Shown: positions 1 to 57,072 of the stretch, piece after piece
How the letters are laid out: the number at the start of each line of letters is the position of its first letter
Position numbering within the stretch: the stretch's first letter is position 1
DNA from: Desulfurobacteriaceae bacterium
GTDB taxonomy: Bacteria > Aquificota > Aquificia > Desulfurobacteriales > Desulfurobacteriaceae
DNA: 57,072 nucleotides
Direction of reading: 5' to 3'
Assembly (NCBI GenBank): GCA_027068415.1
Contig: JAMOTD010000002.1
Coordinates: 1-57,072, forward strand
Notes under the pieces: model-generated
Told to the model about the DNA's origin: nothing
The model's input: the letters and a program-made list of their open reading frames with translations, nothing else
Databases searched by the model: none
Program-made: the position numbers and the translations under genes

Positions 1-504
1 AGCTCTTTTACCGGCTGCTGCCATTTCAACTTTTGCTCCAACTGGATGCTGCATCCAGCCGTTAGCAATCAAAATCCAGAGGGCGGATAGGTTTGAGCCG
101 ATAGATGAAAGCCATGCAGCAAGAAGATGAACAGCCTTTGGAACTCTGTCCCAACCAAAGAGGAATACTCCCATGAAAGTTGACTCCATGAAGAATGCAA
201 GGAGAGCTTCAATGGCAAGCGGAGCTCCAAAGATGTCACCCATGAACCTTGAGTAGACAGACCAGTTCATACCGAACTCAAACTCGTGAACCAGACCTGT
301 CGCAACTCCCAGTGCAAAGTTGATGGCAAAGAGCTTGGCCCAGAATTTGGCCATGTCCCTGTAAATCTCTTTGCCTGTGGCGTAGTGGAGCGTCAGCATC
401 AGCGCAGACAGCGTTGACAGCCCCAAAGTTAAGGGAACAAAAACGAAGTGAAAGAAGGCTGTCATCGCGAACTGCAGTCGCGATACCAGTAGTACGAAGT
501 CCAT
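1..504 (-). CDS. cydA: Cytochrome bd quinol oxidase subunit I, N-terminal part
   Basis: The first 168 residues of CydA; the gene continues past the left edge. CydA carries the quinol site and hemes b558, b595 and d of the membrane oxidase that reduces O2 with quinol electrons. The start is ATG at 504 with GGAGGTGC just upstream. The N-terminus reads [15 protein letters not shown] and has His at residue 19, the position of the conserved heme ligand, followed by F-V-F-V-P-L-T-L-G. Several hydrophobic segments follow, with the G-x-x-x-E-F-E-F-G-x-N-W region typical of CydA. In an H2 oxidiser this enzyme serves microaerobic respiration or O2 detoxification. Only the length is uncertain, because the end is missing. 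Confidence 0.93.
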
Positions 505-528
505 CGCGGCACCTCCCTTAAGGGTTTT

Positions 529-559
529 AAGTCTTAACCTTCCTTATTCTTTAAGACTT
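529..559. repeat. 9-bp inverted repeat in the cydA leader
   Basis: AAGTCTTAA at 529-537 is the exact reverse complement of TTAAGACTT at 551-559, with 13 bp between the arms. The arm centres are 22 bp apart, about two helical turns, which suits a dimeric regulator. It lies just downstream of the predicted cydA start site, so it could be a repressor operator or an RNA hairpin. There is no T tract, so it is not a typical terminator. Confidence 0.45.
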
Positions 560-570
560 TCCAAAACAGG

Positions 571-579
571 ATTATATCA
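571..579 (-). promoter_or_regulatory. Extended -10 promoter element for cydA
   Basis: On the minus strand the sequence is TGATATAAT, a perfect TATAAT with the TGn extension. No good -35 hexamer is seen 16-18 bp upstream, which fits an extended -10 promoter. Transcription would start near 564, giving a leader of about 60 nt before cydA. Confidence 0.5.
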
Positions 580-621
580 AATTACTGTTAATACTTGTTG
601 GCTCGCAATATTAGGAATTAC

Positions 622-1545
<924 letters not shown>

Positions 1546-1559
1546 TTAAGGAGGCCGAT

Positions 1560-2135
1560 TTGGAAAAGGTTGTTGTCGGGATAACCGGTGCAAGCGGCTC
1601 AATCTACGGTAAGAGGCTCGTTGAGGTCCTCGTTGCAAACTCTTACGGAGTTGAGCTGATTTTCTCCGAGACAGGAAGGAAGGTTTTTGAGTTTGAAACG
1701 GGCGTTGCCGCCGATGATTTTGTTAACTCTCTTCCCCGGGAGCTCGTTAACCTCTACTCTCCCGACGAGCTCTTTGCCCCTCCCTCAAGCGGCTCTCACC
1801 CGGTAAGGGGAATGGTTATAGCTCCCTGTTCTGCCGGTACTTTGGGCCACATAGCCTCGGGCTCAACGGTGAACCTGATTCACAGGGCGGCCGACGTTAA
1901 CCTTAAAGAGAAAAGGCCTCTGGTTCTCGTCTTTAGGGAGACTCCCATTAACAGAATTCACGCGGAGAACATTTTAAAAGTTATAGACGCGGGAGCAACC
2001 GTTCTTCCGGCCTCTCCGGCCTTTTACGGAAAACCTAAGGAGATTGGGGAGCTCGTTGACTTCGTAGTTGAAAGGGCTTTAAGGGCACTACTGGGGAAGG
2101 AGTTCGGCCTTATCAGAAACTGGAAATCTCCTTGA
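1560..2135 (+). CDS. ubiX: UbiX/Pad family flavin prenyltransferase
   Basis: Joins dimethylallyl phosphate to FMN, making the prenylated FMN cofactor used by UbiD-type decarboxylases. The 191 residues match the family length. G-I-T-G-A-S-G-S-I-Y-G near the N-terminus is the FMN/phosphate loop, P-C-S-A-G-T-L-G-H-I-A-S-G follows at about residue 88, and R-E-T-P lies near residue 125. The start is TTG at 1560, with AAGGAGG 5 bp upstream. Together with mqnA (44505-45311) it fits futalosine-pathway menaquinone synthesis, which needs a UbiD-like decarboxylation; that link is inferred. The 3' end overlaps the convergent epmA-like gene by 23 bp. Confidence 0.93.
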   Translation: MEKVVVGITGASGSIYGKRLVEVLVANSYGVELIFSETGRKVFEFETGVAADDFVNSLPRELVNLYSPDELFAPPSSGSHPVRGMVIAPCSAGTLGHIASGSTVNLIHRAADVNLKEKRPLVLVFRETPINRIHAENILKVIDAGATVLPASPAFYGKPKEIGELVDFVVERALRALLGKEFGLIRNWKSP

Positions 2136-3054
2136 TTAGCCGTGAGGTAGGGAAAGGGATAACCTCCTCTATGCTTTCCCTTCCCGTTAGGAGCATCAGG
2201 AGTCTGTCAAAACCTAAGGCCACGCCCTCGCACGGAGGAAGGGACTTCTCCTTAAGGAGGCTCAGAAATCCCCGGTCAACGGCACACTCCCCCTTCTTTT
2301 TAAACTTTTTCAGGTAGCTTTTATAGTCGGTTAGCTCGGTGTAGCCGTTTGCAATCTCAACTCCGGCAATGTATAGCTCAAACCTCTCCGCCACCCCCTC
2401 TTTAACTACGGCCATTGCCGAGAACTCCTCCGGGTAGCCGTAGAGGAAGACCGGGTGAGGGAGCTCCGAAAGCCCTGGCTCAACCTTTTCAACCAAGAGC
2501 TTGAAGAACGCCGTTTCGTAGTCACCCTCCCCTGCTGCCCTCTTTACCTCTTCCCTTTCAAATGGGTTAACTCCGGCAAATTCAATGAAAGCTTCTTTAA
2601 CCGTAATTCGCTCAAACTTTAAAAGGTTTGCCCTCTTTCCCCTGAAGATAACCTCTTCAACTCCGAACTCTTCTGCCCCCGCCTTTACTATCTCCTCGGT
2701 CTCCTCCATTCCTTTCTTAAAGTCCTCTCCCGCCCTGTACCACTCAACCATCGTGAACTCAATTTGGTGGAGGGAGGTGAGCTCGGAGCTCCTGAAGACT
2801 TTACAAATCTGGAAAATCCTCTCCATCCCGGCGGCAACGAGCCTCTTCATAAAGAACTCGGGAGAGGTGTGGAGGAACCAGCGGAGCTCCCTTTCCTTAA
2901 AGTCTTTAAAGAGAACTTCGGCGTTCTCTACGTTGTCGTCGGGGTTGCAGTAAGGCGTTAAGAGGGGCGTTTCAACTTCGGTGAAATTCCATTTAAAAAA
3001 GAGCTTCCTTATTCTTTCCCTCAGTCTGTTTCTGGCTATAATGATTTCTAACAC
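2113..3054 (-). CDS. epmA: EF-P lysyltransferase-like protein (EpmA/GenX family)
   Basis: A class II lysyl-tRNA synthetase-like core without the anticodon domain, about 314 residues, matching EpmA (also called GenX or PoxA). That enzyme attaches (R)-beta-lysine to translation factor EF-P. Seen: motif 1 region V-E-T-P-L-L-T-P-Y near the N-terminus, R-E-L-R-W-F-L-H-T-S-P-E-F-F-M and F-R-S-S-E in motif 2, and G-V-A-L-G-F-D-R-L-L-M-L in motif 3. GTG at 3054 is preferred over ATG at 3102 because GGAGA lies just upstream of it and the longer frame would overlap the divergent neighbour. No lysine 2,3-aminomutase partner is in this window, so the substrate is inferred. Confidence 0.85.
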   Translation of the reverse strand: MLEIIIARNRLRERIRKLFFKWNFTEVETPLLTPYCNPDDNVENAEVLFKDFKERELRWFLHTSPEFFMKRLVAAGMERIFQICKVFRSSELTSLHQIEFTMVEWYRAGEDFKKGMEETEEIVKAGAEEFGVEEVIFRGKRANLLKFERITVKEAFIEFAGVNPFEREEVKRAAGEGDYETAFFKLLVEKVEPGLSELPHPVFLYGYPEEFSAMAVVKEGVAERFELYIAGVEIANGYTELTDYKSYLKKFKKKGECAVDRGFLSLLKEKSLPPCEGVALGFDRLLMLLTGRESIEEVIPFPTSRLIKEISSF

Positions 3055-3060
3055 CCTTAT

Positions 3061-3070
3061 TCTCCGGAGA
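3061..3070. promoter_or_regulatory. Palindromic ribosome-binding site shared by two divergent genes
   Basis: TCTCCGGAGA is a perfect palindrome. Read on the plus strand its GGAGA, followed by GG, sits before the TTG start at 3077. Read on the minus strand the same GGAGA sits 7-8 bp before the GTG start at 3054. Only 22 bp separate the two starts, so each gene's promoter must lie inside the other's coding region. Confidence 0.5.
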
Positions 3071-3076
3071 GGTTTT

Positions 3077-3799
3077 TTGAGAGTAGGAATACTATCTGAC
3101 ATTCATGGCAATTTCCACGCTTTAAGGGAGGTTGAGAAGAAGTTAAGAGAAAAGGGGGTTGACCAAATCTGGTGTCTCGGGGACATAGTGGGATACGGTG
3201 CTTTCCCCAACGAGTGCGTTGAGTGGGTTAGGGAAAACTGCTCAGTTGCCCTTTTGGGAAACCACGAGCTCGGAGTTCTCGGCTACTACGACCTTAACCT
3301 CCTGAACGACTACGCTGCAATCTCCCTCACTTGGAGCAGGGAGAGACTGAAGCCTGAGAACCTTGATTACCTCCGTACCCTCTCAATTCAGCACCTTACT
3401 AACTGCTGTCAGCTCGTTCATGATACTCCGGAAAACCCCGGTAGCATGAAGTACATACTAACTAAAGAGGACGCCTACTACGGTCTTTTGAAGCAGGTAA
3501 GGGACATCTGTTTCTTCGGCCACACCCACGTTCCCGCAGCTTACCGGCTCTGGGGCCCCGAGGTTGACAGGGTTTCAATAACCCCGATTTACTTTAAGGC
3601 CGGAAGGTACCTTATTAACCCGGGAAGCGTCGGCCAGCCCCGGGACAGAGACCCTCGGGCCTCCTTCGGGATAGCCGACTTTGAGGAAAAGAGCTTTAAC
3701 CTCTATAGAGTAGAATACGATTCTAAGGCTGCAGCCAAAGAGATTTTGAGGGCAGGCCTTCCGGAGTTCCTCGCGGCAAGACTAATTTTGGGGGTTTAG
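3077..3799 (+). CDS. Calcineurin-like metallophosphoesterase
   Basis: A two-metal phosphoesterase of 240 residues from the YfcE/MJ0936-like group. All signature blocks are present: S-D-I-H-G-N at residues 6-11, L-G-D-I-V-G-Y-G, G-N-H-E, and G-H-T-H near the C-terminal third. The full in-frame ORF begins at 2981, but the first 32 codons are antisense to epmA and precede the conserved strand, so TTG at 3077 with GGAGAGG upstream is chosen. The substrate cannot be told from sequence; relatives hydrolyse phosphodiesters or small phosphate esters. The stop lies 2 bp before the next ATG, suggesting co-transcription with the aldehyde dehydrogenase. Confidence 0.87.
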   Translation: MRVGILSDIHGNFHALREVEKKLREKGVDQIWCLGDIVGYGAFPNECVEWVRENCSVALLGNHELGVLGYYDLNLLNDYAAISLTWSRERLKPENLDYLRTLSIQHLTNCCQLVHDTPENPGSMKYILTKEDAYYGLLKQVRDICFFGHTHVPAAYRLWGPEVDRVSITPIYFKAGRYLINPGSVGQPRDRDPRASFGIADFEEKSFNLYRVEYDSKAAAKEILRAGLPEFLAARLILGV

Positions 3800-3801
3800 T
3801 A

Positions 3802-5232
3802 ATGAAGGGCTACATGCTGATTGGAGGGAAGAGGGTATTTAAGAAAGAGGAGATTGAAATTCACTTCCCCTACGACGGCTCACTCGTTGGAACCATTCCC
3901 AGGGGAGACGAGAAGGACGCCCAGCTTGCAGTTGAGGCTGCAAAAATCGGCTTTGAGAAGGTTAAAAGAATGACCGCCTACGAGCGTTTCAGGGCTCTTG
4001 AGAGGGCTGCAAGGATTATCTCAAGGAGAGCTCAGGAGTTTGCTGAGCTCCTTACCCTTGAAGTGGGTAAGACTATTAAAGAGGCGATGGGTGAAGTGGG
4101 AAGAGCGGTTAACACCCTTACCCTCTCGGCCGAGGAGGCAAAGAGAGTTTTAGGTGAAGAGGTAAGGTTTGACGCCGCACCGGGGATTAGTGGGAAACTC
4201 GGATTTTACAGGAGGGTTCCTCTCGGGGTAATCGGTTGCATCACTCCCTTTAACTTTCCCCTAAACCTTACCTGCCACAAGGTCGGCCCTGCGCTGGCGG
4301 CGGGGAACGCCGTTGTTATAAAGCCTTCTGAGAATACTTCCTTAACCGTTATAAAGCTTGCAGAAGTTTTAATTGAGGCGGGCTTTCCACCCGAGGCAGT
4401 AAATGTTATAACCGGCTACGGAGAGGAGGTCGGCGACGCACTTGTCAGAAACCCCGAAGTCAGGATGATTACCTTTACCGGGAGCGTTGAGACCGGGAAA
4501 ATCATTATGAGTAGAGGTGGACTAAAGAAGTACGTGATGGAGCTGGGCTCAAACGCCGGGGTTTACGTTGACAGAGACCAGAAAGAGAGGTTGAAGGAGG
4601 TTGCCGAGAAGATAGCAAGGGGAGGCTTTGCTCTTGCTGGGCAGGTGTGCATCTCGGTTCAGAGGGTCTTTGTTCACACCGAGCTCTTCAACGACTTCTT
4701 AAAAGAAGTCCGTGCCTTTACAAAGACCCTGAAGGTCGGCGACCCGAGGGAGGAGACCACAGACGTTGGCCCCGTAATAGACAAAGGCGCCGCCGACAGG
4801 ATTATGGAGTGGATAGAGGAGGCAGTTTGCAGGGGAGCCGAAATCGTCTGCGGCGGAAAGAGGCTTTCAGACACCCTGATTGAGCCCACAATCGTTAAAA
4901 ACGTTCCGAGGAACGCGAAACTCTTTAGAGGTGAGGTCTTCGGCCCCGTTATAGTGGTAAACGAGGTCTCCTCACTTGAGGAGGCAATTGAGGGAGTTAA
5001 CGACTCCCCCTACGGCCTTCAGGCGGGAATTTTCACAAACGACCTAAAAGGAGCTCTTAAGTTTGCAGATGAGGTTGAGTGCGGCGGAATAATGGTTAAC
5101 GAAATTCCCACCTTCAGGGTTGACCAGATGCCCTACGGCGGGGTTAAGGAGAGCGGAATAGGAAGGGAAGGGCCCAAGTTTGCAGTTGAGGAGATGACTG
5201 AAATCAAGACGATTTGTTTTGATATGAATTAG
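3802..5232 (+). CDS. NAD(P)-dependent aldehyde dehydrogenase (lactaldehyde/glyceraldehyde-3-phosphate type)
   Basis: Oxidises an aldehyde to the acid with NAD(P). The 476 residues have the full ALDH fold: cofactor-binding P-F-N-F-P-L-N and K-P-S-E-N-T, the F-T-G-S-V-E-T-G turn, general base Glu247 in M-E-L-G-S-N and nucleophile Cys283 in G-Q-V-C-I-S. The G-Q-V-C-I-S-V-Q-R context is like archaeal lactaldehyde dehydrogenase (CofA, MJ1411 type) and non-phosphorylating GAPDH relatives, rather than betaine or succinate semialdehyde enzymes. The assignment within the superfamily is uncertain. It follows the phosphoesterase by 2 bp. Confidence 0.85.
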   Translation: MKGYMLIGGKRVFKKEEIEIHFPYDGSLVGTIPRGDEKDAQLAVEAAKIGFEKVKRMTAYERFRALERAARIISRRAQEFAELLTLEVGKTIKEAMGEVGRAVNTLTLSAEEAKRVLGEEVRFDAAPGISGKLGFYRRVPLGVIGCITPFNFPLNLTCHKVGPALAAGNAVVIKPSENTSLTVIKLAEVLIEAGFPPEAVNVITGYGEEVGDALVRNPEVRMITFTGSVETGKIIMSRGGLKKYVMELGSNAGVYVDRDQKERLKEVAEKIARGGFALAGQVCISVQRVFVHTELFNDFLKEVRAFTKTLKVGDPREETTDVGPVIDKGAADRIMEWIEEAVCRGAEIVCGGKRLSDTLIEPTIVKNVPRNAKLFRGEVFGPVIVVNEVSSLEEAIEGVNDSPYGLQAGIFTNDLKGALKFADEVECGGIMVNEIPTFRVDQMPYGGVKESGIGREGPKFAVEEMTEIKTICFDMN

Positions 5233-5238
5233 TTAAGG

Positions 5239-5258
5239 GGGAGGAGGCTCCTTCTCCC
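5239..5258. terminator. Weak hairpin between convergent genes
   Basis: GGGAGGAG at 5239-5246 can pair with CTTCTCCC at 5251-5258 (one G-T pair), with loop GCTC. It falls between the ends of the aldehyde dehydrogenase and coaD. Neither side has a good T tract, so termination is only a possibility. Confidence 0.3.
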
Positions 5259-5749
5259 TACCTTCTGAACTTCTCCTTTAACTTCCTTTCAACTGCCTTC
5301 GTTACGAACTGCGAAACGTCCCCTCCGTAGAAGGCTATCTCCCTTACCGCCGAAGAGGAGAGGTAGGCGTATTCGTCTGAGGGCATTAAAAAGACGGTCT
5401 CAATCTCGGGGTAGAGCTTCCTGTTTAAGGAGGCCATCGTAAACTCGTGATCCATGTCTGAGACTATCCTTATTCCCCTTAAAATGGCTACAGCCCCTTC
5501 CTTTTTTGCAAACTCAACGAGAAGGGAGTTGAAGGTTTTTACCTTCACCTTACCGTTGAGGCCGATTTCCCTTAAACTCTCCTCAAACATCTCTTTCCTC
5601 TCCTCAACGGTAAAGAGGGGCTTTTTCTTGGGGTTTTCTGCAATCCCCACTATCAGCTCCGGGAAGAGCTCCAGCCCCCTTCTTACAATGTCAAGGTGGC
5701 CGTAGGTTACCGGGTCAAAGGTTCCGGGGTAGATTGCCCTCTTAATCAT
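5258..5749 (-). CDS. coaD: Phosphopantetheine adenylyltransferase
   Basis: Transfers AMP from ATP to 4'-phosphopantetheine, the fourth step of coenzyme A synthesis. The 163 residues are the usual length. Y-P-G-T-F-D-P-V-T-Y-G-H at residues 7-18 is the nucleotidyltransferase T/H-x-G-H motif, and Y-L-S-S-S-A-V-R-E-I in the C-terminal half corresponds to the conserved I-S-S-S-x-V-R block. The start is ATG at 5749 with GGGAGGTTGAG upstream. It stands alone on the minus strand, back to back with the hydrogenase operon. Confidence 0.96.
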   Translation of the reverse strand: MIKRAIYPGTFDPVTYGHLDIVRRGLELFPELIVGIAENPKKKPLFTVEERKEMFEESLREIGLNGKVKVKTFNSLLVEFAKKEGAVAILRGIRIVSDMDHEFTMASLNRKLYPEIETVFLMPSDEYAYLSSSAVREIAFYGGDVSQFVTKAVERKLKEKFRR

Positions 5750-5795
5750 CTCAACCTCCCGAAGGATGAATTCTACCAGCTTAAAATGCGGTTCC

Positions 5796-5823
5796 CCTTA
5801 TATTCAGGCATCCTTATATTCAG
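5796..5823 (+). repeat. Tandem 12-bp direct repeats upstream of the hydrogenase operon
   Basis: CCTTATATTCAG occurs at 5796-5807 and again at 5812-5823, 16 bp apart start to start. The pair sits about 35-60 bp upstream of the predicted -35 element of the hydrogenase promoter, where an activator would bind. It could instead act on coaD, which starts at 5749 in the other direction. Confidence 0.45.
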
Positions 5824-5856
5824 CATACTTTATGAATATTAGATAATTAGAAAAGG

Positions 5857-5885
5857 TTGACTTGATAAGTTAATTTTTATATAAA
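5857..5885 (+). promoter_or_regulatory. Sigma70-type promoter of the hydrogenase operon
   Basis: TTGACT at 5857-5862 (5 of 6 to consensus) is followed after 17 bp by TATAAA at 5880-5885, in an AT-rich stretch. Transcription would start near 5892, giving a leader of about 27 nt before the hydB start at 5919. It is the clearest promoter in the window. Confidence 0.7.
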
Positions 5886-5918
5886 TCAGTCTTAACAGCT
5901 TGATTTTTGGGGGTGCAG

Positions 5919-6986
5919 TTGGAATTCCACATAGACAGGGCAAAGGTTTTACCCAAGGCAAACCTGTGGGAACTCCTTGAAGGATTAAAGAAGCGCTACA
6001 AACTGATTGCTCCGGTTAAGGAGGGGGAGAAGTTCGCTTTCAGGGAGATTTCCGACGTCTCTTCCGTTGAGCTTAACTACACAAGGACAATCCTTCCCCC
6101 GAAGAAGTTTCTTCTCCCCTACCGCCGTGAGAGGTTCTCCTACGACCCCGAAACGATGGAGTTCAAGAGCTCCTTCAAGGCCGAAGAGCAGGTAATTTTC
6201 GGAATTCACTCCTGCGACCTTCACGGAATCTCAATTCTTGACTCAATCCACCTTAAAGAAAACCCCGACCCCCGCTACCTTGAGGTAAGGAGGAAGACAA
6301 TCCTCATAGGGATTTCGTGCTTTCCAGACGAGTACTGCTTCTGCCTCTCAACCGGGACGGCCTTCCCCGACGGCGCAAACTGGGACCTCTTCCTCACTGA
6401 TGTCGGACCCGACTACTTCGTCTCAATCGGAAGCCCCAAGGGGGATGAGATAGTCCTTACCTTTAAGCACCTCTTCAGGGAGATTGAAAAGGAGGACTTA
6501 GAGCTCTACAAGAGGAGCACCGCCAAGAAGAAGAGGGCTTTTAACGAGGAAAACCTCCCCGACCTTGAGAGAATTTCACAGTTAATAGAGCTTGAGTACG
6601 ACTCCCCCGTATGGGAGGAGGAGGCAAAGAGGTGTTTGGGGTGCGGAACCTGCACCAACACTTGCCCCACCTGTTTCTGCTACACCAGTGTTGACGTCCC
6701 CGACCTTACGGGGAAGGAGGTTAAGAGGATAGAGTTCATCACCTCCTGCCAGTACCCCTACTACTCCCTCGTTGCGGGAGAGCACTACTTCAAGCCCACG
6801 AGAACCTCCCGCTTCAGGCACCGCTACTACCACAAGTTTGTCGGATATCCCTACCAGATAGAGAAGTTGGGGTGCGTCGGGTGCGGAAGGTGCACCGCCG
6901 AGTGCCCCGCCGGGATAAGCATGGTCAAAACCATAAAGAGGTTGAGAGGAGTAGATGAAAAAGAGCTTAGAGAAGTTACTGAATAA
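5919..6986 (+). CDS. hydB: Group 3b hydrogenase iron-sulfur subunit (beta)
   Basis: Electron-transfer subunit of a cytoplasmic sulfhydrogenase-type [NiFe] hydrogenase, about 355 residues, related to anaerobic sulfite reductase subunit A. It passes electrons between the delta and gamma subunits. Two C-terminal [4Fe-4S] sites are visible: C-L-G-C-G-T-C-T-N-T-C-P and C-V-G-C-G-R-C-T-A-E-C-P. A further cysteine-rich stretch (C-F-P-D-E-Y-C-F-C) lies mid-protein. TTG at 5919 follows GGGGGT with 4 bp spacing; GTG 5913 and TTG 5907 are in-frame alternatives. First gene of the operon, in the same order (hydB-hydG-hydD-hydA) as in archaeal sulfhydrogenases. Confidence 0.92.
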   Translation: MEFHIDRAKVLPKANLWELLEGLKKRYKLIAPVKEGEKFAFREISDVSSVELNYTRTILPPKKFLLPYRRERFSYDPETMEFKSSFKAEEQVIFGIHSCDLHGISILDSIHLKENPDPRYLEVRRKTILIGISCFPDEYCFCLSTGTAFPDGANWDLFLTDVGPDYFVSIGSPKGDEIVLTFKHLFREIEKEDLELYKRSTAKKKRAFNEENLPDLERISQLIELEYDSPVWEEEAKRCLGCGTCTNTCPTCFCYTSVDVPDLTGKEVKRIEFITSCQYPYYSLVAGEHYFKPTRTSRFRHRYYHKFVGYPYQIEKLGCVGCGRCTAECPAGISMVKTIKRLRGVDEKELREVTE

Positions 6987-7836
6987 GCCGCTTCCGGCAA
7001 ATCCGTTTCTGCCCTTAAAGGCGGTTATAACCGACGTTGAGGAGCTGGCTCCCGAGCACAAGAAGTTTACCTTCTCATTCCTTGAGCCCTCTGCCTGCGA
7101 GAGGTGGAGCCACATTCCCGGCCAGTTCGTAATGCTTACCGTTCCAAAGGCCGGAGAAATTCCCATCTCAATCTGCTCCTCCCCTACGAGGAAGGGGGTA
7201 ATAGAGCTTACCGTCAGGAAGGTCGGGAGGAAGACCGAAGTCCTCCACAAGCTCGGGCCCGGCGACCTCGTTGCTATAAGGGGACCCTACGGAAACGGCT
7301 TCCCCGTTGAGATTATGGAGGGACACAACGTTCTGATAATAGCCGGGGGGCTCGGAATAGCTCCCCTGCGCTCCCTAATCTGGTACATCCTTGACAGGCG
7401 CCACCTCTTTAAGGATGTCTACCTCCTCTACGGAACGAGGAACTACGAGGCCGTTCTCTACAAGGATGAGCTCTCCCGCCTTAAAGAGAGGAAGGACATA
7501 AAGTGCCTCTACATCCTTGACAGGGTTGAAACTCCCGAGGACGAAAAGTGGAGCTCTGGAAGGGAGGGCCTCATAACGGAGCTCATCGGAGAGGTTGAGC
7601 TTGAGCCCTCTGAAACCTTCGTTGCAGTCTGCGGGCCGCCGGTTGCCTACAAGTTCATCGGCAAGGAGCTCCTTAAGAACGGCTACCCCGAGAGCCAGAT
7701 TTTTGTCTCCCTTGAGAGGAAAATGGAGTGTGGAATAGGCAAGTGCGGCCACTGTCAAATCGGCTACAAGTTTGCCTGCGTTGACGGTCCGATTTTCCCC
7801 CTTTGGGATACAAAAAACCTTCCGGAGATGATTTAA
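6955..7836 (+). CDS. hydG: Group 3b hydrogenase FAD/NAD(P)-binding subunit (gamma)
   Basis: Flavoprotein that exchanges electrons between the hydrogenase and NAD(P)(H), 293 residues. A ferredoxin-reductase-like FAD barrel (I-P-I-S-I-C-S-S-P; G-P-Y-G-N-G-F-P) is followed by a nucleotide-binding domain (I-A-G-G-L-G-I-A-P-L-R-S; V-A-V-C-G-P-P-V). The C-terminus has four cysteines (M-E-C-G-I-G-K-C-G-H-C then F-A-C) for a [2Fe-2S] cluster, as in dihydroorotate dehydrogenase electron-transfer subunits. ATG at 6955 overlaps hydB by 32 bp and has GAGG just upstream, so translation is probably coupled. Confidence 0.93.
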   Translation: MKKSLEKLLNKPLPANPFLPLKAVITDVEELAPEHKKFTFSFLEPSACERWSHIPGQFVMLTVPKAGEIPISICSSPTRKGVIELTVRKVGRKTEVLHKLGPGDLVAIRGPYGNGFPVEIMEGHNVLIIAGGLGIAPLRSLIWYILDRRHLFKDVYLLYGTRNYEAVLYKDELSRLKERKDIKCLYILDRVETPEDEKWSSGREGLITELIGEVELEPSETFVAVCGPPVAYKFIGKELLKNGYPESQIFVSLERKMECGIGKCGHCQIGYKFACVDGPIFPLWDTKNLPEMI

Positions 7837-8598
7837 ATGGTGAAGGTAGGAATTGTAGGCTTAACGGGTTGCTCTGGGTGTCAGTGTGAAATCCTAAACT
7901 GCCAGGACGCCCTTTTAAAACTCCTGACTCTGGTTGACTTTGCCCTCTTTCCCCTTGCAAAGGACGGGGAGTTTGACGGGGAACTTGACCTCCTTTTTGT
8001 TGAGGGCTCCGTTTCAACCTTCCTTGATAAGGAGAAACTCTTAAAGCTCAGGGAGAAGGCGAAAATCCTCGTTGCCGTGGGCTCCTGTGCCTGCTACGGA
8101 GGGGTTCAGGCCCAGAGGAACGACGAGGCCGAGCTTGAGCAGATGATCAGGGAAGTTTACGGAAAATGGGAGCTCCCTTTTGAGCTCTTTAAACCATCCC
8201 CCCTTTCCGACTTCGTTGAGGTTGACTACTTCCTTCCCGGCTGTCCCGTTGACAAGAAGCAGTTTGTCTATACGGTTGCCTCCCTCTTAAACGGGGTTAA
8301 GCCCTTCTTTCCCAAACTTCCCGTCTGCCACGAGTGTAAGCTTTCTGAGAACGAGTGCCTTCTGTTAAAGGGAGTTCCCTGTCAGGGGCCCGTCTCTTAC
8401 GCAGGGTGCGGAGCTCCCTGCACCGCAAAGGGGGTGGGCTGTCAGGGTTGCAGAGGAGACTGCGACTTCCCCAACCACCAGGAGATGCTCTCCCTCTTAA
8501 CCCAGAGGGGTCTTTCCTACGAAGATGCCGTCAAGTTCCTTAAAGTTTTCAGGGGAAACTCATTCAAAGTGAGGGGATTAAATGAGAAAGGAGCTTAA
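7837..8598 (+). CDS. hydD: Group 3b hydrogenase small subunit (delta)
   Basis: Small subunit carrying the cluster proximal to the [NiFe] site, 253 residues. The N-terminus G-L-T-G-C-S-G-C-Q-C-E has the proximal-cluster cysteines, followed by G-S-C-A-C-Y-G-G and P-G-C-P-V-D. The C-terminal third is cysteine-rich (C-H-E-C-K; C-Q-G-P; G-C-G-A-P-C; G-C-Q-G-C-R-G-D-C) and should hold two more [4Fe-4S] clusters. There is no twin-arginine signal, so the enzyme is cytoplasmic. It starts directly after hydG and overlaps hydA by 17 bp. Confidence 0.93.
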   Translation: MVKVGIVGLTGCSGCQCEILNCQDALLKLLTLVDFALFPLAKDGEFDGELDLLFVEGSVSTFLDKEKLLKLREKAKILVAVGSCACYGGVQAQRNDEAELEQMIREVYGKWELPFELFKPSPLSDFVEVDYFLPGCPVDKKQFVYTVASLLNGVKPFFPKLPVCHECKLSENECLLLKGVPCQGPVSYAGCGAPCTAKGVGCQGCRGDCDFPNHQEMLSLLTQRGLSYEDAVKFLKVFRGNSFKVRGLNEKGA

Positions 8599-9892
8599 CA
8601 TCAACCACCTGACCAGGGTTGAAGGCCACGGTGCCGTTGACATAGTTATTGAAAACTCAAGGCTTTCCGAGATAAGGCTGAGGTTTACAGAAGGCCCCCG
8701 TTTCTTTGAGTTCATAACGAGAGAGAGGCTCTATACCGAAATTCCCAAGATAGTCTCCCGTATTTGCGGAATCTGCTACGTCTCCCACAGGCTCGCCTCC
8801 GTCTTTGCCGTTGAGGACGCCTTCGGCGTAAAGGTAAATAGGGGCATAGAGCTCTTAAGGAGCCTCTTAACCGTCGGGGAGTACCTTGAGAGCCACTCTC
8901 TCCACCTCTACTTCCTGGCCCTGCCCGACTACATGGGCTATCCCTCAACCCTCCTGATGGCAAAGGACTACCCCAACGTGGTCAAGCGGGGCTTTAAGCT
9001 GAAAGAGGCCGGAAACAGGATAATGAAGCTGATAGGGGGCAAGACCGTTCACGGTGAGAACATTTTGGTTGGCGGCTTTGCCTCAATTCCCTCTCAGGAG
9101 GAGCTCAAGAAGGTAAGGAGAGAGCTCCTTAAAGTAATCCCCGAGATTGAGGCAACCCTCTTTCTCTTTGACGGCCTTGACTACCCTGACTTTACCTCGC
9201 CCCATACCCTTGAGATGTGCCTTAATTCCCCCTCACCCTGCCTCTTTTCCTCGGAAGTTTGGCTCTCGGACGGAACGACCTTCACAAAGAAGGAGTACGA
9301 GCTCTTTGTAAGGGAGGATGTTTCCCCTTACAGCACCGCCAAGGTCTCAAGGGTTAAGGGTGAGCCCTTCCTTATCGGCCCCCTTGCAAGGGTCAACAGG
9401 CTCTTTAAAGAGGAAGAGCTCCACCCGAAAGTTTCCGAGGCCGTAAAGAGGCTGAAGAACACTTTCCCCTCAAAGAACAGCCACCTTGCAAACCTTGCAA
9501 GGGCGGTTGAGCTCCTTGACGCAGCTTACAGGGGTGTTGAGCTAATTGAGGAACTTCTGTCCCTCTACCCATTTGAGCCTTCGGTTGAGGTTAACCCCCG
9601 GGCTGGAACGGGCTTCGGCGTAAAGGAAGCCCCCAGGGGAACCCTATACCACAAGTACACCTTTGACTCCTCCGGTAGGTGTGTCGGGGCCAACATCATA
9701 ACCCCGACGGCTCAGCTTCAGTCGGTAATTGAGGAGGACCTGAAGGCCATAGTTGAGGAGAGCCTTGAGGCTGAAGGAGAGGAGATAAAGAAGCGGGCCG
9801 AAGTTCTCGTAAGGGCTTACGACCCCTGAATTGCCTGTGCAGTCCACCAGTTCGGTGGAGAGTTTGAGACAGTGAAAGTTATCAGGAGATAG
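8582..9892 (+). CDS. hydA: Selenocysteine-containing [NiFeSe] hydrogenase large subunit (group 3b, alpha)
   Basis: Catalytic subunit that splits or forms H2. A naive reading ends at TGA 9827-9829 after 415 residues and lacks the C-terminal metal ligands. Reading TGA as selenocysteine extends the frame to TAG at 9890-9892 (436 residues) and yields D-P-U-I-A-C-A-V-H: Sec416, Cys419, His422. With Cys62 and Cys65 of R-I-C-G-I-C-Y-V-S-H this completes the four-ligand site, Sec replacing one Cys. A SECIS-like hairpin follows the UGA. The true stop is 2 bp before the next GTG, whose ribosome-binding site lies in the last codons, as expected if ribosomes reach 9892. The tail after His422 (14 residues) would be cut off by a maturation protease. 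A plain nonsense mutation is the alternative and fits poorly. Confidence 0.92.
9830..9859 (+). promoter_or_regulatory. Bacterial SECIS element directing UGA recoding
   Basis: TCCACC at 9843-9848 pairs perfectly with GGTGGA at 9854-9859 around the 5-nt loop AGTTC. The apical loop starts 19 nt after the UGA (9827-9829) and has G as its second base. Bacterial SECIS hairpins, bound by SelB, normally have the apical loop about 16-37 nt from the UGA and a G in the first two loop bases, so both rules are met. An outer CTGT (9835-9838) can also pair with an ACAG downstream (9869-9872), extending the structure across an internal loop. Confidence 0.82.
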
Positions 9893-9894
9893 CC

Positions 9895-10365
9895 GTGGTT
9901 GAGGAGTGCAGGCTATTTAGTGACTTTTCGCCGATTGAGAAGGGAGCTCTCTCGGCAGTCTTAACCCCCGTCTTCTTTGATGAAGGAGAGCTCCTCTTTG
10001 ACGAGTTTCAGGAGGCCGACTCAATCTACTTCATTATGGAAGGAGTTATAGGCCTTTACAGGAGCGACAACTTCGGAAGGTGGACAAAAGTTGCCGCCGT
10101 TTACGGCGGAGCTCCCTTAGGGGAGTGTGCCTTCTTCCTCAAAAAGCCCCACTCTTTGAGGGCTGTGGCCGAAAAGCCCGTTAAGGCTTTAAAACTAACA
10201 AAAAATGGTGCAGAGAGGTTAAAGAGAGAGACTCCCGAGGTTTACGCGAAGCTGGTTGAAAAGCTCGTTGCCATTATGGCCGAGAGGCTAAAGTCGGAAG
10301 ACGCCAAATTCTCTCAGATATGTGGATTTTTCTCTGTTCCGGGAGGGAATAGATGGAGAAGGTAG
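9895..10365 (+). CDS. Cyclic-nucleotide-binding-fold protein without DNA-binding domain
   Basis: A 156-residue protein with one Crp/Fnr-type cNMP-binding beta-barrel (about residues 5-120: F-S-D-F-S near the start, I-Y-F-I-M-E-G-V-I-G-L-Y in the middle, then L-G-E-C-A-F-F-L). A helix follows, but no helix-turn-helix domain. The phosphate cassette is atypical: L-G-E-C-A-F-F replaces the usual G-E-x-x-L/A-x-x-x-x-R-S/T-A-x-A, although R-A-V-A does occur after it. It may bind another ligand or act through protein contact. GTG at 9895 has AGGAG at 9884-9888 inside the last codons of hydA. Its place between two hydrogenase gene sets suggests a regulatory or assembly role, which is inference. Confidence 0.78.
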   Translation: MVEECRLFSDFSPIEKGALSAVLTPVFFDEGELLFDEFQEADSIYFIMEGVIGLYRSDNFGRWTKVAAVYGGAPLGECAFFLKKPHSLRAVAEKPVKALKLTKNGAERLKRETPEVYAKLVEKLVAIMAERLKSEDAKFSQICGFFSVPGGNRWRR

Positions 10366-12212
10366 TCTGGGCTCTAATTCTGATTCCGTGGGCTCTTGCT
10401 CTTGCGGTCTTTATCTCTCCGTGGCACAGGCTCAGGCAGGCTATAACCTTCCTCTCTCTGCCTGTTCTCGTTTACCTGACCTACCTCCTTTCTGATGGCT
10501 CTTTACCCCTCTTAATTCACACTCCCCACTGGGTCTCTCAGCTTATAACCCTCTACGACTTCCTCCTTCTCTTCTACTTCCTCTATCAAGGCTTGAAGTT
10601 CAGGAGCTTCCTCGTCTCCGTCCTATCCCTCTTTCAGATTTTCCTCCTGGTCTGGGTTCTCTTAATCCTTCCCCACAGGGAAGGGGCGGAGCTCCTTGTT
10701 GATAGGCTCACCCTCTTTATGTACTGGATTGTTGCCACGGTGGGTACCCTCATTTCAATCTACGCCACGAAGTACATGGAACAGGAGAACTTAGAGAGGG
10801 AGAACCGCTTCGTCTCTGTACTCCTGTGGTTCCTTGGGGTAATGAACTTTGCCGTTTCTGTAAATAACCTTGAGTGGTTCTTTGCCCTCTTTGAGACCAC
10901 AACCCTGGCTTCTTACGTCCTAATCAGGTTCAGGTGGGATGAAATCTCAATTAAGAACGCCCTTAGAGCCCTATGGATGAACCAGGTAGGGGGAATTGCA
11001 ATTCTCCTTGCAATCCTTTTTGCCGTTAAGTACTACGGCGTTTACAGGTTTACCGAAATCCTCGCAATAAAGGGGCACCTCATTTCAATGGTACCCCTGG
11101 GCTTCTTAGCAATCTCCGCCCTCGTTAAGGGAGCTCAGATGCCCTTCCACAGGTGGCTCCTTGGGGCAATGGTAGCCCCTACGCCGGTTAGCGCAATTCT
11201 CCACTCTGCAACCATGGTTAAGATTGCCCCTTACCTCATTCTCAGGCTCTCGCCGGTTATTAAGGGAACCCTCCTTGCAAAGCTTCTGATTATCACAACC
11301 GGTTTTGTCTTCGTCTCGGCAGGCCTTCTTGCCTTAACTCAGGATAACTTTAAGAAAATCCTTGCCTACTCTACCATTTCCCTCTTAGGGCTTATGATGC
11401 TTACCGGGGCGATGGGGAGCTCCACCGCCGTTTTGGCCTCACTCCTCCTAATCCTCTTTCACGCAGTCGTTAAGGCCCTCCTCTTTATGGAGGCGGGAGT
11501 TATGGAGAAGCTCTTTAAGGCTAAGTACCTTGAGGATATAAGGAGGCTGGTTGAGAGAGCTCCCGTAACCGTTTTCTTCGTATCAATCGGATTTATGAGT
11601 ATGACAATCGTTCCCTACGGAATTTTTGTTGCCAAGTGGCTGACACTGGAGGAGGCCTCAAACTTCCTCTCCCACGGAGCTTACGTGGGCTCAATTATCT
11701 TCGTTGCAACAGGAGGAGTAATCCTTACCCTTCTCTACTTTAAGATTATCGGAGTTATGACGAGAAAGAGGGAAGAGTTTTTTAGGTTCAGGCTTGAGAA
11801 GCTCCCCTTCGTTTACCTCTTCTCAACCGTCCCTCTCGTCGTCTTTACGATTGTAGGCTCAATCTTCATCGCCCTCCTCTCAACTAAGCTCATCAACCCC
11901 GTAGTTTCGCAGGTTGTGGGCTCTCCGGCCCCGATTAAGGCGCTGGGTCTGACCCTCCAAACGGGGGTTTCAGAGCTCTACGGCTGGCAGATTGTGGGAG
12001 CCTTCACTCTCCTCCTGATTGTTCCCGTCTGTGCCTACTTTATCCACTTCTCTGGAACTGATAGGGTTTTTACCTACACCTGTGGCGAGAGGGTTGAGCT
12101 CAACCTCGGAACCTACGACTTCCTCTGCATCTCACAGGTTGAGCCCCTGGTTGAGACTGTTTCAGTTGCCCTCTTCGTACTCACTCTCGTTCTTGGAGGA
12201 GGTCTGGTATGA
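10353..12212 (+). CDS. Group 4 hydrogenase antiporter-like membrane subunit (EchA-like)
   Basis: Large membrane subunit related to NuoL/NuoM and Mrp antiporter subunits, 619 residues with about 14-16 hydrophobic segments. It is thought to move H+ or Na+ in step with electron transfer. Family-typical blocks: W-F-F-A-L-F-E-T-T-T-L-A-S-Y-V (the conserved membrane Glu region), K-G-A-Q-M-P-F-H-R-W-L (loop Lys), A-P-T-P-V-S-A-I-L-H-S-A-T-M-V-K and Q-D-N-F-K-K-I-L-A-Y-S-T. The C-terminus C-G-E-R-V-E is typical of EchA/HyfB-like members. ATG at 10353 overlaps the preceding gene by 13 bp, with GGGAGG upstream. Confidence 0.9.
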   Translation: MEKVVWALILIPWALALAVFISPWHRLRQAITFLSLPVLVYLTYLLSDGSLPLLIHTPHWVSQLITLYDFLLLFYFLYQGLKFRSFLVSVLSLFQIFLLVWVLLILPHREGAELLVDRLTLFMYWIVATVGTLISIYATKYMEQENLERENRFVSVLLWFLGVMNFAVSVNNLEWFFALFETTTLASYVLIRFRWDEISIKNALRALWMNQVGGIAILLAILFAVKYYGVYRFTEILAIKGHLISMVPLGFLAISALVKGAQMPFHRWLLGAMVAPTPVSAILHSATMVKIAPYLILRLSPVIKGTLLAKLLIITTGFVFVSAGLLALTQDNFKKILAYSTISLLGLMMLTGAMGSSTAVLASLLLILFHAVVKALLFMEAGVMEKLFKAKYLEDIRRLVERAPVTVFFVSIGFMSMTIVPYGIFVAKWLTLEEASNFLSHGAYVGSIIFVATGGVILTLLYFKIIGVMTRKREEFFRFRLEKLPFVYLFSTVPLVVFTIVGSIFIALLSTKLINPVVSQVVGSPAPIKALGLTLQTGVSELYGWQIVGAFTLLLIVPVCAYFIHFSGTDRVFTYTCGERVELNLGTYDFLCISQVEPLVETVSVALFVLTLVLGGGLV

Positions 12213-13045
12213 GTCTTGCTCTTTTAATTACCCTCCTTTCGCCGGTTATCGGAGGTTTCGTTTACGGAGTTGAGAGGATTTTAAGGGCGAGGATGCAGGG
12301 AAGGGTCGGGCCTCCCCTTCTTCAACCTTTCTACGACTTCTTCAAGCTCCTTGAAAAGAGGAGCATGGTAATCCACTCCTTTCACGCCTTTATGGGGCTT
12401 ATGTACCTGCTGGGAACGTGGTTCTCGCTTTACGTCCTTCTCTCGGGCGGCGACATTTTGATTGCAATCTTCTTCCACCTCCTCTCCCTTGCCTTCCTCG
12501 TTGTCGGCGGCTTCAGCGTCCGCTCTTCCTACTCTATTCTCGGCTCAATGAGGGAGCTCCTCCACATGGTCGCCTACGAGCCGGTTTTCGTTCTTGCCGC
12601 CGCGGGCCTTTACCTGATAACAGGAACTTTCCAGATTTCCCAAATTCTCCACTCGGATAAGCTCCCCCTTCTCTACTTGCCCTTAGTTTTCATCGCACTC
12701 CTTCTAACCCTGCCCTCAGTTTTAAAAAAATCTCCCTTTGACGTTGCTGAGGCCCACCAGGAGATTATCGGCGGCCCCGAGATTGAGTACTCGGGAAAGT
12801 TCTACGAGGCCATCTACACCGCCAAGTGGATTGAGTACGTTTACGCCTTCTTCTTCGTCTTCCTCTTTGCAGGAGGGAGCTGGTGGCTGGGAGCTCTGCT
12901 GGTTCTCCTTTCCTTCTTCCTCGTCAACCTGATTGATAACGCTACCGCAAGGGTCAACTTCAGACAGATGGTTGCCTTCCACTGGTGCGTTCTTATTCCC
13001 CTTGTGGTGATAAACCTCATGCTACTTGCCCTGTGGAGGAGTTAA
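12209..13045 (+). CDS. Group 4 hydrogenase membrane subunit (EchB-like, NuoH family)
   Basis: A NuoH/HyfC-type subunit of 278 residues with about eight membrane segments; it forms the channel next to the hydrophilic arm. The family signature R-I-L-R-A-R-M-Q-G-R-V-G-P-P-L-L-Q-P-F is at residues 23-41. S-P-F-D-V-A-E-A-H-Q-E-I-I-G-G-P-E-I-E-Y-S-G sits in the second half, where NuoH has its conserved acidic loop. The ATG overlaps the previous stop by 4 bp. Confidence 0.93.
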   Translation: MSLALLITLLSPVIGGFVYGVERILRARMQGRVGPPLLQPFYDFFKLLEKRSMVIHSFHAFMGLMYLLGTWFSLYVLLSGGDILIAIFFHLLSLAFLVVGGFSVRSSYSILGSMRELLHMVAYEPVFVLAAAGLYLITGTFQISQILHSDKLPLLYLPLVFIALLLTLPSVLKKSPFDVAEAHQEIIGGPEIEYSGKFYEAIYTAKWIEYVYAFFFVFLFAGGSWWLGALLVLLSFFLVNLIDNATARVNFRQMVAFHWCVLIPLVVINLMLLALWRS

Positions 13046-13047
13046 AG

Positions 13048-13572
13048 ATGGACTTTAAGAAATTCAGGAAGAAATCGCCGTGGCTTCTTCACTACAACAC
13101 TGGAAGCTGTAACGGTTGCGACATTGAAATCCTCGCCTGCCTTGCCCCCAAATACGACCTTGAAAGGTTTGGAATACTAAACAGGGGAAACCCGAAACAG
13201 TCTGACGTTTTGATAGTTACCGGCCCCGTTACTAAGAGAGCCAGGGAGAGGCTAATCCGCCTCTATTTTGAGATGCCCGAGCCCAAAGTTGTCGTTGCGG
13301 TGGGGGCCTGTGCCTGCACTGGAGGTGTCTTCAGACACATGTACAACGTTTTAAACGGGGTTGATAAAGTAATTCCCGTTGACGTTTACGTTCCCGGCTG
13401 TGCCGCAAGGCCGGAGGCCATAATTGACGGAGTTGCGAAGGCCCTTGAAATCCTTGAGAAGAAAAAGAAGGACTTTGTTCCTCCTAAAGTCTGTAAGAAC
13501 GTTGAAGTTAAAGAGCCCATTAACAGGAAATTCCTCCTTGAAAAGTGTCTGGGGGTAAAGAATGAAGGTTGA
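13048..13572 (+). CDS. Group 4 hydrogenase small subunit (EchC-like, NuoB family)
   Basis: Carries the [4Fe-4S] cluster next to the active site, 174 residues. Cysteine ligands: G-S-C-N-G-C-D-I-E near residue 20, G-A-C-A-C-T-G-G, and P-G-C-A-A-R-P-E. The frame is open from 12985, but ATG at 13048 has GGAGG a few bases before it and gives the usual length, so the longer form is rejected. The 3' end overlaps the next gene by 11 bp. Confidence 0.93.
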   Translation: MDFKKFRKKSPWLLHYNTGSCNGCDIEILACLAPKYDLERFGILNRGNPKQSDVLIVTGPVTKRARERLIRLYFEMPEPKVVVAVGACACTGGVFRHMYNVLNGVDKVIPVDVYVPGCAARPEAIIDGVAKALEILEKKKKDFVPPKVCKNVEVKEPINRKFLLEKCLGVKNEG

Positions 13573-13906
13573 GGAAATTAAGGTTCCCCTGAGAGATGTT
13601 AGGAGAACAGTAAAGGAGTTCTACAACGAGAACGAGTGGCACTTTATAACCGTTAACGCCGTTGACCTGGGCGGCAAGGTGGAGCTCAAATGGTTCTTCA
13701 CCCGCTACGGCGAGGATGAGTACTTCAGAGTGGTAGTTGCCCAGGCCTCCTACGATGAGGAAATCCCCACCCTGACCTACCTGATACCCTCTGCCTGGAT
13801 TTCTGAGTGGGAGCTTGCAGACCTCTTCGGCCTTAACGTTGAAGGGGCAAAGACAGGCCTCTTCCTTGAGCCCGACAGCCCCAGAGCACCCCTTAGGAGA
13901 GGTTAG
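13562..13906 (+). CDS. Group 4 hydrogenase subunit (EchD-like, NuoC family)
   Basis: A 114-residue NuoC-type (30 kDa subunit-like) protein, as short as EchD. The central beta sheet region F-I-T-V-N-A-V-D-L and the C-terminal P-S-A-W-I-S-E-W-E-L-A-D-L-F-G-L matches the NuoC signature (E-R-E-x-x-D-L-F-G), followed by the proline-rich end L-E-P-D-S-P-R-A-P-L-R-R-G. It supports the docking of the large subunit. In an overlapping chain with the small and large subunits. Confidence 0.88.
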   Translation: MKVEEIKVPLRDVRRTVKEFYNENEWHFITVNAVDLGGKVELKWFFTRYGEDEYFRVVVAQASYDEEIPTLTYLIPSAWISEWELADLFGLNVEGAKTGLFLEPDSPRAPLRRG

Positions 13907-13909
13907 GAG

Positions 13910-14995
13910 ATGGGAAAGAGGATAACAGTACCCTTTGGAAGCCAGCACGTTGCTCTTCCCGAGCCGATAAAGTTTGTCTTTCAAACTGAGAACGAGAAAA
14001 TTACCTCTGTTGAGGTTGACGTAGGTTACGTCCACAGGGGAATTGAGAAGGCCTGCCAGACGAAGTTCAAGTACACTCAGGTCGGCTACGTCGTTGCAAG
14101 GGTGTGCGGCCTTTGCTCAATCTCCCACACCCTCGGCTACGTTACGGCGGTTGAGAGGTTGATGGGAGTTGAGGTTCCCAAAAGGGCTCTCTATCTGAGG
14201 TTGATAGTCAGCGAGCTTGATAGGGTCCATTCCCACCTCCTTGCAATGGGGCACACTGCAGAGGTTGCCGGCTACGAGAACCTCTTTATGCAGACCTTCA
14301 GGTACAGGGAGACTGCTATGGAGCTCCTTGAGCTCCTTACGGGGAACAGGGTTCAGTACGACTACGCCACAATCGGCGGGGTTAACAGGGACTTGACTCC
14401 CGACGTTGCAAAGACTCTGAAGGAGAGGTTAAAGGAGCTCAAAGAAAGGTGCCTCTGGATTAAGGACGTCTTTGAGAACGACTTTACCCTGAAGCTCAGG
14501 TGGAAGGGGGTGGGAGTTGTTACCAAAGAGATGGCAAAAAGGTTTAACGTTGTAGGCCCCCCTGCAAGGGCGGCAGGCCTTGAGACCGACTGCCGTGCAG
14601 AGTTTAACTACCTTCCCTTTAAAGAGCTGGGCTTTAAACTCGTTGTTAGAAATGGCGGGGACATCTACGACAGGAACCTTGTAAGGGCTTACGAGGTTAT
14701 AAACTCTATTGAGATGGTTGAGAACGCCCTTGAGGGGCTCCCTGAAGGGGATGTGAAAGTTGCGGTTAAGGGCCTTCCCGACGGCGAGAGTTTCGTTAGG
14801 GTTGAAGCTCCGAGGGGTGAACTCTTTTACTACGTTAAGGGCTCAAAGAAGATGGTTCTTGACAGGGTCAGAATAAGGGTTCCGACCTTTGCAAACATTC
14901 CCGTTATGAAGGAGCTCTTTGTAGGAATGGACTACGCCGACGTTCCTGCAACGGTAATCAGCTTTGACCCGTGTCTCTCCTGTACTGCAAGGTAG
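13910..14995 (+). CDS. Group 4 hydrogenase large subunit (EchE-like, NuoD family)
   Basis: Catalytic [NiFe] subunit of the membrane-bound energy-converting hydrogenase, 361 residues. L1 motif R-V-C-G-L-C-S-I-S-H has Cys66, Cys69 and His73. The C-terminus is D-P-C-L-S-C-T-A-R with Cys355 and Cys358 and no further tail, the group 4 form ending at the conserved Arg. All four nickel ligands are ordinary cysteines, unlike the group 3b enzyme upstream. With no residues after the motif there is nothing for a maturation protease to remove. It probably couples ferredoxin and H2 to ion transport across the inner membrane. Confidence 0.95.
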   Translation: MGKRITVPFGSQHVALPEPIKFVFQTENEKITSVEVDVGYVHRGIEKACQTKFKYTQVGYVVARVCGLCSISHTLGYVTAVERLMGVEVPKRALYLRLIVSELDRVHSHLLAMGHTAEVAGYENLFMQTFRYRETAMELLELLTGNRVQYDYATIGGVNRDLTPDVAKTLKERLKELKERCLWIKDVFENDFTLKLRWKGVGVVTKEMAKRFNVVGPPARAAGLETDCRAEFNYLPFKELGFKLVVRNGGDIYDRNLVRAYEVINSIEMVENALEGLPEGDVKVAVKGLPDGESFVRVEAPRGELFYYVKGSKKMVLDRVRIRVPTFANIPVMKELFVGMDYADVPATVISFDPCLSCTAR

Positions 14996-15005
14996 GGGGT
15001 GAGAG

Positions 15006-15329
15006 GTGAGGTTTCTCCGTGGACTGCTCCTCTCCCTTATCCTCTGCGGCAGTGCCCTTGCCTGCAGTAGCGACTGCTCCCAGTGCCACACAGTTCCGAA
15101 AGATAGGGAGCACGCCGTTCTCTCTACCTGTGCCTCCTGCCACAGGGAGCACCCGGAAAAGGCCTTTGAGGGAAGGTGCGGTGCAGACTGTTTTGACTGC
15201 CACGACTATAAAAAGGTTATGGAAATCTCCCCCGCCCATAAAGTTTTAGTTAGGTGTGCCGAGTGTCATAAAGCCTTGAAGGAGAAGAGTATTCCCTTGC
15301 CACTTAAGGAGCTCTTGGGAGGTGAATAA
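15006..15329 (+). CDS. Small periplasmic tetraheme cytochrome c
   Basis: A 107-residue protein with an export signal (M-R-F-L-R then a hydrophobic stretch to A-L-A at residue 19) and four C-x-x-C-H heme c motifs at residues 24-28, 42-46, 62-66 and 84-88. Extra histidines at 36, 49 and 78 could be second axial ligands. The A-L-A site fits signal peptidase I better than a lipobox. The start is GTG at 15006, 10 bp after the EchE-like stop. A cytochrome c on the other side of the membrane is not part of classic Ech, which makes its place in this operon odd. I do not recognise a specific named family. Confidence 0.9.
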   Translation: MRFLRGLLLSLILCGSALACSSDCSQCHTVPKDREHAVLSTCASCHREHPEKAFEGRCGADCFDCHDYKKVMEISPAHKVLVRCAECHKALKEKSIPLPLKELLGGE

Positions 15330-15728
15330 ATGAAAGAAATGTTGATTCAGAGCATAAAGAACCTTTTCAGCAAGCCCGAGACCGTACTATATCCGGCAGA
15401 GCCGTCCCCTCCTCCGCCGGGCTACAGGGGGCTTATAGTTTACGAGGAGAGCCTCTGCATCTTCTGTACCAAGTGTGAGCTTGTCTGCCCTCCCGGCGCA
15501 ATAAGGTTTACTTACACCGACGACGGAAAAAAGAAGTTCCACTACAACCCTTACCTCTGTATTTACTGCGGGGAGTGTGTAAGGGCCTGTCCCAAGCCCG
15601 GCTGTTTAACTCAGGTTGAGGAGACAGCTCCTCCCGAGACCTCTCCTCCCGACTGGGACTCCCTTGAGAGGGAGGCGGAGGAGAGTAAGAAGCGCTTCCT
15701 CGCAAGCAGGAAGAAGAAAAAGGGTTAA
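15330..15728 (+). CDS. Group 4 hydrogenase ferredoxin-like subunit (EchF-like, NuoI family)
   Basis: A 132-residue protein with two [4Fe-4S] motifs, C-I-F-C-T-K-C-E-L-V-C-P and C-I-Y-C-G-E-C-V-R-A-C-P, as in EchF/HyfH/NuoI. It links the soluble electron carrier (ferredoxin) to the small subunit. The C-terminus is a proline- and charge-rich tail ending in lysines. The ATG follows the cytochrome stop with no gap, and GGAGG lies upstream. It completes the six-subunit Ech set and closes the operon; the next gene is convergent and overlaps by 4 bp. Confidence 0.93.
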   Translation: MKEMLIQSIKNLFSKPETVLYPAEPSPPPPGYRGLIVYEESLCIFCTKCELVCPPGAIRFTYTDDGKKKFHYNPYLCIYCGECVRACPKPGCLTQVEETAPPETSPPDWDSLEREAEESKKRFLASRKKKKG

Positions 15729-16000
15729 GCCTTTGAGGCGTAGAGCTGGATAAGGGAAAGGAGGAGTTCTTTATTCTTTATGTTCTCAACGGTAAGCCTT
15801 TTAATGTCGTCCCATATTGAGAGTACCGCTTCCCTATCAAGGTGGAGGAGATTCTCTATCAGTTTTTTCTTTTCCTCCTGGAGCTCCTTTATCCTCCTCA
15901 AGTCTTCCTTTGTAATTTTTCCGGTCTCAAGGAGGCTCTTAAGGAGTGTGTTTTCCCTATGCAGGAGCTCTGACAGGGCTCTTGCTGTATTCTTCGGCAC
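15725..16000 (-). CDS. Hypothetical coiled-coil protein
   Basis: A 91-residue, nearly all-helical protein, rich in Leu, Glu and Lys with heptad-like spacing. No cysteines, membrane segment or known motif is seen. The start is GTG at 16000 with GGAG 5 bp upstream. Length and pattern are loosely like FlgN-type chaperones, but no flagellar gene is near and this is only a guess. Its own start signal and steady codon use argue that it is a real gene. Confidence 0.6.
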   Translation of the reverse strand: MPKNTARALSELLHRENTLLKSLLETGKITKEDLRRIKELQEEKKKLIENLLHLDREAVLSIWDDIKRLTVENIKNKELLLSLIQLYASKA

Positions 16001-16086
16001 GGCGGCTCCGGTAATCTGGTTTCTTAATTTAATTTAAACTTCATCTCCTTCTTTTGTACCATGACCGATGTCAAAGGGGGATGGGC

Positions 16087-16105
16087 GTTAAAATCGTGTT
16101 AAAAT
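16087..16105 (+). promoter_or_regulatory. Tandem GTTAAAAT boxes upstream of mdh
   Basis: GTTAAAAT occurs at 16087-16094 and again at 16098-16105, exactly 11 bp apart (one helical turn). The second gives TAAAAT as a possible -10 element about 40 bp before the mdh start. No convincing -35 is seen. A similar TAAAATAG lies upstream of glnB and, on the minus strand, ileS. Confidence 0.4.
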
Positions 16106-16145
16106 AGTTAGGCCTCTTGAACAACTTAGGATTTTGGAGGGAAAG

Positions 16146-17087
16146 TTGGAAAGGAAAAAAATAACCATCGTAGGGGCAGGAAACATCGGAGCTACCCTTG
16201 CCCTTCTACTTGCAAGGAGGGAGACTGCAGACATTACCCTCATTGACATAAACGAGGGAGTTGCGAAGGGAAAAGCCCTTGACATCATGGAGGCCTCTCC
16301 GATACTCGGCTTTAACGCCCACGTTGTCGGAACGGGTAACTACGAGGATACTGCAAACTCCGACATTGTAATAATCACTGCAGGTTTCCCAAGGAAGCCG
16401 GGAATGAGCAGGGACGACCTCCTATTTAAGAACTATGAAGTTGTAAAGAGCATCTCCGAGCAGATTAAAAAGTACTCACCTGAAGCCTTCGTAATAGTCG
16501 TCACAAATCCGCTTGATGCAATGACCTACACTGCTCTTAAAGTTACCGGCTTCCCCAAAGAGAGAGTTATGGGAATGGCGGGAGTCTTAGATTCGGCCCG
16601 CTTTGCCTACTTTATCTCCGAGAAGACGGGGATTTCAGTTGAAAACATAAACGCCTTTGTAATCGGGGGCCACGGCGACGACATGGTTCCCCTGCGCAAG
16701 TTCACGACAATTGCTGGAATGCCCATAACCAACTTCCTTTCCAAGGAAGAGCTTGAGGAGGTTATTGAGAGGACAAGGTTCGGAGGAGGAGAAATCGTTC
16801 AGCTCCTCAAAACCGGAAGCGCATTTTACGCCCCTGCCGCGTCAATCCTTGAAATGGTTCTTGCAATCCTCTGGAATAAGAGGAAAATTCTCTCTGCCAG
16901 CGTCTACCTTGAAGGCGAAGTAGGAGAGTACTACGGAGCTTCAGGCCTCTGCGTCGGAGTTCCAATAGTTTTGGGTAAAGATGGAGTTGAAGAGATTATT
17001 AAGCTTGACCTTACTGAAGAGGAGTGGGCGGACTGGAGGAAGTCTGTTGAGTCTGTAAGAAAGCTCGTTGAGAAACTGCCCCTTTAA
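16146..17087 (+). CDS. mdh: Malate dehydrogenase
   Basis: Interconverts malate and oxaloacetate with NAD(P)H, 313 residues, lactate/malate dehydrogenase-like type. Seen: G-A-G-N-I-G-A-T near the N-terminus (Rossmann loop), G-F-P-R-K-P-G-M-S-R-D-D-L with the substrate arginines (an Arg rather than Gln at the specificity position favours malate), V-T-N-P-L-D and the catalytic His in I-G-G-H-G-D-D-M-V-P. TTG at 16146 is chosen because GGAGG is 5 bp upstream; the frame is open from 16134. Followed 14 bp later by fumarase alpha, so the pair carries two consecutive steps of the (reductive) TCA cycle. Confidence 0.95.
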   Translation: MERKKITIVGAGNIGATLALLLARRETADITLIDINEGVAKGKALDIMEASPILGFNAHVVGTGNYEDTANSDIVIITAGFPRKPGMSRDDLLFKNYEVVKSISEQIKKYSPEAFVIVVTNPLDAMTYTALKVTGFPKERVMGMAGVLDSARFAYFISEKTGISVENINAFVIGGHGDDMVPLRKFTTIAGMPITNFLSKEELEEVIERTRFGGGEIVQLLKTGSAFYAPAASILEMVLAILWNKRKILSASVYLEGEVGEYYGASGLCVGVPIVLGKDGVEEIIKLDLTEEEWADWRKSVESVRKLVEKLPL

Positions 17088-17101
17088 TCCGGAGGGAAGA
17101 G

Positions 17102-17947
17102 ATGAGGGAAATTCACGTAGATAAAGTAAAGGAAACCGTTAAAAGGCTCTGTATGGAGGCAAATTACTTTCTTCCGCAAGACGTTTTAAATGCTTTTAAA
17201 GAGGGAAAGGAGAGGGAAGTTTCTCAGGTGGGGAAGAGCGTTTTTGACATCCTGCAGGAAAATGCAAGGATCGCCGCAAGTGAGGAGATTCCCTACTGTC
17301 AGGATACAGGCTTTGCTGTTGTCTTCCTTGAAATAGGTCAGGATATAAGGTTTGTTGGCGGAAGTTTAGAAGAGGCAGTTAACAGGGGAGTTGCCGAGGG
17401 CTACACTGAGGGATACCTGAGGAAGTCAATAGTCTCAGACCCCCTCTTTGACAGGAAGAATACGGGAGATAACACACCCGCCGTAATTCACTACAAAATT
17501 GTCCCCGGCGATAAGGTGAAAATAACCGTTGCGGCCAAAGGGGGCGGAAGTGAGAACATGAGCCGCCTTGCAATGCTCAAGCCCGCCGACGGAGTTGAGG
17601 GAGTTAAGAAGTTCGTATTAAAGACCGTAAGCGATGCAGGCCCCAACCCCTGCCCCCCTATAACCGTCGGCGTCGGAATAGGCGGAACCTTTGAGAAAGT
17701 TGCCTACCTTGCAAAGAAAGCCCTCTTAAGGCCGATAGGCCACAGGAACCCTGACCCCCGCTACGCAAGGCTTGAGGAGGAGCTCTTAGAGGGGATTAAC
17801 AAGCTTGGTATAGGCCCCTCGGGATTCGGCGGAAGGGTAACTGCCCTTGATGTTAAGATTGAGTGGTACCCCTGCCACATAGCCTCCCTTCCCGTTGCGG
17901 TAAACATTCAGTGCCACGCCTCAAGGCACAAGGAGGCCGAAATTTAG
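17102..17947 (+). CDS. Fumarate hydratase class I, alpha subunit
   Basis: Oxygen-sensitive [4Fe-4S] hydro-lyase that interconverts malate and fumarate, 281 residues, the N-terminal half of the two-subunit form. Cluster cysteines appear in I-P-Y-C-Q-D-T-G-F, N-P-C-P-P-I-T-V-G and W-Y-P-C-H-I-A-S. Other conserved parts are A-K-G-G-G-S-E-N-M and G-P-S-G-F-G-G. The beta subunit is not downstream, since the next gene is on the other strand, and must be elsewhere. Related TtdA and FumA proteins share this domain, but the mdh neighbour supports fumarase. Confidence 0.9.
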   Translation: MREIHVDKVKETVKRLCMEANYFLPQDVLNAFKEGKEREVSQVGKSVFDILQENARIAASEEIPYCQDTGFAVVFLEIGQDIRFVGGSLEEAVNRGVAEGYTEGYLRKSIVSDPLFDRKNTGDNTPAVIHYKIVPGDKVKITVAAKGGGSENMSRLAMLKPADGVEGVKKFVLKTVSDAGPNPCPPITVGVGIGGTFEKVAYLAKKALLRPIGHRNPDPRYARLEEELLEGINKLGIGPSGFGGRVTALDVKIEWYPCHIASLPVAVNIQCHASRHKEAEI

Positions 17948-17960
17948 TTCTTTCGGGGCA

Positions 17961-17982
17961 AAAACTTGGAGCTCTAAGTTTT
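17961..17982. terminator. Bidirectional terminator between fumarase alpha and bioC
   Basis: AAAACTT at 17961-17967 pairs with AAGTTTT at 17976-17982 around a GGAGCTCT loop that can itself partly pair. The arms give a run of T on either strand, suiting termination of both convergent genes. It overlaps the bioC stop codon. Confidence 0.55.
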
Positions 17983-18675
17983 CCTTGCAGTGAGAATGAG
18001 GACATCGTACTCAATAACCGGCTCTTTTGAGTACACCTCCAAAAACCTTAGGAGCTCCCCCCTCTTGGGCCTTCCGAAGGGGTTCCTCGCCCCCGTCCTG
18101 TTTACGGCCTTTAGGGCCTCCTTTGGGCTTTTAAAAACTTTTCTCAGGTAAACCCTTTCAAACTCAATAATTTCAAACAGTCGGGAGAGCTCTGCGAAAA
18201 CCTTCTCCTCATCAGGGAACTTAAAGAGGGGAAGGGAGCTCCCTACATCCTTCCAGCACTTAAAGAGTATTTTCAGGCTCCCCTCTACGGGAATTGAGAG
18301 GAGAAAGTACCCTCCGCTTTTCAAAACCCTGTAAGCCTCTCTGAAGCTCCTTTCAACCTGAGTCCACTGGAGGGCGAAGTTTGAGATAACCGTTTTGAAA
18401 CTCTCATCTTTAAAGGGTATTCTTTCGGCGTCTCCACAGACGGCCACCCTTCCCTTCTCCCTGCACCTTTTTGTCATTTCCGGTGCAATGTCTAAACAGA
18501 TTCCACCTTCAGGGGTTAGCTTTCCGGTTCCTGCTCCGAGGTCTAAAAGGGGAAGGAGCTTGTCAATTAAGTTCAAACGCCTCAGCAGTCTCTCTCCCGC
18601 CTCAAGCTGGAGCTCTGCCACCTCTTCGTACTCTTTAGCGGCAAGTGAAAAGTTCCTCTTAATCCTCTCTTTCAT
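17974..18675 (-). CDS. bioC: Malonyl-ACP O-methyltransferase-like protein
   Basis: SAM-dependent class I methyltransferase of 233 residues. BioC methylates malonyl-ACP so the fatty acid machinery can build the biotin pimelate chain. Family features: an N-terminal F-S-L-A-A-K-E-Y-E-E-V-A-E-L-Q segment, L-D-L-G-A-G-T-G-K-L (SAM loop), C-G-D-A-E-R-I-P-F and S-N-F-A-L-Q-W-T, where BioC has S-N-L-A-L-Q-W. ATG at 18675 lacks a strong ribosome-binding site. No other biotin gene is nearby, so the function rests on sequence alone. Confidence 0.82.
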   Translation of the reverse strand: MKERIKRNFSLAAKEYEEVAELQLEAGERLLRRLNLIDKLLPLLDLGAGTGKLTPEGGICLDIAPEMTKRCREKGRVAVCGDAERIPFKDESFKTVISNFALQWTQVERSFREAYRVLKSGGYFLLSIPVEGSLKILFKCWKDVGSSLPLFKFPDEEKVFAELSRLFEIIEFERVYLRKVFKSPKEALKAVNRTGARNPFGRPKRGELLRFLEVYSKEPVIEYDVLILTARKT

Positions 18676-18716
18676 GGCTTTTAGGAATATAATTTTTCAA
18701 ACTCTGGAGGTAAACC

Positions 18717-19787
18717 TTGACCTGGATTAAGAGGAGGAAAACCAGAACTGTCTGGGTGGGTAAGGTTCCGGTTGGGAGCTCCCACCCGGTAGCCGTTCAA
18801 TCTATGACGAACACCTTTACCGAAGACGTTCCCGCAACCGTTGCCCAGATAAAGGAGCTTGAGAGGGTAGGCTGCGAGATTGTTAGGGTTGCCGTTCCCT
18901 CGGTTGAGGCGGCAAAGGCCATTCCGAAAATCAAGGAGCAGATTTCAATTCCCCTCGTTGCCGACATCCACTTTGACCACCGCCTTGCCCTCCTCTCAAT
19001 TGAGGAGGGTGCAGACTGCATAAGGATTAACCCGGGGAACATAGGTGCACAGTGGAAGGTTAAGGAAATAGTTAAACTTGCCAAAGAGAGGGGAGTTTCA
19101 ATAAGGGTGGGGGTAAATACCGGCTCAATTCCGGCAGAGCTCCTAAACAAGTACGGCTCTCCAAAGCCCGAAGCCCTTGCAGAAGCTGCCTTGAACTACG
19201 CAAAGCTCCTTGAGGACTGGGACTTTACAAATACGAAGTTCTCCCTTAAGGGCTCCGACGTTAAAACTACCGTTTTGGCCAATAAAATTTTCGCCTCTCA
19301 GACCGATTACCCCATTCACGTGGGGATTACGGAGGCGGGAACCTTTATCTCCGGTGCGGTTAAGTCTGCGGTGGGGGTCGGAATTCTCCTCTATGAGGGA
19401 ATCGGGGATACGTTAAGGGTTTCTTTAACCACCCACCCGAAAGAAGAGGTAAAAATAGCCTACAAGATACTCTCGGCACTTGAGCTCAGGAAGAGGGGAG
19501 TGGAGGTAATCTCCTGCCCCACCTGCGGAAGGTGCTTGGTTGACGTTGAGGGCCTTGCAAAGGAGGTGGAGGAGAGGCTTGAGCACGTTGAAAAGCCCCT
19601 GAAGGTTGCAGTTATGGGTTGTGCAGTAAACGGCCCGGGGGAGGCGAGGTTTGCAGACGTAGGAATAGCCGGTGCCGGAAGCTACTTTATCCTTTTCGTT
19701 AAAGGGAAGGTTATAGAGAAACTAAAGCCCGAAGAGGCCCTTGAGAGGCTCGTTGAGGAAGTTGAGAGGCTTGCGGAGGAGAGGTGA
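18717..19787 (+). CDS. ispG: 4-hydroxy-3-methylbut-2-enyl-diphosphate synthase
   Basis: Reductive [4Fe-4S] enzyme of the MEP isoprenoid pathway (GcpE), 356 residues, the short bacterial form. N-terminal TIM-barrel blocks include Q-S-M-T-N-T, D-I-H-F-D-H and R-I-N-P-G-N-I-G. The cluster cysteines are in C-P-T-C-G-R-C and M-G-C-A-V-N-G-P-G-E-A near the C-terminus. TTG at 18717 has GGAGGT with 5 bp spacing. Its end overlaps the next start (GTGA), and ispF at 28940 is from the same pathway. Confidence 0.97.
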   Translation: MTWIKRRKTRTVWVGKVPVGSSHPVAVQSMTNTFTEDVPATVAQIKELERVGCEIVRVAVPSVEAAKAIPKIKEQISIPLVADIHFDHRLALLSIEEGADCIRINPGNIGAQWKVKEIVKLAKERGVSIRVGVNTGSIPAELLNKYGSPKPEALAEAALNYAKLLEDWDFTNTKFSLKGSDVKTTVLANKIFASQTDYPIHVGITEAGTFISGAVKSAVGVGILLYEGIGDTLRVSLTTHPKEEVKIAYKILSALELRKRGVEVISCPTCGRCLVDVEGLAKEVEERLEHVEKPLKVAVMGCAVNGPGEARFADVGIAGAGSYFILFVKGKVIEKLKPEEALERLVEEVERLAEER

Positions 19788-20116
19788 AGGTAAGGAGCGT
19801 CTTTATAGAGGGGATGAAAGTTCACATGAGGTGCGGAGTTTACAAAGAGGAGAGGGAGCTGGGGGTTCAGGCCGAGGTCTCGGTAAGGGTGGTTTCGGAG
19901 GGGTTTGTGGACTATCAGGAGCTCTATAACCTCATAAAGAGAGTTGCCTCAGGAACTTTTATCTACATTGAGGAGTTTCAGGATACACTTCTTGAGGAGA
20001 TTATAAATAAATGGAATCCAGTTGAAGTTATAATAAGAACTATTAAAGTCAGCGTTCCTTTTCAACACAGCTTTGAGAGGGCGGGGGTAGAGCTGAGATG
20101 GCAGAGAGAAAGATAG
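19784..20116 (+). CDS. FolB-like dihydroneopterin aldolase family protein
   Basis: A 110-residue T-fold protein resembling dihydroneopterin aldolase (folate synthesis). The N-terminus I-E-G-M-K-V-H-M-R-C-G-V-Y-K-E-E-R is like FolB R-x-x-x-x-x-G-V-x-x-x-E, followed by a central D-Y-Q-E-L-Y-N-L-I helix. At the C-terminal strand, where FolB normally has the catalytic K-P, this protein reads V-S-V-P-F-Q-H-S, so the Lys seems missing. It could be an inactive, FolX-like or otherwise changed member. It overlaps ispG by 4 bp and the next gene by 19 bp. Confidence 0.65.
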   Translation: MKVRSVFIEGMKVHMRCGVYKEERELGVQAEVSVRVVSEGFVDYQELYNLIKRVASGTFIYIEEFQDTLLEEIINKWNPVEVIIRTIKVSVPFQHSFERAGVELRWQRER

Positions 20117-21177
20117 AGTGTAAGGTCTTAAAGAGGGTAAGGGAGAAAAAGAAGTTAACTTCCGGGGAGCTCCAGCTCATAACGAAAATCGCCAAAGAGG
20201 AGCTCAAGTTCCTTGCAAGAAACAACATCCCTCTCATTCCGGAAAACTACATTCTCTGGTTTGAAATCTTCTGCTACCTGATTGAGAACGAGCTTGAGCT
20301 TTCCGACCTTGAAATCCTCGGCCTCTTTAAGGAGAAGTACCCCACCATAGAGAAGGTAGAGAGTGTTCTGGTTGAGGTTGAACCCCAGGAGAAGGAGCTC
20401 CTTAAGAGAGTTGCTGAGGAGATAGTCAATGAAGTTGATAAAGTAATTGAGAGCCTTGACGTTCACAATAAAAACCTTGAGGAGAAAGAGAATTCTTTTA
20501 GAGAAATAAAAGAGACTATCTCCGACGATACTGTGAAGGGGCTCCTTGAAAAGATTTTGAGCGAGCTCTCGGAAATAAAGGGGCAGAACGAGGAGCTTAA
20601 AAAGAAGCTTGAGGAGGCAAACAACCAAATCAGGAAGCTTACCAGCGAGCTTGAGGAGACTAAGAGGGAGGCCTCAATAGACTTCTTAACCCAGGTTGCA
20701 AACCGTGCAAGCTTTGACAGGGCAATAACCGACCTCGTAAACGACTTCTACAGGCGGAACTACCCCTTCGCCCTTCTCATGATAGACATAGACAACTTCA
20801 AGAAGATAAACGACACCTACGGCCACCAGGCAGGTGACTACGTCCTGAGGGAGCTGGCGAGGGTTTTAAAGAGTCAACTCAGGGCGCGGGACGTTATAGC
20901 CCGCTACGGCGGTGAGGAGTTTGCGATTCTCCTTCCCGGCGTTACCTTCAGTCAGGCCATAAGGGTTGCTGAGAGGTTGAGGAGGGCCGTTGAGAAGCAC
21001 CTATTTAAGTACGGGGACAAGGTTATTCCCGTGACAATCAGCATCGGCGTTGCCCTTATGAGGGAGGGTCTTGACGAAACGGCACTCGTTGAAAAGGCCG
21101 ATAAGGCCCTCTACCTTGCAAAGCGCTCGGGTAAGAATCAGGTTAAGACAGACCTTGACGTGGAGCTTGAGGAGTGA
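20098..21177 (+). CDS. Diguanylate cyclase (GGDEF domain) with coiled-coil N-terminus
   Basis: Makes cyclic di-GMP from GTP. 359 residues: an unrecognised helical N-terminus (1-110), a long coiled coil (about 115-195) and a GGDEF domain starting at S-I-D-F-L-T-Q-V-A-N-R near 197. The active-site motif is G-G-E-E-F at 271-275, with an intact inhibitory I-site R-A-R-D at 262-265 five residues before it, so product feedback is expected. No membrane segment is seen. The input signal is unknown. It overlaps both neighbours by a few bases. Confidence 0.93.
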   Translation: MAERKIECKVLKRVREKKKLTSGELQLITKIAKEELKFLARNNIPLIPENYILWFEIFCYLIENELELSDLEILGLFKEKYPTIEKVESVLVEVEPQEKELLKRVAEEIVNEVDKVIESLDVHNKNLEEKENSFREIKETISDDTVKGLLEKILSELSEIKGQNEELKKKLEEANNQIRKLTSELEETKREASIDFLTQVANRASFDRAITDLVNDFYRRNYPFALLMIDIDNFKKINDTYGHQAGDYVLRELARVLKSQLRARDVIARYGGEEFAILLPGVTFSQAIRVAERLRRAVEKHLFKYGDKVIPVTISIGVALMREGLDETALVEKADKALYLAKRSGKNQVKTDLDVELEE

Positions 21178-21785
21178 GAGTTCTCCTTCACATCTGCTGT
21201 GCCCCCTGTGCCTGTTATCCGATTAAGGTTTTGAAGGAGAGGGGCTACGAAATCATCGGCCTCTGGTATAACCCCAACATCCACCCATGCACCGAGTTCG
21301 TTAAGAGAATGGAGGCCGTTAAAAAGCTTGAGGAAATTGAAGGGATAAAGGTAATCTACTTTGACTCCTACGAGCCCGAAAAGTGGTTTAGGGCTGTTGC
21401 TTTCAGGGAAGAGAGGCCGATTAGGTGTCAAATCTGCTACTCAATGCGCCTTGAGATGGCCGCCTCGGTTGCAAAGAAGGGAAAGTTTGACGCCTTCACC
21501 TCAACCCTCTTCTACAGCAAGTACCAAAAAAGGGAACTTATGGTTCCCCTTGCCGAAAATGCCGCAGAGAAGTTCGGCGTAAACTTCCTTAATATTGACT
21601 TCAGGGAAGGGTGGAAAGAGGGGATAGAGGTCTCAAAGGACTACGGTCTCTACCGTCAGCAGTACTGCGGTTGCCTCTATTCTGAAAAGGAGCGCTACTG
21701 CCCAAAGGGAAAGCCGAGGGCCGACTGGGTCTTGGAGCAGACCGTTAGAGAGGCCGAAAGGGTTATCTCCCACTTTAAGAAGTGA
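21174..21785 (+). CDS. queH: Epoxyqueuosine reductase QueH
   Basis: Last step of queuosine synthesis in tRNA, reducing epoxyqueuosine to queuosine; the QueH (DUF208) type, not QueG. 203 residues. H-I-C-C-A-P-C-A-C at 7-15 has the paired cysteines, R-C-Q-I-C-Y near residue 84 and Q-Q-Y-C-G-C-L-Y near residue 161 complete the cluster and metal set typical of this family. GTG at 21174 overlaps the previous stop by 4 bp. No other queuosine gene is in the window. Confidence 0.92.
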   Translation: MRVLLHICCAPCACYPIKVLKERGYEIIGLWYNPNIHPCTEFVKRMEAVKKLEEIEGIKVIYFDSYEPEKWFRAVAFREERPIRCQICYSMRLEMAASVAKKGKFDAFTSTLFYSKYQKRELMVPLAENAAEKFGVNFLNIDFREGWKEGIEVSKDYGLYRQQYCGCLYSEKERYCPKGKPRADWVLEQTVREAERVISHFKK

Positions 21786-21832
21786 ATTTCCCTATAATTA
21801 ACCTTCCTTAAACCCTTTTCAGGAGGCCTTCC

Positions 21833-24358
21833 TTGAAAAACCCCTTCCTTGAGAGCGAGAAAATCTGGGTTTTAGACGGCGGGATGGGAACTATGCTTAT
21901 GAAGAAGGGGCTTGACGTTAACTACGCCCCGGAGCTCCTCAACCTGAAGCACCCGGAAGTCTTAAAGGAAATCCACTCCGAGTACATTGAGGCCGGAGCC
22001 GACATAATAGAGACCAACACCTTCGGAAGCAACAGGATAAAGCTTTCTCACTACGGCCTTGAGGATAAGGTAAGGGAGCTTACCGCAGCCGGAGTGAAAC
22101 TTGCGAGGGAGGTTGCACAGGGGAGAGCTCTCGTAGCCCTCTCGGTCGGCCCTACGGGGGTCTTCGTTGAGCCCGTCGGCGACTACACCTTTGATGAGAT
22201 AGTAGATGTATTTAAAGAGCAGATAGAGGCCGGAGCAGAAGCAGGAGCAGATTTAATTCTTATAGAGACCATGTCAGACATTAAGGAGGCAAAGGCCGCA
22301 GTAGTTGCCGCCCAGGAAGTCTGCGACCTTCCCGTAATGGTAAGCATGACCTATCAGGAGGACGGAAGAACGCTCCTGGGAACTCCTCCGGAGGTCTCTG
22401 CGGCGGTCTTTGAAGGCTTTAATGTGGCGGCGGTCGGGGCAAACTGCTCCCTCGGACCCGAGAGCTTCGTTGAGCTCGTTAAGAGGATGGCAGAAACGAC
22501 CTACACCCCCATAGTAGTTTACGCCAACGCAGGCCTTCCCGTTTTAAAGGATGGGAAAACAATTTACCCCGAGCCCCCTGAAACCTTCAGAAAGTACGCC
22601 GTAGAGTTCGTTAAGGCCGGTGCAAACATAATTGGTGGCTGCTGCGGGACGACTCCGGAGCACATAAGAGCGATTAAGGAGGCAGTTAAGGACTTAAAAC
22701 CGGTAGGGAGAAACCCCGTTAAGGGTTTAAAGGTTGCAAGCAGGACGAGGTTGGTTTTGGTTGGCACCGGCTACCCCACCAGAATGATTGGTGAGAGGAT
22801 TAACCCGACCGGGAAGAAGAGCCTTCAGGAGGCCCTAAAGAAGGGGGACTTCTCAATTGTCAGGCAGGAGGCAAAGAAGCAGGTTGAGGAGGGGGCGGAG
22901 CTCCTTGACGTAAACGTCGGCGTTCCCGGAATAGACGAGGCAAAAGCCTTAAAGGAGGCCGTTAAGACCGTAATAGAGACGGTGGATGCCCCCATAGTTA
23001 TTGACAGCAAAGACCCGAAGGCCCTTGAAGAAGCCCTCAAGATGGCCGACGGAAAGCCGATAGTCAACTCCTGCTCGGGTGAGGAAAAAGATATTAGAGA
23101 AATCCTTCCTCTCGTTAAAAAATACGGCGCAAACGTCCTCCTCCTTGCAATAGACGATGAGGGGCTGAAGGAGAAGGCTGAAGATAGGGTTGAGATAGTT
23201 GAAAAACTCTTAAAAGAGTGTGAAAAACTCGGAATAGACAGGGACTCAACCATTGCAGACGTTTTAAACCTTGCGGTGAGCGCGATGCCCGACTCTACCG
23301 TTGAGACCTTAAAGGCCATACGCCTGGTTAAAGAGAAGTTTGGAATAGCAACAACTTTAGGAGTCAGCAACGTCTCCTTCGGACTACCCTCCCGCTCCCT
23401 CATAAACTCGGCCTTTATGGCTATGGCAATTTACAGCGGGCTTGACAGCGGAATAGTGAACCCCGGCGACAGCCGTATGGTTGAAACGATTTACGCCTCA
23501 GACGTTTTGGTGGGCAAGGATAAGGGGGCAGAGGGGTTTGTAAGCAAGTTTCAGAACTATAAACTTAAAGGTGAGGACAAAGAGTGCAGGGAGCTCTTAT
23601 CAAAAATCCACGCCCTAACCGGGGCATTCCTTAAGGGGAAGAAAATCTCCGTTGACTTTTCGGGAAAGGAAGAGAAGAAGGAGAAGGGTAGAGAAGAAAA
23701 AGAGGAAGAGGGAGCTCCTGCCGGCATTTTGGGGGAAATCTTCAGGAAAGTTTTAGAGGGAGATAAGGAGGGCATAGTAGAGCTGACCAAAGAGGCCTTA
23801 AAGGAGTACGAACCCCTCAAGATAAGCGACGAAGCCCTGATAAAGGCCTTAGACGTAGTCGGAAAGAGGTTTGAGAAGGGGGAAATCTTCCTTCCCCAGA
23901 TGCTCCGCTCGGCTCAAGCCGTTCAGGCCTCTTTCGGCGTCTTAAAGGAGGAGCTTAAGAAGAGGGGGAGCAGCGTTAAGGGCAGCGGGAAAATCGTTAT
24001 GGCAACAGTCCACGGCGACGTACACGAAATCGGAAAGAACATAGTAATCACTATGCTTGAAAACAGCGGTTTTGAGGTTGTTGACCTCGGAACAAATGTT
24101 CCTCCGGAAGTCGTTGTTGAGGTAGCAAAGAGGGAGAAGGCGGACATAGTAGGCCTTTCGGCACTTATGACAACCACTCTTCCTGCAATGGAGGAGACAA
24201 TTAAAGCGATAAGAGAGGCTGGGCTTGATATTCCCGTAATAGTTGGCGGTGCGGTTGTCACTCCCGAGTACGCCAAGTCCATCGGAGGAATCTACGGAGG
24301 AGACGCCCAGGAGGCTGTTAAAATAGTTAAGCAACTTTTAAAACAGGAGGAGAGATGA
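21833..24358 (+). CDS. metH: Cobalamin-dependent methionine synthase lacking the reactivation domain
   Basis: Transfers methyl from methyl-tetrahydrofolate via cobalamin to homocysteine. 841 residues in three modules: homocysteine-binding (1-290, zinc ligands in G-A-N-C-S and G-G-C-C-G-T-T-P-E-H), pterin-binding (about 315-570, R-I-N-P-T-G near its start), and B12-binding with cap (about 630-841, V-H-G-D-V-H-E-I-G with the cobalt His). The SAM-binding reactivation domain of E. coli MetH is absent, as in Thermotoga-type enzymes, so a separate protein must do that job. TTG at 21833 has AGGAGG 6 bp upstream. Overlaps apt by 4 bp. Confidence 0.96.
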   Translation: MKNPFLESEKIWVLDGGMGTMLMKKGLDVNYAPELLNLKHPEVLKEIHSEYIEAGADIIETNTFGSNRIKLSHYGLEDKVRELTAAGVKLAREVAQGRALVALSVGPTGVFVEPVGDYTFDEIVDVFKEQIEAGAEAGADLILIETMSDIKEAKAAVVAAQEVCDLPVMVSMTYQEDGRTLLGTPPEVSAAVFEGFNVAAVGANCSLGPESFVELVKRMAETTYTPIVVYANAGLPVLKDGKTIYPEPPETFRKYAVEFVKAGANIIGGCCGTTPEHIRAIKEAVKDLKPVGRNPVKGLKVASRTRLVLVGTGYPTRMIGERINPTGKKSLQEALKKGDFSIVRQEAKKQVEEGAELLDVNVGVPGIDEAKALKEAVKTVIETVDAPIVIDSKDPKALEEALKMADGKPIVNSCSGEEKDIREILPLVKKYGANVLLLAIDDEGLKEKAEDRVEIVEKLLKECEKLGIDRDSTIADVLNLAVSAMPDSTVETLKAIRLVKEKFGIATTLGVSNVSFGLPSRSLINSAFMAMAIYSGLDSGIVNPGDSRMVETIYASDVLVGKDKGAEGFVSKFQNYKLKGEDKECRELLSKIHALTGAFLKGKKISVDFSGKEEKKEKGREEKEEEGAPAGILGEIFRKVLEGDKEGIVELTKEALKEYEPLKISDEALIKALDVVGKRFEKGEIFLPQMLRSAQAVQASFGVLKEELKKRGSSVKGSGKIVMATVHGDVHEIGKNIVITMLENSGFEVVDLGTNVPPEVVVEVAKREKADIVGLSALMTTTLPAMEETIKAIREAGLDIPVIVGGAVVTPEYAKSIGGIYGGDAQEAVKIVKQLLKQEER

Positions 24359-24915
24359 GCTTTAAGGAGACCGACCTTGACATTCACAAGGAGATAGAGG
24401 AGCTTAAGTCCTTAATCAGAGATGTGCCAGACTTCCCCAAGCCCGGAATAGTCTTTAAGGACATCACTCCCCTTCTCCACAAACCGTGGGCCTTTCAAAA
24501 GGTAATAGACTACATAGGTAATCGCTACATCGGTGCAGGGGTTGAAATAGTTGCCGGGATTGAGTCAAGGGGATTTCTCCTTGCGGCGGCCCTTGCCTAC
24601 AAGATAGGGGCGGGCCTTGCAATAATCAGGAAGCCCGGAAAGCTTCCCTATAAGACCGTAAGTGCCAGCTACACTTTAGAGTACGGTGAAGACAGGATAG
24701 AAATTCACGAGGATGCCATAACCAGGGGAACTAAGGTTGTTCTCATAGACGACGTCCTTGCAACCGGCGGAACGATGAGCGCCGCCATAGAACTGGTTGA
24801 GAAGCTCGGAGGGAACATAGTGAGCGTTGACTTCCTCCTTGAGCTCACATTTCTCGACGGGAGGAAGAGGATATTGGAGAAGGGCTATCCCGTTTTCTCA
24901 TTAATAAAGTTCTAA
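24355..24915 (+). CDS. apt: Adenine phosphoribosyltransferase
   Basis: Salvages adenine to AMP using PRPP, 186 residues. The PRPP motif V-L-I-D-D-V-L-A-T-G-G-T-M lies near residue 131. Also seen are P-G-I-V-F-K-D-I-T-P-L and G-I-E-S-R-G-F-L, both typical of Apt. Translationally coupled to metH through ATGA. Methionine cycle and adenine salvage are linked by SAM turnover, which may explain the pairing (inference). Confidence 0.96.
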   Translation: MSFKETDLDIHKEIEELKSLIRDVPDFPKPGIVFKDITPLLHKPWAFQKVIDYIGNRYIGAGVEIVAGIESRGFLLAAALAYKIGAGLAIIRKPGKLPYKTVSASYTLEYGEDRIEIHEDAITRGTKVVLIDDVLATGGTMSAAIELVEKLGGNIVSVDFLLELTFLDGRKRILEKGYPVFSLIKF

Positions 24916-24921
24916 TATAAT
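24916..24921 (+). promoter_or_regulatory. Possible -10 box for the fabF-rnc-maf run
   Basis: A perfect TATAAT directly follows the apt stop, about 30 bp before the fabF ATG. No clear -35 is seen at the right distance, so this is tentative. Confidence 0.35.
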
Positions 24922-24950
24922 TCACATTACGAAAGTTTAAGGAGTTTTAA

Positions 24951-26186
24951 ATGAGAAAGAGGGTGGTAATAACGGGGATAGGAGTAGTTTCACCTGTAGG
25001 AAGCGACGTTGAGACCTTCTGGGAAAACATTACTGCCGGAAAGTCGGGGGTAGGCAGGATTACAAAGTTTGACCCGACAGACTTTCCCGTTCAGATAGCG
25101 GCAGAGGTTAAGGACTTTGACCCCTTAAAGTACTTTGATAAGAGGGAAATTAGGCGTCTTGATCCCTTTATCCAGTTTGCCGTTGCCGCTGCAGAGCAGG
25201 CGGTAAAGCAGTCGGGAATAAATGACGAGAGCTTAAATAAGGAAAGAATCGGAGTTTTAATCGGCTCCGGAATCGGCGGCTTAAACACCGTTGAAGCCCA
25301 GCACGAAATTCTCCTTGAGAAGGGCCCCAGAAGGGTTTCACCCTACTGCGTTCCGATGGAGATTATAAATATGGCCTCAGGGATAGTCTCAATAAGGTAC
25401 GGTTTTAAGGGGCCCAACATCTCCGTAGTTACCGCCTGTGCAACGGGAACCCACGCAATAGGCGAGGCCTACAGGACAATCCTCTACGGCGATGCCGACG
25501 TTATGGTTGCAGGGGGAGCCGAGAGCTGCATTACTCCCCTTGCGGTTGCGGGTTTTGCCGCAGCAAGGGCACTCTCAACGAGGAACGACGAGCCGGAGAA
25601 GGCAAGCAGGCCCTTTGAGAGGAACAGGGACGGCTTCGTAATGGGAGAGGGTGCCGGAATCGTTGTTCTGGAGGAGTACGAGCACGCCAAAAGGAGGGGA
25701 GCTCCAATTTTAGCTGAAGTAGTAGGCTACGGAACAAGCGGCGACGCCTACCACATGACCGCTCCTGCTCCCGGAGGTGAAGGAGCCGCAAGGGCAATCA
25801 GGAACGCCCTTAAAGATGCGGGAGTTTCCCCCGAGCAGATTGACTACATCAACGCCCACGGAACCTCAACAAAGTTCAACGACCTGTACGAAACGATGGC
25901 AATAAAGAGCGTCTTCGGAGAGCATGCATACAGGGTTAAAATCAGCAGTATAAAGTCTATGATTGGCCACCTCCTCGGAGCAGCAGGAGGGGTTGAGGTT
26001 GTCTCCTCTGTCTTAACCCTTGTAAACGGTGTTATTCCTCCCACTATAAACTACGAGGAGCCCGACCCAGAGTGCGACCTTGACTACACTCCAAACCAGG
26101 CCGTTGAAATGCCCGTTAATTACGTTCTTAAAAACTCCTTCGGCTTCGGCGGAACAAACGCATGTTTAGTCCTAAAGAAGATTTAG
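24951..26186 (+). CDS. fabF: 3-oxoacyl-ACP synthase II
   Basis: Elongating condensing enzyme of type II fatty acid synthesis, 411 residues, the normal length. Active site Cys in V-T-A-C-A-T-G-T-H, His in N-A-H-G-T-S-T and His in [10 protein letters not shown]; glycine-rich C-terminus [12 protein letters not shown] lies upstream of ATG 24951. In many bacteria acpP precedes fabF and rnc follows; here acpP is absent but rnc follows with a 25-bp overlap. Confidence 0.97.
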
Positions 26187-26902
26187 ACTTTGTAAAGGAA
26201 GAGAAGTTGGCTGAGCTTGAAAGGAGGCTTGGCTACTCCTTTAAGGATAAGGGTCTTTTGAAGAGGGCTCTTATCCACCGCTCATTTGCCTTTGAGAGGG
26301 ACTTAAAAGAGAACTATGAGGTCCTTGAGTTCCTCGGAGATGCGGTAATCGGCCTGATAGTCAGCGAGGAGCTCATAAAGAGGTTTCCTGATAAGAGGGA
26401 GGGAGAACTTAGCCAGATAAGGGCTTTTCTCGTCAGCGAGCCTTCCCTCTCAAAGCTTGCTAAATCAATAGGTTTAGGTGAGTTCCTCTACCTGGGAAAG
26501 GGAGAGAAGAGGTCGGGCGGAAAGGAGAAGAGCTCTATTCTTTGTGACGTCTTTGAGTCGGTTTTTGGAGCTCTCTACCTTGACGCCGGCTTTGAGAAGG
26601 CCAGGGAAATCTTTAAGAAGAACTTCCTTCCCCTCATGTGGGAGATTTTGGAGAGAGCTCCCACCTACAAGGACTTCAAAAGCTACCTGCAGGAAATTAC
26701 CCAGAGGGAGTATAAAACCCTTCCCCAGTACAGAATTGTTAAGGCGGTGGGCCCGGAGCACGATAAGGAGTTTACCGTAGAGTGCAGGGTCGGAGAGCTT
26801 ACCACTACGGGAAAAGGTAAGACCAAGAAGGCGGCCGAGCAGAAGGCGGCCGAAGAGATGTTAAAGGCCCTCGGGGTGGTAGATGGTAGTGGAGAGAGTT
26901 AG
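26162..26902 (+). CDS. rnc: Ribonuclease III
   Basis: Cuts double-stranded RNA in rRNA and mRNA processing, 246 residues. The signature [12 protein letters not shown] is near residue 55, the second acidic pair is in D-V-F-E-S-V-F-G-A, and a dsRNA-binding domain fills the C-terminal third (D-F-K-S-Y-L-Q-E to A-A-E-E-M-L-K-A-L). ATG at 26162 lies inside fabF, and the coupling is the only clear initiation context. Overlaps maf by 20 bp. Confidence 0.96.
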
Positions 26903-27464
26903 GATAGCCCTCGTCTCCTCCTCCCCCCGGAGGAGGGAGATTTTAGAGATGGTCGGCTTCAACTTTAGAGTCGTAAAGGTTGAGGCCGAGGAGGGGGTTG
27001 AGAGCTCTCCTTCCTTAACCGCAGTTAAAAACGCTGAATCAAAAGTTTTGGCGGCGAAAGGGTTAATAGAGGAAGGAGAGGTAGGCCTTGCCGCCGATAC
27101 AATTGTAGTTCTTGACGGTAAAGTCTTGGGTAAACCCTCTGACGAGAGGGATGCAGTAGAGTTCCTTAAGGAACTTTCGGGGAGGTGGCATACCGTAATA
27201 ACCGGGTTTGCCCTCCTCTTCGGCGGTCGGCTGATTTCGGGCTTTGAGGAGGCGAAGGTAAAGTTTAAGAGGTTAACACTCCGTGAGATTGAGTGGTACG
27301 TCTCAACGGGCGAGCCGATGGATAAGGCGGGGGCTTATGGAATTCAGGGTAAAGGTGCCCTTTTCATAGAAACCCTTGAGGGGGATTTCTTTACCGTTAT
27401 GGGGCTACCTGTAGGTAGAATATACGATATACTTGAACTTGAGTTGAAAAACGGAGGGAGATAA
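26883..27464 (+). CDS. maf: Maf-like nucleoside triphosphate pyrophosphatase
   Basis: Hydrolyses non-canonical or modified nucleoside triphosphates (dTTP/UTP class), 193 residues. S-S-S-P-R-R-R-E-I-L at residues 11-20 is the Maf signature, A-A-D-T-I-V-V is the catalytic acidic block, and K-A-G-A-Y-G-I-Q-G-K-G lies in the last third. ATG at 26883 overlaps rnc. Confidence 0.93.
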   Translation: MVVERVRIALVSSSPRRREILEMVGFNFRVVKVEAEEGVESSPSLTAVKNAESKVLAAKGLIEEGEVGLAADTIVVLDGKVLGKPSDERDAVEFLKELSGRWHTVITGFALLFGGRLISGFEEAKVKFKRLTLREIEWYVSTGEPMDKAGAYGIQGKGALFIETLEGDFFTVMGLPVGRIYDILELELKNGGR

Positions 27465-28163
27465 GTGGACTGGGGAGTTATTACTGCAGTTGTTGCGGCA
27501 ATCTTTGCAGCCCTGGGAATAGGAATCGGTCTCTTTATGTCAAGGTTCTTCTCCGGTAAGGAGGAGAAGAATCAGGTTTCTGCCGTTGAGGAGCGTATTG
27601 AGGGTATAGCCGATAGAATCTCCGAAACCGCCAAGCGGGTTAACGAAAGGCTTGAGACCTTAAGAGAGGAGAGTTTGGCCGAGCTTAAGAGAGAAATCGC
27701 CTCTCTTGAAGAGGACGTAAAGCGGCTCAAAAGGGAAGTCGCCACCCTTCCCCTCTCTGCGGGTAGCCTTGAGGCCATAGAGAGGGCCGAAAAACTTTTG
27801 AGGGAGATAGACTTTACCCTCCCTGCGGTTGACAGCACTCTCCTTACCCAGATTAAGGACAATCTAATAATCCTGAGGAACGACCTTCAGAGCCTCATTC
27901 AGCTTGAGAAGGAGAAAGAGGAGAAGGCTTCTCAGGTTCCCGACCTTGAGGGGTTGCTCTTCTCGGTTAACTCTGCGCTGGAGCTCTCAAGGAAGATTAA
28001 CGCCGCTCTCGTTAAGAGCGAGCTTTTAACCCTTGCTGCGTCAATTAAGGGCGACTTAAAGGAGGACGTTGTTAAAGAGCTTGACGACCAAGCCCTCAAC
28101 TCTAAGGAGCTTGTTCTCCTCCTTGAGGGCGTAAAGAAAGAGCTTGAAGGAGTGACCAAATGA
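27465..28163 (+). CDS. Membrane-anchored coiled-coil protein of unknown function
   Basis: A 232-residue protein. One N-terminal hydrophobic segment (residues 4-27, V-I-T-A-V-V-A-A-I-F) is followed by a long, charged, heptad-rich helical region up to the end. No catalytic motif is seen. GTG at 27465 follows the maf stop directly. The next gene overlaps by 4 bp and encodes a receiver-domain protein, so the two probably act together at the membrane. The layout resembles chemoreceptor-like or RmuC-like stalks, but I cannot assign a family. Confidence 0.7.
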   Translation: MDWGVITAVVAAIFAALGIGIGLFMSRFFSGKEEKNQVSAVEERIEGIADRISETAKRVNERLETLREESLAELKREIASLEEDVKRLKREVATLPLSAGSLEAIERAEKLLREIDFTLPAVDSTLLTQIKDNLIILRNDLQSLIQLEKEKEEKASQVPDLEGLLFSVNSALELSRKINAALVKSELLTLAASIKGDLKEDVVKELDDQALNSKELVLLLEGVKKELEGVTK

Positions 28164-28939
28164 AGGTTTTGATTGCCGAGGATAAGGAGACCTGGCACAA
28201 ACTGCTTGAGATTGTTCTCTCCCTGAGGGGTATTGACGTTGTCCACGCCTATACTCCCAAAGAGGCCATCAATAAAGCGGTTTCTGAAAAACCCGATGTG
28301 GCCGTAGTTGACGTTACACTCTCAACGGGAACGGCTTACGACGTTATAAAGGACATAACGGAGCTGGGAGTTCCCGTTATAGTTATTGGCCACAGGGCTG
28401 AAGGGTTTGACCCGGAGAAGGCCAGGTCGTTAGGGGCTTACGCCGCTGTTGAAAAACCCTTTACCGTTGAGGACCTTCTTTCAGTTCTGAGGAAGTTAAA
28501 GAAAGAAAAACCCTCTCTTGAACTTGAAGAAAAGGCTGCTCTTGTCCTTCCTACTGTTGGTGAAGTAAAAGAGCTCGTTCCGGAAGAGAAGGAGGAGATT
28601 GAAGTTGTGAGCCTTGAAGAAAGCCCCGTTGAGACGATAGAGATTGAGGAGCCCTACGAGGAAATTGCTCCCGCTGCCGTTGAGGAGCCTTTGACTTTGG
28701 AGGAAGTGGAAGTGAAGGAAGAGGAAGAAGAGATAAAACCCCCGCCTCGGGAGAAGGAGGCAGTTGAGGAGGTTGCTAAGCCGGTGGCCGAGGAGATTTC
28801 AAAGGTTACGGAAGTAAGTCTCCCCCCCGAAAAGGTTGAGGAGATAGTAAGGGAAATTGCCTGGGAGGTGATTCCGGAGATTGCGGAAAAGGTTATAAGA
28901 GAGGAGGTTGAGAAGTTAATAAAGAGCAGGCTGGCTTAG
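28160..28939 (+). CDS. Receiver-domain protein with acidic linker and C-terminal helix
   Basis: 259 residues. The first 120 form a response-regulator receiver: E-D-K near the start, phosphoacceptor Asp in V-V-D-V-T-L near residue 55, and K-P-F at the end of the domain. Then comes a Glu/Pro-rich linker (about 125-215) and an amphipathic helix pair V-E-E-I-V-R-E-I-A-W-E-V-I-P-E-I-A near the C-terminus. The same type of tail occurs in many deltaproteobacterial receiver proteins (recalled, not searched). No DNA-binding or enzymatic output is present, so it probably works by protein contact. Confidence 0.8.
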   Translation: MKVLIAEDKETWHKLLEIVLSLRGIDVVHAYTPKEAINKAVSEKPDVAVVDVTLSTGTAYDVIKDITELGVPVIVIGHRAEGFDPEKARSLGAYAAVEKPFTVEDLLSVLRKLKKEKPSLELEEKAALVLPTVGEVKELVPEEKEEIEVVSLEESPVETIEIEEPYEEIAPAAVEEPLTLEEVEVKEEEEEIKPPPREKEAVEEVAKPVAEEISKVTEVSLPPEKVEEIVREIAWEVIPEIAEKVIREEVEKLIKSRLA

Positions 28940-29425
28940 ATGCTCAGGGTGGGAATAGGCTACGACGCCCACAAGCTCGTTGAGGGAAGAAAGTTAATAA
29001 TCGGCGGAGTTGAAATCCCTCATACTAAAGGCCTACTCGGTCACTCCGACGCCGACGTTCTCCTCCACGCAATCTGCGATGCTCTTCTGGGAGCTCTCTC
29101 CTTAAGCGATATAGGGGAGCTCTTCCCTGACACGAGTAATGAGTTTAAAGGAATTTCAAGCGTACTCCTTCTGAAGAGGGTAAATTCCCTTGTAAAATCA
29201 AAGGGCTACAGAGTTTTAAACGTTGATTCGGTTGTTGTTGCCCAGAGGCCGAAACTTAAACCCTACAGGAGGCAAATGGTTGAGAACATCGCCTCCGCCC
29301 TTGGTATACTACCCTCGCAGGTTTCGGTAAAGTTTACGACAACCGAGAAGATGGGATTTGAAGGCCGGGAAGAGGGCATCTCTGCCCAGGCCGTAGTACT
29401 AATCGGGGAGGTAGGAAAGTGGTAA
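28940..29425 (+). CDS. ispF: 2-C-methyl-D-erythritol 2,4-cyclodiphosphate synthase
   Basis: MEP isoprenoid pathway, 161 residues. Metal and active-site motifs: G-Y-D-A-H-K near residue 7, G-H-S-D-A-D-V-L-L-H-A-I-C-D-A-L near residue 35, and T-T-E-K-M-G-F-E-G-R-E-E-G near the C-terminus. ATG at 28940 follows the previous stop directly. Begins an ispF-fabZ-lpxA run with short overlaps. Confidence 0.97.
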   Translation: MLRVGIGYDAHKLVEGRKLIIGGVEIPHTKGLLGHSDADVLLHAICDALLGALSLSDIGELFPDTSNEFKGISSVLLLKRVNSLVKSKGYRVLNVDSVVVAQRPKLKPYRRQMVENIASALGILPSQVSVKFTTTEKMGFEGREEGISAQAVVLIGEVGKW

Positions 29426-29856
29426 TGGACGTTAACGAGATTATGAAGGTTATACCCCACCGCTATCCCTTTCTCCTTGTTGACAAAATTGTTGAGTTTA
29501 TCCCGAAGGAGAAAATCATAGGAATTAAGAACGTAACGATGAACGAGCCCTTCTTTCAGGGCCACTTTCCCGGCCACCCGATTTTCCCGGGAGCTCTCTT
29601 AATAGAGGCGATGGCCCAGGTGGGATGTATTCTGATGTTCAAGTCATTTGATATCTCCTCCGAGGAGTACGTCGTCTACTTCATGGGGATAGATAAGGCC
29701 AGGTTCAGAAAGCCCGTCCGTCCCGGGGATACGGTCAAGTTCGTTCTTACCCCTTCTGTTATAAAGAAGAGAATGTCAAAGATGAAGGGAGAGGCCTTCG
29801 TTGATGGCGAGCTCGTTGCGGAAGCTGAAATAATGGCGATGATTGCGAGGAGGTAA
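29419..29856 (+). CDS. fabZ: 3-hydroxyacyl-ACP dehydratase
   Basis: Hotdog-fold dehydratase of fatty acid synthesis, 145 residues. [11 protein letters not shown] has the catalytic His, and [20 protein letters not shown] the helix with the catalytic Glu. GTG at 29419 is chosen since GGAGGT is 6 bp upstream; ATG at 29425 is the alternative. The pairing with lpxA is common, as both draw on the same 3-hydroxyacyl-ACP pool. Confidence 0.96.
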
Positions 29857-30635
29857 TGGCCGTAAAAATCTCCCCCCTTGCAGTTGTAGAGAAGGGTGCA
29901 GAGCTTGACGAAGGAGTTGTTGTAGAGCCCTTTGCCTACGTAGGTCCTAAGGTAAGAATCGGTTCGGGAACCCTCGTAAAGAGCGGAGCCTACATAACCG
30001 GGGATACCGAAATCGGAAGAGAGTGTGTAATATTCTCCTCACATATAGGCGTTGAGCCTCAGGACTTAAAGTACAGGGGAGAGGAGACGAAGGTCATTAT
30101 AGGCGATAGGGTTAAGGTCAGGGAGTACGTTACGATTCACAGGGGAACAGAGGGGGGAGGAGGAGTTACCCGAATCGGCAACGACGTCCTCCTTATGGCC
30201 TACGTCCACGTTGCCCACGACGTGAAAATCGGCGACAGGGTAATAGTTGCAAACTCCGTTCAGATAGCCGGCCACGTTGAAATCGGCGACTGGGCAGTTA
30301 TAGGGGGACTGACGGGAATTCACCAGTTCGTCAGAATCGGGAAGCACGCGATGGTCGGGGGAGCTTCGGCAGTCCACAGGGACGTCCCCCCCTTTACGGT
30401 TGCTCAGGGAAATAGGGCAAGACTCGTCGGAATTAACATAGTAGGCTTAAAGAGAAGGGGCTTTTCAAGGGAAAGCATAAGGGCCCTCTCAACGGCCTTT
30501 GAGGTGGCCTTTAAGACAGACGAGCCCATCCAGCTCTCCCTAAGGAAAGTTGAGGATGAGCTGGGGGAGTTTCCCGAAATTTCGGACTTTGTTGAGTTTA
30601 TAAGAGAGAGTAAGAGGGGTATCTGTCCGGCTTGA
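29856..30635 (+). CDS. lpxA: UDP-N-acetylglucosamine acyltransferase
   Basis: First step of lipid A synthesis, 259 residues, so the cell has a Gram-negative outer membrane. Left-handed beta helix built of hexapeptide repeats across residues 1-190 (I-G-D-R-V-K-V, I-G-N-D-V-L-L, I-G-D-W-A-V-I). The catalytic His lies in Y-V-H-V-A-H-D near residue 122. The C-terminal helices are normal. Its ATG overlaps the fabZ stop. Confidence 0.96.
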
Positions 30636-31435
30636 AGTTAGATAGGAACTCCCTTGTAGATAAACTGGTATTCCTCGGAACTGCCGGTGCAAGGTACGCG
30701 GCTTTCGGCTTTTTGAGACAGGCCGGAGGCCTTTACTTCGGTTTTGAAGGGCTCTTTACCCACGTTGACCCCGGCCCCGGTGCCTTCGTCCACGCCCACA
30801 GGAAGGGGATAGAGCCCTACTGGACCGAAGTTGTAATCCTCTCCCACAGGCACCTTGACCACTGTGCCGACGTTAACCACGTACTTGAGTCAATGACCCT
30901 CGGGGGAAAGAAAAAGAGGGGAGCTCTCCTCTGCCCCTCAGATGCAATAAATCAAGACCCTGTCGTCCTTGAGTTTACCCGTAAGAACGTTAAAGAGGTT
31001 GACGTAATAGAAGAAGGAAAGAACTTTGACTTCTCCTCCTACCGCCTTTCATTCCCCATCAGGCACCGCCACGGAGTTGAGACCTACGGAGTGCGCTTCT
31101 CCTACAAGGGCGTTGAAATCTCGTACGTTGCCGATACGGCCTTCTTTGAAGCCCTGATAGGAGCTTATGAGGGCTCGGACCTCTTAATCCTCAATACTAC
31201 GATGCTCAAGAGAAACCCCAAAATTGACCACCTGAGCGCCGAGGAGTCTGAAATCCTGATAGCCCAAATCAGGCCGAAGCTGGCAATCCTTACCCACTTC
31301 GGAAGGACGATGCTCTCGGCAAAGCCCTGGGAGGTTGCCTTAAAAATTTCCGAAAGGACGGGAGTTAAAACGATAGCGGCCTACGACAACATGGTAGTAG
31401 ACCTTAAATCCTTAGAGGTTGTGAGGCAGAGGTGA
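30632..31435 (+). CDS. Metallo-beta-lactamase-fold hydrolase
   Basis: 267 residues. The metal motif [12 protein letters not shown] is near residue 70, with V-A-D-T-A-F-F (metal Asp) and L-T-H-F-G-R-T (last His) in the right order. Similar to ribonuclease Z-like and phosphodiesterase-like members without the beta-CASP domain; the substrate is not clear. TTG at 30632 overlaps the lpxA stop but has a weak ribosome-binding site, so the start is uncertain by a few codons. Confidence 0.82.
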
Positions 31436-31992
31436 AATTAGCCCTTACCGGAAAGCCGGGAATAGGGAAGACAACCGCCGTTAAAAGGGTGGTTGAGCTC
31501 TTAAAGGGTAAAGCTGAGGGCTTCTGGACTGAGGAGATAAGAAGGGGAGAAAAGCGTTGGGGGTTTAAAGTTGTTAGAACCGACGGGGTTGAGTGCCCCC
31601 TCGCGTCGGTTGAAGGCAACTCCCCCTACCGGGTCGGCCGCTACCGGGTTTTCGTTGACGAGTTTGAGAGGTGTGCCGTGCCTTTTTTGAGGGAGCTCCT
31701 AATCAAAAAGCCCTACCTCACGGTTATTGATGAGGTGGGAAAGATGGAGCTCCTTTCTAAGGAGTTTGAAGAGCTCTGCCGCCGGATTCTTGAGGAGAAT
31801 GGAAACTTCCTTATAACCCTTCCCCTAAAGAGCTTCCACCCCTTAATTTCTGAGTTTAAAAGGCGCTTTAAAGTCATACATTTAACCCTTGAGAACAGGG
31901 ATAAGGTTCCGATAGAGATAGTAAGAATTCTGGAGGGCAGAGATGGAGAAAAAGAAGACGGGAATCCTTCCTCAGAGGGAGCAGCTGGTTAA
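31432..31992 (+). CDS. THEP1-family nucleoside triphosphatase
   Basis: NTPase of the THEP1 (DUF265) family found in archaea and hyperthermophilic bacteria such as Aquifex and Thermotoga, 186 residues. P-loop G-K-P-G-I-G-K-T-T at residues 6-14, E-E-I-R with the family Arg, and Walker B-like V-I-D-E-V-G-K-M-E near residue 97. The cellular role of the family is not settled. GTG at 31432 overlaps the preceding stop, and its 3' end overlaps hslO by 50 bp. Confidence 0.9.
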   Translation: MKLALTGKPGIGKTTAVKRVVELLKGKAEGFWTEEIRRGEKRWGFKVVRTDGVECPLASVEGNSPYRVGRYRVFVDEFERCAVPFLRELLIKKPYLTVIDEVGKMELLSKEFEELCRRILEENGNFLITLPLKSFHPLISEFKRRFKVIHLTLENRDKVPIEIVRILEGRDGEKEDGNPSSEGAAG

Positions 31993-32941
31993 AGAGCTAA
32001 CCCCTCAAGTCAAGGAAGACCTTAAAAACTACTTTCAGGATAGGGACTACGGCGTAATAGCCATAACGAGGGAAGACGCTTTGAGGGCTTTTGTCGTAAA
32101 GGCTACTAATCTGTGCGAAATTGCCCGCCTCAGGCACAGGCTTTCGCCGATGGCAACGGCCGTTTTGGGGAGGGCTCTCATAGGCGCAATTCTCCTTACC
32201 TCACTTTTAAAGCACGGAACCGACCAGAGGGTTCTCCTGAGAATTGAAGGAGACGGGCCGGTAGGCCTCGTTGTTGCAGAGGCCAACGCCAAAGGCGAGG
32301 TGAGGGGCTTTGTCCAGAACCCCGACATTCCCACCTTCGTTAAGGAGGAAAACGGCAGGAGGAAGTTTGACATAGCAAAGGCCGTAGGGAAGGGAACTTT
32401 AACCGTCGTTAAAGACTTGGGCTTCGGGACTCCCTATGAGAGCTCCGTTCCCCTTGTCTCCGGCGAGATAGCTCAGGATATAGCCTACTACCTCTTAAAG
32501 TCGGAGCAGATACCCTCTGCCGTTGCAATAGGAGTTCTGGTGGGCCAGAGCGGTAAGGTTGAGGCGGCTGGAGGCTTCCTTGCCCAGCCCCTTCCCGGAG
32601 CAACCGAGGAGGCAATCGCCAAGCTTGAGGAGAACGTTAAGAGCCTGCCTCCGGTCAGCACTTTGATTAAGGAGGGTAAGAGGCCTGAGGAGATTGCGGA
32701 GCTCCTCTTTAAAGGCTTTACTACGGAGCTCCTCGCCCTTAAAGAGCTCTCCTTTAGGTGCAGGTGCAGTAAGGAGGTTGCAAGGGGAGGCCTCCTTGCG
32801 ATGCCCGAGGAGGAGCTCCGGAGGTTGATTGAGGAGGAGGGGCAGGCGAGCGTTAAGTGCAACTTCTGCGGTGAGGAGTACCTTTTCACTAAGGAGGAGC
32901 TCCAAGAAATTTTAGAGGAGAAAAAGAAGGGGAACAACTGA
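31943..32941 (+). CDS. hslO: Redox-regulated chaperone Hsp33
   Basis: Holdase switched on by disulfide formation under oxidative or heat stress, 332 residues. The N-terminal domain includes R-L-R-H-R-L-S-P-M-A-T-A-V-L-G-R-A. The C-terminal zinc site has C-R-C-S and C-N-F-C, the C-x-C plus C-x-x-C redox switch, with an intact spacing of about 30 residues. ATG at 31943 has GGAGGG upstream. A likely defence against oxygen stress in a microaerobe (inference). Confidence 0.95.
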   Translation: MEKKKTGILPQREQLVKELTPQVKEDLKNYFQDRDYGVIAITREDALRAFVVKATNLCEIARLRHRLSPMATAVLGRALIGAILLTSLLKHGTDQRVLLRIEGDGPVGLVVAEANAKGEVRGFVQNPDIPTFVKEENGRRKFDIAKAVGKGTLTVVKDLGFGTPYESSVPLVSGEIAQDIAYYLLKSEQIPSAVAIGVLVGQSGKVEAAGGFLAQPLPGATEEAIAKLEENVKSLPPVSTLIKEGKRPEEIAELLFKGFTTELLALKELSFRCRCSKEVARGGLLAMPEEELRRLIEEEGQASVKCNFCGEEYLFTKEELQEILEEKKKGNN

Positions 32942-33462
32942 TGGCCGTTATATCTCTTTACGGAATAGGGGCGCTTCTGCCCGAGGTTGAGGAGGAGGCC
33001 GAGAAGGTTTTAAGGGAGAAGTTCAACCTTGAGCCCCGCTTTGAGGGGCTCCTCCCTCCTGACGCCACCCTCTCAAGGGGTTCCCAGCTCCTTGCAGACG
33101 TTCAGCTTAAAAACATCCTCTCTGTAAAGCCCGAAGATGCCCTCTTTGTAGGCGGAATAACCCCTTACGATATTTACAGCAACGGTCTTAACTTTGTTTT
33201 CGGGATAGCCCTTCCCTTTAAGGGTTTTCTCGTCTCCTACGCAAGGCTCCTCTCAGACGACAGGGAGCTCTTCTTAAGCCGTTTGAGGAAGGAGATAACC
33301 CACGAGATGGGGCACGTCTTTGGTCTACCCCACTGTCCCGACCCCAAGTGCGTGATGCACTTTTCCAACTCCCTTATAGATACAGACCTGAAAAGTGAAG
33401 AGTTCTGCCCCTCATGTAAGAGGAAGATGATTGAGTCAATGGAGAAGCTGGGTCTCCTTTAG
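32941..33462 (+). CDS. Archaemetzincin-type zinc protease
   Basis: A 173-residue metallopeptidase of the archaemetzincin family. The zinc motif H-E-M-G-H-V-F-G-L-P-H-C is followed by P-D-P-K-C-V-M-H-F, giving the extended H-E-x-x-H-x-x-G-x-x-H plus C-x(4)-C-x-M pattern, and a further C-P-S-C near the end. These are the cysteines that bind a second zinc in the family. There is no signal peptide. Family members are common in archaea and sporadic in bacteria; the substrate is unknown. Start overlaps the hslO stop (TGATG). Confidence 0.9.
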   Translation: MAVISLYGIGALLPEVEEEAEKVLREKFNLEPRFEGLLPPDATLSRGSQLLADVQLKNILSVKPEDALFVGGITPYDIYSNGLNFVFGIALPFKGFLVSYARLLSDDRELFLSRLRKEITHEMGHVFGLPHCPDPKCVMHFSNSLIDTDLKSEEFCPSCKRKMIESMEKLGLL

Positions 33463-34238
33463 ATGGAGTTAATTACCTCCCTTAAAAGTAAGGAGAGCTT
33501 TCCCGCCCTCTCCCCCGCTACTCTCAGAACCTCCTCGTGGCTTGCGTGGGGGTTGAGCGTATCGTTTGTGAAGATTGTAAGCCCGCAAACCTTCATTCCG
33601 TAGAACTTTGCCGCTATTGAGTCGGGAACGGTTGACATACTTACGCAGTCGGCGCCTAAAAGCTCAAGCATTCTGATTTCTGCAAATGTCTCGTAGTTGG
33701 GCCCCAGCATTGCCGCTAAAACGACCGGTACAACCTTTACTCCGAGCTCAAGTCCCTTTTTTAAAAAGAGCTCCCCTGTTTCCCTGTCGTAAATCTCCTT
33801 TCCGTTAACAAATACCTTCTCTCCGTACTCTCCGATCAGCCCCACCAGAGGGTTTCTGCCCAAAAGGTTCACGTGGTCAACTATAACCCCTATCTCACTT
33901 AAGGCAGCCCTCCTTGAGACGGCTCCTGAAGAGCAGGTGGGGATAAAGAGCCCCACCCCCAAAGCTGCCGTAAGCTCCGGAATAAAGCGGAGCTCCCAAT
34001 CCTTTCTTCCCTCGTAGTAGTGGAACCTTCCCTCAAAGAAGAGAACCCTCTTCTTTCCTACCTTGAATAGCTTTAAAACCCCTCTGTGGCCGGGAACCTT
34101 CGGCCGGGGCATTCCTGGGATTTCGGAGTAGGGAATTTCGGCAACTCCCTTGCCGAGCTCTATCCCGGAGCCGCCGACCACTGCAACCTCAAACCTCTCC
34201 TCTCCGAAAAACTCCTTTACCCTCTCCGCCGCTTTCAC
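33459..34238 (-). CDS. Purine-nucleoside phosphorylase
   Basis: Phosphorolysis of purine nucleosides, 259 residues, trimeric PNP/MTAP fold. Conserved blocks: V-V-G-G-S-G-I-E-L near the N-terminus, F-F-E-G-R-F-H-Y-Y-E-G (phosphate and ribose site), L-G-P-N-Y-E-T-F-A-E-I-R and V-S-M-S-T-V-P-D near the base site, then the Asn of F-T-N-D. The F-H-Y-Y-E-G and G-P-N-Y-E-T blocks favour PNP over methylthioadenosine phosphorylase. GTG at 34238 has GAGGTTGAG upstream. The 3' ends of this gene and the archaemetzincin overlap by 4 bp. Confidence 0.88.
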   Translation of the reverse strand: MKAAERVKEFFGEERFEVAVVGGSGIELGKGVAEIPYSEIPGMPRPKVPGHRGVLKLFKVGKKRVLFFEGRFHYYEGRKDWELRFIPELTAALGVGLFIPTCSSGAVSRRAALSEIGVIVDHVNLLGRNPLVGLIGEYGEKVFVNGKEIYDRETGELFLKKGLELGVKVVPVVLAAMLGPNYETFAEIRMLELLGADCVSMSTVPDSIAAKFYGMKVCGLTIFTNDTLNPHASHEEVLRVAGERAGKLSLLLREVINSI

Positions 34239-34246
34239 CTCAACCT

Positions 34247-35938
34247 CTAAAACTTGGGCTTTATAAAGAGCAACTTTGAGCGGGGGTTCTTGAGAATGTT
34301 TACCTCTGTAAAGATTGCAACGAAGACGTCGTACTGGGGCAGGTAGTCAAACTCCTCAATTCCCCCGAGCTTGTAAACGGGAGAGGTTGCCTCCTCCCAG
34401 TCAAAGGAGTCTCCGCTCCTATATAGGAGAAGAACCCTCCCTCCGTCAAAGGTATAGATGTTCCTCAGGATTCCCGGAACGGCGTTCTTGTTCTGGGAGA
34501 AGAGGACCTCCTCGTTTCCGTCGCCGTTTGCGTCAATCGGCTTGGGCTTGGGAGTTATGTAGTAGCTTATTAAGATGTCGTCGTTATACCAGTAGAGGCA
34601 GTTTGGTGAGGCTCCGATTTGAATCGGCGAGCGCCAGAGAACTTTATCTCCGTCTGAGACGTTAAAGTAGTAGTCAAGGTCGTAGTAGGCGAAGTAGGTT
34701 TTTCCGCCGTTTTTAAAGAGTTGAGCGCTCGTAACCTGAAACTCTTTGGGTACTTTTACCCTGTCTACCTTTTTGAGTTTTCTGCCTTCGGGCTTTAACT
34801 TCCAGACTTTCCTGCCGAAGAGCTTGTCGCTTTCGGAGCTTACCTCCTGACCGAAGATTGAGTCGTTTATTCCGTCTCCGTCGGTGTCAAAGCAGGAGGT
34901 TATGAGGTTTGTCGTTGCAACCTTTACCAGTTTACCCTTCTCAACCTTAAAGAGCCCCGAGGAGACGCTCTTACCCTCCTGGTAGAAGCCGTCTATTACA
35001 AACTCGTTAACTCCGTCTCCGTTAAGGTCAACGGGGCAGACGTGGAAGAGGTAGGAGCCGGGAAAGGGGTTTGAGAACCTGTAAACCTCTTTAACGCCGT
35101 AAGGGGTTGCCCTGTAGACCCTTACCGAGTTTTCTGTTGTAAGGACGATTTCGCTCTCGGGAGAGGAGTCAGCGTTTCCTGCAAAGAGGCTCGTTGCGTG
35201 TTTCCCTTTAAAGTCAACGACCACCCTGTAGAGGGAGCCGGGGGCCAAGGAGTAGGAGGTGACGGGAGCTCCCTTCCACGGGAAGATTTTAATTAGCTTC
35301 TTCGTTGCATCGTAGAGCTCCACCCCTGCGTCGCTTACCACTATGTACCCGTCGTACCCGGTTAACTTATCTGCTGGAACCTTTCTCTTAAAGTCGGAGG
35401 GGAACTTTAAGCGGAACTTCTCCTTAAACCTCTCACCCTCCCTGTAGGGGGCAAGGTGGAGGGATGGAACCTCTTTCCTGAGCTCGTCGTAGAGCTCCTT
35501 CCCCTTACCCTTCGTAAAGTCAAGGTAGAGAACCCTGTTGAAGAGGAGTTTTTCAACCCTCTCCCCTACCATCGGATTTCCGAGGGTGGGGAGGGCGACC
35601 GAGTACTCCTTCCTTACCTGAGTGATTTTAAGTACCGCTCCGCTTTCGGTTATAAACCTGTCCCCTACAGAAACTCCCTGTTCCTTCCCCAGGTCTATCA
35701 AAAAGCCGTCGTAGCTGTTAAGGACTATCTCTCCTTGAAGGGGTCTAAACTCTTTCTTCATGTAGTAAACGACGTTTTTTATACCACTTAAACCTTTCGG
35801 GGTTTTTTCCTCCTCCGCCTCGGCATACCCGGTGTAGGGGTGGTACTTTAGCCCATTCTCCTTTTTAAAGGGGTTAAGGGAGCTCAAAGAGCACGAGGTA
35901 AGGATGGCGACTGCAGTAAGGGAAATCAGCCTTTTCAT
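34247..35938 (-). CDS. Large FG-GAP/VCBS-like lipoprotein
   Basis: A 563-residue outer-membrane or periplasmic lipoprotein candidate. The signal peptide ends in the lipobox-like A-I-L-T-S-C-S-L, with Cys16. Calcium-binding-like Asp loops recur: D-L-N-G-D-G-V-N-E, D-T-D-G-D-G-I-N-D and D-A-N-G-D-G-N-E-E, at about 60-130-residue spacing, as in FG-GAP/VCBS beta-propellers. The rest is beta-rich with many aromatic residues. I do not recognise a more specific family. It lies 8 bp upstream of the phosphorylase on the same strand and may be in one operon with it. Confidence 0.8.
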   Translation of the reverse strand: MKRLISLTAVAILTSCSLSSLNPFKKENGLKYHPYTGYAEAEEEKTPKGLSGIKNVVYYMKKEFRPLQGEIVLNSYDGFLIDLGKEQGVSVGDRFITESGAVLKITQVRKEYSVALPTLGNPMVGERVEKLLFNRVLYLDFTKGKGKELYDELRKEVPSLHLAPYREGERFKEKFRLKFPSDFKRKVPADKLTGYDGYIVVSDAGVELYDATKKLIKIFPWKGAPVTSYSLAPGSLYRVVVDFKGKHATSLFAGNADSSPESEIVLTTENSVRVYRATPYGVKEVYRFSNPFPGSYLFHVCPVDLNGDGVNEFVIDGFYQEGKSVSSGLFKVEKGKLVKVATTNLITSCFDTDGDGINDSIFGQEVSSESDKLFGRKVWKLKPEGRKLKKVDRVKVPKEFQVTSAQLFKNGGKTYFAYYDLDYYFNVSDGDKVLWRSPIQIGASPNCLYWYNDDILISYYITPKPKPIDANGDGNEEVLFSQNKNAVPGILRNIYTFDGGRVLLLYRSGDSFDWEEATSPVYKLGGIEEFDYLPQYDVFVAIFTEVNILKNPRSKLLFIKPKF

Positions 35939-36009
35939 GGAGCTCTCTCCGCTTTGGTTTTGGAAATTCTACCAGTTTAGGAAGTTAAAGGGGGGTTGTT
36001 TTTATTAGG

Positions 36010-36024
36010 TGGTAATGATTATTA
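36010..36024. promoter_or_regulatory. PerR/Fur-like operator upstream of the Fur-family gene
   Basis: TGGTAATGATTATTA has a 7-1-7 layout and matches 11 of the 14 defined positions of the PerR box TTATAATNATTATAA. It lies about 37 bp upstream of the regulator's TTG, consistent with autoregulation, and could also act on the divergent lipoprotein gene at 35938. Confidence 0.45.
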
Positions 36025-36060
36025 TTAAGTCGGTTAAACACCCGAGTAGAGGAGGAAAGC

Positions 36061-36486
36061 TTGGAAAAGACAAAGAGGCGTAAGAGGAATACGAGGCAGA
36101 AAGCCGTTGTCTATCAGGTAGTTCTTGATTCAAGCGACCACCCTACCGCCGAGAAAGTTTACGAGAGGGCTAAGAGGGAGCTCCCCACAATCAGCTTGGG
36201 AACTGTTTACAGGGTCTTAAAGGAGCTTGTCTCTGAGGGAAAGATTAAAGAAATAATAGTTAACAAACAGTCCCACTTTGAGAAGAGAACCGACTTCCAC
36301 CACCACTTTATCTGTAGAGAGTGCGGCAAAATTGAGGACGTTGAAACTCCCCTTTGCCGATATACCTGCAAGAAGGTTGAGAATAAGGGTTACGTCGTAG
36401 AGGACGTTGAGTACAAGTTCTACGGCCTGTGTGATAGGTGTGCACAAAAGTTGGGCGTCCTTCAGGAAGGTTCTGCACAATCTTAG
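36061..36486 (+). CDS. Fur-family metalloregulator (PerR-like)
   Basis: DNA-binding metal sensor of 141 residues. N-terminal winged helix with R-Q-K-A-V-V-Y-Q-V-V-L and T-I-S-L-G-T-V-Y-R-V-L-K-E-L (recognition helix). Metal region D-F-H-H-H-F-I-C-R-E-C-G-K-I and a second pair C-D-R-C near the C-terminus form the structural zinc site. The lack of a strongly His-rich extra loop and the R-T-D-F-H-H-H block suit PerR-type peroxide sensing, but Fur cannot be excluded. TTG at 36061 has GAGGAGG 7-8 bp upstream. Confidence 0.88.
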   Translation: MEKTKRRKRNTRQKAVVYQVVLDSSDHPTAEKVYERAKRELPTISLGTVYRVLKELVSEGKIKEIIVNKQSHFEKRTDFHHHFICRECGKIEDVETPLCRYTCKKVENKGYVVEDVEYKFYGLCDRCAQKLGVLQEGSAQS

Positions 36487-36544
36487 TGCACTTTCGGGCA
36501 GAGAGCTCCCCTCCAAGTCCCCCAATTCTTTGACTTCCTTAGAT

Positions 36545-36565
36545 TGGCACGGCGTTTGTTAAAAT
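36545..36565 (+). promoter_or_regulatory. Promoter region of glnB-glnA
   Basis: TGGCACG at 36545-36551 followed by TTTGT at 36555-36559 resembles a sigma54 -24/-12 element (TGGCACG-N4-TTGC), with GT in place of the -12 GC. TAAAAT at 36560-36565 overlaps it and could be a sigma70 -10 box. Either gives a start near 36570-36572. Nitrogen control by sigma54 would fit glnB-glnA. Confidence 0.4.
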
Positions 36566-36567
36566 AG

Positions 36568-36933
<366 letters not shown>

Positions 36934-36952
36934 ATAGAGAGGAGGTTTAGTA

Positions 36953-38371
36953 ATGAGACCCAGAACTCCGAAAGAGGTAGTAGAGTTAATCCAAAGAGAG
37001 GGTATTAAATTTGTTGACCTTCGCTTTACCGACATGTTCGGTACTTGGCATCACATAACTTATCCTGCCCATGAGATTAGTGAGGATAGCCTTGAGCAGG
37101 GACTTTTCTTTGACGGCTCTTCAATCCGTCAGTGGCAGCCTATTAACGCCAGTGATATGATGTTTAAGCTTGACCCCTCAACTGCAACCGTTGACCCCCT
37201 TTCAGAAATTCCTACGCTTGTGATAATTGCCGATATAGTTGACCCCATTACGAAAGAGCCTTACCACAAAGACCCCAGAAACATTGCCAAGAAGGCCGTT
37301 GAGTACCTCAAGTCAACAGGCATCGGAGATACGGTTTACTGCGGCCCTGAGCCTGAGTTCTTTATTTTTGACGACGTCCGCTACGATGTTGGAATGAACT
37401 ACGGCTTTTATGAGGTTGACAGCGTAGAGGGCTCTTGGAGGACGGGAGCAGAGGAGAACCCCAACCTCGGCCACAAGATTAAGCCGAAGGGCGGCTACTT
37501 CCCCGTTCCTCCCAACGACCAGCTTGACCACATCAGGAAAATTATGGCTATGAAGATGGAGGAGGCGGGACTCGTTATTGAGGCCCTCCACCACGAAGTT
37601 GCAACAGGTGGCCAGTGTGAGATTGATTTCAGGTTTGGAACTCTCGTTGAGGCTGCAGATAACGTTCAGTGGCTTAAGTACATAGTTAAAAACGTTGCAA
37701 AGATGTTCGGTAAAACTGCCACTTTCATGCCCAAGCCGATTTTTGGAGATAACGGTTCGGGTATGCACGTTCACATGTCTATCTGGAAAAACGGAGAAAA
37801 CCTATTCCACGGAGAGAGCTACAGCGGACTTTCAGAGACTGCCCTCTACTTTATCGGCGGAATCATCAAGCACGCAAAGGCAGTTTGCGCCTTTACCAAC
37901 CCGACCGTTAACTCTTACAAGAGGCTCGTTCCCGGATATGAAGCTCCCGTTAACCTATGCTACTCTGCAAGGAACCGCTCTGCTGCAATAAGGGTTCCTG
38001 TAGTTGTATCCCCCAAAGCCAAAAGGGTTGAGGTAAGGTTCCCCGACCCGTCTGGAGCTCCCTACCTTGGCTTTACCGCCCTCCTTATGGCCGGACTTGA
38101 CGGCATTGAAAATAAAATCCATCCCGGCGAGCCCGTTGATAAGAACCTTTACGACCTTCCCCCCGAAGAGCTTGCAGACATTCCTACAGTTCCCGGCTCC
38201 CTTGACGAAGCCCTTGAAGCTCTTGAGAAGGATTACGAGTTCCTTACAAAGGGCGGCGTAATGACAGAGCAGTTCATTGAGGATTACATTGAGTACAAGC
38301 GTAAAGAGGAGATAGACCCCGTTCGCCTCAGGCCTACTCCTATGGAGTTCGTCCTCTACTACGACGTTTAA
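36953..38371 (+). CDS. glnA: Glutamine synthetase type I
   Basis: Makes glutamine from glutamate, ammonia and ATP; main route of ammonium assimilation. 472 residues, the GSI-beta length. F-D-G-S-S-I near residue 52, the metal-site blocks G-P-E-P-E-F-F and H-H-E-V-A, ATP motif K-P-I-F-G-D-N-G-S-G-M-H, and R-N-R-S-A-A-I-R-V-P. Tyr400 in N-L-Y-D-L-P-P-E is the adenylylation site, so covalent control through P-II and GlnE is expected. A strong terminator follows. Confidence 0.97.
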   Translation: MRPRTPKEVVELIQREGIKFVDLRFTDMFGTWHHITYPAHEISEDSLEQGLFFDGSSIRQWQPINASDMMFKLDPSTATVDPLSEIPTLVIIADIVDPITKEPYHKDPRNIAKKAVEYLKSTGIGDTVYCGPEPEFFIFDDVRYDVGMNYGFYEVDSVEGSWRTGAEENPNLGHKIKPKGGYFPVPPNDQLDHIRKIMAMKMEEAGLVIEALHHEVATGGQCEIDFRFGTLVEAADNVQWLKYIVKNVAKMFGKTATFMPKPIFGDNGSGMHVHMSIWKNGENLFHGESYSGLSETALYFIGGIIKHAKAVCAFTNPTVNSYKRLVPGYEAPVNLCYSARNRSAAIRVPVVVSPKAKRVEVRFPDPSGAPYLGFTALLMAGLDGIENKIHPGEPVDKNLYDLPPEELADIPTVPGSLDEALEALEKDYEFLTKGGVMTEQFIEDYIEYKRKEEIDPVRLRPTPMEFVLYYDV

Positions 38372-38398
38372 TAGCCCTTTTTAGTCGGCACATCTTCG

Positions 38399-38421
38399 GG
38401 GCTCCTTCGGGAGCCCTTTTT
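38399..38421 (+). terminator. Rho-independent terminator of glnB-glnA
   Basis: GGGCTCC at 38399-38405 pairs with GGAGCCC at 38410-38416 around a TTCG tetraloop (the very stable C-UUCG-G type), followed by TTTTT and then AATTTT. It is the best terminator in the window and lies 28 bp after the glnA stop. Confidence 0.88.
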
Positions 38422-38437
38422 AATTTTGGAGGGAAAG

Positions 38438-39046
38438 ATGGGAAACATTTTTGACGAGGCGGCAAGGACGTGGGACGAAAAGCCCTCAAGGGTTGAGAAC
38501 GCCCAAAAGGTCGGGGAGGCGATTTTAAAGTTTTTACCGGTAAGTAAAGAGTGGAGAACCCTTGAGATAGGCGCCGGAACGGGGCTTTTGACCCTCTACC
38601 TTCAGCCCCACCTTTGTGAAATTGTTGCCGTTGACTCCTCTAAGGGAATGGTTGAGGTTTTAAGGGAGAAGGTTGGGAAGCTCGGCGTGAAGAACGTTAA
38701 GCCTCTCTTAATGGATGCCGAGAGGGAGCTCCCGCCCGGAGAGTTTAACCTGATAGTCCTACACATGACCCTCCACCACGTTAAGGATGTACCCTCACTC
38801 TTTGAGAGGTTGAGGGAGCTCCTTTCTTCAGGAGGCTTTTTAGCAATCGGAGACCTACTAAAGGAGGACGGGACTTTCCACAGGGATAACACGGGGGTTT
38901 ACCACTTCGGCTTTAGCAAAGAGGAGCTCTTTGGATATTTTAAAGAGGCAGGGCTTGAGCCCTACCTCTTTGAGCTCGTCCACTCAATTGAGAGGAACGG
39001 CCGTGAGTACCCCATCTTCCTCGCCGTTGCTAAAACTCCCGGCTGA
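38438..39046 (+). CDS. Class I SAM-dependent methyltransferase
   Basis: 202 residues. SAM motif L-E-I-G-A-G-T-G-L-L-T near residue 40, V-D-S-S-K-G-M motif II, and L-M-D-A-E-R-E-L-P. An F-D-E-A-A-R-T-W-D N-terminus and H-M-T-L-H-H-V-K-D are typical of small-molecule methyltransferases of the UbiE/BioC-like group, but the substrate is not evident. ATG at 38438 has GGAGGG upstream. It follows the glnA terminator directly and overlaps convergent lysA by 17 bp. Confidence 0.82.
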   Translation: MGNIFDEAARTWDEKPSRVENAQKVGEAILKFLPVSKEWRTLEIGAGTGLLTLYLQPHLCEIVAVDSSKGMVEVLREKVGKLGVKNVKPLLMDAERELPPGEFNLIVLHMTLHHVKDVPSLFERLRELLSSGGFLAIGDLLKEDGTFHRDNTGVYHFGFSKEELFGYFKEAGLEPYLFELVHSIERNGREYPIFLAVAKTPG

Positions 39047-40280
39047 TAAGGTCTGCTAAGGTCTCCCTCTGCCTGATTACCCTGAAGGAGTCTCCCTCAA
39101 CTAAGACCTCGGCAGGCCTTGGCCTTGAGTTGTAGTTGCTTGCCATAGTAAAGCCGTAGGCTCCCGCGCTGAAGATTGCAAGGAGCTCCCCCTCCTTCAT
39201 CTCAGGGAGCTCCCTCCCCTCCCCGAAGAGGTCTCCGCTCTCACATATGGGGCCGACAATCGTTGCCTTAACTTTCTTCTCTCCCCCCCTTACGGCCTCT
39301 ATGTGGTGGTAGGCCTTGTAGAGGGAGGGCCTTGCAAGGTCGTTCATTCCGGCGTCAACTATGTAGAAGAGCTTTTCGGGAGTCTCTTTCCTGTAAAGGA
39401 GCTCCGTAATTAAAACTCCGGCGTTCCCGACTATTCTCCTTCCCGGCTCCAAAATCAGCCTGCACTTAAGCTCCTTAACGTGGGGGATTAGAGCCCGTGC
39501 AAGCTCACCTGCACTAACCGGCTTTTCGTCGGGCCTGTAGTTGATTCCGAGGCCGCCGCCGGCGTCAAAGTACTCAATCTCAATACCCCTGCTGCCGAGC
39601 TCCTTAACAAGCTCCTTAACCTTCTGGGCCGCCTGGCTGAATACCGAGATGTCGGTTATCTGGGAGCCTATGTGGAAGTGGATCCCTACGGGCTTTAAGT
39701 ACTTACTCTCCTTTGCTCTTTCGTACATCTTCAGGGCAGTTCCGAAGTCAACTCCGAACTTACTGCTCTTTAACCCGGTGGCAATGTAGGGGTGGGTCTT
39801 GGGGTCAACTTCTGGGTTTACCCTTACGGCAATAGGGGCGACTTTCCCCAGCCTTTTTGCAACCTCTTCTATTTTGTAGAGCTCCCCCTCACTCTCAACG
39901 TTAAACATTAAAATTCCCCTATCAAGGGCAAACTCTATCTCCTCCTCCCTCTTTCCTACCCCTGCAAAGAGAATTTTCTTCGGCTCTATCCCTGCCGTTA
40001 TTGCCCTGTAAATCTCCCCTGCCGAAACCGTATCTGCTCCCGCCCCGAGCTCCTTTAAAAGTTTCAATACGTGAACGTTGGAGTTTGACTTTACTGCAAA
40101 GGCTATGAGGGGGTTAACCTCCTTAAAGGCCTCCTCAATCTCCCTGTAGGCCTCCTCTATGGCCTTTCTGCTGTAAACGTAAAGAGGAGTTCCTACTTCC
40201 CTTGCAATTTCCTCTGCCCTTACCCCCTCAATAAAGAGCTCTCCCTCCTTATGTCCGATAAAGGGGAAAATCTCCCTCAC
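39030..40280 (-). CDS. lysA: Diaminopimelate decarboxylase
   Basis: PLP enzyme making lysine from meso-diaminopimelate, 416 residues. PLP lysine in F-A-V-K-S-N-S-N, H-I-G-S-Q-I, G-G-G-L-G-I, E-P-G-R-R-I-V-G-N-A-G and C-E-S-G-D catalytic Cys block, ending with Y-N-S-R-P-R-P-A-E. GTG at 40280 follows GGAGGT with 5 bp spacing. Leads a minus-strand set with tyrA just upstream (10 bp gap). Confidence 0.96.
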   Translation of the reverse strand: MREIFPFIGHKEGELFIEGVRAEEIAREVGTPLYVYSRKAIEEAYREIEEAFKEVNPLIAFAVKSNSNVHVLKLLKELGAGADTVSAGEIYRAITAGIEPKKILFAGVGKREEEIEFALDRGILMFNVESEGELYKIEEVAKRLGKVAPIAVRVNPEVDPKTHPYIATGLKSSKFGVDFGTALKMYERAKESKYLKPVGIHFHIGSQITDISVFSQAAQKVKELVKELGSRGIEIEYFDAGGGLGINYRPDEKPVSAGELARALIPHVKELKCRLILEPGRRIVGNAGVLITELLYRKETPEKLFYIVDAGMNDLARPSLYKAYHHIEAVRGGEKKVKATIVGPICESGDLFGEGRELPEMKEGELLAIFSAGAYGFTMASNYNSRPRPAEVLVEGDSFRVIRQRETLADLISREF

Positions 40281-40290
40281 TTTTTACCTC

Positions 40291-41154
40291 CTACTTTATT
40301 AAGCTCCTCTTCTCCTTTGCATTCTGGAAGAAGGCTTTTAGCCCTTCCCTGTCCCCCTTCTCAATCAGCTTCTCAACCTCGGTCAAAGCCTCTTTAAACC
40401 TCTTTATTGAGGAGAGGAGGTTTTCCCTGTTTGCTATGCAGATGTCCCTCCACATAATCGGGTCGCTCATTGCGATTCTGGTAAAGTCCCTGAAACCGCC
40501 GCCGGTAAACTCAAAGAGGTTCTCCCCTACGTCTGTCGAGAGCTTCCCTATCGCCTCAACTATTGAGTAGGCAACCACGTGGGGAAGGTGGCTTACTGCG
40601 GCAAAGACCCTGTCGTGGTGGTATGGGTCCATCTCTATAACCTCTGAGCCTAAGGCCTCCCAGAGCCTCCTTACCTTTTCCTTTGCCTGGGGGTCTGTTT
40701 TCTCGGTGGGGGTAATTATGAACTTAGCCCTCTCAAATAGGTTCTCTACAGAGTGCTCAACCCCCGACTTCTCCGTTCCGGCTATCGGGTGGCCTCCTAC
40801 AAAGGGGGCAACTCCCTCCAAAATTTCCTCACACCTTCTGACCAGCTCCCCTTTAACGCTCCCCAAGTCGCTAACTATACAGTTTTCCCTTATGTGGGGC
40901 TTTAACTGCTCAAGGACTACCTCGTAAACGCCCACCGGCGTTGCAAGGACAACCAGGTCTGCACTCTTTGCTATTGAGTGTTTTAGACTTCCCCCGTCAA
41001 TAATCTCAAGCTCAATCCCCTTCTCTATGGCCTCGGGGTTAATGTCAACGGCCGTAATCTTTCCCGGAAAGCCCCTCAGCTTCAAGTTTAAAGCGAAGGA
41101 GCCGCCTATAAGACCGAGCCCCACTATGCATATCTCGTTAAATTCCCACTCCAA
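40291..41154 (-). CDS. tyrA: Prephenate dehydrogenase
   Basis: Oxidative decarboxylation of prephenate (or arogenate) on the tyrosine pathway, 287 residues, single-domain form without chorismate mutase or ACT domain. Rossmann loop G-L-G-L-I-G-G-S-F-A, S-D-L-G-S-V-K, catalytic His in G-G-H-P-I-A-G-T-E-K-S-G, and S-H-L-P-H-V-V-A. TTG at 41154 has GAGAGG upstream. Without an ACT domain feedback is likely only at the active site, as known for Aquifex TyrA. Confidence 0.95.
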   Translation of the reverse strand: MEWEFNEICIVGLGLIGGSFALNLKLRGFPGKITAVDINPEAIEKGIELEIIDGGSLKHSIAKSADLVVLATPVGVYEVVLEQLKPHIRENCIVSDLGSVKGELVRRCEEILEGVAPFVGGHPIAGTEKSGVEHSVENLFERAKFIITPTEKTDPQAKEKVRRLWEALGSEVIEMDPYHHDRVFAAVSHLPHVVAYSIVEAIGKLSTDVGENLFEFTGGGFRDFTRIAMSDPIMWRDICIANRENLLSSIKRFKEALTEVEKLIEKGDREGLKAFFQNAKEKRSLIK

Positions 41155-41167
41155 TTTCCACCTCTCT

Positions 41168-41740
41168 TTAAGGGAGTTGGCCGTAGAAGGTTAGGATTTT
41201 ACAGGAGTTCTCAAGGGCCGAGAGGTACTTTAAAGCTTCCTCTATGCTCTTTCCCACTGCAAAAGGGCCGTGGCTGTAAACGACTGCCACGGGGCACTTT
41301 TTAAGAAGCCCCGGCAGTTTCTCTGCAACCTCCTCAGATGAGACGACCTTTTCCGCTTTTAAAACCGGTACTTTCCCTCCTAAGAGGAGTTTGCTTTCCG
41401 AGTCAAGCGGCTCAATCTCACCGTACTTCAGGGAGCAGGCTACCGTATAGGGCGAGTGGGCGTGAAGAACCGCCTTTACCTCGGGGATTTCCCTGTAAAT
41501 CGCCCTGTGAACTTTAAGCTCAAGGGAGGCGTACCTGTCAAGGAGTGGGTTCTCCTCAAGGGTCGTAATTACAAAGTCTTCTGGTTTCAACCTGCCGAGA
41601 CTCTTCCCCGAGCGTTTTATTACTATGTACTCTCCGACCCTGCAGCTTAAGTTCCCGCCGTGGCTGTCGGTTAAACCCAGCCGGAAGGTTAGCTCTGCAA
41701 CCTCTATAAGCTCTAACCTCTCTTTAAGGAAGGGGAGCAA
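41168..41740 (-). CDS. Class II aldolase/adducin family protein
   Basis: Zinc-dependent aldolase/epimerase fold, 190 residues. G-L-T-D-S-H-G-G-N-L-S-C-R is the family N-terminal motif, with zinc ligands in H-A-H-S-P-Y near residue 97 and a third His in Y-S-H-G-P-F-A-V-G. Members include fuculose-phosphate aldolase, ribulose-5-phosphate epimerase and methylthioribulose dehydratase; the sequence does not decide which. TTG at 41740 follows GGAGGT with 5 bp spacing. Last gene upstream in the tyrA-lysA run. Confidence 0.85.
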   Translation of the reverse strand: MLPFLKERLELIEVAELTFRLGLTDSHGGNLSCRVGEYIVIKRSGKSLGRLKPEDFVITTLEENPLLDRYASLELKVHRAIYREIPEVKAVLHAHSPYTVACSLKYGEIEPLDSESKLLLGGKVPVLKAEKVVSSEEVAEKLPGLLKKCPVAVVYSHGPFAVGKSIEEALKYLSALENSCKILTFYGQLP

Positions 41741-41752
41741 CTCAGACCTCCT

Positions 41753-41784
41753 TTAAATAAAAAGGCCGCCACTAAAGGGCGGCC
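41753..41784 (-). terminator. Rho-independent terminator after the heme-sensor gene
   Basis: GGCCGCC at 41764-41770 pairs with GGCGGCC at 41778-41784 (7 GC pairs, 7-nt loop). Read on the minus strand the stem is followed by TTTTTATTTAAA, so it ends transcripts from the sensor/DUF4388 operon before the aldolase gene. Confidence 0.78.
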
Positions 41785-41809
41785 CGAAGCTCTTTTTTCA
41801 GGGGCAATT

Positions 41810-42793
41810 TTATCTCTTCTTCCTCAGCCTTTCCATAGCTATCTGAATTGAGGCCCTCAGCCTGTCAATTGCAATTGCCAGTTTTGTAATCTCGTCCTTA
41901 ACCTCTTCCTCCTTCATTCCCCTTACGCCGAGGTCAATGTCAAGTTTTCCGAGGCTGATGTCGTGGGCGGCCTTGGTGAGCCTTTCAATAGGCCTTATGA
42001 TTTCACTCTTGGCGAAGTACCAGAAGATGAGGAAGGCAAGGATTAGAGCTCCGATGTTCCAGAAGTCAATCAAGCTTACTGCAGTTGCAATGATTCCCGG
42101 AGGTAAAATCGTTACGCTGATAATTCCCCTGAGCTCTCCCTCTTTGTAGCCAGTTGCTCTCCTAACGGCCTCTTCGCCGTACTTGGCAACCATTGCCTTA
42201 TACAGAGTTGGGTCAACTTGGTCAGGAGTCCCGTGGCACTTTAGGCAGGCCTTTTTAACCTTAATTGCCTTTGCAAACCTGAACTTATCACCATCCCAGC
42301 CCCAGTACTCGTCCTTACCTGAGGAGATTTTCCTCTTGAGGCTTGAAATCGCTTTTGCTTCCCACTTATCGGGCTTGTCCTCCTTTGCCATGTACCTGTC
42401 AGAAACTGCCCTGAAGCTCCAGCCGTACTCAATGTTTGAGAGCTTTGAGAGCTCCCTCGTTGCAAGTGCCGGGTTGTGGAGGTAGAAGTGGATGTCTGAA
42501 AGGTTTCCGAGCGTCTCCTCACTCTTGTAGGCCTTGATTACCCCGCTGTCGCTGTTTAACTCCATGAGGTAGCCTGCGTCGGGGGTGTACTTGTTCATAG
42601 TCCAGACGCCGCCGAATCCTGCAGCCCACTTCCTGAAAATTAAAATCTCCTCGGCGATACTTCTACCCTGATTTACCAGGGCATTCTCGTGGGTCTTCTG
42701 GAGGAGGTGAATAAATGAGAAGGTAGCCAATACCACAACAATGATAAATACGAGGAAAACCTTCTGGCTGATGCTTAAGTTCTTAAGCTTCAT
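41810..42793 (-). CDS. Tll0287-like (DUF3365) heme-c sensor with HAMP domain
   Basis: Membrane protein of 327 residues. TM1 at about 11-30, a periplasmic Tll0287-like sensor domain with one heme c motif C-L-K-C-H at 183-187, TM2 at about 246-262, then a HAMP-like segment (R-P-I-E-R-L-T-K-A-A-H-D-I-S-L-G, 267-320) and a basic end. No histidine kinase, GGDEF or methyl-accepting domain follows, so the output must be a partner. The overlapping upstream gene (DUF4388 protein) and the divergent repeat protein are candidates. ATG at 42793 with GGAGG upstream. Confidence 0.87.
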   Translation of the reverse strand: MKLKNLSISQKVFLVFIIVVVLATFSFIHLLQKTHENALVNQGRSIAEEILIFRKWAAGFGGVWTMNKYTPDAGYLMELNSDSGVIKAYKSEETLGNLSDIHFYLHNPALATRELSKLSNIEYGWSFRAVSDRYMAKEDKPDKWEAKAISSLKRKISSGKDEYWGWDGDKFRFAKAIKVKKACLKCHGTPDQVDPTLYKAMVAKYGEEAVRRATGYKEGELRGIISVTILPPGIIATAVSLIDFWNIGALILAFLIFWYFAKSEIIRPIERLTKAAHDISLGKLDIDLGVRGMKEEEVKDEITKLAIAIDRLRASIQIAMERLRKKR

Positions 42794-43679
42794 CGGAACC
42801 TCCCTTTAAAATCTGGCCGAACTGTTCTTTTAACCTATCTCTGCACTTTTCTCCGTCAATGAGGCAGGTATCAGGAATCTTATCAAGGATGGTATCTATA
42901 AACCTCGGAACCAAGTCGGTAGGCAGCTGGTTCAGTTCCATCTCCTCAAGGGTCTCCTCAATAAGGAACTCTCCCATCGGCCCCATGGTTTCTACTAAGA
43001 GCTCCCTTATCCTCTCTAACTTCTCCTGGGGAACGAATGTGGTGGGAGCTCCCTCCTCTTTCTTTTGTTTGTAGGTTTCAACCCCTTCTTCCGCTTCTTT
43101 CTCCTTTATTAGTTTGTGCTTGAGAAGAATGCTGAGGGTGTTTGTATCCTCGCTGAAGGATGTCCCAACCCTTAAGAGAGCATCCCAGATGGGAATACCT
43201 TTACATACCGAGACGAGGAGCTTCCAGCCTTCCTGAGTTATGGTTATGGGGAGCTCTGCCTCCTCCGAGAGGGTAAACTTTTTGTTCTCCTTTATTGCCT
43301 TTTTAACCTCCTCCGGCAGCTCGTCCTCTTCCTTCGTAAAGTTCATCATAACGTTTAGGGTGTCTGCGCTGCCTATTCCTTCGTAGGAGACAGGCTTCTC
43401 AAGGAAGAGGAACTTGCCCCTGTCCCATAGGGAGACGTGGTGGAGGAGGAAGTTTATTGCCTCCTCTAAGGGGATTTCCCCCGTTGCCGCCCTCTCCCTC
43501 AAGTGCTGGAGGGGAGGAACGTTTGAGGTAAAGTCAATGGCCTTGCCGTCTCTGAAGAAGATTGTTATGCTTTCCCCGTCGCTTCGGAGGTTGACCTCTC
43601 CCGATTTCTTTCCCATTGTAATAATCTGAAGGAGGTCAAGAATCTCGGTGTAGGACTTAAAGTCTCCTCGTAGCTCCAT
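42783..43679 (-). CDS. DUF4388-domain protein with C-terminal helical repeat
   Basis: 298 residues. The first 110 form a DUF4388 (PATAN-like) domain: S-Y-T-E-I-L-D-L-L-Q, T-M-G-K-K-S-G-E-V-N-L, F-F-R-D-G-K-A-I-D-F and G-K-F-L-F. The C-terminus (about 218-295) starts F-V-P-Q-E-K-L-E-R and contains G-P-M-G-E-F-L-I-E-E-T-L-E-E-M. It matches two repeats in the divergent neighbour at 43772. Proteins of this type occur in surface-motility and signalling clusters, but no role is proven. Overlaps the heme-sensor gene by 11 bp. Confidence 0.82.
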   Translation of the reverse strand: MELRGDFKSYTEILDLLQIITMGKKSGEVNLRSDGESITIFFRDGKAIDFTSNVPPLQHLRERAATGEIPLEEAINFLLHHVSLWDRGKFLFLEKPVSYEGIGSADTLNVMMNFTKEEDELPEEVKKAIKENKKFTLSEEAELPITITQEGWKLLVSVCKGIPIWDALLRVGTSFSEDTNTLSILLKHKLIKEKEAEEGVETYKQKKEEGAPTTFVPQEKLERIRELLVETMGPMGEFLIEETLEEMELNQLPTDLVPRFIDTILDKIPDTCLIDGEKCRDRLKEQFGQILKGGSDEA

Positions 43680-43731
43680 AGTGACCCCGGTTCAGGTTTA
43701 TTAAGCCAAATGAATTTAAACTAATGATTTG

Positions 43732-43737
43732 TATAAT
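43732..43737 (+). promoter_or_regulatory. Possible -10 box for the repeat-protein gene
   Basis: Perfect TATAAT, 34 bp before the ATG at 43772, in the 92-bp divergent gap that must also hold the promoter for the DUF4388/heme-sensor pair. No good -35 is seen. Confidence 0.4.
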
Positions 43738-43771
43738 AATCCTATCACACTTAAACCCTAAGAGGGAATAG

Positions 43772-44518
43772 ATGGCTAAGTCAATAAATCAGGATATTCA
43801 GGCCGGAGGAAGCGTTTACCACATTCAGACGGAGTACTATAAGTCTTCGGGTAAAATTGTAACTAACATTTTTAAAGACGGGCTTTCAGTTAAAAGGCTT
43901 GAAAAGGATGTCTCCGGTCTTTCAGAAGAGGAGCTTGACAGGGAGATTGAGAATTTTCACCGTCTCGTCCTTGAGAAATTAAGGGCCGGCAAACGCAAGC
44001 AGGAGGCCCCCGCAGAGGTTGCTCCTTCCGTTCCGACAGAGGATGCCAACTTCTTTGTTCCACGGGAGCTCTATGAAAGGTTGCTGGTTGAGATTTCCCC
44101 CTTCTTCGGGATAGCGTCGTCCTTTATTCTTGACGAAGCCATTGAGTCATCAAAGAGCTTTTCGGCCTTTCTTGAAAACCTCTCGGCCGACCTTCCTGAC
44201 GAGCAGAGGAAGCTCCTCCTCCTCAAGGTTAGACCCCTTATTGAGAAGTACCTTTCCAACTTAGAAGAAGAGAAGAAGGAGAGAACTGAGGAGATAGGGG
44301 AGGAAGAGAAGTTTGTCCTGACGGATGAGCTGAAGGATAAAATCCTTACAGTTCTCTCAGACTACTTCGGAATAATGGCTTCTGCTGTTCTTGACGAGGC
44401 GATTGAGGAGTGGGAGACCTCCGGAAAGACTTACGAGGAGCTCGTTGAAGTAATCTCCTCCCACGCCGACACTCAGGAGGAGGCTGAAGAGATAAAGACG
44501 AGGCTTATGTTTCTATAA
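43772..44518 (+). CDS. Protein with two copies of a helical repeat shared with the DUF4388 neighbour
   Basis: 248 residues, acidic. The N-terminal 70 residues include S-V-Y-H-I-Q-T-E-Y-Y and I-V-T-N-I-F-K-D-G-L, a pattern I recall from unnamed deltaproteobacterial proteins. Two related helical repeats follow: about 95-165 (F-V-P-R-E-L-Y-E-R and F-G-I-A-S-S-F-I-L-D-E-A-I-E) and 182-248 (F-V-L-T-D-E-L-K-D and F-G-I-M-A-S-A-V-L-D-E-A-I-E). Each aligns with the C-terminus of the protein at 42783-43679, so they may interact or compete for one partner. ATG with AGAGGG upstream. Function unknown. Confidence 0.78.
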   Translation: MAKSINQDIQAGGSVYHIQTEYYKSSGKIVTNIFKDGLSVKRLEKDVSGLSEEELDREIENFHRLVLEKLRAGKRKQEAPAEVAPSVPTEDANFFVPRELYERLLVEISPFFGIASSFILDEAIESSKSFSAFLENLSADLPDEQRKLLLLKVRPLIEKYLSNLEEEKKERTEEIGEEEKFVLTDELKDKILTVLSDYFGIMASAVLDEAIEEWETSGKTYEELVEVISSHADTQEEAEEIKTRLMFL

Positions 44519-45311
44519 ACTGGGGTTTAAACTCTTTTCCTACTTTTCGGCTGAAGGTTTCAAGGGCTTTAAGCTCCTCTTCTCCCAAGTGGAATTTAAG
44601 GGTCTCAAGGTATTTCCTGCAAAGTCCTTCTGAGAGCTTCAGCCCTTTTGAGTACTCCCGGCAGATTTCGTCGTAGGAGCTCTCGCCTATCTCCCTTGAC
44701 TTTAAGAGCCTTCTGTAGAACTCCTCCACTTCGTCTTTCTTCTCCCCGTAGCTCTCTCTCCTTACCGCCCAGAGGGCAAATACGAAGGGAAGTCCCGTTA
44801 TGTTGTACCACTCCTCTGCCAAGTCGTAGACAAAGGGGTAGCGCTTAAAGTGAAGGAGTTTAAGGGCGTCGTCCCCTATGGCAAGGAGGGCCTTTGGGTT
44901 TGCCGGCAGGTCGCTATCTTTTAGGGAGTAGTAGTGGAAGTTGGGCTCAACCCCGTAAACTTCCCTGAGAATGTACTTCAGGAGCTCCTTTGAGGTCATT
45001 GAAGAGCGGGTGAGCCACACGTCCTTCCTGTGGAGCTGGTGAATGGGAACTGTTGATAGGAACAGAACGCTTATAACCCGTTTCTTTGCCGAGATTGAGA
45101 AGTCCGGCAGGAGCAGGTATCTCTCTTGATTTGCTACGTACTCGTAAGAGGAGATTACCGAAACGTCAAGTAGTCCCTCCCTTAAAAGTCTGTTGAGCTC
45201 CGATGGGACGTCATCTATAAACTCAATCCTCTCTGAAGGTACTTTCCCCTTTATAAAGCCGTAGTAGACGGGAACTGTGTTGAGGTACTCAATTTTCCCT
45301 ACCCTTAACAT
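44505..45311 (-). CDS. mqnA: Chorismate dehydratase (futalosine menaquinone pathway)
   Basis: Removes water from chorismate to 3-enolpyruvylbenzoate, the first futalosine-pathway step, about 268 residues. L-R-V-G-K-I-E-Y-L-N-T-V-P-V-Y-Y at the start, S-V-I-S-S-Y-E-Y, T-R-S-S-M-T-S (substrate loop) and L-L-A-I-G-D-D-A-L are all typical of MqnA. ATG at 45311 fits the family N-terminus better than the open frame to 45347. The gene overlaps its upstream neighbour by 7 bp and the convergent repeat protein by 14 bp. It implies menaquinone as the membrane quinone, probably the partner of cytochrome bd. Confidence 0.93.
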   Translation of the reverse strand: MLRVGKIEYLNTVPVYYGFIKGKVPSERIEFIDDVPSELNRLLREGLLDVSVISSYEYVANQERYLLLPDFSISAKKRVISVLFLSTVPIHQLHRKDVWLTRSSMTSKELLKYILREVYGVEPNFHYYSLKDSDLPANPKALLAIGDDALKLLHFKRYPFVYDLAEEWYNITGLPFVFALWAVRRESYGEKKDEVEEFYRRLLKSREIGESSYDEICREYSKGLKLSEGLCRKYLETLKFHLGEEELKALETFSRKVGKEFKPQFIET

Positions 45312-46231
45312 TCCCTTAACCTCTGCAGAGTTCTGCAAACCGAGCAAACGGGAGCGGTTGTCGGCATTCCGCAGACTTCACACTCATTGAGCTCAACTTT
45401 TTCCTTGACCTCTCTCTCAAAAATCGGCCTCGCTTTCTTTAAGAACTCCTTGTAGAACCTGAGCTTCGTTCCCGGCATCTGGTGTTCAAGGTAGGCAAGA
45501 GCTCTCTTAAAGTGGATCGAGGTTGCCTCTTTTGCGTTGGGGCACCCGGTCTCCACGTACTCAATCCCGTTGAGTATTGCATAGCTTACGGTTTCCTTCT
45601 CCGTTAGGAAGCAGAAGGGCTTAACCTTTCTTGCAAAACCCCCCTCTTCCGGCAGGACGGGGCTCTGCCTTCCCAGGTACCCTATCTCCCACCTTACTGT
45701 GTTTGATAGTAGCAGGGCGCTCTCGTCGTCAAGGTTGTGTCCCGTTGCAACCACTTTAAATCCGTGCTCCCTTGCTACTTTATTCATCAGGTAGCGCTTG
45801 AAACTTCCGCAGACCGAGCAGACGTCTTTTCTGCCTGCTCCCCTTGCAATCTCCTCTATCGTGTAGCCCAATTCCTCTTTCAGGTTAAAGACTATTAAAG
45901 GCCTGCCTATTCTCTCTGCAAACTTTCGGCAGATTTCAAGGGACTTTTTTGAGTACTCCCATCCCTCAATTCCGAGGGAGATGTGGAAGCCGTAGGTCTC
46001 GTAGCCCAGTTTGTTTAGGGCGAACCAGAGGGCTAAGCTGTCCTTACCCCCCGAAACGGCAACAAGGACTTTTTCTTTCCGAGAGAACATCTTGAACTCT
46101 TTTATGGTCTTTTCGGTCTGCCTCTCAAACCACTCAATAAAGTGCTCCCTGCACAGGGCGAGCCTGTGGTGGCGCAGGTATATTGTGGCTTTCGTCCTCT
46201 TTCCCTTACTCTTGCAGATTTTACAGAGCAC
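45305..46231 (-). CDS. ttuA: tRNA 2-thiolation protein (TtuA family)
   Basis: PP-loop ATPase that thiolates uridine in tRNA (position 54 in Thermus), stabilising tRNA at high temperature, 308 residues. An N-terminal zinc finger (C-K-I-C ... C-R-E-H), P-loop V-A-V-S-G-G-K-D-S, cluster cysteines in D-V-C-S-V-C-G and V-E-T-G-C-P-N-A, and a second zinc finger (C-E-V-C ... C-S-V-C) at the end. Relative TtcA acts on position 32 and lacks both zinc fingers, so TtuA is preferred. GTG at 46231 overlaps the upstream kinase gene. Confidence 0.88.
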   Translation of the reverse strand: MLCKICKSKGKRTKATIYLRHHRLALCREHFIEWFERQTEKTIKEFKMFSRKEKVLVAVSGGKDSLALWFALNKLGYETYGFHISLGIEGWEYSKKSLEICRKFAERIGRPLIVFNLKEELGYTIEEIARGAGRKDVCSVCGSFKRYLMNKVAREHGFKVVATGHNLDDESALLLSNTVRWEIGYLGRQSPVLPEEGGFARKVKPFCFLTEKETVSYAILNGIEYVETGCPNAKEATSIHFKRALAYLEHQMPGTKLRFYKEFLKKARPIFEREVKEKVELNECEVCGMPTTAPVCSVCRTLQRLREC

Positions 46232-47186
46232 TCTTTAATGCCTCCTTAAGCTCCTTCAGGCTGACCGTTGCCGTCCCCACTTTTCCCACGACTATTCCCG
46301 CAGCAAGGTTCGCCACCTCAGCCGCGGTGAAGGGGTCTGCCCCGCTTACAAAGGCAAGGGCAAAGGCGCTTATTACAGTATCTCCGGCTCCGGTAACGTC
46401 GTAGACCTGTTTAGCCCTCGTCGGAATGTGCTTCGTCTCCTGAGGGGTTATTACCGACATTCCCTTTTCGCTTCGCGTTATAACTGCAAAGTCAAGTTTA
46501 AACCGCTCTATTAGCTTCCTTCCGGCTATTTCTGCCTCTCTGTCGCTCTCGGGCTTTATTCCTACCGCCTGAAAGGTCTCCTTTACGTTGGGGGTCATTG
46601 TCGTGATTTCACTGTAAACCCGAAAGTTTTTCTCCTTCGGATCAAGGAAGACTGGCGTTCTCCTCTTTATCTCTCCGGTTATCCCAAAGAGCTCCCCCGT
46701 AATTACACCCTTACCGTAATCGGAGATTACTACTGCGTCAAATTCCCCGTAGTTTTCCTTGAGGAATGAGAGGATTTTCTCCTTAACTTTCTGTGGAACT
46801 TCCTCTTTACACTCCCAGTCAACCCTGAGGAGCTGCTGGGAGGAGGCGATAATCCTCGTCTTCCTCGTTGTAGGCCTTGAGGGCTCTACTATGAGGGTTT
46901 CGGTGGGAGCTCCCAGCTCCTTTAAGAGTTCCTTCAGTCTCTCTCCGGCCTTATCCTCTCCGACTACCCCTAAGGGAATGGGGTTTGCCCCTAAGGAGAG
47001 GAGGTTTGCAACTACGTTTGCCGCCCCTCCCGGCCTTACCTTAATCTCCCTTGCCTCAACTACCGGAACGGGAGCTTCGGGAGAAATTCTCTCAACTTTA
47101 CCCTCTATGTACTCGTCAAGCATAAAGTCGCCGATAACGAGGATTTTCTTTCCCCTGAACCTTTCAAGGAGTTGCGGGTTAAACAA
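46221..47186 (-). CDS. rfaE1: Heptose-7-phosphate kinase (HldE/RfaE kinase domain)
   Basis: Phosphorylates D-glycero-beta-D-manno-heptose 7-phosphate on the way to ADP-heptose for the LPS core. 321 residues, PfkB fold: V-I-G-D-F-M-L-D-E-Y-I-E-G near the start, G-G-A-A-N-V-V-A-N-L, and catalytic D-V-T-G-A-G-D-T-V-I. The adenylyltransferase domain of two-domain HldE is absent, so that step is a separate gene elsewhere. TTG at 47186 overlaps radC by 8 bp. Confidence 0.92.
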   Translation of the reverse strand: MFNPQLLERFRGKKILVIGDFMLDEYIEGKVERISPEAPVPVVEAREIKVRPGGAANVVANLLSLGANPIPLGVVGEDKAGERLKELLKELGAPTETLIVEPSRPTTRKTRIIASSQQLLRVDWECKEEVPQKVKEKILSFLKENYGEFDAVVISDYGKGVITGELFGITGEIKRRTPVFLDPKEKNFRVYSEITTMTPNVKETFQAVGIKPESDREAEIAGRKLIERFKLDFAVITRSEKGMSVITPQETKHIPTRAKQVYDVTGAGDTVISAFALAFVSGADPFTAAEVANLAAGIVVGKVGTATVSLKELKEALKSAL

Positions 47187-47850
47187 GTCCTTCCCCCTTG
47201 AAGCTGAAGAATTCCTCTCCTGCGGCTATTATGTGGTCAAGGAGCTCTATTCCCAGTATAGTGCAGGCCTCCTTAACCTGACGGGTGAGCTTTAGGTCTT
47301 CAGGGGATGGCTCGGGGTTTTCTGAAGGGTGGTTGTGAAAGAGGATTATCCCCTCTGCAAGGTCCTTTACCGCAGGCCTTAAAATTTCTTTTGCCCTGAC
47401 CGAGACCCTATTTGCTCCACCCCTTGCAACCCTGTGAATTCCGATTACCTCTCCTTTTGAGTTGAGGGTTATTACTCCTAATTCCTCAACTTTAAGAGTT
47501 TCAACAATCGGCCTTATTAGGTTGAAGGCCTCCTGAGGGCTTCTTACCCTTTTGGGGCTCTCACTCCTCTTGGCCCGCCTTCCCAGCTCAAAGGCTGCGG
47601 CGAGGGTTATTGCCTTTGCAAGACCGAGCCCTTTAAAGGATGTGAGCTCCCTCAGGGAGACCTCGGCTATTCCTTTTAAACCTTTAAACTCCTTTAGGAG
47701 CTCCCTTGCCAGCGTAAGGGCACTCTTTCCGTTTGTTCCCGTCCTTAAAAGGATTGCGAGGAGCTCCCCGTCGGTAAGGTTCTCGGCTCCCACCTTCAGG
47801 AGCTTCTCCCTCGGTCTATCCTCTGCTGGGAGCTCCTTAATTTTCTCCAA
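47179..47850 (-). CDS. radC: RadC-family JAB-domain protein
   Basis: About 223 residues. A helix-hairpin-helix part (F-K-G-L-G-L-A-K-A) is followed by an MPN/JAB metal motif H-N-H-P-S-E-N-P-E-P-S-P-E-D, the hallmark of RadC. Its role in DNA repair is doubted in E. coli. TTG at 47850, preceded by GGGGAG, is preferred; TTG at 47865 is the in-frame alternative. It starts inside or right after the end of ileS. Confidence 0.93.
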   Translation of the reverse strand: MEKIKELPAEDRPREKLLKVGAENLTDGELLAILLRTGTNGKSALTLARELLKEFKGLKGIAEVSLRELTSFKGLGLAKAITLAAAFELGRRAKRSESPKRVRSPQEAFNLIRPIVETLKVEELGVITLNSKGEVIGIHRVARGGANRVSVRAKEILRPAVKDLAEGIILFHNHPSENPEPSPEDLKLTRQVKEACTILGIELLDHIIAAGEEFFSFKGEGLV

Positions 47851-47851
47851 A

Positions 47852-50632
47852 TTACTCCCCTTCAAGCTCTTTTAAGACCTCTCTACACCTGGGGCAGACT
47901 CCGTCAATGAGCTGTGCGTACATCCAACACCTGGGGCACTTCTCCCCTTTTGCCCTTTCAACTACTACTTTAACCCCTTTTAGGGTTTCCTCGTCCTCAA
48001 CGGCGTCCTGTGGAGCTCCCTCTAAGGGTAGAACCTCGGCCTGTGAGGTTATGAAGACGAAGGAGAGCTCCTTCTCGTACTCCTTTAGGAGGCTGTAGAG
48101 CTCCTCTCCTGCATAGACCTTAACTGAGGCTTCAAGGGGGTGGCTTATGAGCTCCTTCCTCCTTGCCTCCTCAAGGGCTTTGTTCACCACCCCTTTAACC
48201 TTTATGAGGGTATTCCACCTCTCCAAAATCTCACCGTCAAGCTCCTCACACAGGGGCGGGAACTCCTCAAGGAAGATTGACTCCTTCTCCCTGCCGGGAA
48301 GGTGGGAGTAGGCCTCTTCTGCAGTAAAGGAGAGAATCGGTGCTATTAGGGTTAGGAGGCCGTGGAGAATTCCGTAAATTGCCGTCTGGGAGCTCCTCCT
48401 CCTCTTTGAGTCGGGAGCTTCACAGTAGAGGGAGTCCTTACTTATGTCAAGGTAGACGGCCGAGAGCTCGTTTGAGCAGTACTCGTAAAGCCTCCTGAAG
48501 ATTCTGTTAAACCTGTACTCCTCGTAGTCCTTTATTACATCGTTTGTAAGCTGGTAGAACCTGTTGAGTGCCCACCTGTCTATCTCGTGGAGCTCGTCGT
48601 AGGGAAGAGCCTCGTCCGGGTTGAAGTCGTAGAGGTTCCCCAGCATAAACCTGATTGTGTTCCTGATTTTCCTATAGGCGTCGCTGACCGTCTTTAAGAT
48701 GTTGTGTGAAATCCTTACGTCTTCAGTAAAGTTCTCGCTTGCAACCCACAGCCTAAGGATATCTGCCCCGAACTGCTTTATAACGTCAAGGGGGGAAATT
48801 ACGTTCCCAAGGCTCTTGCTCATCTTGTAGCCCTTTTCGTCAAGGGTGAAACCGTGGGTGAGAACCGAGCAGTAGGGCGCCCTGCCCCTCGTTCCGCAGG
48901 CCTCTAATAGACTTGCCTGGAACCAACCCCTGTGCTGGTCTGAGCCCTCAAGGTAGAGGTCTGCCGGCCAGCGGAGCTCAGGCCTCTTCTCAAGGACTGC
49001 ACCGTGGGAGGAGCCCGAGTCAAACCAGACGTCTAAGATGTCGGTTTCCTTCTCAAACTCCTCTCCGCCGCACTTGGGACACCTGAAACTCTCGGGAAGG
49101 AGCTCTTTAGCGCTTTTTGTGTACCAGGCGTCGGCGCTCTCTTTCTCAAAAATTTCTGCAACCCTGTCGGCAATCTCTTTGCTGAAAATTACCTCTCCGC
49201 ACTTTTTACAGTAGAAGGCAACTATCGGAACGCCCCAAATCCTCTGCCTTGAAATGCACCAGTCGGGGCGGCTCTCAACCATGTTCCTTATTCTCGTCCT
49301 TCCCCACTCGGGTATCCACTTAACCCTGTCAATCTCTTTAAGGGCAACCTCCCTGAGCGTGGGGCTCCCCTTATCCATTGCAATAAACCACTGAGGAGTG
49401 GCCCTAAAGATTACCTTTCCCTTACACCTCCAGCAGTGGGGGTAGGAGTGGGTGATTTTCCCCGCAAATAGGAGATTGCCGCTCTCCTTTAACCTCTCAA
49501 TAATTACGGGGTTTGCGTCCCATATTTTCATTCCTTTAAGCCACTGGGGAGCTTCCTCTGTAAACCTTCCGTAGTCGTCAACGGGGACGAGAACCGGAAG
49601 GCCGTACTTAAGGCCTACCTGATAGTCCTCCTCTCCGTGGCCGGGGGCGATGTGAACCAAACCGGTTCCCGTATCCGAGGCAACGTAGTCTGCTAAGACT
49701 ACTCTTCCTTCCCTCTCAACGAAGGGGTGGGTGTAGGTTAGGCCCTCAAGCTCTGTTCCTTTAACCTCTTTAACTACCTCTCCCTCAAGGCCTGTCTTCT
49801 CCCTGAAGTCGGAGAGGAGCTCCTTGGCAACAATCAGGTTTCCTTTCTCAGTTTTAAACAGGGCGTAGGTTAGCTCCGGGTTGACCGCAACCGCGACGTT
49901 TGCCGGCAGAGTCCAGGGAGTTGTCGTCCAGATTACTAAGTAGCTGTCCTGCGGAAGGCCTTTCTCTTGGGGGTTTTTGACCTTAAAGGCAACGTAAATT
50001 GAGGGAGAGGTTTCATCTCCATACTCAATCTCAGCCTCTGCAAGGGCCGTTATACAGGAGGGACACCAGTAAACCGGCTTCTTTGCCCTGTAAACGAGCC
50101 CCTTCTCAAAGAACTTCCCCAGCTCCCTTACTATGTCGGCCTGGTATTTGGGGTCCATAGTTATGTAGGGGTTCTCCCAGTCGCCAATTACCCCCAACCT
50201 TATGAACTCTTCTTTCTGGGTCTTTACCCACTTCTCCGCGTACGCCCTACACTTCTTCCTTACCTCTACCGGGTCAACCTCGTCCTTTCTCTTTCTTATT
50301 TCCTTAAATACCGCCCTCTCAATAGGGAGGCCGTGGCAGTCCCAGCCGGGGACGAAGGGGGTCTGGTACCCCTGCATCGCCTTTGACTTAATTACTATGT
50401 CTTTAAGGATTTTATTAAGGGCGTGGCCTATGTGAATGTGGCCGTTTGCGTAGGGAGGTCCGTCGTGGAGGATAAACTTGTCGTCGCACTTGTGCTCACT
50501 CAGGAGCTTTTTGTAGAGCTCCATCTCCTGCCACTTCTTGAGTATTTCAGGCTCCCTTTTGGGAAGGTTCCCCCTCATGGGGAAGTCGGTTTTGGGAAGG
50601 TTTAGAGTATCCTTGTAATCCTTGCCGGCCAT
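47852..50632 (-). CDS. ileS: Isoleucyl-tRNA synthetase
   Basis: Charges tRNA-Ile, 926 residues, the bacterial length. HIGH motif in G-H-I-H-I-G-H-A-L-N, the CP1 editing domain (W-T-T-T-P-W-T-L-P-A-N), K-M-S-K-S at Y-K-M-S-K-S-L-G-N, and a C-terminal zinc site C-P-R-C-W plus C-P-R-C. ATG at 50632 has AGGAGG upstream. On the minus strand TAAAAT (50662-50667) about 30 bp further upstream may be its -10 box. Confidence 0.98.
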   Translation of the reverse strand: MAGKDYKDTLNLPKTDFPMRGNLPKREPEILKKWQEMELYKKLLSEHKCDDKFILHDGPPYANGHIHIGHALNKILKDIVIKSKAMQGYQTPFVPGWDCHGLPIERAVFKEIRKRKDEVDPVEVRKKCRAYAEKWVKTQKEEFIRLGVIGDWENPYITMDPKYQADIVRELGKFFEKGLVYRAKKPVYWCPSCITALAEAEIEYGDETSPSIYVAFKVKNPQEKGLPQDSYLVIWTTTPWTLPANVAVAVNPELTYALFKTEKGNLIVAKELLSDFREKTGLEGEVVKEVKGTELEGLTYTHPFVEREGRVVLADYVASDTGTGLVHIAPGHGEEDYQVGLKYGLPVLVPVDDYGRFTEEAPQWLKGMKIWDANPVIIERLKESGNLLFAGKITHSYPHCWRCKGKVIFRATPQWFIAMDKGSPTLREVALKEIDRVKWIPEWGRTRIRNMVESRPDWCISRQRIWGVPIVAFYCKKCGEVIFSKEIADRVAEIFEKESADAWYTKSAKELLPESFRCPKCGGEEFEKETDILDVWFDSGSSHGAVLEKRPELRWPADLYLEGSDQHRGWFQASLLEACGTRGRAPYCSVLTHGFTLDEKGYKMSKSLGNVISPLDVIKQFGADILRLWVASENFTEDVRISHNILKTVSDAYRKIRNTIRFMLGNLYDFNPDEALPYDELHEIDRWALNRFYQLTNDVIKDYEEYRFNRIFRRLYEYCSNELSAVYLDISKDSLYCEAPDSKRRRSSQTAIYGILHGLLTLIAPILSFTAEEAYSHLPGREKESIFLEEFPPLCEELDGEILERWNTLIKVKGVVNKALEEARRKELISHPLEASVKVYAGEELYSLLKEYEKELSFVFITSQAEVLPLEGAPQDAVEDEETLKGVKVVVERAKGEKCPRCWMYAQLIDGVCPRCREVLKELEGE

Positions 50633-50714
50633 TTACATTCCTCCTGCCGTTTGTGGCTCTATTTTAGCAGAGGTTAAGGGAAAGGGAGCCTTTAAGGGAA
50701 GGGGGCAGGAAACC

Positions 50715-51113
50715 CTACCCCTCGGTGTGGGCCCTGTGGCACTCAACAAGGTTGTCTATGTCGCCGTCAAGGACGAAGACGTTGACGTAGCCCATTGCCT
50801 CAAGGAATCCTGCAACTCTGTTTGCGAGCTTTCCGGTCTTACAGCCTACGAGTACCGGGTGGTTCTTGGGTTTGGGGAGCCTGTCAAGGTTTTCGGGGAA
50901 CTCGGGGTAGGGAATGTAGACCGCTCCGGGAATTCCGATTTCCTCCGCGTTCTCCCTCTCAACGTGTTCGGGAGGTCTTACGTCAAGGATGTAGGCTCCC
51001 AGCTCCTTAATCAGCTCCCTTGCCTTGTGGAGGTCAACATTACCGTAGAGGGGCTTATCCTTGTCGGCCTTGATTGCCTCCCTCAGGTTCTCAATTAGGA
51101 CTTCAATGCTCAT
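50715..51113 (-). CDS. Rhodanese-domain sulfurtransferase
   Basis: Single rhodanese domain, 132 residues, cytoplasmic. Active-site loop G-C-K-T-G-K-L-A-N-R holds the catalytic Cys, and D-V-R-P-P-E-H-V-E is the usual first motif. Family members carry persulfide sulfur, for example to cofactors, tRNA thiolation or sulfur respiration. ATG at 51113 with GGAGGGAGAG. Separated by gaps of 82 bp from ileS and 43 bp from gpmI. Confidence 0.88.
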   Translation of the reverse strand: MSIEVLIENLREAIKADKDKPLYGNVDLHKARELIKELGAYILDVRPPEHVERENAEEIGIPGAVYIPYPEFPENLDRLPKPKNHPVLVGCKTGKLANRVAGFLEAMGYVNVFVLDGDIDNLVECHRAHTEG

Positions 51114-51156
51114 CTCTCCCTCCTTCTATTTGGGTTCTAACTTTAATTTAAATTTT

Positions 51157-52737
51157 TTAAAACTCTCCTTCAACTATAACGTCCCCGGTCATCTCCGAAG
51201 GTATTTCCTCTCCGAGAATGTGGAGAATTGAAGGGGCGATGTCTCCCAGTATTCCGATTACGGGAACTCCTCCGAACTCCTCGGGGAGCTCCACATCACT
51301 CTTCCTCCTTCTCTTAACCCCGTAGGCTCCGCACTGCCCCTTAACCACGACGAAGGGAACGGGATTTGTGGTGTGAGCTGTCCACGGCCCCCCTGTCTCG
51401 GGGTCTATCATCTGCTCGGCGTTTCCGTGGTCTGCGGTGACTACGGCAATTCCTCCCTCCTCTAAGGTTGCCTTAACGACCTGTTTGAGGCACTTATCAA
51501 TGGCCTCAATTGCCTTAATCGTGGCCTCAAGGTTTCCGGTGTGGCCGACCATATCGGGGTTGGCAAAGTTAACCACGACCAGCTTATACTTCCTGCTCCT
51601 AATTCCCTCAACCACCTTCTCGGCAACCTCAAAGGCGCTCATCTCCGGTTTCATGTCGTAGGTGGGGACTTTGGGTGAGGGAATTAAGATTCTCTCCTCT
51701 CCCGGGAAGGGCTCTTCCTTTCCGCCGTTAAAGAAGTAGGTAACGTGGGCGTACTTCTCGGTCTCTGCCGCCCTGAGCTGTTTGTAGCCCAGGTTTGAAA
51801 TCACTTCTCCTAAAACGTTCTTTAGCTCCTGAGGGGGGAAGGCAACTTTGAAGGGAAATGTTTCGTCGTAGAGGGTCATGGTAGCAACGATTTTCGGTCT
51901 TACTACTTTTTTCCTCTCAAAGCCGTCAAAATTCTTCAGGCCTATTGCAGAGACAATCTGCCTCATTCTGTCGGCCCGGAAGTTGAAGAAGAAGACTGCG
52001 TCTCCGTCCTCTATCAGGCAGTCAGGTGAGATTACGTAGGGCTTTACGAACTCGTCGGTTTCGCCCCTGCCGTAGGCATCCCTGAGGGCTTTCAGGGGGT
52101 CTTTACAGTGGTAGCCCTCCCCTAAGACGAGGGCGTTGTAGGCCTTTTCGGTTCTGTCCCACCTTTTGTCCCTGTCCATGTAATAGTAGCGCCCCCCCAT
52201 CGTTCCGATTTTTCCGGTTCCTAATTCCTCAATCTTTTTCAGGAGGGCTTTCAGGTACTTCTCGGCACTCTTTGGAGGAGTGTCCCTTCCGTCCAAAATC
52301 GGGTGAATGCAGACTTTCTCTACTCCGAACTCCTTTGCAAGCTCTAAAAGAGCAAAGAGGTGCTCAACGTGGCTGTGGACTCCCCCGTCTGAGAGAAGCC
52401 CGATTAGGTGAAGCTTTCCTCCCTCTTTTGCCGCCTCAAAAACCTCCCTTAAAACGGGGTTATCCTTTGCCTTACCCTCTTTAAAGGCCTTTGTAATCCT
52501 TACAATATCCTGCCAGACGATTCTTCCAGCCCCTATGTTCATGTGGCCGACTTCAGAGTTGCCCATCTGACCTTCGGGAAGGCCTACCGCTTCACCGGAG
52601 GCCTTTAAAAGGCCTTTGGGGTAAGTGCTCCAGAGGTAGTCCCAGAAGGGGGTATCTGCAAGGGCTATTGCGTTTCCCTCTCTCTTCGGGCTATATCCGA
52701 AGCCGTCAAGGATTACGAGGGTTACAAACTCTGCCAT
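51157..52737 (-). CDS. gpmI: Phosphoglycerate mutase, 2,3-bisphosphoglycerate-independent
   Basis: Interconverts 3- and 2-phosphoglycerate, 526 residues, two-manganese alkaline-phosphatase fold. V-I-L-D-G-F-G-Y near the start, catalytic Ser in M-G-N-S-E-V-G-H-M-N-I-G-A-G, D-G-R-D-T-P-P-K-S-A and V-T-A-D-H-G-N-A-E. ATG at 52737 follows GAGAGG at 5 bp; GTG at 52743 is possible. The small gap to truA holds an AT-rich hairpin. Confidence 0.96.
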   Translation of the reverse strand: MAEFVTLVILDGFGYSPKREGNAIALADTPFWDYLWSTYPKGLLKASGEAVGLPEGQMGNSEVGHMNIGAGRIVWQDIVRITKAFKEGKAKDNPVLREVFEAAKEGGKLHLIGLLSDGGVHSHVEHLFALLELAKEFGVEKVCIHPILDGRDTPPKSAEKYLKALLKKIEELGTGKIGTMGGRYYYMDRDKRWDRTEKAYNALVLGEGYHCKDPLKALRDAYGRGETDEFVKPYVISPDCLIEDGDAVFFFNFRADRMRQIVSAIGLKNFDGFERKKVVRPKIVATMTLYDETFPFKVAFPPQELKNVLGEVISNLGYKQLRAAETEKYAHVTYFFNGGKEEPFPGEERILIPSPKVPTYDMKPEMSAFEVAEKVVEGIRSRKYKLVVVNFANPDMVGHTGNLEATIKAIEAIDKCLKQVVKATLEEGGIAVVTADHGNAEQMIDPETGGPWTAHTTNPVPFVVVKGQCGAYGVKRRRKSDVELPEEFGGVPVIGILGDIAPSILHILGEEIPSEMTGDVIVEGEF

Positions 52738-52752
52738 GGCCACCTCTCAATA

Positions 52753-52771
52753 ATTGAAAATTGTTTTCAAT
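52753..52771. repeat. AT-rich hairpin between truA and gpmI
   Basis: ATTGAAAA at 52753-52760 pairs with TTTTCAAT at 52764-52771, with loop TTG. It spans the truA stop codon and lies 16 bp upstream of the gpmI start. No T tract follows on the minus strand, so a role in mRNA processing or attenuation is as likely as termination. Confidence 0.4.
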
Positions 52772-53519
52772 AAGGATAGTCTTCGTAGAAGACCTTTTCA
52801 AGGTAGAGGCCGTCGGGGGGTGCGAGGAAGGGAGCTCCCTCCCTGTTTCTCATCTCCAAAATCTCCTTTACATCTTCCGGCTTCAGTTTCCCCTCCCCTA
52901 CCTTCACAAGCGTTGCCGCCATTACCCTTACCATGTGCCTCAGAAAAGAGCGCCCCCAGACCCTTATCTCAACTACATTTCCTGATTTCTCTATCTTTAT
53001 CTCGTTAACTTCCCTTACCGGGTTAACCTCCCTGCTCCTGTCCCTTTTGCTGAAGGAGGTAAAGTCGTGGACTCCTACGAGGAAGTAAGAGGCCTCCTTC
53101 ATTGCCGCGATGTCAAGGGGGAAGGGAAAGAACCAGCTTCTTCTATACTCAAATGGGCTCGGAACCTCCCGGTTAAATATCCTGTAGAGGTACTCTTTCC
53201 CCCTTGCGCTCCTTCTGGCGTCAAAATGTAGAGGAACCTCCTCCACTTCCACTATTTTTATGTCGGGAGGGAGAAGGCCGTTTAAACCCCTCTTAATTCT
53301 CTCTAAGGGAATTTCCTTTTCGGTCTTAAAGTTTGCAACCTGGCCTCTGGCGTGAACTCCCGCGTCTGTCCTGCTCGCTCCGACCAGCTTTACCTCTTCC
53401 CTTAAAATCATCTTTAAGGCTTTAGTAATTTCCCCTGCAACGGTGGGCTTATCGGGTAGAACCTGCCAGCCGTAGTAGTTTGTCCCCAAGTACTCTATCG
53501 TCAGCTTAACGTTCCTCAA
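52767..53519 (-). CDS. truA: tRNA pseudouridine synthase A
   Basis: Makes pseudouridine at tRNA positions 38-40, 250 residues. Catalytic Asp in S-R-T-D-A-G-V-H-A-R-G-Q, substrate Tyr in K-E-Y-L-Y-R, and R-S-F-L-R-H-M-V-R near the C-terminus. TTG at 53519 has GGGGAGG upstream. Divergent from the antiporter gene with a 50-bp gap. Confidence 0.97.
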   Translation of the reverse strand: MRNVKLTIEYLGTNYYGWQVLPDKPTVAGEITKALKMILREEVKLVGASRTDAGVHARGQVANFKTEKEIPLERIKRGLNGLLPPDIKIVEVEEVPLHFDARRSARGKEYLYRIFNREVPSPFEYRRSWFFPFPLDIAAMKEASYFLVGVHDFTSFSKRDRSREVNPVREVNEIKIEKSGNVVEIRVWGRSFLRHMVRVMAATLVKVGEGKLKPEDVKEILEMRNREGAPFLAPPDGLYLEKVFYEDYPY

Positions 53520-53569
53520 CTTTTCCTCCCCTATTTGCTATCTTTCCCTTTTAAGTTAAGGAGGGAGCT

Positions 53570-54712
53570 TTGAAGGTTCAGACTGAGAGCTTAATTGTAA
53601 GCGTTCTTATAATCCTTGCAGGTGTTGGTGCCCTTGAGGTCGGCTTTTCCTCCTCAATCTTTGAAATCTTGGCGGGGACTTTTGCCTCAAACTTCCTGAA
53701 GCTGGGGGAGCTCCCTTGGATAGACTTCCTCTCAAACCTCGGCCTTTTAGGGCTGATGTTCTTTGCCGGCCTTGAGACAGATCCGGAGCTGATGAGGAAG
53801 CACTTTTTAAAGAGCCTCTTTATAGGTTTCTCCTCTTACTTCTTTCCGCTAATAAGCGTTTTCTACTTTGCCCATCACGTTTTGGGCTACTCCTTTGAGG
53901 CCTCAGTCCTAATCGGGATTGCCCTCTCAACAACCTCCCTTGCCCTCGTTTATCCCCTCTTGAAGGAGAAAGGCCTTTTAAACCACCCTGCCGGCCAAAT
54001 CCTACTTGCAGGGGCAATGGTTGTTGACATCTCAAGTATGCTGACTATGAGCTTCCTCTTTGAGGGAATTAACGTCTATAACCTCCTCTTTACTGTAGCC
54101 CTTCTCCTCCTGCTTGTTCGCCTTCCGAAGTGGGGAGAGAAGCTCTTTGAGAGGTACAAGGGAAACCAGATAGAGTTTAAGACCCGCTTTATAGTGATAA
54201 TCCTTATAGCCCTTGGCTTTCTTTCAGAGCAGGTTCACATAAACGAGGCTGTCTTAGCCTTTACTGCGGGAATTTTCTTTGCCGAGCTCTTCAGAAAAGA
54301 CCACACGATAGAGAAGAAAATCAGGGCTTTGATTTTCGGCTTCCTCGCTCCTTTCTTCTTCTTTAAAGCGGGCTACTCGGTAAAGCTCTCTGTAATCTCG
54401 TGGAAAGTGATTTTCCTCTCCCTATTCTTAGGCTCAATCGCTTTTATTACCAAGTACGTGGGAACCGTTTACGCGACGGCTAACCTCTTTAGGAGCGCCG
54501 TTTATAAGCTTGCAGGCCTTTTCTTTAACATGAGGTTAACCTTCGGAATAGTCGCTTCGGTTTTCGGCCTCAAGGCCGGCCTTATAGACGAGGAGACCTA
54601 CGTAGCTTTGCTCCTCATAATAGTTTTAACCTCCCTCGTAGCCTCTGTAATCTCAAACCGCCTTCCCCACGAGACCGAGGAAGACTTGCTGGAGGATATA
54701 TTTAAGCTTTAA
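53570..54712 (+). CDS. Cation:proton antiporter, CPA2 family
   Basis: Integral membrane protein of 380 residues with about 11-12 hydrophobic segments, like KefB/NapA-type Na+(K+)/H+ exchangers but without the TrkA-N domain. Family parts: L-G-L-M-F-F-A-G-L-E-T-D (TM with the acidic Glu), G-I-A-L-S-T-T-S-L-A-L-V, A-M-V-V-D-I-S-S-M (ion-binding Asp) and M-R-L-T-F-G near the end. TTG at 53570 has GGAGGGAG upstream. The exported ion cannot be decided from the sequence. Confidence 0.88.
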   Translation: MKVQTESLIVSVLIILAGVGALEVGFSSSIFEILAGTFASNFLKLGELPWIDFLSNLGLLGLMFFAGLETDPELMRKHFLKSLFIGFSSYFFPLISVFYFAHHVLGYSFEASVLIGIALSTTSLALVYPLLKEKGLLNHPAGQILLAGAMVVDISSMLTMSFLFEGINVYNLLFTVALLLLLVRLPKWGEKLFERYKGNQIEFKTRFIVIILIALGFLSEQVHINEAVLAFTAGIFFAELFRKDHTIEKKIRALIFGFLAPFFFFKAGYSVKLSVISWKVIFLSLFLGSIAFITKYVGTVYATANLFRSAVYKLAGLFFNMRLTFGIVASVFGLKAGLIDEETYVALLLIIVLTSLVASVISNRLPHETEEDLLEDIFKL

Positions 54713-54743
54713 GTTTAAAGTTTAAACGATTAGAGAGGTTTTA

Positions 54744-55808
54744 TTGAAATTTTCCCCCTCTGAGCCCTTAACGGTCGGTTTTGAGCTTGAGGTTCAGCTT
54801 GTTGACCCTGAGAGCTTTTCCCTGAAGAGTGCCTCTGGGGAAATTTTTTTAAACCTCTCCTCCCCTCTAATTCAGAAGGAGTTCCTTGACTCAATGGTTG
54901 AGTTTGTAAGCGCTCCCCACTCCTGTCCCTCTGCTGCCGTTGAAGAGCTCTTTTCTGTAATCGGGAAGGTAGCCGAGCTGGGTAGGGAGAAGGGTTTTCT
55001 CCTCTCCGCCGCAGGAACCCACCCCTTCGCCCTTCCGGAAGAGGTTAGGATTACGGAGAGCGAGCGCTACAGGAGGCTCCTTGAGGAGTTTCAGGAGGTT
55101 TTAAGGAACTTCCTCATTTACGGCCTCCACATTCACGTAGGCTTCCCCGACGAGAAGAGTATGATAAACGCTTACAACTTCTTTGTGGAGTACTCACCCC
55201 TCTTCCTTGCCCTCTCTGCTTCTTCCCCCTTTTTTAGGGGAAAGAACACCGGCATTTACTCCTACAGGAGTAAACTCTTTGAGCAGCTTCCCCGTGCTGG
55301 CGTTCCCCAGCAGTTCTCCTCCTACGGTGAGTTTGTGGAGCTCTTTGAGGTTTTAAAGGAGACCGGAACGGTAGAGAGCTTAAAGGACGTCTGGTGGGAC
55401 GTCAGGCCCCGTCCTGACCTCGGAACCGTTGAGCTGAGGGTTTGCGATGCCGTTCCCTCAAGGGAGAGGATTGAAGCCCTTTTGACTTTAGCGGTGATGG
55501 TCGGAGCTCTCTCCTTTAAAGGGGAGCTCCCTCCCTACTACCACCAGGTACACCTTCAGAACAAGTGGAATGCCGCCCGCCACGGTTTAGATGGTACCTT
55601 TATAGACAGGGGAAAGAAGGTGAAGATGGGTACCAAACTCCTTGAGCTCATTGCCTCTTTCGGTAGGCACTTTGGAGGGTTAAGGGAGGGGGCTAAAGTC
55701 CTGGAAAAGCTTACGACGAAGCCGACACTGGCTCAGCTTCAGATAGAGGCCTTCAGGAAGGGAAGTGGGTTAAAATCCCTCGTTGAGCTTTCCCTTCTGG
55801 AGGTTTAA
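54744..55808 (+). CDS. GCS2-family glutamate-cysteine ligase-like protein
   Basis: ATP-dependent carboxylate-amine ligase of the YbdK/GCS2 type, 354 residues. Signature parts: V-G-F-E-L-E-V-Q-L-V-D near the start, A-A-G-T-H-P-F, the H-I-H-V-G-F-P-D metal loop, W-W-D-V-R-P-R-P-D-L-G-T-V-E-L-R-V-C-D and K-W-N-A-A-R-H-G-L-D. Members make gamma-glutamyl-cysteine or other gamma-glutamyl amides. TTG at 54744 has GAGAGG upstream. A gamma-glutamyltransferase follows after 2 bp, so they probably share a metabolite. Confidence 0.88.
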   Translation: MKFSPSEPLTVGFELEVQLVDPESFSLKSASGEIFLNLSSPLIQKEFLDSMVEFVSAPHSCPSAAVEELFSVIGKVAELGREKGFLLSAAGTHPFALPEEVRITESERYRRLLEEFQEVLRNFLIYGLHIHVGFPDEKSMINAYNFFVEYSPLFLALSASSPFFRGKNTGIYSYRSKLFEQLPRAGVPQQFSSYGEFVELFEVLKETGTVESLKDVWWDVRPRPDLGTVELRVCDAVPSRERIEALLTLAVMVGALSFKGELPPYYHQVHLQNKWNAARHGLDGTFIDRGKKVKMGTKLLELIASFGRHFGGLREGAKVLEKLTTKPTLAQLQIEAFRKGSGLKSLVELSLLEV

Positions 55809-55810
55809 CG

Positions 55811-57072
55811 GTGAGAGGGGCCGTAGCTGCCGGTGATAGGTTAACCGCTGAAGCTGCCGCCGAGGTTTTGAAGGCTGGCGGAAATGCCTTTGATGCGGCC
55901 GTTGCCGCCGCCTTTGCCGCTCCGATGGCCGAGCCCGCCCTGACCTCTGCAGGAGGCGGCGGATTTCTCCTTTCAGTCTCTCCCTCTGCTCCTCCCCTTC
56001 TTTACGACTTTTTCGTTGACGTTCCCCCGAAAAGGGTTAAAGAGCCCGATTTCTACCCCATAACCGTTGACTTCGGTGATACCACTCAGGAGTTCCACAT
56101 CGGAATGGGCTCCGTTGCCGTTCCCGGTTTCGTGGCTGGGCTTTTAAGACTTCACGCTGAGAAGGGGCGTCTTCCCCTAAGGGAAGTCCTGTCTCCGGCA
56201 ATTTTCTACGCCAAAAACGGAATTCACCTTTCTCCAGTTCAGGCCTCCTTCGTTAAGCTCCTTGAGCCGATTTTTACCGCAACCGAGGAGTCAAGGAGAA
56301 TTTACGCCCCCGGCGGGAGGCTGATAGACGAGAGAACCCTTTTTAAAAACCCCGACTACGCCGACTTCCTTGAGCTCTTGATAGAAGAGGGGCAGTGGGT
56401 CTTTTATGAAGGTGAGATTGCAGACAGGATAGAGGAGCTCTCTTTAGAAAGAGGGGGCTTAATAAGAAAGGAAGACCTTGCAAGGTATAAAGTTGTTGAG
56501 AGGGAGCCCCTTGAGTTTAACTTTAGGGGAAAGAGGGTCTTGACAAACCCTCCCCCCTCTTCGGGAGGCATTCTAATCGCCTTTACCTTAAAGCTTCTTG
56601 AGGAGGCCGATTTGGGAGAGTGGGGCTCTCTTAACCACGTCTCTTCCCTGATTGAAGCAATGGCCACTGCAGAGCTCTTCAGGGAAAAGTTCGTTAACGG
56701 CCACCTTCACGACGGGAACTTGGAGGAGCTCCTTGAGAATGAAGAGCTTATGGCCACTTATCTTAACCTCTTTAAAATGCGCCTGAACCTCTGGGGTAAT
56801 ACGACCCACGTTAGCATCCTTGACGGTGAAGGCAACGGCGTCTCAATGACTACAACAAACGGAGAGGGTTCGGGAGTTGTTATTCCGGGAACGGGGGTTA
56901 TGCTTAACAACATGTTAGGTGAGGAAGACCTAAACCCGAACGGCTTTTTTAAATGGCCTCCCTACGTTCGCCTTCCCTCAATGATGGCACCTACGGCCGT
57001 TATGAGGGGAGAGAAGGTAGAGCTCCTCTTGGGAAGTGCTGGCAGCAACAGGATAAGGAGCGCCATCACCAA
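55811..57072 (+). CDS. ggt: Gamma-glutamyltransferase, partial at the right edge
   Basis: The first 420 residues of an N-terminal-nucleophile gamma-glutamyltranspeptidase; the gene runs off the window. V-A-A-G-D-R near the start, A-G-G-N-A-F-D-A-A-V-A-A, A-G-G-G-G-F-L, G-S-V-A-V-P-G-F, and the self-cleavage site N-T-T-H-V-S, where the second Thr becomes the nucleophile, then G-S-G-V-V-I-P-G-T-G-V-M-L-N-N. GTG at 55811 begins at the mature family N-terminus, so there is no signal peptide and the enzyme should be cytoplasmic, unlike E. coli Ggt. Coupled to the GCS2-type ligase. Confidence 0.93.
   Translation, partial: MRGAVAAGDRLTAEAAAEVLKAGGNAFDAAVAAAFAAPMAEPALTSAGGGGFLLSVSPSAPPLLYDFFVDVPPKRVKEPDFYPITVDFGDTTQEFHIGMGSVAVPGFVAGLLRLHAEKGRLPLREVLSPAIFYAKNGIHLSPVQASFVKLLEPIFTATEESRRIYAPGGRLIDERTLFKNPDYADFLELLIEEGQWVFYEGEIADRIEELSLERGGLIRKEDLARYKVVEREPLEFNFRGKRVLTNPPPSSGGILIAFTLKLLEEADLGEWGSLNHVSSLIEAMATAELFREKFVNGHLHDGNLEELLENEELMATYLNLFKMRLNLWGNTTHVSILDGEGNGVSMTTTNGEGSGVVIPGTGVMLNNMLGEEDLNPNGFFKWPPYVRLPSMMAPTAVMRGEKVELLLGSAGSNRIRSAIT

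Follow-up and report, generated by a model that had tools for sequence, protein, structure and literature searches.

An in-frame UGA predicted to encode selenocysteine at the nickel site of a group 3b [NiFe] hydrogenase in the Desulfurobacteriaceae

We analyzed a 57,072-nucleotide stretch of DNA (the window) from a thermophilic vent bacterium of the family Desulfurobacteriaceae (phylum Aquificota). It carries four consecutive genes for the subunits of a hydrogenase, the last of which, hydA, contains an in-frame TGA. The features of the locus are the following.

5907-6986, + strand: hydB-like beta subunit (iron-sulfur protein); NF040833 sulfhyd_HydB, 318.6 bits (below the curated cut-off of 750); Fer4_22
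6955-7836, + strand: hydG-like gamma subunit (FAD/NAD(P)-binding diaphorase); NF006220, 322.6 bits; NF040830 ShyC, 271.2 bits
7837-8598, + strand: hydD-like small (delta) subunit; NF040836, 185.5 bits; Oxidored_q6
8582-9892, + strand: hydA, large (alpha) subunit of a [NiFe(Se)] hydrogenase, 436 aa if the TGA is read as selenocysteine
9827-9829, + strand: in-frame TGA, predicted Sec416, first residue of the C-terminal nickel motif DP-U-xx-C-xx-H
9843-9859, + strand: predicted bacterial SECIS apical hairpin UCCACC-AGUUC-GGUGGA, with a 6-bp stem and the loop AGUUC, the loop lying 19 nt after the UGA
9848-9889, + strand: C-terminal tail QFGGEFETVKVIRR, 14 residues past His422; a maturation endopeptidase is expected to cleave it off
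9890-9892, + strand: TAG, the predicted true stop codon of hydA
9895-10365, + strand: cNMP-binding-domain protein (PF00027), with its ribosome-binding site (9884-9889) within the hydA extension
10353-15728, + strand: adjacent Ech-type membrane hydrogenase cluster, whose large subunit ends in the cysteine form DPCLSCTAR

Translated with TGA as selenocysteine, HydA ends in RAYDP-U416-IAC419AVH422-QFGGEFETVKVIRR followed by the stop codon. By sequence position, the selenocysteine would replace the first cysteine of the C-terminal CxxC nickel motif (DP-U-xxC-xxH). Both N-terminal nickel ligands, C62 and C65 (RICGIC), are present, so U416 and C419 would supply the missing half of the ligands, and a halt at the TGA would cost HydA two of the four. 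Including the C-terminal extension raises the score of the protein by about 19 bits against both the ShyA model (340.7 versus 321.2 bits) and the HydA model (305.5 versus 286.9 bits). The AlphaFold model of HydA shows a hydrogenase fold (pLDDT 88.7), but segment 418-436 falls below a pLDDT of 50 and the model is therefore uninformative on the nickel geometry. A separate small selenocysteine subunit resembling VhuU was considered and rejected because the extension is in frame with hydA, with starts judged from the list of open reading frames.

The preliminary description of this DNA had placed the TGA where the first cysteine of DPCxxCxxH is needed, followed the same frame through IACAVH and 14 more residues to the TAG at 9890, and argued that half of the nickel ligands would be absent without readthrough. 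It had also put the ribosome-binding site of the next gene inside the extension. All of this, including every coordinate, agrees with the sequence: C62 and C65 lie upstream of the TGA and C419 downstream, and an AGGAGA at 9884-9889 precedes the GTG at 9895. The cNMP-binding-domain protein that starts there is 156 aa long, has no match to a DNA-binding domain, separates hydA from the Ech cluster, is kept in relatives (loci L024 and L025) and is possibly a regulator. Inside the Ech cluster, between the large and ferredoxin subunits, a 107-residue ORF (15006-15329, + strand) has four CxxCH motifs and a start resembling a signal peptide, with no Pfam match. It is likely a tetraheme c-type cytochrome, and has a counterpart at 12440-12760 of L025. 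Searches of the 57,072-nt window against Rfam and for tRNAs returned no match.

The gene set and the sequence and fold matches support assignment of the enzyme to group 3b of the [NiFe] hydrogenases, as had been proposed. The beta, gamma, delta and alpha subunits characteristic of this group are all encoded, including the NAD(P)/FAD diaphorase subunit, in which NAD_binding_1, FAD_binding_6 and DHODB_Fe-S_bind domains were recognized. The best NCBIfam relatives of the beta, gamma and delta subunits are mostly subunits of sulfhydrogenases or NAD(P)-dependent hydrogenases, all scoring below equivalog cut-offs; the top model for gamma is that of a cytochrome-c3 hydrogenase gamma subunit. Similarly, the best models for HydA are ShyA and HydA, with scores below the curated equivalog cut-offs. 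Its closest relative is sulfhydrogenase I of Pyrococcus furiosus both by sequence (E = 1.7e-83) and by fold (TM 0.91, 36% identity), and it is more distant from group 3c, 3d and 1a enzymes.

A survey of 136 genomes of the phylum identified a match in 48. A single TGA inside the match is found in 14 genomes (the window's included) belonging to six genera of Desulfurobacteriaceae, the relatives being 64-87% identical at the protein level. Named relatives of the gene come from Desulfurobacterium, Thermovibrio and metagenome-assembled genomes of the family. All 14 read DP-TGA-IACAVHQFGG, the sole difference being one Gly-to-Gly codon change. The 12 cysteine homologues inspected, by contrast, all have a TGT or TGC codon at the site; four are from genomes of one genus of the family (g4), two from a neighbouring family and six from distant genomes. 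The motif is DPCISCSVH in the g4 genomes and the neighbouring family and DPCISCATH in the distant homologues. The column of codon 416 holds cysteine or TGA in every one of the 26 homologues that were aligned. The tail residues QFGG are invariant among the selenocysteine forms and variable among the cysteine forms. In a maximum-likelihood tree, whose root was not tested, all selenocysteine rows fall on one side of a single branch (94/94 support) and all others carry cysteine, so one cysteine-to-selenocysteine gain is the simplest history; most simply, selenocysteine would have been gained once, from cysteine, within the family.

This distribution bears on two other explanations of the TGA. A sequencing error, with TGA standing for TGC or TGT, or a recent nonsense mutation is refuted because the TGA recurs in 14 genomes that were assembled separately, including one in a single contig; loss of the downstream motif in close relatives, which had been raised as a possible objection, is likewise not seen in any of the 14. 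It is also very unlikely that the UGA is an ordinary stop, leaving a 415-residue protein with two nickel ligands missing whose role is limited to NAD(P)H-linked reduction of sulfur or polysulfide, or is purely structural. The standard-code ORF does end at UGA 9827, and the gamma and beta subunits could conceivably act without a nickel site. However, IACAVHQFGG and the synonymous sites past the UGA are frozen in the 14 genomes, the motif is kept in every cysteine homologue, and C62 and C65 are retained. We likewise rejected the reading of hydA as a pseudogene.

The predicted SECIS hairpin begins shortly after the UGA. The bacterial SECIS model, with criteria as summarised in PMC13188914, demands a stem of 4-16 bp, a loop of 3-9 nt with G in one of the first two positions, a distance of 16-37 nt after the UGA, and a minimum free energy of at most -7.5 kcal/mol. 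The window's hairpin passes (6 bp, AGUUC, 19 nt, -8.6 kcal/mol) this check, which the preliminary description had suggested, and the model is satisfied by 13 of the 14 selenocysteine genes compared with none of the 12 cysteine genes. The exception is the TGA-bearing hydA of one genome (G019), which has lost the outermost closing pair and misses the energy threshold. Random synonymous recodings of the hydA tail also pass in 5.6% of cases, so that the hairpin alone is weak evidence in a single gene. The stem is invariant and consequently shows no covariation. Strong evidence for an RNA signal after the UGA is instead provided by codon freezing. Of the 171 degenerate hydA codons with an invariant residue, just 8 never change across the 14 genomes; codons 416, 419, 421, 422, 423 and 425 make up six of them. 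When residue-matched codons were drawn from the rest of hydA for hairpin codons 421-426, none of 100,000 draws reached the observed freezing.

The window's genome (1.6 Mb, 34 contigs) encodes selA (623 bits), selD (374 bits) and a complete selB with the C-terminal SECIS-binding winged helix (437 bits), all above curated cut-offs. The selD gene has an in-frame UGA of its own, and a hairpin whose loop is GGUC comes after it. Of the four sel genes that the preliminary description had named as a check on its reading, these three were found; selC, encoding tRNA-Sec, was not found in this assembly, where a pattern search gave chance matches only. A tRNA-Sec with the anticodon TCA is present in 20 of 22 genomes of the family (79-84 bits). 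In a genome of the same genus (G020) it is flanked by a PHP-domain gene and radA, both identified by reading translations, and adjoins a tRNA Gly-Met-Tyr-Thr cluster. One contig of the window's genome (C33) starts inside this cluster. The 2.4 kb next to the cluster has no match of its own in the window's genome beyond tRNA cross-matches, and radA, which is normally widespread, has no match over the cut-off anywhere in the assembly. The next genes beyond the block occur on another contig (C14), but are then followed by other sequence, and the local order may differ in the window's strain. Because the whole selC-radA block is unassembled and tRNA-Sec occurs in nearly all genomes of the family, the absence of selC is most readily explained by a gap in assembly or binning. 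The assembly is rated 99.98% complete, yet it is without radA, selC, the PHP-domain gene and part of the tRNA cluster at one syntenic place.

Insertion of cysteine or tryptophan at the UGA, through suppression or a reassigned code, is extremely unlikely. Cysteine would suit position 416, and the selC gene is absent from the window's assembly. However, TGA is a normal stop that ends 8 of the 28 window genes, by which a global reassignment of UGA was rejected; moreover, selA, selB and selD are present, the SECIS-like hairpin lies just past the UGA, and the family's tRNA-Sec has the matching anticodon.

A partial survey of the selenoproteome found two UGA-containing proteins in the window's genome, HydA and SelD. 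The formate dehydrogenase homologue of this genome is a cysteine form (ARICHAPS), and its group 1 hydrogenase ends in the cysteine form DPCIACAVH. Among the 22 family genomes, the selenocysteine form of formate dehydrogenase was found only in G009 and G015. There the alpha subunit genes (L105 and L104, respectively) have an in-frame TGA (CARL-TGA-HAP) followed, as judged by eye, by a hairpin with a GGUCU loop; other members of the family have the cysteine form. The four genomes of genus g4 (G010-G013) keep tRNA-Sec though their HydA has cysteine, and no match to formate dehydrogenase was found in them. It is conceivable, if on balance rather doubtful, that most of these bacteria keep the selenocysteine machinery mainly for the group 3b hydrogenase, and that selenium supply decides between full-length HydA and the 415-residue form without half of its nickel ligands.

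Taken together, UGA 9827 very probably encodes selenocysteine at the nickel site of a group 3b HydA, and the sequence supports the preliminary description on this point. The enzyme to which this large subunit belongs would be cytoplasmic and coupled to NAD(P). SelA and SelD would make Sec-tRNA(Sec), and SelB would bind the hairpin just past the UGA and deliver it, allowing the codon to be read as selenocysteine and translation to continue to TAG 9890. Nickel would then be bound by Sec416 in place of the first C-terminal cysteine, in an [NiFeSe] site completed by C62, C65 and C419. By analogy to the known maturation of [NiFe] hydrogenases, an endopeptidase is expected to remove the tail past His422, presumably after nickel insertion. 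The selenocysteine may also benefit catalysis, for example by making the enzyme resistant to oxidative damage.

If so, the range of [NiFeSe] hydrogenases would extend to another subgroup (3b) and another bacterial phylum (Aquificota). Within the family, thermophilic NAD(P)-coupled hydrogenases with selenocysteine and with cysteine would also form a natural pair for testing the role of selenium, which is relevant to the use of oxygen-robust enzymes for producing H2 or NAD(P)H. Automatic annotation likely cuts the catalytic subunit HydA short, possibly also in the databases behind the published physiology of these vent bacteria.

Selenocysteine had been described at the outset as known in some group 1 and methanogen hydrogenases and unusual in group 3b. 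Consistent with this, HydDB lists [NiFeSe] variants in groups 1a, 3a and 3c and not in 3b (PMC5037454), and a 2026 review (PMC13188914) limits [NiFeSe] hydrogenases to sulfate reducers and methanogens. We found no report of a selenocysteine group 3b hydrogenase in the open-licence literature, and an earlier report elsewhere is possible. HydABCD of Thermovibrio ammonificans and Desulfurobacterium thermolithotrophum, members of the same family, are described as group 3b or as group 3 NAD(P)-dependent (PMC5441870, PMC12724263). The T. ammonificans paper assigns HydABCD to group 3b and notes a tRNA-Sec with no link to the hydrogenase (PMC5441870). In D. thermolithotrophum HR11, HydBCDA was detected by proteomics and was 10.5- to 17.7-fold up at a low H2 concentration of 2 uM (PMC12724263; public dataset PXD070557). 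We found no mention of selenium in a hydrogenase in either paper, a text search of PMC12724263 for 'seleno' being empty.

Sulfhydrogenase I (soluble hydrogenase I, group 3b) of Pyrococcus furiosus has the same four-subunit gene set as the enzyme described here. However, it is archaeal and has cysteine (DPCISCSVH) instead of selenocysteine. The group 1a [NiFeSe] hydrogenases, such as Desulfovibrio HysA and that of Desulfomicrobium baculatum, have selenocysteine at the first C-terminal cysteine position. They resemble HydA in this substitution of a nickel ligand and in the bacterial in-frame UGA, but belong to another subgroup of periplasmic enzymes from sulfate reducers and are only about 24% identical to it. 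The group 3a and 3c [NiFeSe] hydrogenases of methanogens (Fru, and Vhu with VhuU) share the UxxC motif and are, like HydA, cytoplasmic group 3 enzymes. They differ in being F420-reducing or linked to heterodisulfide reductase, in using an archaeal SECIS, and in that VhuU is a separate small subunit.

Follow-up and report, generated by a model that had tools for sequence, protein, structure and literature searches.

The 17-nt hairpin at positions 9843-9859 of the forward strand of the window, by which we mean the whole 57,072-nt stretch of DNA from a thermophilic Desulfurobacteriaceae bacterium analysed here, is on comparative sequence evidence very probably (about 95%) the bacterial SECIS element of a selenocysteine (Sec)-containing group 3b [NiFe] hydrogenase large subunit. 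We consider the SECIS reading convincing because the hairpin is common to orthologues with an in-frame UGA, is absent where cysteine (Cys) is encoded instead, and lies in codons whose synonymous choice is constrained. The signal itself is of a known type; its carrier, subgroup 3b, is outside the usual selenium enzymes. The relevant features are the following.

5907..6986 (+), hydB-like beta subunit, 4Fe-4S (HydB 318.6 bits, below the curated cut-off; Fer4_22)
6955..7836 (+), hydG-like gamma subunit, FAD/NAD-binding (profile matches)
7837..8598 (+), hydD-like small (delta) subunit (HydD 185.5 bits and ShyD 180.2 bits, both below the curated cut-offs; Oxidored_q6)
8582..9892 (+), hydA-like large subunit of a group 3b (sulfhydrogenase-type) [NiFe] hydrogenase, 436 residues with a predicted Sec416, true stop TAG at 9890-9892
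9827..9829 (+), UGA, predicted Sec residue 416, first ligand of the C-terminal DP(U/C)xxCxxH motif
9843..9848 (+), 5' arm of the putative SECIS stem, UCCACC, positions 17-22 counted from the U of UGA
9849..9853 (+), apical loop AGUUC
9854..9859 (+), 3' arm of the putative SECIS stem, GGUGGA, from sequence reading and pair counts
9848..9889 (+), tail codons after His422 (Q423-R436), holding most of the hairpin; removal by a maturation protease is presumed

The four-gene block at 5907-9892 finds its best matches among the beta, gamma, delta and alpha subunits of sulfhydrogenases, and it has the HydA/HydD/HydG/HydB-like four-subunit make-up that marks group 3b. Three of the subunits match sulfhydrogenase subunits best, while the best NCBIfam match of the gamma subunit is PRK08345, followed by ShyC and HydG. 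The large subunit scores below the equivalog cut-offs for both ShyA (NF040828; 340.7 against 700 bits) and HydA (NF040832; 305.5 against 880 bits). Its closest solved relative is the HydA of sulfhydrogenase I (PDB 9nez, 9e15 and 9e1j; E 1.7e-83), which belongs to a complex of the same four-subunit make-up, which we take to come from Pyrococcus furiosus, and which has Cys where the window protein would have Sec. Elsewhere in the window, the NuoD-like large subunit in a group 4 hydrogenase cluster is directly followed by a protein of 107 residues (15006-15329) that has four CxxCH motifs and is, by eye, a small tetrahaem-type cytochrome c.

Direct reading of the sequence places an in-frame TGA at 9827-9829 (+) within the hydA-like gene. 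With this UGA taken as Sec, the C-terminus reads ...RAYDP-U-IACAVH-QFGGEFETVKVIRR-stop, and alignment with Cys orthologues and the PDB chains puts the Sec codon at the nickel-ligand Cys of DPCxxCxxH. His422 (9845-9847) is the last residue of the motif DPUxxCxxH. Two solved sulfhydrogenase 1 alpha chains of the Pyrococcus furiosus homologue (9e15_B and 9e1j_B) end at the His of CxxH, and by analogy the mature window protein presumably ends at His422 with its tail clipped, so that 12 of the 17 hairpin bases (9848-9859) would encode a discarded tail. An earlier note on this DNA had held that the residues A-V-H-Q-F-G-G-E serve the hydrogenase motif; this stands for A-V-H, whereas Q-F-G-G-E falls in the presumably cleaved tail beyond His422, so that RNA and protein demands coincide over a shorter stretch than the note stated.

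The hairpin has the DNA sequence TCCACCAGTTCGGTGGA and the RNA sequence UCCACC-AGUUC-GGUGGA, in which six Watson-Crick pairs join 9843-9848 to 9854-9859. Thirteen nucleotides separate the UGA from the stem, whose first base is the 14th nucleotide after the UGA; the apical loop is 19 nt away and its second base is G. Both the perfect 6-bp stem with its 5-nt AGUUC loop and this spacing had been described in the earlier note, and sequence reading and folding confirm them. The isolated hairpin folds at -8.6 kcal/mol. Folding the RNA between the UGA and 9892 gives its stem pairs a probability of 0.99-1.0; with 60 nt upstream and 30 nt downstream included, the value is 0.70-0.80.

The published model of bacterial SECIS (bSECIS) elements, as set out in the available text of a 2026 review, describes a loop of 3-9 nt, a stem of 4-16 bp, a spacing of 16-37 nt, a free energy of -7.5 kcal/mol or lower and a G as the first or second loop base, in many cases with G or U next to it on the 3' side (PMC13188914). 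The window hairpin lies immediately 3' of an in-frame UGA and inside the coding region; its 5-nt loop, 6-bp stem, 19-nt spacing and free energy all fall within these limits, and the loop A-G-U-U-C has its G at the second position. The earlier statement that the hairpin agrees with bacterial SECIS rules is thus upheld, and the comparison of Sec and Cys orthologues described below supports it.

Taken by itself, the rarity of the hairpin is only modest, and it is conservation that makes the case. The folding energy of the 61-nt region does not stand out against shuffles (z of -1.35, with 22 of 200 shuffles folding as well or better). Among the 1751 UGA triplets on both strands of the window, 43 (2.5%) are followed by a Watson-Crick stem of at least six pairs in the model geometry and 14 (0.8%) by a hairpin in that geometry at least as stable as 9843-9859. 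When the 20-residue tail was recoded synonymously 20,000 times, a model hairpin at or below -7.5 kcal/mol arose in 5.1% (own codon usage) to 6.0% (pooled usage) of the recodings. An Rfam scan yielded no family at gathering score anywhere in the window; to our knowledge, Rfam lacks a general family for bacterial SECIS elements.

A search of 61 genomes, the window's own included, for full-length HydA orthologues returned 14 with one internal UGA (the window's own and 13 others, 64-86% identical to the window protein) and four without UGA from another genus of the same family (55-57% identical). The duplicate loci L078 and L079, repeats of L021 and L024, are left out of the Sec count, and L034, in which a contig end cuts HydA at residue 216, is left out of all hairpin counts. 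The UGA occupies the same motif position in all 14 Sec orthologues, where the four family Cys orthologues have UGU or UGC; the alignment row of L021 starts 3 nt late and omits its UGA, which is present in the locus sequence. The hairpin accompanies the UGA in 14 of 14 cases, and 83 of the 84 pair cells over the 14 sequences are paired (98.8%). The sole exception is the outermost pair of L029, from a genome (G002) that we take to be Thermovibrio ammonificans. The earlier note had made its proposal depend on the stem persisting in relatives that keep the UGA, and persist it does, with one outer pair lost in one sequence.

Judged by the model threshold of -7.5 kcal/mol, applied to the hairpin in isolation, 13 of the 14 independent (non-duplicate) Sec loci, which form one clade and not 14 independent events, carry a model hairpin; L029, with five inner pairs at -6.7, does not. 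The -7.5 line is no sharp test, because two FdhA hairpins of the family, taken alone, score -5.4 and -7.4. In contrast, a model hairpin occurs in none of the four family Cys orthologues, in none of 11 Cys relatives from the same class and in one of 78 Cys loci elsewhere (among the best 80 loci listed), and that one is a different hairpin. The hairpin therefore tracks Sec, being kept in UGA orthologues and absent from Cys orthologues.

Three parts of the Sec machinery are also encoded in the genome. SelB scores 437.5 bits against a cut-off of 242.25, SelA scores 622.8 bits, and selD (L170, G000 C31:2171-3097) itself has an in-frame UGA with a GGUC-loop hairpin. A UGA-containing selD occurs in 21 of 22 family genomes, the 22nd (G018) holding a fragment only, and tRNA-Sec exceeds the Rfam cut-off in 20 of the 22, the exceptions being the window's own genome and G020. 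Neither a family model nor the DNA of the same-genus neighbourhood located tRNA-Sec in the window's own assembly. In G001, of the same genus, tRNA-Sec lies between a PHP-like gene and radA (named by eye), beyond a Gly-Met-Tyr-Thr tRNA cluster. Since contig C33 of the window's genome (L011) begins at the tRNA-Gly of this cluster, and since radA was likewise not found in that genome, an assembly gap, not loss, apparently hides tRNA-Sec, its PHP-like neighbour and radA. The genome is rated 99.98% complete despite the apparent gap.

Other selenoprotein genes of the family carry comparable elements. All 10 SelD loci read have a hairpin 17 nt after the UGA; nine of these hairpins have the loop GGUC, and that of L172 has AGUU. 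Two FdhA genes have a hairpin at 18 nt with the loop GGUCU. Like these, the hydrogenase hairpin stands directly behind its UGA in the coding region and has a small loop with G then U, and all of these loops lie 17-19 nt from their UGA. The hydrogenase loops are AGUUC or AGUUU, as against GGUC or GGUCU in most sister elements. The AGUU loop in the SelD of L172, a family selenoprotein gene unrelated to the hydrogenase, suggests that the family SelB accepts such a loop. The hairpin of E. coli fdhF exemplifies the bacterial SECIS element, and the E. coli SECIS has a bulged U17. The hydrogenase hairpin has no separate bulged U below its loop; U9843 (position 17) and A9859 form a pair in 13 of the 14 sequences, and in L029 this U is unpaired.

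Among formate dehydrogenases, a TIGR01553 search of the window's genome for a Sec enzyme gave no in-frame UGA. Among the TIGR01591 matches listed for the whole family, UGA occurs only in G011, G005, G020 and G001, and in none from the window's genome. Partial formate-dehydrogenase-like matches with an in-frame UGA lie at G001 C1:295039-295806 and G020 C117:5122-5889 (frames of 1018 and 1021 residues).

We considered it improbable that the hairpin regulates how the cNMP-binding-domain gene behind it (from 9895) is translated, whether instead of Sec insertion or besides it. The next open reading frame does start 2 nt after the stop, with GTG at 9895, and the last two Arg codons, AGG AGA (9884-9900 region), contain an AGGAG that resembles its Shine-Dalgarno sequence. 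Because of this 2-nt gap and the AGGAG, the hydrogenase and cNMP-binding-domain genes are probably translationally coupled, and UGA readthrough may be coupled to translation of the latter. The hairpin, however, goes with the UGA and is absent from Cys orthologues, and the SelD and FdhA hairpins resemble it at similar spacing, all of which argues for a role in Sec insertion.

A second alternative, that the hairpin is kept simply through conserved A-V-H-Q-F-G-G residues and has no RNA role, seems very improbable. These residues are invariant in the 14 Sec orthologues, and the compensatory changes that the earlier note had proposed to look for in relatives are lacking: no pair is changed on both sides among the 14 sequences. 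Because the stem is invariant and double-sided changes do not occur, covariation is uninformative; it speaks neither for nor against a SECIS, and synonymous-site invariance is the substitute test. We examined the 170 alignment columns of the 14 genes at which an invariant residue has more than one possible codon. Over these columns, codons agree in 50% of sequence pairs, against 38% expected from codon usage. A single codon is used in all 14 genes at just seven columns (F42, F111, C419, V421, H422, Q423 and G425), four of which lie within the six hairpin codons (hypergeometric 1.5e-5, with columns treated as exchangeable and local rate differences ignored).

Within the hairpin, the G426 codon is the same in 13 of 14 genes and that of F424 is the only free one (UUC in five, UUU in nine). 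Its third base is the last loop base, and UUU, which makes the loop AGUUU, adds an A-U pair that closes the loop to a GUU triloop. The codon window 421-426 ranks first of 67 by synonymous constraint; in the family Cys orthologues V421 is GTT in four of four and H422 is CAT in two of four. Third codon positions are thus fixed throughout the stem whereas the one at the end of the loop is free, the exact six pairs of 9843-9859 are regenerated in 1.1% of the 20,000 random synonymous recodings, and Cys orthologues carry MFGA (MFKA in L033) where QFGG is fixed in Sec orthologues, though the enzyme is the same. These observations count against a purely protein-level explanation and suggest that the tail residues may follow the RNA.

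That the UGA is an ordinary stop, with the large subunit ending at Pro415, the downstream sequence untranslated and the hairpin a chance or regulatory structure, is scarcely credible: UGA is a standard stop at which automatic ORF calling ends and the hairpin alone is modestly rare, but such a product would be without the two cysteines of the C-terminal motif, the frame past the UGA is open and similar in the 14 orthologues (tails of 21-28 residues from the UGA), the four family orthologues encode Cys at this position, and selA, selB and selD are present.

With the hairpin taken as a SECIS element, the following mechanism can be proposed. The C-terminal domain of SelB would bind the 17-nt hairpin in the mRNA and, together with GTP and Sec-tRNA(Sec), would deliver Sec to the UGA, which precedes the loop by 19 nt; translation would then run on for 20 codons to the TAG at 9890. 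Sec416 would replace the nickel-binding cysteine of DPCxxCxxH and its selenium would presumably ligate the nickel. After metal insertion, the tail behind His422, whose codons hold most of the hairpin, would probably be clipped off.

A tree built from 39 large subunits unites the 14 Sec proteins (94/96); their neighbours are the family Cys proteins and an Aquificota Cys protein (L080), and everything further out is Cys. A single gain of Sec from Cys is the simplest history that the tree suggests. Sec may instead have been gained and then lost once, since the fork uniting the Cys neighbours is supported at 88/77 and long branches are flagged. The Cys genus (L030-L033) has tRNA-Sec and a UGA-containing SelD in four of four genomes. 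UGA is absent from the orthologues of two genomes in another family of the class (G131 and G135; 50% identical). Among 136 Aquificota genomes, 48 match at E 1e-60 or better, with UGA only in the 14 of Desulfurobacteriaceae. Of the best 80 group 3b contig loci listed, from a scan with two peptide patterns of which one requires Cys, 78 are Cys and the two with UGA are Desulfurobacteriaceae already counted. The UGA-plus-hairpin pattern was not found in viral contigs, and the plasmid collection gave no match. We lean towards a history in which this group 3b (NADP/sulfur-linked) lineage gained Sec once in Desulfurobacteriaceae from a Cys ancestor, a disposable tail being rewritten from MFGA-like residues to QFGG and thereby made into a SECIS; the tail residues would now be set by the RNA and not by the protein.

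In known [NiFeSe] hydrogenases, namely HysA (1a), FrhA (3a) and VhuU/VhuA (3c), Sec occupies the place predicted for it here, as the first ligand residue in the C-terminal DP(U/C)xxCxxH motif. Their UxxC motif is tabulated in the available text of the 2026 review, which places [NiFeSe] enzymes exclusively in sulfate reducers and methanogens (PMC13188914). Table 1 of HydDB, in the text available, gives [NiFeSe] variants under 1a, 3a and 3c, not 3b (PMC5037454), whereas the large subunit of the window groups with 3b. The hydABCD genes of T. ammonificans (Theam_0484-0487) are assigned to group 3b and adjoin a group 4 Ech cluster, and thus share family, group and group 4 neighbourhood with the window operon; in the accessible parts of that paper HydA is described as unique to Desulfurobacteriaceae and selenocysteine is named once, for a tRNA (PMC5441870). 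The excerpted text of another study refers to a predicted NiFeSe enzyme of Nautilia (PMC10092268). In partly accessible and mostly open-access literature on Desulfurobacterium, Thermovibrio, Aquific- or group 3b, we found no description of a group 3b hydrogenase with Sec, and an earlier report is possible.

If true, a Sec-bearing group 3b enzyme would be an addition to the standard [NiFeSe] list. The recoding signal offers a clean case of one that lies mostly inside a probably discarded peptide, and standard annotation likely truncates genes of this type, with loss of the active-site motif. The Sec and Cys enzymes, as close orthologues (55-57% identical) whose hosts both have Sec machinery, form a natural pair for probing the part that selenium plays in the enzyme. 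In hydrogen oxidisers of hydrothermal vents, Sec is thus very likely used by a [NiFe] hydrogenase subgroup that is usually not counted among the selenium enzymes.
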